Under the pieces are notes generated by a model that saw only the letters and a program-made list of their open reading frames with translations, did no database searches and had not been told where the DNA came from. A DNA stretch of 40,853 bases from Deltaproteobacteria bacterium (GTDB lineage Bacteria; Myxococcota; Myxococcia; Myxococcales; JAHFDP01), in NCBI GenBank assembly GCA_023248955.1, contig JAHFDP010000036.1:1-40853 (forward strand), written 5' to 3'. Both the position numbers and the translations under genes were made by a program. Every line of letters begins with the position of its first letter. Positions within the stretch are counted from its first letter, which is position 1. Below are positions 1 through 40,853 of this stretch, one piece after another.

Positions 1-483
1 GGGATCGTAAATGCTCACGTCTTCGCGCGCTGCATTCGGAAATCCGTCTGCGCCGAGTGTACCGAGCGCATTTTCAAATTCTTCGCGAATGTAGCTTTTG
101 CAATCCTCCAGCGCGGCGACGTCGCCCGCTTCGAAATCTTGCGCTCGTCGGCGCAGACAGTGATTACGCTGATCGGCATCCTTGTTGTGCACCGTGGCGA
201 GATGGTTCATCTGAAAATCGCCGTTGCCCAGCGAGTCGTTGTAGCGAACGCCGGTGATCAGCGCGGCGGTGGCGATGTCTTGCGGATACTGCGTTAGCGC
301 ACCCTCCGCGTGCGTGATGTACCGGCGATCGGCGTCGGAAAGCGGCGCGGCGCGATCGGACGCGCGAACGTAACCGCCACCCTGCGCACTTTGCATGGAA
401 GCAAGCGCGATGCGCTCGTGGCAAGCGTCGTGGATCGGATCTTTGACCTGGAAGGCGAAGAGGAGCGCGAGGGAGACGATCAT
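1..483 (-). CDS. Exported protein of unknown function (C-terminus beyond window)
   Basis: An open frame of 161 codons starts with ATG at 483 and runs off the left edge with no stop. The N-terminus, MIVSLALLFAFQV, is a short hydrophobic stretch that could be a signal peptide. It is followed by a His- and Cys-containing segment (DPIHDACHERIAL, NDSLGNGDFQMNHL, HNKDADQRNHC). The grouped His, Asp and Cys residues could bind metal or form disulfides, but I do not recognise a family. It begins 28 nt after the ychF stop on the same strand, so it may be cotranscribed with ychF. No clear Shine-Dalgarno sequence is visible. The coding call rests on the uninterrupted frame, the codon pattern and the secretion signal. 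Confidence 0.6.
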   Translation of the reverse strand, partial: MIVSLALLFAFQVKDPIHDACHERIALASMQSAQGGGYVRASDRAAPLSDADRRYITHAEGALTQYPQDIATAALITGVRYNDSLGNGDFQMNHLATVHNKDADQRNHCLRRRAQDFEAGDVAALEDCKSYIREEFENALGTLGADGFPNAAREDVSIYDP

Positions 484-511
484 CGCGCGAGAATAACGCG
501 GCGAACCGCTC

Positions 512-1621
512 TTAGACGTTAAACCGGAAGTTCACGACGTCGCCATTCTGCACGACGTACTCTTTGCCTTCCATTCGCATCAGACCTTTTTCCTTCACGG
601 CCGTCTCACTTCCGAGCCGCAGCAGATCCGCCAGCGCCATGACTTCCGCTTTGATGAAGCCACGCTCGAAATCGCTGTGAATCACGCCGGCCGCTTGCGG
701 CGCACGCGCACCGACCGGAATCGTCCAGGCACGGCATTCGTCTTCACCGGCCGTGAAATAGCTCTGCAGCTTGAGCAGCTGATACGCCGCTCGCACCAGA
801 CGATTGAGCCCCGGTTCAGCGAGCCCCGCGCTGTCGAGAAATCCGGCGCGCTCTTCGATCGGGAGCTGCTGAATCTCGGCTTCGATTTGCGCGCAAATCG
901 CGATCAGCGGCGCGTTGTGGGCGTCGGCAACCGCTCGCGCCTTGGCGACTTCCGGATCGCGGTCCGCCGAGGCTAGTTGCGCTTCCGACACGTTGGCCAC
1001 GAACAGCACTGGCTTGTCGGTGAGGAGAAAAAGATCGTGCACGAGCGCACGTTCATCGTCGCTGAGCCCCACTTTGCGCGCCGGCATTCCCGCGTTCAGC
1101 GCGGCCTTCAGCTTGTCGAGCACCACCACTTCCGCGCGCGCCGCTTCACCGGGCTTGCCCGCGGCCTTCGTCATTTTGATGGTGCGGTCGCGCCGCTTTT
1201 CGACCGTCTCGAGATCTTTCAAGCCCAGCTCGGTGTCGATGACCGTCGCGTCACGCGCCGGATCGACGTCACCGTCGACGTGAACCACATCGGGATCGTG
1301 AAAGCAGCGCAGCACGTGCGCGATCGCGGAGACTTCACGGATGTTGGCGAGGAACTGATTGCCGAGTCCTTCGCCCTTCGACGCGCCGCGCACGAGCCCC
1401 GCGATGTCGACGAACTCCAGCGCAGCCGGCGTGGTCTTCTTCGGCTTGAACATCGCGGAGAGCTTGGCCAGCCGCTCGTCGGGCACCGGAACGATGCCGA
1501 CGTTGGGATCCTTCGTCGCGAAGGGATAGTTCGCCGCCAGGACGCTCGCGCCTGAGAGCGCGTTGAAGAGCGTGCTCTTACCAACGTTGGGAAGGCCGAC
1601 GATGCCGATGCCGAGAGACAT
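512..1621 (-). CDS. ychF: Redox-regulated ribosome-binding ATPase YchF (Obg family)
   Basis: The 369-residue protein has the normal YchF length. The N-terminal P-loop GLPNVGKSTLFNAL (about residues 9-22) and the DIAGLVRGASKGEGLGNQFL segment (about 72-91) are typical of YchF/OLA1. A coiled-coil region follows, and the C-terminal TGS domain ends in KEYVVQNGDVVNFRFNV. YchF proteins bind the ribosome and prefer ATP to GTP; they are linked to translation and oxidative-stress responses. The start ATG at 1621 gives the canonical MSLGIGIVGLPNVGK opening. The gene lies downstream of the toxin-antitoxin remnant and upstream of the truncated exported protein. Nothing unusual is seen in the sequence. Confidence 0.97.
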   Translation of the reverse strand: MSLGIGIVGLPNVGKSTLFNALSGASVLAANYPFATKDPNVGIVPVPDERLAKLSAMFKPKKTTPAALEFVDIAGLVRGASKGEGLGNQFLANIREVSAIAHVLRCFHDPDVVHVDGDVDPARDATVIDTELGLKDLETVEKRRDRTIKMTKAAGKPGEAARAEVVVLDKLKAALNAGMPARKVGLSDDERALVHDLFLLTDKPVLFVANVSEAQLASADRDPEVAKARAVADAHNAPLIAICAQIEAEIQQLPIEERAGFLDSAGLAEPGLNRLVRAAYQLLKLQSYFTAGEDECRAWTIPVGARAPQAAGVIHSDFERGFIKAEVMALADLLRLGSETAVKEKGLMRMEGKEYVVQNGDVVNFRFNV

Positions 1622-1644
1622 GCCGCGTGGGATACAGGAAACGA

Positions 1645-1917
1645 CTAATGCTTGTAAACGTCGCGGCGGTTGCCGATACGAACGACAACGATGCGCAAAG
1701 CGGCATCCTCAATTGAAGCGATGATACGGAAATCGCCCACGCGGTACTTCCAATAGCGGCCGAGCTCCGCGCCCCGAAGCGCTTCTCCAAGAATTCGCGG
1801 GTTTTTAAGCGGCGCTTAGCGGTCGAAAAGGAATCGCAAGATCCGCTTGGAATCCTGCCGTTCAAGATCGTCGAGGTCTCTGGAAGCGGCGCGCTCGAAG
1901 TCAACGCGCCAAGCCAT
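1645..1917 (-). pseudogene. RelE/ParE-type toxin gene interrupted by an in-frame stop
   Basis: Reading from ATG at 1917 gives MAWRVDFERAASRDLDDLER and continues to FLFDR. Then comes TAA (bases 1818-1816, codon 34), and the same frame continues as APLKNPRILGEALRGAELGR, then YWKYRVGDFRIIASIEDAAL and RIVVVRIGNRRDVYKH, stopping at 1645. Without the stop this is a standard 90-residue RelE/ParE mRNA-interferase-like toxin, including the GEALRG...YWKYRVGDYRI-type core and the C-terminal RxGxRRxVY motif. No frameshift is needed, only one nonsense codon. The gene overlaps the 3' end of the antitoxin gene by 17 nt, the usual antitoxin-toxin arrangement. The toxin is probably inactive unless the stop is read through or the base is a sequencing error. 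Confidence 0.88.
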
Positions 1918-2125
1918 ACCGTTTCATGACCTCCTCGAGAGGAATCGCCTTACTTTTGCCAGTGCGGAGTTCCTGCATTCGCTTTTCAGCGATGTAGTAG
2001 TCCTCTAAATCGGCAAGATGTTCGAGGATCGCTTCTCGGGCGTAGAAACTCTTCGTACGGCCCGTGGCCTTTGCCAGCGCCTCGAGGCGTTTCTCAATCT
2101 TGGGCGGGAGGCGGATGGCTAGCAT
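1901..2125 (-). CDS. Ribbon-helix-helix antitoxin (RelB/CopG type)
   Basis: The 74-residue protein opens with MLAIRLPPKIEKRLEALAKA, a strand-helix pattern typical of ribbon-helix-helix DNA-binding antitoxins. It continues with GRTKSFYAREAILEHLADLE and a C-terminal tail ending AIPLEEVMKRYGLAR that would contact the toxin. By family rule it should bind its own operator and neutralise the downstream RelE/ParE toxin. An 18-base perfect palindrome lies directly against the start codon, consistent with autorepression. The antitoxin frame is intact while the toxin carries a nonsense codon, so it may persist as a solitary repressor. Confidence 0.88.
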   Translation of the reverse strand: MLAIRLPPKIEKRLEALAKATGRTKSFYAREAILEHLADLEDYYIAEKRMQELRTGKSKAIPLEEVMKRYGLAR

Positions 2126-2143
2126 TGCTATACAAGTATAGCA
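2126..2143. promoter_or_regulatory. Palindromic operator with embedded -10 of the toxin-antitoxin module
   Basis: TGCTATACAAGTATAGCA has perfect 8-base arms around a 2-base centre and abuts the antitoxin ATG. On the coding (minus) strand it contains TATACT, a good -10 hexamer ending about 9 bases before the ATG. That would put the transcript start close to the start codon, so the mRNA may be leaderless; no Shine-Dalgarno sequence is present. No convincing -35 was found. Binding by the adjacent ribbon-helix-helix antitoxin is inferred from position and symmetry. Confidence 0.7.
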
Positions 2144-2160
2144 TCGTTACTTCCTGCGCG

Positions 2161-2682
2161 CTATGCGTGCGGACCCGCCGCGGCCGGAAGCTTCTGAATG
2201 TATTCTTCGACCAACGCCCGCTGCTTCTGCGGATCCATCGACGCTGTCACCAGCCGCGAAGCCGCGTCCATGGCGAGATCCACCGCCATCGTGCGCAGCT
2301 CGGAAAAGGCCTTCACTTTTTCTTCTTCGATCATCTTTCGCGCGGAGACGAGTAGCGCATCCGCCTCTTTGCGCGCGGCGGCCATCAGTTCGATCTTGGC
2401 CTTCTCGACTTCGGCCTGATTCTTCCGCACCAGCTCCGCGGTCTCTTTGCGTGCGGCTTCCATCGCGGCCCGCTGCTCGGTGGCCAGCCGCTCAGCCGCT
2501 TCCCGCTCATGCTTGGCCTGCGCCAGCGCGTCGGCGATCGTCTTCTCGCGCTCGGCGATCATCTTGAGAATCGGCTTCCATGCGGTGCGTGAGAGCACGA
2601 TCAGGAGGACGAAGAAAGTGACCACGGTCCAGAAAGCGAGGCCTGGTTCTGGCTTCAAGATTTCAAGGGCGGCGAGCAGCAT
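2161..2682 (-). CDS. atpF: ATP synthase F0 subunit b
   Basis: The 173-residue protein has one N-terminal membrane helix (about residues 15-32, GLAFWTVVTFFVLLIVLS). A long charged, Ala/Glu/Lys-rich coiled coil follows, which is the peripheral stalk that holds F1 through subunit delta. The length fits subunit b. It is the last gene of the F0 cluster, after atpB and atpE. Subunit delta (atpH), usually the next gene, is absent here and found at 36069 on the other strand. The stop is 35 nt upstream of the antitoxin start. Confidence 0.95.
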   Translation of the reverse strand: MLLAALEILKPEPGLAFWTVVTFFVLLIVLSRTAWKPILKMIAEREKTIADALAQAKHEREAAERLATEQRAAMEAARKETAELVRKNQAEVEKAKIELMAAARKEADALLVSARKMIEEEKVKAFSELRTMAVDLAMDAASRLVTASMDPQKQRALVEEYIQKLPAAAGPHA

Positions 2683-2734
2683 GACGACTCCGTGAAAATG
2701 AGCGGGACCGCGAACGGCCCCGCTCGGTGACGAA

Positions 2735-2968
2735 TTACGCGGCCTTGGTGGCCAAGATGATGCAAACGACTTCGGCGAAGAGCGTGACGCCTTCGATTAG
2801 AGCGGCGGCGATGATCATCGAGGTGCGGATGTCACCAGCGGCCGACGGCTGCCGCGCGCTGCCTTCCATCGCGGCCGCGCCCAACCGGCCGATGCCCCAA
2901 CCGGCGCCGAGAACTGCCAAGCCCGCGCCGATGCCTGCTGCGAAATATCCCATTCCCAAGTGGTCCAT
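2735..2968 (-). CDS. atpE: ATP synthase F0 subunit c
   Basis: The 77-residue protein is a helical hairpin. Helix 1 is glycine-rich (GIGAGLAVLGAGWGIGRLG, about residues 12-30), the polar loop is MEGSARQP (34-41), and helix 2 is about residues 50-72. Glu59 in AALIEG sits at the position of the ion-carrying carboxylate. The Gln and Ser/Thr ligands of sodium-binding c subunits are not evident, so a proton ring is more likely. A second acidic residue, Glu66, lies two helical turns further in the same membrane helix, which is unusual. The gene lies between atpB and atpF with about 50-95 nt gaps. Confidence 0.96.
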   Translation of the reverse strand: MDHLGMGYFAAGIGAGLAVLGAGWGIGRLGAAAMEGSARQPSAAGDIRTSMIIAAALIEGVTLFAEVVCIILATKAA

Positions 2969-3063
2969 TGCTTCTCCCTTTTTGCGTCTCGGCCAGCGGC
3001 CACCGATTCGCGTTGTTGAGGCCGGCCGCTTTCCTGCCGCTTCGTCGGCTCCGGCGAAATTTT

Positions 3064-3888
3064 TTAGTGCGAGTGGCTTGCTGCCATTCCAATGAAGAGT
3101 GAGGAGAGCATCGTGAAGACGTAGGCCTGAACCAACGCCACGAAGAGCTCCAGCATGAAGATGCCAAGTGCGAAGGCGATCGAGACCGGCGCCACCGCAG
3201 CGTGAATCAAAAAGATCAGGCCAAGCAAAAAGAAGATCACGATGTGACCCGCGATCATGTTGGCGAAGAGACGAACCGTGAGCGCGAAGGGCTTGGTGAA
3301 GAGGCCGAGAATTTCGACAGGCACCATGATCGGCCAGAGCAACCAGTGAACGCCACCCGTGAGCGCCTTCAGCCAGCCGCCGATCCCATTCGAGCGAATC
3401 GCGGCATATTGCGTCACGAAAAAGGTCATCGCGGCCAGCACGACGGTGACGTTGAGGTTCGCGGTGGCGGTCGCGGTGAACGGAACGAGCCCAACCAGGT
3501 TCATGAAGAGAATGAAAAAGAAGATCGTGCAGAGATACGGCGTGTAGAGCGCACCGTCGTGGCCGATGTTTTTGTCGGCGATTTCGTCGCGGATGAAGAG
3601 CACGATCATCTCAAGCAGGTTGTAAAAACCCTTGGGAACGAGCGACCGCTTGCGGCCCCAGATGCTGAAAACGACCAGCAGCAGCGCGGCCGAGACGAAC
3701 ATGAAGACGGCGTGCTTGGTCAGCGAAACGTCGACGCCGAACAGGTACCACTCGGGCAGCTCGACTTTGCCGATGAACGGCAAGTCCAGTTCGCGCGCAT
3801 TGGAGACGTGCTCGAAAATCACGTCGGAAACGCTGGCGCCGCCTTCGGCGGTGTGCGCTGCGGTTTCTTCTGCTGCTGCGAAAATCAT
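3064..3888 (-). CDS. atpB: ATP synthase F0 subunit a
   Basis: The 274-residue integral membrane protein has several hydrophobic helices. The conserved helix carrying the essential arginine is TVRLFANMIAGH, with Arg206 equivalent to E. coli Arg210. This residue faces the c-ring carboxylate during proton translocation. I chose ATG at 3888 (MIFAAAEETAAH) because it overlaps the upstream atpI-like stop as ATGA and avoids a 74-residue non-conserved extension in the longer frame. The N-terminus is Ala/Glu-rich and probably lies outside the cytoplasm. It is followed by atpE. Confidence 0.96.
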   Translation of the reverse strand: MIFAAAEETAAHTAEGGASVSDVIFEHVSNARELDLPFIGKVELPEWYLFGVDVSLTKHAVFMFVSAALLLVVFSIWGRKRSLVPKGFYNLLEMIVLFIRDEIADKNIGHDGALYTPYLCTIFFFILFMNLVGLVPFTATATANLNVTVVLAAMTFFVTQYAAIRSNGIGGWLKALTGGVHWLLWPIMVPVEILGLFTKPFALTVRLFANMIAGHIVIFFLLGLIFLIHAAVAPVSIAFALGIFMLELFVALVQAYVFTMLSSLFIGMAASHSH

Positions 3889-4190
3889 GCTTCGCTCCGG
3901 CGAGCGCCACGCGACTGCGTGACGACGAAGAGAACTTCGAAAATTTGGGCGAGTGCGTAGATCGCGAAAAAGCCGCCCGCGGTGGTGAGGAGATTCGCGC
4001 CGACCGCGCGCCCAGCGACGATCGCGCCGGCCACCAACGCGATGCGAAGCAAAAACGCGCTGACGAAGGCACCGAGCAGAGCTTGCGTGTTGGCGCGACG
4101 CGCGGCCCAACGAATGGCGACGAGCGCCCAGGCGCCGCCCACAGCGGAGGCCGCGCCACCAATCATCAGGCCCATCGTCATTGCCGTCAC
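3885..4190 (-). CDS. atpI: AtpI-like membrane protein of the ATP synthase operon
   Basis: The 101-residue protein has about four hydrophobic segments (MGLMIGGAASAVGGAWALVA, ALLGAFVSAFLLRIALVAGA, and LTTAGGFFAIYALAQIFEVL). Its size, composition and place just before atpB match AtpI, an accessory factor implicated in c-ring assembly or Mg2+ handling. Sequence conservation in this family is low, so the assignment rests mainly on context. It overlaps both neighbours by 4 nt (ATGA), which suggests translational coupling in the F0 operon. Confidence 0.75.
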   Translation of the reverse strand: MTAMTMGLMIGGAASAVGGAWALVAIRWAARRANTQALLGAFVSAFLLRIALVAGAIVAGRAVGANLLTTAGGFFAIYALAQIFEVLFVVTQSRGARRSEA

Positions 4191-4465
4191 CGCTTCGCGT
4201 CCTTCTTGCTAAGCGCGATCACCGCGCGAAAAAACGAATAAAACCCGACCACGATTCCGAGACACGCACCCGCGACGAGCAACCATGGCGCCGTCGCGAA
4301 ATGCCTGTCCGCCGCCCATCCCGCCGCCGTCAGCCCGAGCACCGCACCCATGAGTTGCCACGAGGCATCGATCCAGGGACCAGCCTTGCGGTAGCTCGCC
4401 GCCGCTCCGGAAAGGCCGCTTTCGTCCTCGTCGCGGCGCTCCGGCATTCGGGGCGCAACTACCAC
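4187..4465 (-). CDS. AtpZ/AtpQ-like small membrane protein, first gene of the F0 operon
   Basis: The 92-residue protein (74 residues after the charged N-terminus) has two membrane helices, about WQLMGAVLGLTAAGWAADRH and WLLVAGACLGIVVGFYSFFR. The pattern Ax-P-W-L-L-V-x-G-A-x-L-G-I-V-x-G matches the AtpZ (ATPase gene 1) family, which associates with AtpI at the head of atp operons. The start could be GTG at 4465 or ATG at 4447 (MPERRDEDES); neither has a clear ribosome-binding site. It overlaps the atpI-like start by 4 nt. The 132 nt upstream, to the end of hemL, probably hold the operon promoter, though I cannot pinpoint it. Confidence 0.78.
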   Translation of the reverse strand: MVVAPRMPERRDEDESGLSGAAASYRKAGPWIDASWQLMGAVLGLTAAGWAADRHFATAPWLLVAGACLGIVVGFYSFFRAVIALSKKDAKR

Positions 4466-4597
4466 GGGGCCGAGCAGCGATCAATTGCGCGGCTGTGCGT
4501 TCCGTTTACTGGAATGGATTCGCGCCCCCGCGACGTACACTTCCGGACGTCCCGAGCGCGCGTCCGTTCACGCGGTGAGGATTCGCCCGCCACGTTC

Positions 4598-5881
4598 CTA
4601 GCGAATATCGCGCAGCGCTTCGCGCGCGGCGGCAATGGTCAACTCGACTTCGCGATCGCCGTGCGCCGTCGACACGAACGCCGCCTCAAACTGACTCGGC
4701 GGCAGGTAGACGCCACGCGCCAACATCGCGGCATGGAACCGCGCAAAGCGTCTGGTGTCGGCCTTCCGCGCCGTTTCCGCATCGACCACATCGTCCGTGG
4801 TGAAGAAAAGCGTCCACATCGAACCGGCGCGATTCAGACGCACTGGAATCTCGGCGGCGCGCGCGGCTTCCAAAATTCCGTCGCAGAGATTCGACGTCGT
4901 ACGCTCGAGCTGTGCGTGGGCGTCCGGCGTGGCGAGCTCCAGCGAAGCGAGCCCAGCGGCCATAGCCAGCGGATTTCCGGAGAGTGTGCCCGCTTGATAG
5001 ACCGGGCCTTCGGGCGCGATGCGCTTCATGAGATCCGCGCGGCCACCGTAGGCACCGACCGGCAAGCCACCGCCGATCACTTTTCCGAACGTGGTGAGAT
5101 CGGCGCGCAGGCCGAAGATTTCCTGCGCTCCACCTGGCGCCAAGCGGAATCCGGTCATTACTTCGTCGAGAATGACGATCGCGCCAGCGGCATGTGCGGC
5201 GTCGAGCAGTGCTTGCAAGAATCCCGAGCGCGGCAAGATCACGCCCATGTTGCCGACCACCGGTTCAACGATGGCGCAGGCAATGGTGCCGCCACGCTCT
5301 GTAAAGAATTTCCGTACAGCGAACTCATCATTGAACGGCAAAGTAAAAGTATGACAAGCGAGATCGGACGGCACGCCCGGCGAATCGGGCAACCCCAACG
5401 TGGCCACACCGCTGCCGGCCTTGACCAGCAAGCTGTCCGCGTGCCCGTGGTAGCAGCCGTCGAACTTGACGATGTCATCGCGGCCCGTCGCGCCGCGGGC
5501 TAAGCGGATAGCGGCCATGCAGGCTTCCGTGCCCGAGGAAGTAAAGCGAATCTTTTCAATGGATGGGACGCGCGCGGCCACCGCTTCGGCGAGCAACACT
5601 TCGCGTTCGGTCGGTGCGCCAAAACTCGTTCCGTTCGCGGCGGCCTCGGTGATGGCGCGGACGATCGCCGGCGGCGCGTGCCCAAAGAGCAACGGACCCC
5701 AGCTCATCACGTAATCGATGGAGCGGTTGCCATCGGCATCGACGAGCCAAGCACCCTCGCCGCGCGCGATGAACGGCGGCTCACCGCCGACAGAGCGAAA
5801 CGCGCGAACGGGAGAATTCACGCCGCCGGGAAGAATGCGCTGCGCGCGGGCAAAGAATGCGCGGGATTTTTCGTGGTTCAT
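4598..5881 (-). CDS. hemL: Glutamate-1-semialdehyde 2,1-aminomutase
   Basis: This PLP enzyme converts glutamate-1-semialdehyde to 5-aminolevulinate in the C5 route to heme. The 427 residues match the family. ATG at 5881 gives [28 protein letters not shown], the typical opening; the longer upstream frame is not conserved in character. Visible motifs are [15 protein letters not shown] (about residues 115-129), [10 protein letters not shown] (140-149), [10 protein letters not shown] with cofactor Asp239, and [15 protein letters not shown] with PLP-binding Lys267. It is a standalone gene between a TPR lipoprotein and the F0 operon, all on the same strand. Confidence 0.97.
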
Positions 5882-5975
5882 GCGCCCGCAATAGCATCCA
5901 TTCGCCGTTAAGGGGAACGCGGAGCCTGCGGAAAATCCCGTTCCACGACGATCGTGCTGGGACCGACCTCTGAGA

Positions 5976-6848
5976 TCAGTTCGCGCTCCGCCGCGCTCCG
6001 CGATAATCAAACGCATCCGCGCGCGCGAAACCTTGCGGCGTGGTCTGCGCCACGCGACGCCGCAGCCGCGCCAGCGATTCCTGCACCGTGCGCGGCGCGG
6101 GGTGGTTGGCCAACGCCTCGATGTAGCTGCGCTCAGCCAGCATCTCCTCGCCCGCTTCCGCTGCGCAGTCGCCCGCCTCCACCAACGCGATTGGCGCTTC
6201 CGGTGAACTCGGCCAACGCGCCGCTACGTCGTGCAGGGCCTCGGCCGCTAGGATCGCTTTCCCGGCCAAGTGCAGCGCATGTCCAGCAACCATCTGCGCC
6301 GCTGGGCCAAGCGACGATTGCGGATAGTGCAACAGGAGAGCCTCTGCCTCGCAGATGGCCTGATCGTGATTGCCCGCGTCCAGGAACGTGCGCGCGGCTT
6401 TGAGCTGTACCTCGTCGGCGCCGGCGTGGTTCGGGAATGCCTCGACGACGCCCAAGTACGCACCCGCAGCGGCGGGAAAATCCTTCAACTTGTCGTGCAG
6501 CAGATCGCCGAGACGCATTCGCGCGGAAAAGGCCGCCTCCGTTCCGCCGTACTCCATGGCTATGCGCCGAAAATAGGCGGCGGCGTCGCCTGGGCGGGCG
6601 AGATCCAGCTCGAGGAGGTCGGCCGCCATCTGCAACGCACGCAGGCGCTCGAAACGCGCGTCGCCGGACACGCCTTCGCCGAGCGTGATCAGCGCGGCCT
6701 TGACCGAGAGATAAGCCGCTTGGGCATGACCCGAAAGCGCTAGATCGCGCGCGCCGTCGAGCTGACGATGCGCGCCGCACGCGGAAGCGAAGACCGCGAT
6801 GGAGGCGGCCACGGCGAGCGCTCGGAGGCGAATAAGCCGGAAAGCCAC
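5976..6848 (-). CDS. TPR-repeat lipoprotein
   Basis: From GTG at 6848 the product has a lipoprotein signal ([21 protein letters not shown], acylated Cys about residue 24). A helical Ala-rich body follows with TPR-like units such as [40 protein letters not shown] and [20 protein letters not shown]. This resembles BamD/CpoB-like periplasmic TPR proteins, but I cannot assign a partner. An alternative ATG at 6878 would add ten residues encoded by the dispersed repeat; GTG gives the more normal signal length. A perfect 10-base tandem duplication (5982-5991 and 5992-6001) lies at the 3' end, just before the stop. A third copy would shift the frame into about 25 further codons ending [13 protein letters not shown], so the present C-terminus may be shortened. 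Confidence 0.78.
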
Positions 6849-7011
6849 AGTTGCCGTGGAACCGAGACGGTCGAGCATGGGTCGGCTACGAGGCGCGCAC
6901 GAGGAGCCCCCGGAAGCGCACTTTTCGGTGCGCTGAGGAGGCACCGGAGGAGCACCGAAGTAGACGGCCCGCGATCGGCCGTCGCAGGTAACGGCAATTG
7001 TGGTTTTCCGG
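6837..7011. repeat. Structured dispersed repeat, copy A (short form)
   Basis: This 175-base element matches 33258-33564. Its ends are inverted repeats of 21 bases beginning CCGGAAAGCCACAG and ending CAATTGTGGTTTTCCGG; only two positions differ, and both would be G-U pairs in RNA. Internal hairpins include GCGCAC/GTGCGC (loop TTTTCG) and GACGGCC/GGCCGTC. The left end overlaps the first codons of the TPR lipoprotein. The gene-free stretch 6849-7266 consists of this copy, a 56-base spacer, the nested palindrome at 7068-7225 and about 40 bases before the gyrA stop. I see no gene in it. Confidence 0.85.
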
Positions 7012-7067
7012 CTAAGCACGACTCGCAATAACGCAATCGGACAGGTGGCGGCAAGGCCGATCGCGTC

Positions 7068-7225
7068 AGAGCGGTTTTCATTTGCGTTGAGCCGACTCTC
7101 TTCAGCCGTCATGGCCGGGCTTGACCCGGCCATCCACGTGCATCGTGCTGGCATCCACCGCGTGGATGGCCGGGTCGGGGCCCGGCCATGACGGGAGCGA
7201 GATCGACGCAAGTGAAAACCGCTCT
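7068..7225. repeat. Nested palindromic element
   Basis: The outer 20-base arms start AGAGCGGTTTTCA (7068-7087) and are repeated inverted at 7206-7225 with one mismatch. Inside, GTCATGGCCGGGCTTGACCC... (7108-7138) is repeated inverted at 7161-7192 with minor changes. Each inner arm is itself a palindrome, GGCCGGGcttgaCCCGGCC, so the element can fold as a cruciform with branched arms. No coding capacity is visible. It resembles abundant intergenic palindromes I associate with alpha-proteobacteria; that link comes from memory, not from a search. Confidence 0.85.
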
Positions 7226-7266
7226 AGCGTGGACGCTGACACGTTCAGGTCGACGTTAAGGAAGCG

Positions 7267-9912
7267 CTAGACCTGCTCGCCACCCTCATCTTCGTCATCC
7301 AGCGGCCCTGCCGTGCCGTCGTCGTCGCTCTCGGGCAACTTGGCCAGGCCCACCACTTTTTCGCCGGCGCCGCGCACGTCCATCAGCCGCACGCCCTGTG
7401 TATTACGACCGATTACATTGATGGCCGAGGCTTTGGTGCGAATAAGCATGCCGAGGTTCGTAATCAGCATCACCTCGTCGTTGTCGGCCACCTGCACCGT
7501 GGCCACGACTTTGCCGTTGCGGCCTTCCGTCTTGATGTCGATGACGCCTTTGCCGCCGCGGCCGGTGAGCCGGTACTCGTCGAGGGTGGTGCGCTTGCCG
7601 TAGCCGTTTTCGGTCACGGTCAGAATCGTGCTGCCGACGTGCGCGAGCTCCGCGCCGACCACGCAGTCGCCCGAGGAGAGCGTGATTCCCTTCACGCCGC
7701 GCGCGGTGCGGCCCATGGCGCGGACGCGGTTTTGCGCGAAGCGAATCGACATGCCTTCAGCCGTGCCGATGAGCACGTCCTCGCCGCCTTCGGCGAGTCG
7801 CACGCTGACCAGCTCGTCACTCTCGTCGATGGCCAGCGCTTTGAGGCCGGCGTTGCGCGGGTTGGCAAACGCCGAGAGCAGCGTTCGCTTGATGATGCCC
7901 TTCTTCGTCACAAAAACGAGCATCTTTTCGCCGCTGCGGATCGCTTCGTTTTCGAGCGTAGTGCCGAGCGCGACTTCGTCGACCGGCATGGTTTCGCCAC
8001 TCGCTTCCACTTCGTCGGTGACTTCCTCTTCCTTCGATTCCAATTCGTCGGCGATGGCGCTCGGTACGAGGTCTTTCACCGGCAAAATCGCCGCCATCTT
8101 TTCGCCGGGCTGGAACGCGATCAGGTTCACGATCGCTTTGCCACGCGCGGCGCGACCCGCCTGCGGGAGGGCGTGCACCTTCACCCAATAGACGCGACCC
8201 ATGTTGGTGAAGACGAGTAGGTACGCATGCGTCGAGGCGACGAAGAGCTGCTCGATGAAATCGTCGTCCGCCGAACCCGCGCCGGTCTTGCCTTTGCCGC
8301 CGCGCCGCTGCGCCCGGTAGAGCGAAGTGGGATTGCGTTTGACGTAACCGAGGTGGCTGACGGTGACCACCATGTCCTCTTCGGCGATCAGATCTTCGTC
8401 GGAGAGATCCGCAACGTCACCGACGATTTCGGTGCGCCGCGCGTCGCCGAACTTGGTCTTGATTTGCGTGAGCTCGTCCTTGATCACGCCGCGCAAGAGC
8501 GCGTCGGAAGCGAGGATGGCCGAGAGCCGCGCCACCAGCGCCTGCACTTCCGCGAGCTCCTGCCGAATCTTGTCGCGCTCGAGTCCAGTCAGCCGCTGCA
8601 GCTGCATTTCCAAAACGGCTTTGGACTGGATTTCGCTCATCGCGTAAAGCCGCATCAGGTCAGCCTTGGCCTCGTCGCGGCTCTTGGCGGCGCGGATCAG
8701 CGCGATGATTTCGTCCAAGTGATCGAGCGCGATTTCGTAACCGATCAAAATGTGCTCGCGCGCTTTAGCCTGGCGCAATTCGAAGCGCGTGCGCCGCTCC
8801 ACCACGTCCACGCGGTGCGCGACGAAACGCTCCAGCATCTGCTTGAGCGTCATGATGATCGGCTGGCCCGCGTCGATGGAGAGATTCGTCACCGCGAAGC
8901 TCGCCTCGAGCTGCGAGTGCGCGAAGAGGTTGTTCACCACGATGGCGCCAATGGCGTCGCGTTTGAGCTCGATGACGATGCGCATGCCGCGCCGATCGCT
9001 CTCGTCGCGAATGTCGGAAATGCCCTCGATTCGCTTGTCCTTCACCAACTCGGCGATCTGCACGATCAGCTTGGCCTTGTTGATCATGTAGGGAATTTCG
9101 CTGACGGCGATGGTTTCCCGACCTGTCTTTTTGTCAACTTCGATTTCGTGCCGCGCGCGCATGTGGATGATGCCGCGACCCGTTTCGTACGCCGCGCGAA
9201 TGCCCTCGCGCCCAGAGATGAAACCGGCCGTCGGAAAATCCGGACCCTGAATGCCGCCGGCCAGCGTGCCGCCCGCCTTGGGATCGAGCAGATCGCGCAG
9301 CGTCGCGGTGGGGTTGTCGATGAGGTGCAAAATGGAAACGATGGCCTCGGTCAAATTGTGCGGCGGCATGCTGGTGGCCATGCCCACCGCGATTCCCGAC
9401 GTGCCGTTGACGAGCAGGTTCGGAAAGGCCGCCGGCAAGACGAGCGGCTCCGTGGTGGAGTCGTCGTAGTTGGGCCCGAAGTCGACGGTGTCCTTTTCGA
9501 GATCCGCCAGCAGCGCCTCGCCGAGCGCCGTCATGCGACACTCAGTGTATCGCATGGCGGCGGCAGGATCGCCGTCGATCGATCCGAAGTTTCCCTGCCC
9601 GTCGACCAGCGGGTAGCGCAGCGAGAAGTCCTGCGCCATGCGCACCAGCGTGTCGTAGACCGCGACGTCGCCGTGCGGGTGGTACTTACCGATGACGTCG
9701 CCGACCACGCGCGCGGATTTCTTGAAGGGCTTGTTGTGCGCCATGCCCAGCTCGCTCATGGCGTACAAAACGCGGCGGTGCACGGGCTTCAAGCCGTCGC
9801 GCACGTCGGGCAATGCGCGGCCGACGATGACCGACATCGAGTAGTCGAGATACGACTTGCGCATCTCGTCTTCGATGGCGACCGGGGTAAGGCGGGTGTC
9901 GTTGGTTTCCAT
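7267..9912 (-). CDS. gyrA: DNA gyrase subunit A
   Basis: The 881-residue subunit performs DNA cleavage and religation during negative supercoiling. The N-terminal breakage-reunion domain contains the catalytic tyrosine Tyr122 ([10 protein letters not shown]), and the quinolone-determining region reads [13 protein letters not shown]. The GyrA-box QRRGGKG lies at 535-541, ahead of the beta-pinwheel C-terminal domain, so this is gyrase rather than ParC. At the E. coli Ser83 position the residue is Val83 (codon 9666-9664), while Asp87 is kept. An acidic insertion (about 622-657, [16 protein letters not shown]) interrupts the pinwheel, and the tail is Asp/Glu-rich. gyrB is not adjacent in this window. 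Confidence 0.98.
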
Positions 9913-9942
9913 ATTAGTTGTCCATTCTAAAAGCCGGCGACG

Positions 9943-12306
9943 TCACCGGCTACGGCGACGGAAAAAGAGGAGGACACCAAGCGCGAGAAGTGACGGATCC
10001 GCACCACCCGAGCAACCGCACGACTTCTTGCTGCCCGGCTTTGGTGCATCCCCGCCGCTGCCACCGTCCGTCTCGCTCCCGCCATCCGCCGTCCCACCGT
10101 CGGGCGTCGGGTTGCATTTTGCTACCTGCGCGGCGTCGGGCGTAAATGTCGCCGCCACGTTTTGCAGAACCAGCGCCGGCCCCGGTCCCGTGGGATCCGA
10201 TCCCGGCGTCGCGTTGGCGATGGCGACGTAATAGGTCGCCTCGCTGCACGCCGTCGCGGTGGTGAGCGTGGCACGTCCTGTCGAATTCACCTCGGTCGCG
10301 TCGCCCGCGGAAACGCTTCCGCCACTCTGCGAAAAAACGATCGGCTGCCCCACCTTGAAAAGGATTTTCAGCTTCGGAGAGAGCGGCGACAGCGGACTCG
10401 ACGGCAGTTGCCCCGACACCGTCGCCGAGAATGTGGTGGTCGCCGTCGCCGCCGGCACGGTCACCTTGAACTGCACCGGCCCCGGCGCATAGGGCGTCAG
10501 CGCCGGCGTCTCCAGCATCCCTGCCAGGAAAAGCCGCTTCATCGGCAGCGTGGTCACACGCGTGCAACCGACGACACCGCGATCCGCGAAAATGCCGTGC
10601 ATATTGTACCGGCCATTGGCACCGAAATCCGCCGCCACCGAAGTCTCGATCGCAGCAGCCGCTTCTTCGAATGACGCAGTCTGCGTCAACAGCTTCAACC
10701 CGTCGAAAACGTCGGCGTCAAATTTGGCGCGCGCAGCGTCGTCGGCCGGAATGTGCGTTCGCCCAGCCCACAGCGCGCCGCTGAAAAATTGCGAATCGTC
10801 GTGCACTTCGCCATCGACGTCGTTCGGGCACTTCTGCGCGCCGGCCACATCGCGCAGCGCGCCCTCGTTAATTCCGTCCGCTTGGAGGTGGTGCCCGACG
10901 TAGTCGCCGATTTGAGAATTGTTCCGTTTTGCTGCAGAAAAATAGTCCGCGAAGGCCTCGTTCATCGCACCGGGCGAATCGATCGCGCCTTGCGAGTCGA
11001 GCACCTGTCCCATCAGATCGGGGTAGGCGTGCACCACGGCGTGCGTGAACTCGTGATCGATGAGCGACGCGTCGTAGCCGAAGTTAACCGTCGTTCCCTC
11101 GAGCAAAATCACCGAATCGAACTGCGTCCAACTCGGCACCGTTGACGGATCGACCGTCAGCCCCGGCACGATTTTCTCGAAGGTCGACGCCGCCAAAAAG
11201 AAGGAGTTGTCGAGCCGTCCGAGCGCGTCGACGGTGACCTCGAAGGTCCGGTTGTCGAGGTGGTACTTTGTGATGTCGGGGAAGAGAAAATTAGCTGTGG
11301 CGCGCAGCGGATTGGCCGCCTTCGAAAGGTGGAAATTCGGATCAAGCCCCTGGTACCAGGCAATCATCTGCTGGACGTGATGATAGACGTTCACCTCGGC
11401 AAACGGCTGCTGATCGATGTCCTTGTCCGGGACCGGCGTCGACGCTTTCGGCTCGCTGGGCGGCGCGTAAACGAAATCGGCGGTGGCGTTGTTGGTGCTG
11501 TTCGCCACCTGCTGTTCGTCGCAAATCACCGTGCTCACATTCGCGGGACCGAAGGTGCCCTTCATGCGCGGCAGCGGCGTGGCACCGCTAGTGTCGCACT
11601 TGCCGTACGCGCAACAGTTAACGCCGAGGACCGCGGGGCTCGCGCTGGCCAGTGGGCCGGTCGCATCGACGTTGAGCGACACCAGCGTGGTGAAGCTCAC
11701 CGACATCGCGTCGCTGCTTACATCGCGTGCCATTTGGGCGTCCGTGCCCGTAGCAAAAACGCGCGCCGCTTTGAAATTTCCCCCGCTGGTCCCGCTACCG
11801 CCCGCGCGCCAGAGTGGAGTGGCCGCCAAAATCGCGCCTGTGTTGGCGTCGACGGTGAGCCGCGACAAATCGGTGGGAAAGAGCGGCGGGAGATCGAGCT
11901 CGTACACCAGCCGCGTCACGCCGCCTTCGACGAGCACCGCTAGCCGCCCGCGCCCCGCGTCGGCAGCCCCAACCACGACGGGAAAGGGCGCGTGCTTCAC
12001 CGCCAACTTCGCGGCCTCGTTCATCGAGAGCGTGGGATGGGGATCGAACGCGCCGACGGTGCGTAGGCTGCTGGCGCGGTAACTCACACGACCGTCCGCC
12101 TCGACACGAATGACCATTTCGCCGCCCACCACGGGCAACCCTTGCGCCATCTGGGTCAGCCGAACCGCGTGTGCCCCGCCCGAAAGCGCATCCACGCGAG
12201 CGCTCCCCAACTCGGTGCCGAGCTGCGCGGCGAAGCTTCGAGCGATCTGTTCGGGCGAAAGAAAAACAGGCAGCGCCAAAGCGAGCGCACCAAGCATCGC
12301 AGACAT
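9943..12306 (-). CDS. Secreted M4/M36-like zinc metalloprotease with MYXO-CTERM tail
   Basis: The 787-residue preproenzyme has a short N-terminal signal, then an FTP-type propeptide (about 45-85, GLPVVGGEMVIRVEADGRVS) and a PepSY-like segment. The catalytic region has DHEFTHAVVHAYPD (zinc ligands His418 and His422, catalytic Glu419), GAMNEAFADYF (third ligand Glu450) and DGEVHDDS with His502 as the likely transition-state histidine. The spacing resembles fungalysin/thermolysin gluzincins. A beta-rich domain and an Asp/Gly-rich linker precede SCGCSGG, a hydrophobic helix and FFRRRSR, a MYXO-CTERM-like sorting tail thought to be cleaved by myxosortase. The start is preceded by GAGGGG. It lies 30 nt downstream of its paralogue, so the two are probably cotranscribed. 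Confidence 0.9.
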   Translation of the reverse strand: MSAMLGALALALPVFLSPEQIARSFAAQLGTELGSARVDALSGGAHAVRLTQMAQGLPVVGGEMVIRVEADGRVSYRASSLRTVGAFDPHPTLSMNEAAKLAVKHAPFPVVVGAADAGRGRLAVLVEGGVTRLVYELDLPPLFPTDLSRLTVDANTGAILAATPLWRAGGSGTSGGNFKAARVFATGTDAQMARDVSSDAMSVSFTTLVSLNVDATGPLASASPAVLGVNCCAYGKCDTSGATPLPRMKGTFGPANVSTVICDEQQVANSTNNATADFVYAPPSEPKASTPVPDKDIDQQPFAEVNVYHHVQQMIAWYQGLDPNFHLSKAANPLRATANFLFPDITKYHLDNRTFEVTVDALGRLDNSFFLAASTFEKIVPGLTVDPSTVPSWTQFDSVILLEGTTVNFGYDASLIDHEFTHAVVHAYPDLMGQVLDSQGAIDSPGAMNEAFADYFSAAKRNNSQIGDYVGHHLQADGINEGALRDVAGAQKCPNDVDGEVHDDSQFFSGALWAGRTHIPADDAARAKFDADVFDGLKLLTQTASFEEAAAAIETSVAADFGANGRYNMHGIFADRGVVGCTRVTTLPMKRLFLAGMLETPALTPYAPGPVQFKVTVPAATATTTFSATVSGQLPSSPLSPLSPKLKILFKVGQPIVFSQSGGSVSAGDATEVNSTGRATLTTATACSEATYYVAIANATPGSDPTGPGPALVLQNVAATFTPDAAQVAKCNPTPDGGTADGGSETDGGSGGDAPKPGSKKSCGCSGGADPSLLALGVLLFFRRRSR

Positions 12307-12336
12307 GGAGTCATCCCCTCTAAAAAGAAGCGGGGA

Positions 12337-14649
12337 CTATAGCGGGCGCGAACGTCGCTGGCACGCGCCGAAACGAATAAAAACAGCCGCCAGGAGTGCC
12401 GCCAAACCGGCGTCTAGCCCGCTGCCAGCACAGCCACAGCCATGCGGCCTTGGCGCGTCGCCGCCGCTTCCGCTGTTAGGCGGCGGTGGTGATGGTGGTT
12501 GACATTTTGTTAACTGCGCCGAATCAGTGGTAAACGCCGTGGCGACGTCGGTGAGCATAACCGGCAATCCGCCGCCGCCGTGCCCGCCCGTCGTCGCGTT
12601 GGAGATGACCACGTAGTAGGTCTGCGCCTCGCATAACGTGGGCGTGTTCAAAACCACCGTTACCGCGCTCCCGGTTGCCGCAAATTCGGTCGCGCTGATT
12701 GGCGCGAAACCATTGCTGGCCTGCTCGAAAGCCACCGGGCCTCCCGCGTGCACCAGGATTTTCAGCGCCGGCGAGGTCCCAGGGCCGCCGCCGTCCGAGA
12801 GGGTCGCGCTGAGCGTGGTGGTGGCGGTTGCGGGCGGCAGCGTGATGGCCAGCTGGACCGCGCCCGGCGCATAGGAAGCGAGCGCGTCCGAGCTGCCCAA
12901 CGCCGGAAGGTAGAGCTGTTTCACGGGCGGCGTCACTACCCGTAGACATCCGGTTACGCCGCGCGCAGCGAAAATTCCGGCGAGCGTGGTCTTTCCCGCG
13001 GCTCCGAACGCGGACGCGATGGACGCCAGCACCGCCTTGCCGCCATCCTCGAACGTTGGCTCGGACGTAAGTAGTTTGAGGGCATCGAAGATCGCTGTGT
13101 CGTAACGCTTTCGCGCGGCCTCGTCGGTGCCGAGCTGCGTGCGGCCCTCCCACAAAGCTTCGCTAAAAAAGCGCGAGTCATCGTGCACCTCACCGTCGAG
13201 GTCGTTTGGACACTTCAGCGTGCCGGTCAGATCGCGCAGCGCACCCTCATTGGCGCCAAGCTCGGCCATGTGGTGGCTGACGTAGTCGCCGATGTGCGGA
13301 TCATTGCGCGCGGCGCCGGAGAAGTAGTCGGCGAAGGCCTCGTTCATGGCGCCGGGCGCGTCCAGCGTGCCGTAAGTATCGAAAAGGACATCCTGGCCAA
13401 GGTCGGGATAGGCGTGCACCACGGCGTGCGTGAACTCATGGTCGATGACGGATGCATCGTAACCAAAATTGGCGGTGGCGCCCTCGAATAGCCAGAGCGA
13501 ATCGTAGGCCAACCAGGCCGGTAGCGCGTTGGCGTCGATCGTTCCGAAATCGAGCGCGGGAACGAACGACGAGTTGTCCGCGCGCATCAGCGTCGTGACT
13601 TTGTAGGTCGAGGAGACTTTGTCGAACGTCCCGTGCGCGTCGTCGGGCAGCAGGTAGTTGGCCATGGTCCGAAGCGGATTGGCCTTCGACGAGAGGTGAA
13701 ACGACGGGTCGAGCGCGGAGAACCAGGCCACCATTTGGCGCGCGTGGTGGAAGACGTTCACCTCGGCAAACGGCTGCGAATCGATTCCCGGCGTGGGCAC
13801 CGGCGTGTCGGCGGCGGGCTCGGCGGGCGGCGTATATTCAAAATCTCCACCCGGGTTGACCGTGTTGTTGGCGATCTGCTTCGGCTCGCAGAGCGCTTCG
13901 GAAATGCTGATGGATCCCACGTGCCCGGAGTAGCTCGCCAGCGGCGTCTTCCCGGTTTCGTCGCAGTTGCCCCACGCGCAGCAGTTCCATCCCTCCACGG
14001 GAGTGCTCCGCGCGGCGAGCGGCCCGGGCGCGTCGACATCGAGGAGAACCTTGCTGGTGCCGTCGACACCGAAGGCGCCGCTCGGTAAACGCGACTGCTG
14101 CGCGGCGGTGCCGCTGGCGAAGACGCGTGCAGTGCGGGCGTCCGTGACGTTGCGCGCTTGCAACATTGTTCGCAGCACCGCGCCCGAATGTGCATCGACG
14201 AGAAACGTCGTCAGATCGATCGGCAAGAGCGGTGGCAGCGCCAATTCGTAAACGAGCCGGGTTGCACCGCCCTCCACGAGCAGCGCCAATCGGCCCACCG
14301 CTTGTTCCGCGGCGCCGTCGCGAACCGGCCGTGGCGCCTGCGAATCGGCGGACTGCGCGGCTTGAAATAATGTCAACTTAGGATTGGGGTCGAATTCGCC
14401 GACCGTCTTCAACGCGCTCGCCGAATAAGTGATGCGGCCGTCCGCCTCGACGCGCGTGACGACCTCTCCCCCGATCACGGGAAGTCCGCGCGCCTGCTGC
14501 GCCAGCCGCACCACGTGGGCGCCTTGCGAAAGTCCGTCGACGCGCGCGGGGCCAAATTCGGCACCGGACCGTTCCGCGAATTGGCGGGCTAAATCGACCG
14601 GCGAGACGGCGAGGCCGCCGGCGATTACGAGCAACGAGAGAAGCGTCAT
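12337..14649 (-). CDS. Secreted M4/M36-like zinc metalloprotease with MYXO-CTERM tail (paralogue)
   Basis: The 770-residue protein is collinear with the next gene (9943-12306) over its whole length. It has a signal peptide, an FTP-type propeptide (GLPVIGGEVVTRVEADGRIT), a shared WNCCAWGNCDETGKTPL cysteine segment, and the zinc site DHEFTHAVVHAYPD (His404, Glu405, His408) with GAMNEAFADYF (Glu437) and DGEVHDDS (His489). The C-terminus is HGCGCAGSGLDAGLAALLAA followed by a basic tail, a MYXO-CTERM-like signal. The pair probably arose by tandem duplication, with the catalytic region the best conserved. Predicted role: secreted or surface-displayed proteolysis. The 75 bases upstream are shared with divergent cpaF. 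Confidence 0.9.
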   Translation of the reverse strand: MTLLSLLVIAGGLAVSPVDLARQFAERSGAEFGPARVDGLSQGAHVVRLAQQARGLPVIGGEVVTRVEADGRITYSASALKTVGEFDPNPKLTLFQAAQSADSQAPRPVRDGAAEQAVGRLALLVEGGATRLVYELALPPLLPIDLTTFLVDAHSGAVLRTMLQARNVTDARTARVFASGTAAQQSRLPSGAFGVDGTSKVLLDVDAPGPLAARSTPVEGWNCCAWGNCDETGKTPLASYSGHVGSISISEALCEPKQIANNTVNPGGDFEYTPPAEPAADTPVPTPGIDSQPFAEVNVFHHARQMVAWFSALDPSFHLSSKANPLRTMANYLLPDDAHGTFDKVSSTYKVTTLMRADNSSFVPALDFGTIDANALPAWLAYDSLWLFEGATANFGYDASVIDHEFTHAVVHAYPDLGQDVLFDTYGTLDAPGAMNEAFADYFSGAARNDPHIGDYVSHHMAELGANEGALRDLTGTLKCPNDLDGEVHDDSRFFSEALWEGRTQLGTDEAARKRYDTAIFDALKLLTSEPTFEDGGKAVLASIASAFGAAGKTTLAGIFAARGVTGCLRVVTPPVKQLYLPALGSSDALASYAPGAVQLAITLPPATATTTLSATLSDGGGPGTSPALKILVHAGGPVAFEQASNGFAPISATEFAATGSAVTVVLNTPTLCEAQTYYVVISNATTGGHGGGGLPVMLTDVATAFTTDSAQLTKCQPPSPPPPNSGSGGDAPRPHGCGCAGSGLDAGLAALLAAVFIRFGACQRRSRPL

Positions 14650-14724
14650 TGGAAGAAAAGTGTACCACCGGTGACGGGTACGGCGTCCCTCGGTGCACGG
14701 TCTTCGCGGGTGTAGAATCCCACC

Positions 14725-15909
14725 ATGTCGATGTTCAGCGAATCGCTGCGGGCCTTCTTAAAACCTGTCGCCGCCTATCTCGATGATCCCGCCGTCACCG
14801 AAATCATGATCAACGGCCCCGCCGATGTCTGGATCGAGAAAGCCGGCAAGCTTTCCAAAACCGCGGCCGTCTTCACTGAAGAGGGGTTGCTCGCCGCGGC
14901 GCGCAACCTGTCGCAGTTCGTGGGGCGACCGCTCTCCGAGGAGCGCCCCCGCTTGGATGCGCGCCTACCGGACGGAAGCCGCGTTCATGTCGTGCTCGCG
15001 CCCTTGGCGCGCAAAGGCACGACGGTGGCCATTCGCAAATTCGCGCGGGACAAGCTGTCGATCGATTCGCTGCTCACCGCGGGCGCTCTCTCGCCTCGCA
15101 TGGCCCGGCTGCTCGACGCCATGGTCGGGGCGCGGCTGAACATCGTCGTCTCGGGCGGCACCGGATCGGGCAAGACCACGCTACTCAATATCGTTAGCCG
15201 ATTTATCCCCGACGAAGAGCGCATCGTCACGCTCGAGGATGCCGCCGAGCTGCAACTTCAACAGCCGCACATCGTTTCGTTGGAGGCGCGACCGCCGGAC
15301 AAGAATGGCAAGGGCGCCATCGACATCGGCGAGCTGCTTCACTCGTCGCTTCGTCTGCGGCCCGACCGCATCGTGGTGGGCGAAGTGCGCGGCGGCGAAG
15401 CGTTTCACCTCTTGCAGGCGATGAACACCGGCCACGCCGGATCGCTCACCACCGTGCACGCCAACACGCCGATCGATACGTTGCGCAAGCTGGAAGCGCT
15501 CTGCCTCATGAGTGACGTGGGCCTGCCGCTGGTGGCCGTGCGCGCCTCGGTGGCCAGCGCGATTCAGGCGGTGGTCTGCTGCGAGCGGTTTCGCGACGGC
15601 ACGCGCAAGCTCACGCACATCGCGGAAGTGCTGCCACTGGACGCGCACGGCGAATACCGAATACAGAATCTCTTCTCGTTCGTGCCGTCGAGCCGCGACG
15701 ACGATGGCCATATTCATGGTGCGCACGTGCCGTCCGGTGTTGCACCCACGTTTTTGCAACAGCTGCAGCTGGCTGGGTATGCGGAGATGACGCCAGCGTT
15801 TTTTGAGCCGGCGACACCCGAGACGATAGCGAAAAAAACGGAGACGGCGAAGGCGGTCTACGCGGAGCCGTCGACACAGGTGACGAAGAATCCGCTGCTC
15901 GGGAAGTAA
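14725..15909 (+). CDS. cpaF: CpaF/TadA-family secretion ATPase
   Basis: The 394-residue cytoplasmic ATPase belongs to the type II/IV secretion superfamily. It has the N-terminal ITEIMINGP-like segment (AVTEIMINGPADVWIE), Walker A SGGTGSGKTT (about 143-152), an Asp box EDAAELQL, Walker B RPDRIVVGEVRGGEA (212-226) and the His box TGHAGSLTTVHANT. CpaF proteins power tight-adherence pili or related secretion. No other tad gene is nearby, so the substrate is unknown; the C-terminal 90 residues are less conserved. It is the only plus-strand gene left of the strand switch. TAGAAT at 14713-14718, only 7 bases before ATG and with no Shine-Dalgarno sequence, suggests a leaderless mRNA. Confidence 0.92.
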   Translation: MSMFSESLRAFLKPVAAYLDDPAVTEIMINGPADVWIEKAGKLSKTAAVFTEEGLLAAARNLSQFVGRPLSEERPRLDARLPDGSRVHVVLAPLARKGTTVAIRKFARDKLSIDSLLTAGALSPRMARLLDAMVGARLNIVVSGGTGSGKTTLLNIVSRFIPDEERIVTLEDAAELQLQQPHIVSLEARPPDKNGKGAIDIGELLHSSLRLRPDRIVVGEVRGGEAFHLLQAMNTGHAGSLTTVHANTPIDTLRKLEALCLMSDVGLPLVAVRASVASAIQAVVCCERFRDGTRKLTHIAEVLPLDAHGEYRIQNLFSFVPSSRDDDGHIHGAHVPSGVAPTFLQQLQLAGYAEMTPAFFEPATPETIAKKTETAKAVYAEPSTQVTKNPLLGK

Positions 15910-15929
15910 CGGCTCCACCCCCACCCTGA

Positions 15930-15952
15930 CCCTCCCCCGTCAAGGGGGAGGG
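15930..15952. terminator. Strong hairpin between convergent genes
   Basis: CCCTCCCCC / GGGGGAGGG with a 5-base loop (GTCAA) lies 20 bases after the cpaF stop and faces the end of the lipoprotein operon. The stem is 9 bp and GC-only apart from one A-T pair. No U-run follows on either strand, so it may act as an RNA stabiliser or a Rho-assisted terminator rather than a classical intrinsic one. Confidence 0.55.
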
Positions 15953-16006
15953 GAAATAGATGTCACGAGTCAGGGGAAGTAGATGCCAAGAGTCAGGGGA
16001 AATAGA
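15949..16006. repeat. Short tandem repeat, 23-base unit
   Basis: Two and a half copies of a 23-base unit starting AGGGGAAATAGATG and ending GAGTC occur at 15949-15971, 15972-15994 and 15995-16006. The copies differ at a few positions. The first unit begins inside the 3' arm of the preceding hairpin, so the array looks like repeated copying of the edge of that hairpin. I see no reading frame that makes sense of it. Confidence 0.75.
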
Positions 16007-16008
16007 AC

Positions 16009-16080
16009 TGCGCATCCCGTACAATTGCCCTGACCCTTCCTCAAGGCGAAGGGGAAAGGGTGCTTTGCGCGTCCCGTACA
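16009..16080. repeat. 15-base direct repeats bracketing a hairpin at the operon end
   Basis: TGCGC(A/G)TCCCGTACA occurs at 16009-16023 and 16066-16080 with one difference. Between the copies is a hairpin, CCCTTC (16034-16039) / GAAGGG (16048-16053). The right copy is native coding sequence of the last lipoprotein gene (its ...DVRDAQ end); the left copy is intergenic. This looks like a small insertion with a target-site duplication that supplied the final codons (STLSPSP) and stop of the gene. Confidence 0.6.
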
Positions 16081-17141
16081 TCCGCGCAGGTCACGCCTTC
16101 TTCCGGCGCGCAGTTCTTTCCGACGAAGCAGGCGCGGCGGTCGCCTTTGGGGACGCACAAAATCGGCCGGTCGCATTCGTGGCCGTCGACCGTGCATTTC
16201 TTTCCCGTAATCGCGCAGCGTCCGTCGGTGGAACCGCAAACGTCTTGCGGGCACTCGGCGTCGGTGACGCAGGTGCAGAACCCGTGTTTGCTGTCTTCGG
16301 CGAAACTGCACTTGCCGGCGCAGCGGTGGGCGGTGGTGTCGCAGCGCGCTTGCGGGCAATCGGCGTCTGTCTTGCAAACGTCGCCGCGCGCCGGACAGTC
16401 GCTGTCGGCCCCGCAAAGGCCGTGCGTGAGAATGAGTATCGGCCGGCACTGGAATCCGCTCGGGCAGGCCTGGCCTTCGAGACAATCGACACCGCAGTAG
16501 AGCGAAAAGTAGGAAACGGTACGGTCGATCAAACAAAAATTGGCGCCATCGCCGCAGTGGCTGGTGGTGCCGGGCGTGGCGGTGCAGGTTTCGCAAAAAG
16601 GTCCGCGCGAATCGTGGCGGCAGGTTTTTTCAGAGGTGGGATCGCTCGAATCGATCGGCGCGCAGACATCACCAAATCGGCAGATAGAGCTGTCATCGCA
16701 CGGCCCGGCGGTGCAGTGGCCGACGTTGACGCCGCCGTCCGCGTCGATACCGCGGCACACATCGCCGAGCGAGCAATCGTTGCGATCGCGGCAACCGTCG
16801 ACGCAAACGTAGCCATCCTCCGAGCAGACCTGGGCCAGTGGACACTGAATATCTTTCGTGCAGTGCACGTCATCGATGCAGCGGCGGCTGGTGGTGTCGC
16901 AGAGCGATCCCGCGGGACAATCCGCCGTCGAATCGCAACCGACGCTTTTTTGGCAGAACCCAACCGGGTTGCAGAATTCACTTTTCAAGCAGGCCGCGTC
17001 GCTCTTGCAATGACAGTGGCCGCTCTTGGCGTCGCAAGAAAATCCGGCCGTGCAGTCGGCATCCGTGAGACAGCCGGCCCGTAGCTTTGCGGGCTTGGCG
17101 CACGCGAAAAGTACCGCGACCAGAACCGCTCGAACGATCAC
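16041..17141 (-). CDS. Cys-rich lipoprotein 1 (operon gene 6)
   Basis: The 366-residue protein starts with GTG at 17141, overlapping the upstream stop as GTGA. The signal MIVRAVLVAVLFAC ends in a lipobox with Cys14, followed by AKPAKL. The rest is dense in cysteine with repeated C-x-(T/S)-DADC / CDxxxxRC units (LTDADCTAGFSCD, TADCPAGSLCDTTSRRC, TDADCPQARCDTTAHRC), like Dickkopf-type Cys-rich modules common in myxobacterial surface proteins; disulfide-rich and extracytoplasmic is the natural reading. It is a paralogue of the next gene (17138-18289), with matching order CTKDIQC, GPCDDSSIC, RGPFCETC, ANFCLID and YCGVDC. The last residues come from a repeat element. Function unknown. Confidence 0.85.
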   Translation of the reverse strand: MIVRAVLVAVLFACAKPAKLRAGCLTDADCTAGFSCDAKSGHCHCKSDAACLKSEFCNPVGFCQKSVGCDSTADCPAGSLCDTTSRRCIDDVHCTKDIQCPLAQVCSEDGYVCVDGCRDRNDCSLGDVCRGIDADGGVNVGHCTAGPCDDSSICRFGDVCAPIDSSDPTSEKTCRHDSRGPFCETCTATPGTTSHCGDGANFCLIDRTVSYFSLYCGVDCLEGQACPSGFQCRPILILTHGLCGADSDCPARGDVCKTDADCPQARCDTTAHRCAGKCSFAEDSKHGFCTCVTDAECPQDVCGSTDGRCAITGKKCTVDGHECDRPILCVPKGDRRACFVGKNCAPEEGVTCADVRDAQSTLSPSP

Positions 17142-18289
17142 GGCACCTTTTGATTGCGCACGTCGTCGCAGGTCACGCCCTCGACCGGTGCGCAATTGCG
17201 ACCGATTCGGCAAGCCCCGATGGGCCCCTTCGGCGTCGGGTACTTCACGCAGAAAATAGGATGCGTCTGGCATGGGTCGTTGCCTTGCGCGTCGATGGCG
17301 CAGGCGCGGCCGCTGATCGAACAGTTGCCGGCGTTGCAGGTCTCGTGCGGACAATCCGAATCCTGGACGCAGCTGCAGTAGGCCTGCACCGTTCCTTCGC
17401 CAGCCCCGATGCAGTAGGGCGCGCAACGGTGCGCCACGGTGTTGCAGCGACCCGGCACCGTATTGGTCGCGCAATCGGCGTCCGTGTTGCACGGAGACGC
17501 CGCGTTGGGCCGGCAGTCGTCGTTGGTGGTACACGGGTTCTGCGTGAGGACTTCCACGTCGTCGCAGCGAAAACCGTTCGGGCAGGTCTGTCCCGCCGCG
17601 CAATCAACGCCGCAGTAGAACGATCCAAACTGTTTGGTCGAATCGATCAAGCAAAAATTCGCCGCCGCGCCCTTGCACCACTGCTGCGATCCGGGCTGCT
17701 CGGTGCACACATCGCAAAACGGCCCGCGGGTGTCCTTCTGGCAAGTCTTCTCCGCTTTTGGATCGTTGGGATCGCTCGAAACGCACGCGTAGGCGAAGGG
17801 ACAGATCGATTGATCGTCACACGGACCGAGTTTGCAGACTTTGTGCGCGGGACAATCGGTGTCGGTCGCTTCGCAGGGACGGCAGACTTGACCGAGTTGG
17901 CAGTCGTTGTTGTCAGCGCAACCGGTTACGCATTGAAAATTATCGGGCGAGCAGATCTGGCCGAGCGCACACTGAATATCTTTCGTGCAGTGCGCGCTGT
18001 CGATACACAGGTGGTGATCGGTGTCGCAAATCAATCCGGCCGGGCAGTCGGCGTTGGAGTCGCAACCGACTTTCGTCTGGCAAAACCCCGCCGAATTGCA
18101 AGACTCGTTGCGCCCGCAAGCCGCGTCGCTGTGACAAATGCAGTGGCCGTCCGAATTGCAAATAAACCCCGGATGAACCGGTTGGCAGTCGGCGTCGGTC
18201 GCACAAAGTCCCTTGAGGGTGACCGCCTTCGGGCAACCCGTGCTGGCGCCCAATAGCGCGAGAAGAATGAACGAGCGCGCGCGCATCAT
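17138..18289 (-). CDS. Cys-rich lipoprotein 2 (operon gene 5)
   Basis: The 383-residue protein starts at ATG 18289, overlapping the upstream stop as ATGA. It has the lipoprotein signal MMRARSFILLALLGASTGC with acylated Cys19, then PKAVTLKG. The mature part is a string of short disulfide-type modules (ATDADCQPVHPGFICN, NADCPAGLICDTDHHLC, TKDIQCALGQICSPDNFQC) and ends GVTCDDVRNQKVP. It parallels the downstream gene module by module, so the two arose by duplication. No catalytic motif is visible. Its place inside a tightly overlapping lipoprotein operon suggests a structural or binding role at the cell surface. Confidence 0.86.
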   Translation of the reverse strand: MMRARSFILLALLGASTGCPKAVTLKGLCATDADCQPVHPGFICNSDGHCICHSDAACGRNESCNSAGFCQTKVGCDSNADCPAGLICDTDHHLCIDSAHCTKDIQCALGQICSPDNFQCVTGCADNNDCQLGQVCRPCEATDTDCPAHKVCKLGPCDDQSICPFAYACVSSDPNDPKAEKTCQKDTRGPFCDVCTEQPGSQQWCKGAAANFCLIDSTKQFGSFYCGVDCAAGQTCPNGFRCDDVEVLTQNPCTTNDDCRPNAASPCNTDADCATNTVPGRCNTVAHRCAPYCIGAGEGTVQAYCSCVQDSDCPHETCNAGNCSISGRACAIDAQGNDPCQTHPIFCVKYPTPKGPIGACRIGRNCAPVEGVTCDDVRNQKVP

Positions 18290-21200
18290 TTCGTTTGGAA
18301 AGCCCCGAAGCCGAGGGAGAAAGAGGTCCACGTATTCAACCCGGAAATCTGGCTGTAGTTGAAGTGGTCGAAGTCAAAGCGCGGCGACCGGGCCGCGATC
18401 ACGTACCAGCCGTAGAAGGATCCGTGCGGGAGCGTGGCGACCACGGACGGCGGCATCAGCACGGCGTTTTCCGTGCCGGGAACCACGACGTCCCAGACCA
18501 TCTTGGCCGGGAAGCTGCCGACATCGAGCACGTTCACCGAGGCAAAATCGGCAGGCTGTCCGTCGAGCGTCCATCCCAGCGTGCCCGTGAAGGGGACGTT
18601 GACCGCCGGCGTGGATTGCACCGGAAAGCCCATCATGGGGCCGACCACAACGCCTGCGGACAGATCACCTTCTTGTCGCCGCAAATCGAAACTGTAGGGC
18701 GCCTGCAATCCCTGCGACGAGGCAATTCCCGCCGCGTCAACGATAAAGACCGCGTCACCAGGGACGCGTGGCAAGCGCTCGAGTTTGAAGGCCGTGTTGC
18801 TCGTAATAACCGAGGCCAGCGGAATTACGCCGTCGCCCCCCAGGTCCAGCGTGGCAAAGCACTCGTGCTGAACGGTCCCGGCAATGCTCTGCGGCGCGGA
18901 GGTGATCTGGATAGGGGCCGTCTCGTCGCGGTGCATGTCGAGCACCAGATCGACATTGGTGACCTTGCAATCGCCCGTCTTTGAGTCGAGCGTTCCGGGC
19001 GTTCCTTGCACGCCGCGCGCGATGCCCATGAGCAACGGGGTGAAGTGCCCGTCCGACGTGGAGCTGTCGACGATGCCCAGCACCGCATAAATGGCCTGCC
19101 CGCCGAAGCGAACCTGCATCTTGTAGGTCCCGCCTTCCGCGGTCACGCGCTCGAACTGCGGATCGCCAGCCTGAAGTCCCAGGATGTCGAAGGGCCTCGT
19201 GCTGTAGAGACCGGGCGCGGATGCGGAGACCCGCGCCTCGAGACGCTGTGTGCCTGGCGTTAGCGTGACGCCCGCAGGAAGTTTGAAGCCATAGATGTGG
19301 CCGCTGACACAAGCAGGCGGCACGGGAGGCGCTGTGCTCAGGCTCGGCGGCTTTCCGTTGAGGTTCGTCAACCACACCGTCACGTCGCGCGCGAAGACGT
19401 GCGAAATCGACGCGGCGGCGTAACCAGATTTGCTCACCGTGACGGTGATCGACTTGACCAGCGAAGGCCCGGTGAAAGCCGCCTGGCCACGCACGTCCGT
19501 CAGTCCCGTCAATTCATCCGCGTTGATGGTAACACTGCAACCTGGGATAGGCTGTCCGAAATCCTGCGTGCCGTAGGTGCCATCCAGGACGGTGACGTTG
19601 AGCGTTCCGCGAAGCGGCCCGCCGGAAGCGCCGCCCATGATGTTGGAGGGATCGTAGTAGGAATACCCAGCGTGCAGGGTGTCGGACTGCAGATTTGCTT
19701 GCGCGGAAACATCGACCAGACCCGCGTTTCCCTGCGGAACGCGCGCGTGAAGCAAGAAGGAACTCTCGATCGACTTGATCACCGCCGCGGCGCCACCGAA
19801 CGCGATCGACATCCCCGGCGTGAAGCCGGTGCCGTAGATTTCGACGACATTGCCTCCCGATTGCGATCCGCTTCCCGGCGCCACTTGGGCCACGGAGAGC
19901 GGCGCGGTGTAGACGAAGCCGCCAGCGAGAATGGCGCGGACCACGAACCCATCGGCCAGCGTGCGCTCGGCGCGAACGTCGGCGGGGCCGGGGCTTCCGG
20001 AGGGCACGAGACCGGTCAGCGACGCACCACCAACACCGAGCGTGACGTTGGAGAGTAGACCCGTTCCGATGTGCACCTGCGTGTCGCTCGTGAAGCCACT
20101 CCCGTTGAGGGTGACCGACGTCGAAGCGCCCACACCTGCCGGCGCCGAAGACGGTGTTGCGCCGCCGATAACGATGGGCGTGTAGTAGAGGACAGCGCCC
20201 GCAAGCGATTGGCCTGAGCCGGCGGATGCGGAGCGAACCTGGACATCGGCGGCCCCGGTAGCGTTCGCGGGAACATCGACTTCGATCCAGTTGTCGCTGT
20301 GGACCGTGGCGATGGTCGCCGCCTGTCCACCGACCGAGACCGTCAAGTCTGTCGCCGAAAGACCCGTGCCAACGATCGACAAGCAAACCGGAACCACGTC
20401 ACTGCAGTGGCCGCCCGTGGTGGGCGCGTGGCTGGGAAGAGCGCTTTGCAAGAGCAGCGCGTGGCCGCTATCTCCGTAGACGAATCCGCCTTTTTGCGTG
20501 ACGGTTCCCAGCGCGTCCGTTACCGTTACGTCGACTGCGCCAGCGCTAACGCCAGCGGGTGTGGTCACAGAAATGTGTTGGTCGTCCAAGACCGCGACGT
20601 TTGCCGCCGCCGCGCCGCCGAAACGAACCGTGGCGCCATCGACGAACCCGCTTCCGGCGAGCGTCACGACCGTCCCACCCGAGATCGTGCCGACAGGAGG
20701 CGTGACCGAAACAAGTTGTAATGCATCGCGATACACAAACCCGCGCCGCAGCGAGGCCAGTCCGTCTTTGTTGTAGACGAGCACATCCACCGCGCCAGCC
20801 TTGCTGCCAGGAGGAGCCAGTCCGGTGATGGTTCCCGTCCCCGCGGCATCGGCGTTCACCACCGCGTTTACCAACGCCCGCCCACCGATCAGCGCAACCG
20901 AATCACTCCCCAACCCTTTTCCGGAGACCGTCACTGCATCACCGCCCTGGGTGAGGCCGGTCGAAGGTGTGATGGACGAAACGGCCAGCGCCGCGAAGTA
21001 CCGGAAGCAGGGCGCGCCTGCGACGTCTTTGCAGGTGTCGGCTCCGTTCGGGTTCACCACCGTCACCGCAGCCGGCCCGACGGTGCCCGGCGGGATCGTT
21101 GCTTCGATTCGGTTGTCATCGATGACCGAAAACTCGATGGCGGGATTGCCCGCGAACGTGAGCTTGGTGTTGGCCTCGATTCCGCCATCGATTCCGCCGA

Positions 21201-21495
21201 GCTTCTGCTGAAAACCGGATCCAACGATCAACGCCGTGTCGCCACCAGTAACCGGGCTCTTCCCCGGAATAACGCCGGTCACCTGGACAGTCGCTGCGCC
21301 GCCGTCGACCGTGTCGGTACCACCGTCGACGGGGCCGCCATCGTTGCCGCCGTCACCCGCATCGATATCCGATCCGCCATCGCCGGCGTCGGTGGCCGCA
21401 TCGCTCGCGCCGCCATCACCGTGTACGGGTGAAACAACCTTGCCCTTGGGACAAGCCGCCATCAATACCGCCATCAGAAACACGTATTTTTTCAT
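18286..21495 (-). CDS. Large TIG-repeat lipoprotein (operon gene 4)
   Basis: The 1069-residue protein has the signal MKKYVFLMAVLMAAC (Cys15) followed by PKGKVV and an Asp/Gly-rich linker (about 25-70, repeats of DAGDGG and DGG). Six IPT/TIG immunoglobulin-like domains follow, recognised by (V/I)xxxxPxxGxxxGGxxVTxxGxGF openings such as VSVTPPVGTISGGTVVTLAG and VAQVAPGSGSQSGGNVVEIY. After about residue 620 comes a carboxypeptidase-regulatory-like beta domain (IPGCSVTINADELTGLTDVR), then a beta-rich C-terminal region without a recognised family. TIG arrays are usually extended binding rods on the cell surface. It overlaps both neighbours by 4 nt and is the largest member of the operon. Confidence 0.88.
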   Translation of the reverse strand: MKKYVFLMAVLMAACPKGKVVSPVHGDGGASDAATDAGDGGSDIDAGDGGNDGGPVDGGTDTVDGGAATVQVTGVIPGKSPVTGGDTALIVGSGFQQKLGGIDGGIEANTKLTFAGNPAIEFSVIDDNRIEATIPPGTVGPAAVTVVNPNGADTCKDVAGAPCFRYFAALAVSSITPSTGLTQGGDAVTVSGKGLGSDSVALIGGRALVNAVVNADAAGTGTITGLAPPGSKAGAVDVLVYNKDGLASLRRGFVYRDALQLVSVTPPVGTISGGTVVTLAGSGFVDGATVRFGGAAAANVAVLDDQHISVTTPAGVSAGAVDVTVTDALGTVTQKGGFVYGDSGHALLLQSALPSHAPTTGGHCSDVVPVCLSIVGTGLSATDLTVSVGGQAATIATVHSDNWIEVDVPANATGAADVQVRSASAGSGQSLAGAVLYYTPIVIGGATPSSAPAGVGASTSVTLNGSGFTSDTQVHIGTGLLSNVTLGVGGASLTGLVPSGSPGPADVRAERTLADGFVVRAILAGGFVYTAPLSVAQVAPGSGSQSGGNVVEIYGTGFTPGMSIAFGGAAAVIKSIESSFLLHARVPQGNAGLVDVSAQANLQSDTLHAGYSYYDPSNIMGGASGGPLRGTLNVTVLDGTYGTQDFGQPIPGCSVTINADELTGLTDVRGQAAFTGPSLVKSITVTVSKSGYAAASISHVFARDVTVWLTNLNGKPPSLSTAPPVPPACVSGHIYGFKLPAGVTLTPGTQRLEARVSASAPGLYSTRPFDILGLQAGDPQFERVTAEGGTYKMQVRFGGQAIYAVLGIVDSSTSDGHFTPLLMGIARGVQGTPGTLDSKTGDCKVTNVDLVLDMHRDETAPIQITSAPQSIAGTVQHECFATLDLGGDGVIPLASVITSNTAFKLERLPRVPGDAVFIVDAAGIASSQGLQAPYSFDLRRQEGDLSAGVVVGPMMGFPVQSTPAVNVPFTGTLGWTLDGQPADFASVNVLDVGSFPAKMVWDVVVPGTENAVLMPPSVVATLPHGSFYGWYVIAARSPRFDFDHFNYSQISGLNTWTSFSLGFGAFQTK

Positions 21496-23000
21496 GGCCC
21501 GGTCACCTTCACGGTTAGGTCGTACGTGTTCTGCACCCCTGGTGAATCACCACGCACTTCAACGTAGACGAGACCCGCGCTCGGCGTTCCAGGGAAGGTG
21601 AGCGTCTTCGTTGCGGCAGTCGTGGCGTCCTTGGCCGCTACGCTGCTTCCATCGGAATTGTGGAGATACAGATTGATGAGCCCCTTCGTGGGATCATGGT
21701 CAAGCGTTGCCGCGACATGTTGCCCAGCCCCGATCTTGACCACGAACCAATCTGGCTGCGCCGAACAAATTTGCAGATTCGTATAGGCATTCTGCGACCC
21801 GTCCGCGGCATGCGCGTGGGTGTAGTCGTTGTTGGGATCGAACCCGTCCTCGGTGCACGGAACGCCATGCGAGAGCGAGACACGCAGGCCGTAGCGCACG
21901 AAGGCATCGCGGCTCTTGGCGCGCACGAAGTAGTCACCGGTTGCGCCCACCTGGTTGTCGACGAGGTAATCGCCGTTGGCGAGCAGATTTCCAGAGCCGT
22001 CGAGGAAGTCGAGCTCGAACATAATGAGTGGATCAACGACCGCGTTCACCTGCAACCGATCGCCGGATTGCAAACCAAATTTGAAGTAGTCCGACTCGCC
22101 GTCGCAGAGCAAAAGTCCGTCGGTTTGCCCGAGTGAAATCGGCTTGGCATCGGCCAGCGTGTTGTTGGGATCGAACTTGTCTTTGCCGCAAACACCGTTG
22201 ATGCACTCGCCCGACGGCACGTCGCACACTTCATCGACCGGGCACTGCTCTGTCGAGGAGCAGGGCGGCGGCCGGTTGGTGCAGGTGTGCGTGGACCGGT
22301 TACAGACCAGCGGAACTTTGCAGTCGCGCGAAGTGAAGCAGCCGGTTTCGCCGACACATTTTCCAGCGACCGTGTCGCAGGAGAGCCCGACCCCGCAGTC
22401 GGTGTTGTTCTGACACTCGATGCAGCGCCCGCCGAGGCACTTGAGCTTGACCCCGCACACTTCCGTGGCCGTGGCATCCGTACATCCCGCCTCGCATTGC
22501 CCCGACCCGGGATTGCAACGTTGGCCCGTCGGGCACTCCTGGTCGCCTTGGCAGCCGAGGTTTTCCTCGCAGACCAGCGTGGCGGAGTTGCAGCGCTTAT
22601 TTGTTCCGCAGTCCCCGCCGGGGTCGCAGGGAATAACCGAGCAGTTGCTGCCGCTGGTCGTCCCGGATTTCAGGCAGAGGCCCTGAACGCAAAATTGCCC
22701 AAGCTGACAATCCGCGTGGACTTCGCACTGATCGCCAAAGCATGGGCGCAACTTGCAGCGCCGCTCGATGGGGTTGCAAAATTCTCGCGGACGGCACTCG
22801 CGGTCCCGTTCACAGTCGTGGCACGAGCCGTCGGTGGCGCAAACAAGCCCTGATGCCAAACCACCGGGACAATCGGCGCGCGATTGGCAGCCAGCGTGAC
22901 CGGCATCGCTCGGCCCCGCCTCCTTTTTGGGGCAGCCCGTCATCCAAACCGCGGAAAACGCGATCGCGAGAAACGCTCCGTGTAGTGCGACTTGCCGCAT
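21492..23000 (-). CDS. Cys-rich lipoprotein with C-terminal PPC-like domains (operon gene 3)
   Basis: The 502-residue protein has the signal MRQVALHGAFLAIAFSAVWM then TGC (Cys23), followed by PKKEAG. Residues about 37-280 are repeated Cys-rich modules (SRADCPGGLASGLVCATDGS, QGDQECPTGQRCNPGSGQCE), the same kind as in genes 5 and 6. From about 280 there are two bacterial pre-peptidase C-terminal-like beta domains, each opening with DxFDPNN (KFDPNNTLADAKPI and GFDPNNDYTHAHAA) and containing DYFKFGL or DWFVVKI strands. Such domains are often binding modules in secreted proteins. The ATG overlaps the upstream stop by one base (TGATG). Confidence 0.87.
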   Translation of the reverse strand: MRQVALHGAFLAIAFSAVWMTGCPKKEAGPSDAGHAGCQSRADCPGGLASGLVCATDGSCHDCERDRECRPREFCNPIERRCKLRPCFGDQCEVHADCQLGQFCVQGLCLKSGTTSGSNCSVIPCDPGGDCGTNKRCNSATLVCEENLGCQGDQECPTGQRCNPGSGQCEAGCTDATATEVCGVKLKCLGGRCIECQNNTDCGVGLSCDTVAGKCVGETGCFTSRDCKVPLVCNRSTHTCTNRPPPCSSTEQCPVDEVCDVPSGECINGVCGKDKFDPNNTLADAKPISLGQTDGLLLCDGESDYFKFGLQSGDRLQVNAVVDPLIMFELDFLDGSGNLLANGDYLVDNQVGATGDYFVRAKSRDAFVRYGLRVSLSHGVPCTEDGFDPNNDYTHAHAADGSQNAYTNLQICSAQPDWFVVKIGAGQHVAATLDHDPTKGLINLYLHNSDGSSVAAKDATTAATKTLTFPGTPSAGLVYVEVRGDSPGVQNTYDLTVKVTGP

Positions 23001-24499
23001 CAGTTGCCCGTCACCGTTCCGAGCTTGGTGATTCCGCTGTTACCGCCACCGCCGGGCCAGTCCACGGTGCAAACGTTCCACACAGCGCCAGCCTTGTTGA
23101 GCACCTGCGGAAACTCGCTCACCACGACGCCGTATTCGTAAACGCGCAGCGTGGCATTCACGGGCACGCCGAAATTGCCGTGATCGGCGTAGTAGTTGAC
23201 GGCGATACTGTATTTTCCTGGAATAGGATCTTTATAAAGAATCGCTTCTGGCCCGTACGACTCGCCCAAGAGATCGTCGACGTACTGCGGATTCTTCGAG
23301 GGATCCGAGCTGAAATCGGAACAGAGCGACGTGGCCGTGCAGTCCTTGGCACCACCGTATGTCCCGCCGTCGGCGATGAGGTGGGTGTCGAGATCCGGAA
23401 AAGGCTGATCCCAGACCAGCTCGATCCGAAGATGCTCGGGCGGCACTGCGGCGATGGTCACCCGCGCGGGAACCAGGCTGGGCAAGGGCGGCGTGGCCGC
23501 GTCCACAACGACCAGCTCGATCACGTAGGCGCCAGGCAGATCGGTGGAAATCCCGACTTGAGGTTTTGTGGAGTCGGTGAGCACGGCGCTCGAGCCGGTG
23601 GGCTTGCTGCGCAACGTCCAATGGAACGAGAGCGGGTTGTCGTGATCCGGATCGCTCGACTTCGATCCGTCCAGCGTCACCCGTTGTCCGAGCGGCACCT
23701 GCTGATCGCCGCCGTCGATCACCGCGAGGGGCGCGTAGTTCACCGTCGCGGTGATGGGAATGCGAAGGTGTTGCTGCTTCGGATCGCTGGTGTCGATAAG
23801 CAGCGCGCCGGCCGACGGCGTGACGGTCTTCGAGGTCGGCGAGAAACGCAGCACGATGTCCACCGCGTTGTCCGCTTGTCCGCCATGGGCGGCTGGCACG
23901 ATCGCGGGCGTCTTCACCGACCCAACAAAACCGAGCTCGGGCGCGGATCCGTCCTCGTAAACAAGCTTGGTGATGGCGAGATCGGCAGTGCCTGTAGAAT
24001 TGATTCGAACACGCTGCACGCCGGTATGACCTTCGCCGACGCGACCGAAATCGATGGACGCAGGAGAGAAGGTCATTGCGGCAACCGTCGAGCCGGTTCC
24101 CCTCAGAGGAACTTCGATCGTCGGGCGATCGGGGTCGTCGGAGTCGATGACCAGCGTCGCCGTGTAGGTTTTCTCCTCGGGCGCCGCAAAGGTCACCTTC
24201 ACGGCCGCGGACTCGCCACCCTTGATGTCGAAACCGCTCAGCCCGGCGCCGCACGTGTCGCCAGCCGCAACGCAAAAACCAACGACGCCGGCCGGTGCCA
24301 ACGAAACAGCCAAAATGTGCAGTGGCGCGGTTCCGTTGTTGGCGATGGTCGCCGTGTGGGTCACCGGCATTAGAACCGGCGACGTACCGAAATCGATCTT
24401 GTCTGGCGCCACGACGATGTGGCCGCTCACGCCATGGACACGCGCCTTTGGGCACGCGAACAGTAATCCGCAGAGGAGTGCTGACGTTGTCCGTTTCAT
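23000..24499 (-). CDS. Lipoprotein with choice-of-anchor/PKD and DUF2135-like domains (operon gene 2)
   Basis: The 499-residue protein starts at ATG 24499 (ATGA overlap with gene 1); the longer frame upstream is not used. The signal MKRTTSALLCGLLFAC gives Cys16, followed by PKARV. Two ASH/choice-of-anchor-D-like domains (IDFGTSPVLMPVTHTATIAN and IDFGRVGEGHTGVQRVRINS) are followed by a PKD-type domain (PLGQRVTLDGSKSSDPDHDN). The C-terminal domain has ELVWDQPFPDLDTHL, typical of DUF2135/YfaP-like modules that pair WD(x)PxxDLD with later YxVxVxY strands. All parts are extracytoplasmic beta modules. Function unknown; a scaffold or adhesion role is inferred. Confidence 0.86.
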   Translation of the reverse strand: MKRTTSALLCGLLFACPKARVHGVSGHIVVAPDKIDFGTSPVLMPVTHTATIANNGTAPLHILAVSLAPAGVVGFCVAAGDTCGAGLSGFDIKGGESAAVKVTFAAPEEKTYTATLVIDSDDPDRPTIEVPLRGTGSTVAAMTFSPASIDFGRVGEGHTGVQRVRINSTGTADLAITKLVYEDGSAPELGFVGSVKTPAIVPAAHGGQADNAVDIVLRFSPTSKTVTPSAGALLIDTSDPKQQHLRIPITATVNYAPLAVIDGGDQQVPLGQRVTLDGSKSSDPDHDNPLSFHWTLRSKPTGSSAVLTDSTKPQVGISTDLPGAYVIELVVVDAATPPLPSLVPARVTIAAVPPEHLRIELVWDQPFPDLDTHLIADGGTYGGAKDCTATSLCSDFSSDPSKNPQYVDDLLGESYGPEAILYKDPIPGKYSIAVNYYADHGNFGVPVNATLRVYEYGVVVSEFPQVLNKAGAVWNVCTVDWPGGGGNSGITKLGTVTGN

Positions 24500-25542
24500 C
24501 GCCCCGACTGCTCCTGGTAGGTGACCTCGACCGTGGCGCCCTTGCCGGGCGTGGCTGCCGCGGTGAACGTGATGGAGTTGGTGTCGGGCTGATACGTCCA
24601 GGTGTCCGCGCTCTGCTTCTCCGTGCAGGTGATATCGGCACCCGCCGCGCAGTTGTTCTGTTCGATGCCGCCTGGGCAGTTGCCAGCAATCGCCGGATCG
24701 GTGTTGCACGGATAGTGAATCACCACGGAAAAGGAGTTGGCGTCGAGCGGCGGCTGCGGCGTTTTTGAGAGCGGAAAGTTTCGGTGGAGGCCAATCGCGG
24801 CGGCGCCCAACTTCTTGAAGAGATCGGCGTAGTCGGCCTGGCAAATCGATCCGAAGAGACCACCGGTCATGTTGGCGATGTCGATGTATTTGCCGCCCGG
24901 GTCGGCACGGAAATCACCGACCGTGCAACCGACGTCTTTGTCACCGACAATCGCGCTGGCCAGCACAAGCCCGTCGTTGCCGGCACCTTTGGCGTACTTG
25001 AATGATCGGTAGTAATACTTTGTATCACCGACGCTCCAGAGGTCGTCGTCGTCAACGAGAAAGACGATAAAGAGCGAGGCATCGGCGCGCAGAAAATCTT
25101 TGGCGTTGCGGCGGAGCGCGAGATCGGCGTTCTGGAGACCGGCTTCGAAGGGACTTCCCTGATCGCCCAAGCTGGTGATGGTGGCCTGAAACTTCTGCGC
25201 GCCATCCGGCGTGTCGGGCGTGATGATGGTGGGATCCCCACGAAAGGCGCCCTGATCCGCCTTCAAGTCGGTGGAGACGACCGCAATGTGGAAGTCGAGC
25301 TTGTTTTTTTGCAGAAAGTCGAAAAAGGTGGCGAAGGCGTCCGCGGCCTTTTGTTGGTAGGGCTTGATGAGGTTAGCGTTGTCGACGACCCACAGCACGT
25401 CGATCTTGGAAACGTTGATCTGCGCGAAGGTGTCCGCACGGGCACCGGGAGGCGGAATGCTCCCAATTTTTTCCTGCGGGCAGCCCGACAGAACAAGCAC
25501 TGCGCAGAGGGCCCATGTGCTGACAGCAAAACTGCGTGGCAT
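24496..25542 (-). CDS. VWA-like lipoprotein (operon gene 1)
   Basis: The 348-residue protein has the signal MPRSFAVSTWALCAVLVLSG with lipobox Cys21, followed by PQEKIG. The mature part has a von Willebrand A-like fold: strand DVLWVVDN, helix KPYQQKAADAFATFFDFLQK, strand FHIAVVSTD, and later ASLFIVFLVDDDDLWS. The metal-site motif DxSxS is replaced by DNANL, so a classical MIDAS is absent. The C-terminal part is beta-rich with several Cys (PCNTDP, GNCPGG, NNCAAG). It heads the six-gene operon, with GGGAG 4 bases before ATG and about 107 gene-free bases upstream that probably hold the operon promoter. Confidence 0.85.
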   Translation of the reverse strand: MPRSFAVSTWALCAVLVLSGCPQEKIGSIPPPGARADTFAQINVSKIDVLWVVDNANLIKPYQQKAADAFATFFDFLQKNKLDFHIAVVSTDLKADQGAFRGDPTIITPDTPDGAQKFQATITSLGDQGSPFEAGLQNADLALRRNAKDFLRADASLFIVFLVDDDDLWSVGDTKYYYRSFKYAKGAGNDGLVLASAIVGDKDVGCTVGDFRADPGGKYIDIANMTGGLFGSICQADYADLFKKLGAAAIGLHRNFPLSKTPQPPLDANSFSVVIHYPCNTDPAIAGNCPGGIEQNNCAAGADITCTEKQSADTWTYQPDTNSITFTAAATPGKGATVEVTYQEQSGR

Positions 25543-25649
25543 ACGTCTCCCGGTCGCCGGACCCTAAATCCTGCTTGGCCTTATAGCAAGCAATTGGCGG
25601 GCCATATTAGCATCTCCAACCACAATCAGACGCGCGAGAACGCTTGTGG

Positions 25650-28130
25650 CTACGGGTGAAATTGTCCGTCACCATTTGCGTCCACATAAAGAGGGTTTGC
25701 GACCGCGAATCCCTTCCCCGAGTTCGGGTAAACTTTGGACAAATCCCCGCCGTCCACTCGGACGATAAGGGCCGCGTCGTGCGCCACCGGGACATCGATG
25801 TCGCCCTCGTAGCGAAGCGCCTTGTCCGACGGCGCCGACGCGAGATCCACGTGCGCCACCTCCACGCCCGCCAGAAAAATAACGGCCCGGTCGAGCGGGC
25901 CAAGCCAGGGCGCGGCCTGAACTTTGAGATGTACACGCACCGTTTCGTTCGACGCCGGAACCAAGTCGCCCGGGCCAGCGCCCGCTGCGGTCACGAAAAT
26001 CACGGGACCAGCGCTAATGGTGAGGTGCCCTGCACGAACGCTGTCCACGAAATCGCTTTCCGCGAAAGCCGAAGGATCGTCGCTCGCCACATGAACGTAG
26101 TTACGAACCGGACCGACCTCGGACTGCAACGCGTGATGCGAATCGGAATCGCCAGTTGCGGTCACGCGCATGCCACGATTGGTCAGCGCGATCCAGTCGT
26201 CCCACACCTCGTTAATGGACGGTCCGTTCGCGAGCTCGAGCGCGTCGAAGTTGGTGGTCCATTCCGGGTTCGCGGAGGTGCCATCCGCGAGATTCGCCGC
26301 CAGGAAATAGGCGTACGCCTTGTAGCGCGGATGGTTCACCTGCAAAACCGCCTTGGGCGCGGCCTTGCGAATGGTGGCGAAGAGATCCGGAATCGACACA
26401 CCAACCCAGGCAAAGCCTCCCGCGTTCCACGCGCGGGGATCGGCCACGAGCGGGAATGCGTTGAAGTGCCCCAGACTATTGGTGGAGATCTCTTCGCCGA
26501 CGATCGGGTGAATATAGGAAGTCAACCCGAGCGCCTTCACCGTCGGCGTGTAGTCACCGATGTACTCGTGCTCGGTCGTCACGGGAACTTCCAGTCCCTC
26601 GCCCGCGAAGGCAGCCACCTTGAGTTCGTAGGTGTCGTTGGAGTCCGCGCTCCAGAGTGCGTGAAGGTGAAAATCGCCACTCAGCCAATCCTTCGTGTCG
26701 ACCACCTGATGAAGCGTGGCCGAGAAAGAGGCGGACGTGGCAACGGTGACGTCGCCTTCGACGAGGTCATACTCCACGCCGCGCGAAACCGTGACGTGAT
26801 AGGTCGCGGGCGAGAGCGCCAGCTGCGCGTGGCCATCGGTGGCGTAGACGGTTCGCGCCACGTCGGAGACAAAGTCGTCTTCGCCGAAGGACGTCTTGAG
26901 CCGCGGTGCTCCGCTCCGTCGCACCAGGAATTTCACTGGCAACCCGGCTCCCGACGAGTCGACAGCGGCCAGCGCGAGCGATCCCGCGGGGCCGAGCGCC
27001 AACGAAATCGCGGTCGCATCTTGGCCCGAAAGATCAACGGGCACCGGCACGCCCGGATCGCGACCGTCGGCGACCGCGGTAAGCGTGTAGTGCCCGGGAG
27101 GAAGCGGAACATCGAACGACCCGTCGGCCGCGCTGCGCGATTCCATGATTTCGTCACCCTTCGCGCCCGCCGCGTGAACGCGTGCCGATGCAAGCGGGTG
27201 GCCCGTTTCGTCAACAACCACGCCGCGCGCGTGTGCATCGCCAAGCGGAACGCCGTCGTGAGCGGCCAGTATCTCGTGCGTGCGAGCGTGAAAGGCGAGG
27301 TCGCCATCACCAACGACGAAATAGACACGGTAGCGCGCGCTCTTTCCCGGCAATACATTGAGTGGACCATAGTCGGCAATCAGCAGGCCCTGGTACCCGA
27401 TGATAGGCGTGAAGCTCGTGCTGGGCGCGAAGAAGGAGTAGCTCACGCGATCCGTGGCCGCGGCGTAAAAGTTCACCGCCTGAGGCGCGAAGGGAACGTC
27501 GAATCCGTATCCCGGCAAATAACTACGTGCGCTATGGCCCATCACATAGCCGAGCCAATTTTCACCGACGATCATCGGTTCCGTTCCGTGATTCACCAGC
27601 CCGACATCGATGATGAGATAGTCCGCATCGGGCTTGAGTGTGTAGTCGAATGTCACGTCCGCGTTGAGCGGCTGCGCGTTGGAGAGCTTGAGCGCTTCCA
27701 GCAGCGGCAAAACGTCATCGGGCCCAGTCACGCGAAGATGCGCTGCTCCGTCGCTCCCATCCGAGAGAACATCCACCCGTGTCGGGCGCCCGGTGCGGCC
27801 GGCCAGGCACGGAATGATCTGACCAAACGTCGATTGGTCCGCCTCACCTGCGGCGCGCACGCGATCGGCCGCCACCAATCCGCCACCGTAGGGATCGTAC
27901 CCGTCAACGGCCGGCCCGACATCGGAGACGACGAAACGAACGCGGCTGTTGTAGATCTTGTAGTCGCCAATCCGCGCGCCCGAGTGGGGACCGCCGACCA
28001 GCGCAGCGGTGCTCGTGATGCGTCCAGCGCGAACCTGTCCTGCACCAATGCGTTCGGCGACATCGATCGGATGGCTCGCCGAATGGCAGGCTGATAGCGA
28101 GAGCAGAAGGGCGGATCCTAGCGTGCGCAT
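25650..28130 (-). CDS. CehA/McbA-like PHP-domain metallohydrolase lipoprotein
   Basis: The 826-residue protein has the lipoprotein signal MRTLGSALLLSLSAC (Cys15). The N-terminal 300 residues are beta-rich, followed by a carboxypeptidase-regulatory-like domain (ARGVVVDETGHPLASARVHA). The PHP-type domain begins at about residue 484 with SGDFHLHALWSADS (HxH metal ligands), then TTEHEYIGDY, QVNHPRYKAY and ATGDSDSHH, the set expected for a CehA/McbA-like metallohydrolase. The extreme C-terminus is VDANGDGQFHP, an EF-hand/dockerin-like calcium loop. It lacks the Cys-Pro-Lys start of the operon downstream, so it may not belong to that system. It starts 78 nt after the dnaA stop. Confidence 0.85.
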   Translation of the reverse strand: MRTLGSALLLSLSACHSASHPIDVAERIGAGQVRAGRITSTAALVGGPHSGARIGDYKIYNSRVRFVVSDVGPAVDGYDPYGGGLVAADRVRAAGEADQSTFGQIIPCLAGRTGRPTRVDVLSDGSDGAAHLRVTGPDDVLPLLEALKLSNAQPLNADVTFDYTLKPDADYLIIDVGLVNHGTEPMIVGENWLGYVMGHSARSYLPGYGFDVPFAPQAVNFYAAATDRVSYSFFAPSTSFTPIIGYQGLLIADYGPLNVLPGKSARYRVYFVVGDGDLAFHARTHEILAAHDGVPLGDAHARGVVVDETGHPLASARVHAAGAKGDEIMESRSAADGSFDVPLPPGHYTLTAVADGRDPGVPVPVDLSGQDATAISLALGPAGSLALAAVDSSGAGLPVKFLVRRSGAPRLKTSFGEDDFVSDVARTVYATDGHAQLALSPATYHVTVSRGVEYDLVEGDVTVATSASFSATLHQVVDTKDWLSGDFHLHALWSADSNDTYELKVAAFAGEGLEVPVTTEHEYIGDYTPTVKALGLTSYIHPIVGEEISTNSLGHFNAFPLVADPRAWNAGGFAWVGVSIPDLFATIRKAAPKAVLQVNHPRYKAYAYFLAANLADGTSANPEWTTNFDALELANGPSINEVWDDWIALTNRGMRVTATGDSDSHHALQSEVGPVRNYVHVASDDPSAFAESDFVDSVRAGHLTISAGPVIFVTAAGAGPGDLVPASNETVRVHLKVQAAPWLGPLDRAVIFLAGVEVAHVDLASAPSDKALRYEGDIDVPVAHDAALIVRVDGGDLSKVYPNSGKGFAVANPLYVDANGDGQFHP

Positions 28131-28208
28131 GGCCGGGAACTCTACGCTGGGGGGCTGACACTGTCGACGCCGGCGCGCACGAATTGTCGGTTACTAAAAA
28201 GGCGTCGT

Positions 28209-29615
28209 CTATTGCGTAATCTTGCGCTCGAGTGAATCGATCACGTTCTTGAAATCCGCCTCGGCCGACATGGTTTCGTCGACCTTTTGCGTGGCCGCAA
28301 TGATGGTGGAGTGATCGCGCCCAAACCTCTCGCCGAGCTGCGGCGTCGAGAGTCCGCACAGTTTTCGCGAGAGGTACATCGCGACCTGCCGCGCGCGCGC
28401 GGTGGGCTGCTGCCGCCGATCGCCCTTGATGTCCGCCGGTTTCACGCCGAAGTGATCCGCCACCACGCGCACCACCAGCTCCACGTCCGGACGATCGCCG
28501 CGGCTAATCAGCACGTTCTTCAAAACATCGCGTGCCAGCTCGATGGTGATCGCCGATCGGGTCAGCGAAGCGAATGCCGCCAGCCGAATGAGGCTGCCCT
28601 CGAGCTCGCGCACGTTGGACCGAATGTTGGTGCCCAAAAAGAGCGCCACGTCGTCCGTCAACGGCACGCCATCCAGCGTTGCCTTCTTTTTGAGAATGGC
28701 AACGCGCGTCTCGATCTCCGGCGGCTGAATGTCGGCGATGAGGCCCCACTGAAAGCGCGATCGAAGGCGCTCTTCGAAGCCTTCAATCTCTTGGGGCAGC
28801 TTGTCGCTCGTGACGACGATCTGCTTGCCGGCCTCGTGGAGTACATTGAATGTATGAAAAAACTCCTCCATGGTGGAGGTCTTCTTGGCGATGAATTGAA
28901 TATCGTCGAGCAGAAGGATGTCGCATTTCTCGCGGTAACGCGCCCGGAATTCGGGCATCTTGTGCGTCTCCAGAGAGTGGATGAGGTCGTTGGTGAACGC
29001 CTCGCTCGAGAGATAAACGACGTTGAGGCTGGTATTCTTGGCGCGCGCGGCATTGCCAATGGCGTGCATCAGGTGCGTCTTGCCGAGCCCGACGCCACCG
29101 AACAGATAGAGAGGGTTGTAGCTCTTGCCCGGCGTGTCGGCGACCGCCGTACAAGCGGCCTCGGCGAACTGATTGGACGTCCCGACGACGAAGGTGTCGA
29201 AGGTGTACCGGTCGTTGAGGCCGTTGGCGACCCCTTGCGAGCGCGGACCTTCGTGCGCCGTTGGCGCCGCGGGCGGAGCTGCAAACTCGACGGTGATTTC
29301 TTCCTGCTCCTGCGGCGGTTCTTCGCCGACAACGAACTTCACCGCCATCGGCGCGCCACGCAGCTTGAAGAGCTCTTCGGCCAACACGTCCAGGTAGTTG
29401 TCGCGCACCCAATCGATCATGAAACTGTTGGTGTGAGCGAGCGTGATCGACGACGCGTTTCCTTCCACCACGCGAATGGGTGCAAAGTAGGTGTGAAAGG
29501 AGTGGCGGTTCAGCCGCGCACGGAGCCCGGCGCGGGCCTGTGTCCAGAATTCGTTGGCATCGAAAGATGGCGTGGGCGCGGCCGTGGAGCCGAACTGGAT
29601 CGAGACTTCAGACAT
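28209..29615 (-). CDS. dnaA: Chromosomal replication initiator DnaA
   Basis: The 468-residue protein has all DnaA domains: N-terminal domain I (FWTQARAGLRARLNRHSFHT YFAP), a linker rich in Pro/Ala/Glu, the AAA+ domain with Walker A FGGVGLGKTH (about 172-181), Walker B DILLLDDIQF (232-241) and sensor motifs. The C-terminal DNA-binding domain carries the signature CGLSTPQLGERFGRDHSTI. I chose ATG at 29615 (MSEVSIQFGS), with a G-rich stretch about 9 bases upstream; the longer frame adds an unlikely Arg-rich leader. It diverges from rpmH. dnaN does not follow it, which is unusual. Confidence 0.98.
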   Translation of the reverse strand: MSEVSIQFGSTAAPTPSFDANEFWTQARAGLRARLNRHSFHTYFAPIRVVEGNASSITLAHTNSFMIDWVRDNYLDVLAEELFKLRGAPMAVKFVVGEEPPQEQEEITVEFAAPPAAPTAHEGPRSQGVANGLNDRYTFDTFVVGTSNQFAEAACTAVADTPGKSYNPLYLFGGVGLGKTHLMHAIGNAARAKNTSLNVVYLSSEAFTNDLIHSLETHKMPEFRARYREKCDILLLDDIQFIAKKTSTMEEFFHTFNVLHEAGKQIVVTSDKLPQEIEGFEERLRSRFQWGLIADIQPPEIETRVAILKKKATLDGVPLTDDVALFLGTNIRSNVRELEGSLIRLAAFASLTRSAITIELARDVLKNVLISRGDRPDVELVVRVVADHFGVKPADIKGDRRQQPTARARQVAMYLSRKLCGLSTPQLGERFGRDHSTIIAATQKVDETMSAEADFKNVIDSLERKITQ

Positions 29616-29783
29616 GCGGTATTGCCCCCGGGGGTTGAAGCGGCGGCGCACGCTAGCAAAGCAGGGCGGCGGCGATCAAGTTACTCGTCGAACATTTCGG
29701 CGCAAAGCCGCCAGAGCGGTGCCCTTGACTCTCGAGGGGCATTATGCTCCCTTGCGCGACTTTCTTTGCACTGGAGATTCTAA
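29616..29783. other. dnaA-rpmH divergent intergenic region, strand switch and candidate oriC
   Basis: These 168 bases separate dnaA (minus) from rpmH (plus), and gene orientation in the window flips here. It must contain both promoters; TTGACT at 29725-29730 and TATGCT at 29743-29748 are visible but are spaced too closely (12 bases) for a standard pair. GGAG precedes the rpmH GTG by 7 bases. I found no match to the DnaA box TTATCCACA on either strand here, so the origin itself may lie nearby or use divergent boxes. The origin call is inferred from gene content and strand bias. Confidence 0.45.
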
Positions 29784-29933
29784 GTGAAGCGCACCTATCA
29801 ACCGAGCAAGGTGAAGCGAAACCGCGAGCACGGTTTTCGTAAGCGGATGAAGACCAAAGGCGGGCAGGATGTGCTCAAGCGCCGCCGAGCCAAAGGCCGC
29901 AAGCGGCTGGTGGCCTCCGCCCCCAAGAAGTAG
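29784..29933 (+). CDS. rpmH: 50S ribosomal protein L34
   Basis: The 49-residue protein starts with [23 protein letters not shown], then [20 protein letters not shown] and RLVASAPKK. This is the highly conserved L34 sequence (KRTYQPS...R..GFR.RM.T..G..VL..RRAKGR..L). It is part of the large ribosomal subunit. It heads the rpmH-rnpA-yidD-yidC cluster found near bacterial origins. Confidence 0.98.
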
Positions 29934-29962
29934 CGCGCGCGGTTAGGCGCGATTAGAAACCC

Positions 29963-30340
29963 GTGGTGCCGAACATCCGCAAGAAGGGTCTACCGCGTGC
30001 GAGCCGTGTCCGGCGCTGCGCGGATTATGCGGCGCTGAAGGCGCGCGGTCAGACGGTGCAGGCCGGTCCGCTTCTTGTCGCCTACTTGCCCCGGACAGGT
30101 GCCATCGAACCGCGGCTTGGCCTAACGATCTCGTCGAAGGTCGGCGGCGCGGTGGTGCGGAACCGCGTGAAACGCCGCGTCCGCACCGCCTTTCGGGAAC
30201 TCCGCGAAACGCTTCCTGCCGTGGATCTCAACGTGATTGCTCGCACTGGCGCCGCGACCGCGAGTGCACGAACAATCTCGTCAGTGCTCGGCGAAGCGGG
30301 GCGGAGCATCTCGGTGCGTTTACGGAAGGCTTCGACGTGA
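29963..30340 (+). CDS. rnpA: Ribonuclease P protein component
   Basis: The 125-residue basic protein assists RNase P RNA in tRNA 5' maturation. The hallmark RNR motif is present (GGAVVRNRVKRRVRTAFRE, about residues 62-80), preceded by LGLTISSKV. The start is GTG at 29963, 29 nt after rpmH; a shorter alternative start cannot be excluded. The stop overlaps the yidD start (GTGA), so translation is coupled. Confidence 0.95.
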   Translation: MVPNIRKKGLPRASRVRRCADYAALKARGQTVQAGPLLVAYLPRTGAIEPRLGLTISSKVGGAVVRNRVKRRVRTAFRELRETLPAVDLNVIARTGAATASARTISSVLGEAGRSISVRLRKAST

Positions 30341-30567
30341 GCATCCCAGCCCGCGCGCTCGCCTTCGGGGTGACGCTTTACCGATCGGTCGTTGGGCCAT
30401 GGCTCTCTCCCTCCTGCCGCTTTGAACCGAGTTGCAGCACCTATGCGCTTGAAGCGCTCCGCCATCATGGCGCAGCGCGCGGCTTCTGGCTCTCGCTGCG
30501 ACGAATTCTGCGGTGCAACCCGTGGCATGCGGCAGGACACGACCCCGTGCCTGGCCATCTCTTCTAG
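30337..30567 (+). CDS. yidD: Membrane protein insertion efficiency factor YidD
   Basis: The 76-residue protein contains the YidD signature: YRSVVGPWLSPSCRFEPSCSTYALEAL (about residues 15-41), then GFWLSLRRILRCNPWHAAGHDPVP. The conserved cysteines (CRFxPSCS, RCNPW) are kept. YidD is a small membrane-associated factor that supports YidC-mediated insertion. The GTG start overlaps the rnpA stop, and yidC follows after 16 nt. Confidence 0.96.
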   Translation: MSIPARALAFGVTLYRSVVGPWLSPSCRFEPSCSTYALEALRHHGAARGFWLSLRRILRCNPWHAAGHDPVPGHLF

Positions 30568-30583
30568 TTGAGGCACCATCCCG

Positions 30584-32230
30584 ATGGAAAAAAGACTCTT
30601 CATTACGATCGCCCTTTGCCTCGGAATACTCATGGCGTGGCAGATCCTGTTTCCGCCTCCTAGAAGGATCGCGCCTCAGCGAGCGCCGGTCAGCACGCCT
30701 AGCGATCAGCCGATCCCCATTCCCGCTGCCCCCCTGGCGACGACAACTAGCGCGACGTCTCCACCGTCTCCCGAACGAATCGTTACGGTCGAAACACCGC
30801 GGCTGCGCCTCGGATTTTCTACCTACGGCGCCTCGGTGGCGAAAGCCGAGCTTCTTGATCCTCGTTTCCGAAAATCGGGGTCCGATTTACCCATCGACCT
30901 GGCTGTCACCGCGCCGGGCGAACCACGGCCTCTCTCTTCGTCGGTCACCGGCGGTGCTCAACTCGCGGCGACCGACGCCTGGGAAGTGACGGCTAAATCT
31001 CCGCGAGGCGTGACCTTCCAGCGCGTAGCGGGTGCGCTGACTCTCATCAAGTCTTACGACGTTGCCGAAGATGGATTCACCGTTCAGGTCAACGTTTCCG
31101 CGAAGAATTCGAGTGGCGCCCCCATCCAGGCCGACCTCTCCACGCTCTACCCTGAGCTCGCGCCAGCCACCAACACAAGCATAAGCACACTCCAAGTCCG
31201 AGCAATTTGCCGTGCCGGCGACTCGGTGCAGCGACTCGGCGTCGACGCGAAAAAGCCGACACTGGCAGTCCCCGGCACGGTCAGCTTCGCGGGTGTCGAT
31301 GAACACTACTTCCTCGCCGCCCTCGTGCCGGTCCCGGCCGAAGGAGCGTGCGAGCTGTCGAACACGCTTTCGTCTGCCGGAGCCCTGGTCTCCACGCGCC
31401 TAACCCAAACGCTGATGGTCCCAGCTCTCGGCACTACGACAAAAATTTTCATCGCCTATTTCGGTCCCAAGAGCACCGAGGCGCTCGGCGCTGCCGATAC
31501 CGTGGGCGCTCGCCTCGAAGAGGCCATCGAATTCGGCTTTTTTGGCATCATCGCACGGCTCCTCTTAACGCTTCTCAAGGCGTTCCACTCAGTCGTTCCC
31601 AACTGGGGCGTTTCGATCATCGTGCTCACCGTGGCGGTGAAGCTGGCAACGCTTCCGCTTACGCAAAAATCGATGAAGTCAGCGCAGCAAATGCAACAGC
31701 TTCAGCCTCACATTGAAGCGCTCAAAAAGAAGCATGGCGCGGACCAGCAGCGCATGGCCGCAGAGCAAATGAAGCTCTTCAAGGAGCACGGCGTTAGCCC
31801 ATTGGGCGGGTGTCTACCGATGCTTCTGCAAATGCCGATCTGGATCGCGCTCTATACGGCACTGCAAACATCCGCAGAACTCTACCGCGCCGGGTTCGTT
31901 CCTGGATGGATCCCCGACCTCACCGCTCCAGATGCGCCAATTTCGTCGCTTCCTTGGTTGCACCTCTTGCCGCTCCTCATGGGTGCATCCAGCTATGTCA
32001 CCCAAGCACTAACACCCCAAACGGGCCAAAACGCGCAGCAGATGAAGATGATGATGTACTCGATGCCCCTCGTCTTTTCGTACATCATGTGGTCCTATCC
32101 GTCTGGACTGACGCTTTACATTTTTACAAGCAACCTTCTTTCCATTGTTCAGCAGGCTCTCATCAAGCGTGGGAAAAAAGCAGCGGGACTCTCTGGCGTT
32201 ACCACGCTTGAGGGAAGCAGCGCCGTCTAG
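30584..32230 (+). CDS. yidC: Membrane protein insertase YidC
   Basis: The 548-residue Gram-negative type YidC has an N-terminal membrane anchor (FITIALCLGILMAWQILF), a large periplasmic beta domain (about 60-310) and a C-terminal five-helix insertase core starting around GFFGIIARLLLTLLKAFHSV. The cytoplasmic coiled-coil hairpin KSMKSAQQMQQLQPHIEALK KK and the KEHGVSPLGGCLPMLLQMPI segment are canonical. The Pro/Thr/Ser-rich linker after the first helix is typical. The usual neighbours jag and mnmE do not follow; a 71-residue orphan does. Confidence 0.97.
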   Translation: MEKRLFITIALCLGILMAWQILFPPPRRIAPQRAPVSTPSDQPIPIPAAPLATTTSATSPPSPERIVTVETPRLRLGFSTYGASVAKAELLDPRFRKSGSDLPIDLAVTAPGEPRPLSSSVTGGAQLAATDAWEVTAKSPRGVTFQRVAGALTLIKSYDVAEDGFTVQVNVSAKNSSGAPIQADLSTLYPELAPATNTSISTLQVRAICRAGDSVQRLGVDAKKPTLAVPGTVSFAGVDEHYFLAALVPVPAEGACELSNTLSSAGALVSTRLTQTLMVPALGTTTKIFIAYFGPKSTEALGAADTVGARLEEAIEFGFFGIIARLLLTLLKAFHSVVPNWGVSIIVLTVAVKLATLPLTQKSMKSAQQMQQLQPHIEALKKKHGADQQRMAAEQMKLFKEHGVSPLGGCLPMLLQMPIWIALYTALQTSAELYRAGFVPGWIPDLTAPDAPISSLPWLHLLPLLMGASSYVTQALTPQTGQNAQQMKMMMYSMPLVFSYIMWSYPSGLTLYIFTSNLLSIVQQALIKRGKKAAGLSGVTTLEGSSAV

Positions 32231-32234
32231 CCGG

Positions 32235-32450
32235 ATGGGACCAAAGACTAAAAAGGACGTGCTTTTCGGACCAGCCGTACTTCGGATGACGCTGGAACAG
32301 CAGGGTGGCGACGTCAAACAACTTCAAACCCTTTACGCGGGCGTCCTTCGCGACCTTGGTGTATCCGACGAAGAGGTCTCTCGTTACCTGCTGGATCACC
32401 ATGCCGAGGTAGCCCAAGTCGTTTGTGGGAAGGGTCGCCGCGGGTCGTGA
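32235..32450 (+). CDS. Small hypothetical protein between yidC and rsmG
   Basis: ATG at 32235, 4 nt after the yidC stop, opens a 71-residue frame: MGPKTKKDVLFGPAVLRMTL, then EQQGGDVKQLQTLYAGVLRD, LGVSDEEVSRYLLDHHAEVA and QVVCGKGRRGS. Predicted helices are amphipathic with a basic start and end. There is no membrane segment or metal motif, and I do not recognise a family. An upstream frame extension from 32145 would overlap yidC by 86 nt and is unlikely. The close spacing to yidC suggests cotranscription. It occupies the place where jag and mnmE often lie. Confidence 0.65.
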   Translation: MGPKTKKDVLFGPAVLRMTLEQQGGDVKQLQTLYAGVLRDLGVSDEEVSRYLLDHHAEVAQVVCGKGRRGS

Positions 32451-32563
32451 TTCACGCTCAACCAAGCGCGGTTCCTTGGTGTGTGCAAGCTGTTGGTAAG
32501 CTCGGGCACCGCAGCATCAGCCCAGGATAACGGCTTCTTTTTCCGTTCTAGCGGAGTACACCT

Positions 32564-33217
32564 GTGGAGAAGCGCGAGCGCGAACTGCTCGCTCGCGGCG
32601 CGGCGGCCGTGGGCGTCAACCTCACCGAGGGTCAACTGGATACGTTCGCCGCATACGCGGCTGAGCTCGCGCGTTGGGGCGGGAAAATCAACCTGACATC
32701 GCTCCGAGATCCCGCCGAAATTGTCGAGCGGCACTTCGTCGACTCGCTTGCATTGGCTCGATTCTGCCCATCCGGAGCACTTCTCGACCTGGGAACGGGC
32801 GCCGGATTTCCGGGCATGCCGCTCCAGATTGTTCGTCAAGACCTCCACGTGACCATGGTGGACTCTTCCCTAAAGCGAATCGCTTTCGTCAAAATGCTCC
32901 TGGCGCGGTTCGACCTGAAAGCAACCGCATTCGCAGCAAGGGTCGAAGGGGATCCAGCAAAGGAGAGGATTCCACCTGCGACCTTGGTTGTGAGTCGCGC
33001 GTTCAAGGATGTTTCCGACTGGCTCAAGTTGGCTCGTTCGTACACGCTGCCTGGTGGCGCCGTCGCAGCAATGCTAGGAAAAACCGTCGCCGCCGAGACG
33101 AATTTATCCGAAATGGCAATTTCGTTCGGGATGACTCTCGAATCGGAGCATCGCTTCTCGCTTCCCTTTTCCGGCGCAGAGCGTGGCGTCGCCATCTTCA
33201 GAATGCCACATGAGTAA
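32564..33217 (+). CDS. rsmG: 16S rRNA (guanine527-N7)-methyltransferase RsmG
   Basis: The 217-residue SAM-dependent methyltransferase has WGGKINLTSLRDPAEIVERHFVDSL (about 39-63). The SAM site is LLDLGTGAGFPGMPL (about 71-85), followed by VTMVDSSLKRIAFV and VVSRAFKDVSDWL. It modifies G527 of 16S rRNA; loss in other bacteria gives low-level streptomycin resistance. The start is GTG at 32564. It lies just before parA, the common gidB-parA-parB order, but mnmG (gidA) is missing upstream. A parS-like site begins 17 bases after its stop. Confidence 0.96.
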   Translation: MEKRERELLARGAAAVGVNLTEGQLDTFAAYAAELARWGGKINLTSLRDPAEIVERHFVDSLALARFCPSGALLDLGTGAGFPGMPLQIVRQDLHVTMVDSSLKRIAFVKMLLARFDLKATAFAARVEGDPAKERIPPATLVVSRAFKDVSDWLKLARSYTLPGGAVAAMLGKTVAAETNLSEMAISFGMTLESEHRFSLPFSGAERGVAIFRMPHE

Positions 33218-33234
33218 GAAACCGCCGGCCATGG

Positions 33235-33250
33235 TGTTTCACGTGGAACA
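33235..33250. promoter_or_regulatory. parS-like site 1
   Basis: TGTTTCACGTGGAACA matches the 16-base bacterial parS consensus TGTTTCACGTGAAACA with one change. It lies between rsmG and parA, next to copy B of the dispersed repeat. ParB (34495-35361) is the expected binder and would nucleate the segregation complex here. Confidence 0.88.
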
Positions 33251-33257
33251 TCTTCTG

Positions 33258-33564
33258 CCGGAAATCCACGGTTGCCGTGGAACCGAGACGGTCGAGCGTG
33301 GGTCGGCTACGAGGCGCGCACGAAGGGACTCCTCCGGTACTGGGGGAGATGTCGCGCAGCGACAGAGGGGGGCCGCTTGCGGCGAGCAAGCCCCCGGAAG
33401 CGCACTTGGGGGTGCGCTGAGGAGGCACCGGAGGAGCCCGCTATGTGATCGGGCGCTTCCAGCGCCACCAATCGGGCCGGCCGCGCTTTCAATATGCGCG
33501 GCAAGCACCGAAGTAGACGGGCCGCGATCGGCCGTCGCGGGTAACGGCAATTGTGGTTTCCCGG
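33258..33564. repeat. Structured dispersed repeat, copy B (long form)
   Basis: This 307-base element matches copy A (6837-7011) in its outer and core parts, at roughly 90% identity by eye. Terminal 21-base arms begin CCGGAAATCCACGG and end CAATTGTGGTTTCCCGG; the arms can still pair, with G-U pairs and two mismatches. Two inserts absent from copy A lie at about 33324-33389 and 33437-33505. Each is full of hairpins (TGTCG/CGACA, GGCGC/GCGCC, GCCGCGC/GCGCGGC). The gene-free stretch 33218-33646 holds the parS site, this element and about 80 bases leading to parA in which I see nothing else distinct. Confidence 0.85.
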
Positions 33565-33646
33565 TTCAGCCCGACTGGCGGCCTCCGCTTCGCCATGCTA
33601 CAGGCTCGAAACCATGCGGATGTTCTAATCGTGTAATCCATTAGCC

Positions 33647-34450
33647 ATGACTCGCATCCTCGCAATCGTTAATCAGAAGGGCGGCGTCGGAAAAACAACG
33701 ACGGCGGTGAATTTAGCGGCCTCGTTGGCTGCAGCCGAGAAGCATGTCCTTCTGATCGACCTCGATCCGCAGGGCAACGCGGGAAACGGGCTGGGTGTCG
33801 AACGTATTGCCCCCAGTATCTATGAGGTGCTAACCGGATCGGTCGAGGCATCCAAGGCGATTCGAGAAAGTCCCATTGCGGAGATTCCGTTTCTGGACCT
33901 TCTCCCATCTACAAGCGATCTCTACGGTGCGGATCTAGAACTTGCGGGGGCACCCGAACGCGAACAGCTGCTTTCACGAGCTATCGGGAACCTCCCAAAA
34001 TCCTACGAATTTATCTTGATCGATTGCCCGCCCTCTTTAGGGCTTCTGACAATCAATGCGCTCGTTGCATGTTCCGGTGTTTTGGTGCCCCTCCAGAGCG
34101 AGTACTACGCGCTTGAGGGGCTGTCTCAGCTCCTCAAGACCGTGGAGTTACTTCGGGAGTCGTTTAACCCTTCGGTTCAGATCGATGGGGTTTTGCTGAC
34201 CATGTTTGATCCCAGAAACAAGCTTTCACATCAGGTTGCTGCTGAGGTTCGCGAGCATATGCCTGGTCAGGTTTATGAGACCGTCATCCCACGCAATGTT
34301 CGACTCTCCGAAAGCCCCAGTTTTGGAAAACCGGTCCTCCTCTATGACATCGAATCCAAGGGAAGCCAGGCTTACGTAGCCCTAGCGGCGGAGTTTTTGA
34401 AGCGTGAGCATTGCAATGTGCGACGGGGTCTACAAGGAGCATCGCGGTGA
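33647..34450 (+). CDS. parA: Chromosome-partitioning ATPase ParA (Soj)
   Basis: The 267-residue Walker-type ATPase has the deviant Walker A KGGVGKTTTAVNLAASLA (about residues 11-28), DLDPQGNAGNGLGV (switch I, about 40-53) and FILIDCPPSLGLLTINAL (Walker B). It has no N-terminal helix-turn-helix, so it is the chromosomal Soj type. ParA binds DNA non-specifically and moves ParB-parS complexes. It begins 83 bases after the repeat element, and parB follows after 44 nt. Confidence 0.97.
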   Translation: MTRILAIVNQKGGVGKTTTAVNLAASLAAAEKHVLLIDLDPQGNAGNGLGVERIAPSIYEVLTGSVEASKAIRESPIAEIPFLDLLPSTSDLYGADLELAGAPEREQLLSRAIGNLPKSYEFILIDCPPSLGLLTINALVACSGVLVPLQSEYYALEGLSQLLKTVELLRESFNPSVQIDGVLLTMFDPRNKLSHQVAAEVREHMPGQVYETVIPRNVRLSESPSFGKPVLLYDIESKGSQAYVALAAEFLKREHCNVRRGLQGASR

Positions 34451-34494
34451 CGGCCAAAATCAGAACCGGGGCGCGAGCGCGCGGAGGAGCGTAG

Positions 34495-35361
34495 GTGGAA
34501 CCCAGAGAAGAAAAACGAAACGGGCGACAAGCACTAGGGCGTGGACTTGGTTCGCTTTTGCCGTCCGCGAGCGAGCGGAGGAGAGGGGTTGTTGTTCTCG
34601 GAATCGATCAGATCGAGCCCGATCCCGAACAGCCACGCCGGCACTTCGATCAAGCCGAACTTCGCGGCTTGGCTGACTCCATCCGCGCGGAGGGCATTCT
34701 CCAACCCGTCCTGGTGCGCCACCATTCCGGATGCTATCGGCTCATCGCTGGCGAGCGCCGATGGCGGGCGGCACAGCTTGCCGGTTTGCACGAGCTACCG
34801 GCCATCATTCGAGATGCAACGGAGCAACAAGCATTCGAGCTAGCGCTCATCGAAAACATTCAGCGGGCCGATCTAAATCCGCTAGACGAAGCGGAAGCAT
34901 ACAGGCGTCTTATTGATGAGCACCATCTGACCCAGGACGCGCTGGCCGATCGCCTGGGGAAAGATCGCTCGACAATCGCTAATACGCTCCGCCTCCTCCG
35001 GTTGCCAACCGACCTCAAGGCCCACCTTCTGGCGGGAACCTTGAGTATGGGTCACGCCCGTTCGCTTTTGTCCCTGACCGAGGAAGCCGACCTAAAACGT
35101 GCCGCCGCAACGGTCCTTAAAGAAGATCTTTCAGTGCGCGCAACGGAGGCGCTAGTCCGCAGACTGAGAGCCAATCGCGAACGACCGCCTCCAAAACGTG
35201 AATCTCCGCAGGTCGCGGCCATCGTCGATCGACTTCAACGCCACCTCGGCGCTTCGGTTCGTTTGCGGGATTTTGGCGGCGAGGGACAAATCGAGATTCC
35301 CTACGCCTCTTACCTCGACCTCGACAGGCTAATAGAACTTCTGTGCTATCGCGTTAAGTAA
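34495..35361 (+). CDS. parB: Chromosome-partitioning protein ParB (Spo0J)
   Basis: The 288-residue protein starts with GTG after GGAGGAGCGTAG. Near the N-terminus, ALGRGLGSLLP is the ParA-stimulating motif. The CTPase/N domain has EPDPEQPRRHFD, RLIAGERRWRAAQLAGL and ELALIENIQRADLNPLDEAE. The helix-turn-helix that reads parS is in LTQDALADRLGKDRSTIANTL. A C-terminal dimerisation region follows. Two parS-like sites flank the operon. Confidence 0.97.
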   Translation: MEPREEKRNGRQALGRGLGSLLPSASERRRGVVVLGIDQIEPDPEQPRRHFDQAELRGLADSIRAEGILQPVLVRHHSGCYRLIAGERRWRAAQLAGLHELPAIIRDATEQQAFELALIENIQRADLNPLDEAEAYRRLIDEHHLTQDALADRLGKDRSTIANTLRLLRLPTDLKAHLLAGTLSMGHARSLLSLTEEADLKRAAATVLKEDLSVRATEALVRRLRANRERPPPKRESPQVAAIVDRLQRHLGASVRLRDFGGEGQIEIPYASYLDLDRLIELLCYRVK

Positions 35362-35369
35362 CTTTCTTT

Positions 35370-35385
35370 TGTTCCACGTGAAACA
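35370..35385. promoter_or_regulatory. parS-like site 2
   Basis: TGTTCCACGTGAAACA, 8 bases after the parB stop, matches the parS consensus with one change. The change sits in the arm opposite to the one altered in site 1. It lies upstream of the bactofilin gene. Confidence 0.88.
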
Positions 35386-35414
35386 TAGGGTAAAGCAACA
35401 AACAGGAGGCCAGC

Positions 35415-35906
35415 GTGTTCAAAAAAGAGAGTTCTGTCATTCCAGCCGCCATGGACGAAAGCAAAGCGAAACGCGGTGTCATGGGTGTAATTCGCGGTGA
35501 CGAGGAGCGCGTACAGCGCAATCCGGGAGAGCTGAACGCTCTACTCGGAGCTGGAAGCGAGTTCGAAGGAAAGTTGCGCTTCGCCGGCACTGTGCGAATT
35601 GACGGCCGTTTTAAAGGCGAGATCCTAAGCGAGGATGTCCTTATCGTCGGTGAAGACGCGGAGATCGAAGGCGACATCACCGTGGGCACCGCCATCGTGA
35701 ATGGAAAAATTCGCGGCACCTTGCGCGCCCGTGAACTGGTCGAACTCCACCGGCCAGCGAGGCTGCTTGGCCTCCTTGTGACGCCATCCCTTCTTATTGA
35801 GCGGGGCGTTATTTTCGAAGGAACAACCAAGATGGAGAACATCAATCCGACAGCCGTTGCGACCGCTCCTGTCCAGCCAATTACAGAGCTAATGAGCCGC
35901 GGTTAA
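35415..35906 (+). CDS. Bactofilin
   Basis: The 163-residue protein starts with GTG after AGGAGG (the best ribosome-binding site in the window). The central bactofilin/DUF583 beta-helix is seen from about residue 40 to 140: LLGAGSEFEGKLRFAGTVRI DGRFKGEI, then VGEDAEIEGDITVGTAIVNG KIRGTL, with the periodic Gly/Ile/Val pattern. Bactofilins polymerise without nucleotide. In Myxococcus, bactofilins scaffold the ParABS machinery, which fits its place directly after parB and a parS site. The N-terminal 35 residues are charged and non-conserved. Confidence 0.93.
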   Translation: MFKKESSVIPAAMDESKAKRGVMGVIRGDEERVQRNPGELNALLGAGSEFEGKLRFAGTVRIDGRFKGEILSEDVLIVGEDAEIEGDITVGTAIVNGKIRGTLRARELVELHRPARLLGLLVTPSLLIERGVIFEGTTKMENINPTAVATAPVQPITELMSRG

Positions 35907-35933
35907 CAACGTCGTCGTGCTTCGCTCGTTGCC

Positions 35934-35962
35934 TTGACATCGAAGCAAATCGAGTGCTAGGA
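35934..35962 (+). promoter_or_regulatory. Promoter of the F1 ATP synthase operon
   Basis: TTGACA (35934-35939), a 17-base spacer and CTAGGA (35957-35962), preceded by TG. The -35 is perfect and the -10 weak. It lies 106 bases upstream of atpH, after the bactofilin stop, and is the best sigma-70-type promoter seen in the window. Confidence 0.6.
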
Positions 35963-35965
35963 GCC

Positions 35966-35983
35966 CACCCGTTCCGGGGGGTG
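35966..35983 (+). terminator. Possible attenuator hairpin in the atpH leader
   Basis: CACCC / GGGTG with a loop of 8 bases (GTTCCGGG) is followed at once by TTTTCGTTTG. It lies a few bases after the predicted transcript start. The stem is short; with the T-rich tail it could cause early termination or stabilise the 5' end of the mRNA. Confidence 0.35.
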
Positions 35984-36068
35984 TTTTCGTTTGCCTTTGA
36001 ATTTTTTCGGAGGCGAGCGACGCCCGTCATTCGTTCCGCCTTCACTGCTCCGCAAGGATGCTTAGACC

Positions 36069-36641
36069 ATGATCGAAGCCAGCATCGCGCGCCGCTACGC
36101 CCGAGCGCTGATCGCCCTTGCGGCCGAGTCCTCGAACATCGAGACTCCCGGAGGCGATTCCGTCGAGCGAATCGGGCGCGATCTTGCAACTGCCGCCGCG
36201 TCTATCCAGCGGTCCCCCGAGTTGGCAGACGTCCTTTTCAATCCTCACTATGGAGCAGGCCAGCGACATCGCACGCTGGAGCAGGTTGCACGGTTTCTGG
36301 CTCTGTCGCCACTCGTCGCAAATTTACTTCTGCTTCTGTCCGATCGCGGCCGGCTCGCTGCACTGGGCCAGGTTGACCGCGAGTATCGCAGGTTGGCCGA
36401 TGAGCAATCCGGGAGGACCCGCGCGCAAATCACCAGCGCAACTGCATTGAGTGATGAGCAAACCTCGTCCATTCGTACATCGCTCGAGCATCTGACGAGC
36501 ATGCTCGTACAAGTCGAAACCAGCGTCGACGCCTCCATTCTCGGTGGCATCATCGCTCAAGTTGGAAATATCTCTTACGACGGGTCCTTGCAGTCTCAGC
36601 TCAACCGCCTGCGCGCCGAGCTTAAGCGCGGCACCGCGTAG
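36069..36641 (+). CDS. atpH: ATP synthase F1 subunit delta
   Basis: The 190-residue protein has the OSCP/delta start MIEASIARRYARALIALAAE. The C-terminal part carries VQVETSVDASILGGIIAQVGNISYDGSL, equivalent to the conserved VD..I.GG......D.S. motif. It links F1 to the peripheral stalk (subunit b, encoded at 2161-2682 on the other strand). It is the first gene of the F1 operon, with atpA 35 nt downstream. An insertion-like stretch (about 22-32, SNIETPGGDSV) makes it slightly longer than typical. Confidence 0.94.
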   Translation: MIEASIARRYARALIALAAESSNIETPGGDSVERIGRDLATAAASIQRSPELADVLFNPHYGAGQRHRTLEQVARFLALSPLVANLLLLLSDRGRLAALGQVDREYRRLADEQSGRTRAQITSATALSDEQTSSIRTSLEHLTSMLVQVETSVDASILGGIIAQVGNISYDGSLQSQLNRLRAELKRGTA

Positions 36642-36676
36642 TACTTCTGTTTGACTTTTGACTTAGGAGCAGCAAC

Positions 36677-38215
<1,539 letters not shown>

Positions 38216-38218
38216 TCC

Positions 38219-39082
38219 GTGGCGTCTCTTCGCTCACTGCGCACGCGCATCAAGAGCGTGCGCTCGACGCAAAAGATCACGAAGGCGATGAAGATGATCG
38301 CCGCGGCGCGGTTGCGCTCAGCGCAGGATTCGATTCTACGCGCTCGGCCTTACGCAGAATCGATCGAGCGGATTCTGACTTCGCTCGTCGATGGTTCCAC
38401 CGAAAACGCGGCATCACACCCAATGCTCGCGGTCCGGCCGCCCAAGCGCGTAGAAGTGGTGTTGCTCACCAGCGACCGCGGACTTTGCGGCGGCTTCAAC
38501 TCCAACATCCTTCGCCGCGCGCAGCGTTTTCTAGTTGAGACGCAAGGCGTCCACGACCACGTGCAGTTCTCCACCATCGGCCGGCGCGGTCGCGATCACG
38601 CCAAAAAGCGCGGCATGAAGAGCCGCAAAGATTACGTCGGCTTCTTCGGCAAACTTCGTTACGGCAACGCTCACGAAGTAGCCACCGACCTGGTCGCCGA
38701 ATACGAGAGCGCGCAGCTCGACGCGGTGTACCTCCTCTACAACGAATTCGTCAGCGCGCTCACGCAGCGGGTCTCTTTGAAGCAGCTGTTGCCGATCCAG
38801 CCCAAGACACAAGCCACGAGCGGTGCCGACTACCTCTACGAGCCAGCCCGCAATGAAGTGTTGGCGAAACTGCTGCCCCAACACCTCGGCATGCAAATTT
38901 GGCGTGCGCTCCTCGAGAGCGAGGCCGCTGAATACGCCGCCCGCATGACCGCCATGGGCGCGGCCACCAAGAATGCCGGCGAAATGATCGGCCGGCTCAC
39001 CCTCGAATACAACCGCGCGCGCCAGGCAGCGATCACCAAGGAGCTAATGGAGATCGTGTCAGGCGCGGAGGCACTTAAATAG
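38219..39082 (+). CDS. atpG: ATP synthase F1 subunit gamma
   Basis: The 287-residue central stalk subunit starts with GTG 3 nt after the atpA stop. The N-terminal helix ASLRSLRTRIKSVRSTQKITKAM and the C-terminal helix with MGAATKNAGEMIGRLTLEYNRARQAAITKELMEIV are the two conserved coiled-coil strands. LTSDRGLCGGFNSNI (about 80-94) is the family signature. It rotates inside alpha3-beta3. A hairpin separates it from atpD. Confidence 0.97.
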   Translation: MASLRSLRTRIKSVRSTQKITKAMKMIAAARLRSAQDSILRARPYAESIERILTSLVDGSTENAASHPMLAVRPPKRVEVVLLTSDRGLCGGFNSNILRRAQRFLVETQGVHDHVQFSTIGRRGRDHAKKRGMKSRKDYVGFFGKLRYGNAHEVATDLVAEYESAQLDAVYLLYNEFVSALTQRVSLKQLLPIQPKTQATSGADYLYEPARNEVLAKLLPQHLGMQIWRALLESEAAEYAARMTAMGAATKNAGEMIGRLTLEYNRARQAAITKELMEIVSGAEALK

Positions 39083-39093
39083 TCGTCCTGGCC

Positions 39094-39116
39094 GTCCCCG
39101 GGCTTGACCCGGGGAC
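39094..39116. repeat. Palindromic hairpin between atpG and atpD
   Basis: GTCCCCGGG / CCCGGGGAC with loop CTTGA, and outer GGCC/GGCC bases that could extend the stem. No T-run follows, so it is not an intrinsic terminator. The 13-base core CGGGCTTGACCCG is identical to the core of the nested palindrome near 7115. It may affect relative expression or mRNA stability of atpG and atpD. Confidence 0.75.
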
Positions 39117-39142
39117 CAAAGGCCGATCCCAAGGAGTCATGA

Positions 39143-40606
<1,464 letters not shown>

Positions 40607-40608
40607 CA

Positions 40609-40853
40609 ATGGCGGACGGAAAGCTGCTGCTGGAAATCGTGACGCCCGACCGGCGTGCGCTGTCTACCGAAGTTGACGAAGTCCGCGCGCCCGGATTGCA
40701 GGGGGGCTTTGGCGTGCGGACCGGACACACGCCATTTCTCTCGGCGCTGCGACCGGGTGAGCTGGTTTACGTTGCAGGCGGCGCGGAGCATCACCTGGCC
40801 ATCGGAACCGGCTTCGCCCAGGTGAGCGACAACCGCGTACTGGTGCTCACGGG
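40609..40853 (+). CDS. atpC: ATP synthase F1 subunit epsilon (truncated by window end)
   Basis: ATG at 40609, 2 nt after the atpD stop, opens MADGKLLLEIVTPDRRALST EVDEVRAPGLQGGFGVRTGH TPFLSALRPGEL. This is the N-terminal beta-sandwich of subunit epsilon (L.V.TP......V..V..PG..G.FGV..GH.P.L..L.PG). 81 codons are present and the C-terminal helices lie beyond the window. Confidence 0.95.
   Translation, partial: MADGKLLLEIVTPDRRALSTEVDEVRAPGLQGGFGVRTGHTPFLSALRPGELVYVAGGAEHHLAIGTGFAQVSDNRVLVLT

Follow-up and report, generated by a model that had tools for sequence, protein, structure and literature searches.

Probable high-copy MITEs with IS1380-like ends and a modular interior shared with other elements in an uncultured bacterium of the Deltaproteobacteria/Myxococcota type

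Analysis of a 40,853-nucleotide stretch of genomic DNA (hereafter, the window) revealed two copies of a palindromic repeat, here called F1, which we consider, with a probability of roughly 0.85, to be a MITE mobilised in trans by an IS1380-type transposase, with an interior that carries exchangeable cassettes and is shared with elements bounded by other ends. The host is an uncultured bacterium of the Deltaproteobacteria/Myxococcota type, whose ParB is 58-59% identical to those of two Deltaproteobacteria MAGs and which is the sole member of its family among the genomes compared. Its assembly comprises 3.83 Mb in 116 contigs (95.6% complete, 0.7% contaminated).

Both window copies lie on the plus strand and share their outer arms and middle part, in agreement with the initial annotation of this DNA: copy A, the long form, at positions 33257-33564 (308 nt), and copy B, the short form without modules, at 6836-7011 (176 nt). 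Copy A is composed of 5′ arm, module I, middle, module II and 3′ arm, and exceeds copy B by two extra blocks, module I of 63 nt (33326-33388, plus strand) and module II of 69 nt with three short stems (33436-33504, plus strand). Its left terminal inverted repeat, CCGGAAATCCACGGTTGCCGT, was located by a terminal-repeat pattern search at 33258-33278 on the plus strand and the right one, CCGGGAAACCACAATTGCCGT on the minus strand, at 33544-33564; those of copy B are found at 6837-6857 (plus strand, CCGGAAAGCCACAGTTGCCGT) and 6991-7011 (minus strand). The middle part contains an internal hairpin in which, as had also been pointed out, the GCGCAC/GTGCGC stem is kept while the loop changes, being TTGGGG in copy A (33400-33417, plus strand) and TTTTCG in copy B (6916-6933, plus strand). 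The accompanying statement that the arm differences of copy A are exclusively G-U compatible turned out to be wrong, as its terminal stem contains, in addition to two G.T pairs (33270/33552 and 33271/33551), one A.C pair (33262/33560) and one T.T pair (33265/33557). Copy A is flanked by TTCTG (33253-33257) and TTCAG (33565-33569), a presumed 5-bp target duplication matching at four of its five positions, and copy B by ATAAG (6832-6836) and CTAAG (7012-7016), with the same degree of matching.

Copy A is located between rsmG and parA, both assigned by Pfam matches, and a perfect parS-like palindrome (33235-33250) lies immediately upstream of it. Together with a second perfect one behind parB at 35370-35385, this palindrome brackets parAB (the two sequences being TGTTTCACGTGGAACA and its complement), and copy A thus sits between the first palindrome and parA. 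No homologues were found at 80 parB loci of relatives. Copy B occupies the interval between gyrA and a gene encoding a TPR lipoprotein. This gene (minus strand, 5976 to about 6848) has a possible GTG start within the left end of copy B (6836-6848); if that start were used, copy B would provide the start codon and the first residues of the lipoprotein. Another palindromic element, with ends AGAGCGGTTTTCA...TGAAAACCGCTCT and the inner perfect inverted repeats CCGTCATGGCCGGGC and GACCCGGCCATCCACG, adjoins copy B at 7068-7225.

The count of two copies given in the initial annotation is valid for the window only, since the repeat occurs at about 43 places genome-wide. The search for further copies that had been proposed retrieved 68 stretches of the host assembly matching F1, and the terminal repeat gave 75 matches with 0-3 mismatches, distributed over those 43 or so places, whereas a reversed control pattern gave none; the repeat is therefore not a product of chance. 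Several contigs start or stop within F1, as is expected of a true multicopy repeat. Outside the host, F1 was absent from all 144 further genomes of the order, a collection that may lack near relatives, and a DNA search of 99 relatives, among which near ones are possibly missing as well, returned only three fragments of 26-39 nt and no F1. An exact-pattern scan of 84,980 GTDB species genomes yielded 0 matches, a plasmid search gave no matches, and a covariance model of module II run on 145 genomes of the order recognised only the host genome.

Complete F1 copies were mostly 176, 245, 308, 302, 365 or 504 nt in size and carried terminal inverted repeats of 21-22 bp, with the ends CCGGAAA...TTTCCGG. 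Outside CCGG...CCGG we observed a 5-bp direct repeat with the consensus YTNAR. The left and right flanking 5-mers matched on average at 3.78 of 5 positions, compared with 2.84 after permutation (p < 1/20000, none of 20000 permutations being higher), and the unconstrained third base of the duplication agreed in 26 of 32 copies, where 9.4 would be expected. Identical left and right 5-mers were present at nine copies, the target duplications of most copies being imperfect. According to a rough gene call, no copy lay inside a called gene and several were positioned exactly at a stop codon, where we infer that the duplicated YTNAR restores the stop. Two reduced derivatives, both with YTNAR-like flanks, were also detected: a palindrome of some 36 bp made up of the two ends only (L075, C92:67380), and a form with the ends and outer arms only (L079, C61:6547).

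A remnant of an IS1380-family transposase (NF033539, 1.6e-11 and 8e-7) on contig C28 has a terminus, CCTGAAAACCTCAGTTGACC, that is identical to the F1 end CCGGAAAWCCACARTTGCC at about 17 of 20 bases, and an IS1380-like deletion derivative on C64 combines an F1-type end with a TTCAG/TTCAG duplication. IS1380 elements are known to produce target duplications of 4-5 bp (PMC3281130, PMC4133298). It is this similarity of the ends, together with the target length, that suggests mobilisation by an IS1380 partner; we infer the partner indirectly because the 116-contig assembly contained no intact IS1380 transposase, but a single interrupted remnant close to a contig end on C28, and in an assembly so divided this absence lowers the probability of the link without excluding it. 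The transposases encoded on C71 (IS4/Tn5-like) and C95 (ISAs1) were set aside as partners of F1, since they belong to other families. Taken together, F1 combines terminal inverted repeats, a target-site duplication, small size, many copies and no transposase, as is typical of a MITE, with the IS1380-like ends and 5-bp direct repeats (4-5 bp in the family) of an IS1380-derived one. The earlier proposal of a non-autonomous mobile element is thus well supported by copy number, terminal repeats, the 5-bp duplication and the likeness of the ends to the IS1380 remnant. F1 would be a non-autonomous DNA transposon of high copy number, and an IS1380-family transposase acting in trans would recognise its CCGGAAA...TTTCCGG ends, cut there and insert the element at YTNAR, with the observed duplication of 5 bp. 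A separate unit of 52-57 nt, F5 (AAGAAACTCGAACCCGTTTCC...GGTGAAAACTAAG), was found at 11 places (L241-L251) on contigs C6, C11, C20, C28, C61, C71, C77, C80, C92 and C112, in tandem on C20, and adjoins F1 or IS1380-type ends, on either side, at most of these places.

Both window copies folded far better than dinucleotide shuffles (z of -6.6 and -9.7). Covariation was detected in F1 at the pairs 46-133 (GC/CG) and 53-126 (AT/GT/GC), at four pairs in module II, and in the related family F2 at 13 of 71 pairs, the latter from only nine sequences but exceeding every one of the slid controls as well as 500 shuffles. Such covariation fits palindrome correction and selection on RNA equally well. Long palindromes are homogenised by template switching during replication (PMC8794818), and because this process gives the same result, a joint change of both arms does not show an RNA function. 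That the arm covariation of these elements is purely mutational, arising by template switching at quasi-palindromes and carrying no functional information, seems to us rather probable, and would not contradict the MITE reading. Besides being a documented mechanism, it agrees with the finding that both ends of one F2 element share the same variant (GGGCGTGTCC, GGGCCTGTCC, GGGCATGTCC or GGGTGTGTTC) while different elements differ (permutation p of 0.003), and with the lack of a significant strand bias. It accounts less readily for the fixed mismatches and G-T pairs retained by F1 instead of perfect arms, for F1 ends that showed no within-element concert (3.59 vs 3.61 differences), and for the location of the compensatory changes of module II in small hairpins. 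Under the MITE reading, the arms would stay complementary mainly through replication template switching that copies one arm onto the other.

The 176-nt hairpin core of F1 is accompanied by three optional modules, in the order 5′ arm, module III (57 nt), module I (63 nt), middle, module II (69 nt) and 3′ arm. Among 29 aligned copies, 12 carried modules I and II, eight carried II without I, nine had neither, and none had I without II; module II was present in 0, 1 or 3 copies with a period of 69 nt. When modules were placed on a tree of the arms, module I required 12 changes for 12 carriers and module II nine changes for the nine copies lacking it, a maximally scattered distribution, although these counts are upper estimates owing to the weak support of the arm tree, which has no starred branch. 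From these sequences, module content thus appears not to follow the relatedness of the arms. In keeping with this, copy B and the copy L003 have nearly identical cores and yet represent the short and the long form, respectively. Elements would acquire, lose or exchange cassettes with precision, as the pattern of carriers suggests, and members with different cassette sets would multiply side by side. This precise gain and loss may be due to gene conversion between copies, to structure-guided deletion or to independent mobility of module II. As a separate observation, the first half of module I (33326-33372) resembles, with a compensatory stem change, a motif, GGGGGAGATGTCSCGCAGSGACAGAGGGGG (compared at the loci L300, L301 and L302), that occurs on plasmids of Rhizobium and Deinococcus and on contigs of gut phages and is possibly a cross-phylum repeat.

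Three further families share parts of this interior. F2 occurs at 10 places and has the ends TAGGGCNTGTCCTCAAATTCG, which resemble TAAGGCCTGTCCCTAAATTC, the terminus beside the C-terminal remnant of an IS5-family transposase on C25; its flanks fit a TA duplication. The cores of F1 and F2 align 28 standard deviations above shuffles, whereas their terminal 24 nt are unrelated (z of 0.1), and the homology ends abruptly at CCGAGACG and CGCAGGT. IS5/IS427 elements mostly generate a duplication of 2 bp (PMC3281130), and F2 accordingly resembles a MITE of the IS5/IS427 type in its IS5-like ends and its TA duplication, but differs from it by its F1-type core; the interior is thus not confined to a single type of transposon. 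Comparison of an Ensifer IS5 element with the F2 end type gave no clear result. F3 has the ends AGCCTGTG/AGGTTGTG and an apparent 5-bp duplication, and F4 the ends AGAGCTGTCGATTAATC and an apparent 3-bp TNA duplication, the flanks of both having been read from the listed sequences. The two families have a nearly identical core (41 standard deviations above shuffles), which is unrelated to that of F1, and different ends. From F1/F2 and F3/F4 it follows that one interior stands behind different transposon ends twice in this genome. As the abrupt stop of homology at the ends shows, the F1 interior has come to lie within the ends of at least one further type of transposon, the IS5-like ends of F2, and F3 and F4 repeat this end-swapping with another core, module II being common to both.

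Two insertions of F3 (L158, C73:38973-39128; L159, C64:10410-10565) were found at identical positions within the terminal repeat, one in an F1 copy and one in an IS1380-like element, at CCACAG^TTG and CCTCAG^TTC with apparent duplications CACAG or CTCAG. The F4 copy L116 (C11:20111 onward) is broken before its right end by what was judged by eye to be the 5′ end of a group II intron-like sequence (GTGTGCCCAGCATGGGC...).

Module II is polymorphic, that is, present or absent, within each of F1, F2, F3 and F4. Its site is GGA^GCAC in F1 and F2 and GGTGA^ATGCG in F3 and F4, and, since these flanks are not homologous, homologous recombination alone could not have moved it from one of these pairs of families to the other. 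An arrangement with modules II and III exists in both F1 (L021) and F2 (L035, L037, L119). Such distributions would also be consistent with a bolder reading, which we regard as speculative and unlikely: the interior itself would be the persistent unit, a layered parasite whose core, and especially module II, precisely enters and leaves elements and is repackaged in unrelated shells (IS1380-like, IS5-like and two others).

It appears decidedly improbable that F1 represents a structured RNA family, with a transcribed plus strand and a fold selected for regulation, for mRNA 3′-end stability or for the spread of the element itself. The strong folding and covariation described above speak for such a family, although covariation is also a product of palindrome homogenisation. 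The F1 plus strand follows a gene on the same strand at 22 of 31 scorable copies (rough gene call), a bias that may merely reflect insertion at stop codons. Shared non-Watson-Crick states in F1 leaned to G-T over A-C by 8 to 1 in a first, lax count, which looked convincing, but a stricter count limited to helix interiors gave 7:2 for shared, 10:8 for private and 4:4 for fixed variants (p of 0.41), and the G-U bias was discarded as proof of selection on RNA. No Rfam family matched the elements: a scan of the window gave 0 matches at the gathering score, and a scan of six element loci gave a single unrelated, weak match outside the elements. Selection on RNA or single-strand folding, as put forward in the initial annotation, therefore remains unproven, the covariation being strong but equally explained by homogenisation and the G-U excess not being significant.

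Rickettsia palindromic elements encode short peptides. A comparable coding role for F1 is highly improbable: in 28 of 29 copies one frame of the minus strand is free of stops, and the module lengths of 57, 63 and 69 are all multiples of three, but open frames in F1 are attributable to its high GC content, stop-making substitutions were not significantly avoided (0 vs 1.3 expected, p of 0.26), substitutions were not enriched at third positions (30, 18 and 24 by codon position), and no copy lies within a called gene in the rough gene call. The coding hypothesis was rejected on the stop-avoidance and codon-position counts, and the earlier statement that neither a transposase nor coding potential is present holds in the sense that frames are open without signs of selection in these counts. 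Spread as a REP/REPIN or IS200/IS605-type element, through recognition of single-strand hairpins by a Y1 transposase, would suit the hairpins, high copy number and intergenic location, but is hardly credible given target duplications that Y1 chemistry does not make and terminal inverted repeats that match the end of a DDE transposase.

In organisation, F1 recalls the BOX elements of Streptococcus pneumoniae, in which outer boxA and boxC enclose internal boxB in varying number (PMC3049150), as it likewise has fixed outer parts and an optional module in zero to several tandem copies. The closest precedent for the end-swapping of F1-F4, again in terms of organisation, is the BOX of S. suis, in which the same boxB modules occur within two types of ends, boxA/C and boxE/F (PMC3049150). 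F1-F4 differ from BOX in having three distinct optional modules, each with a site of its own, and a palindromic core, and in the spread of module II over four families with two unrelated cores. With known small transposase-less elements F1 shares ends like those of its presumed transposon, here an IS1380 remnant, as well as the 5-bp duplication, high copy number, mostly intergenic location and a stable stem-loop; it differs from AT-rich ones in being GC-rich with an interior of optional cassettes that is also found between unrelated ends. Tn3-ended non-autonomous elements are similar in their structured cores and mosaic derivatives, but have Tn3 ends, duplications of 5-6 bp and usually one copy per genome.

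MITEs are commonly taken to be what deletion has left of a single insertion sequence. What is unusual here is the repeated swapping of ends around one interior in one genome, and the recurrent, precise gain or loss of one module, whose presence at a fixed site varies within four families built on two unrelated cores. The covariation of these elements also illustrates that covariation in the hairpins of repeats is, by itself, no evidence for a functional RNA. With a structured interior standing behind two unrelated transposon ends, twice, in a single genome, both the exchange of ends and interiors among MITEs and the part played in it by palindrome correction become directly testable.
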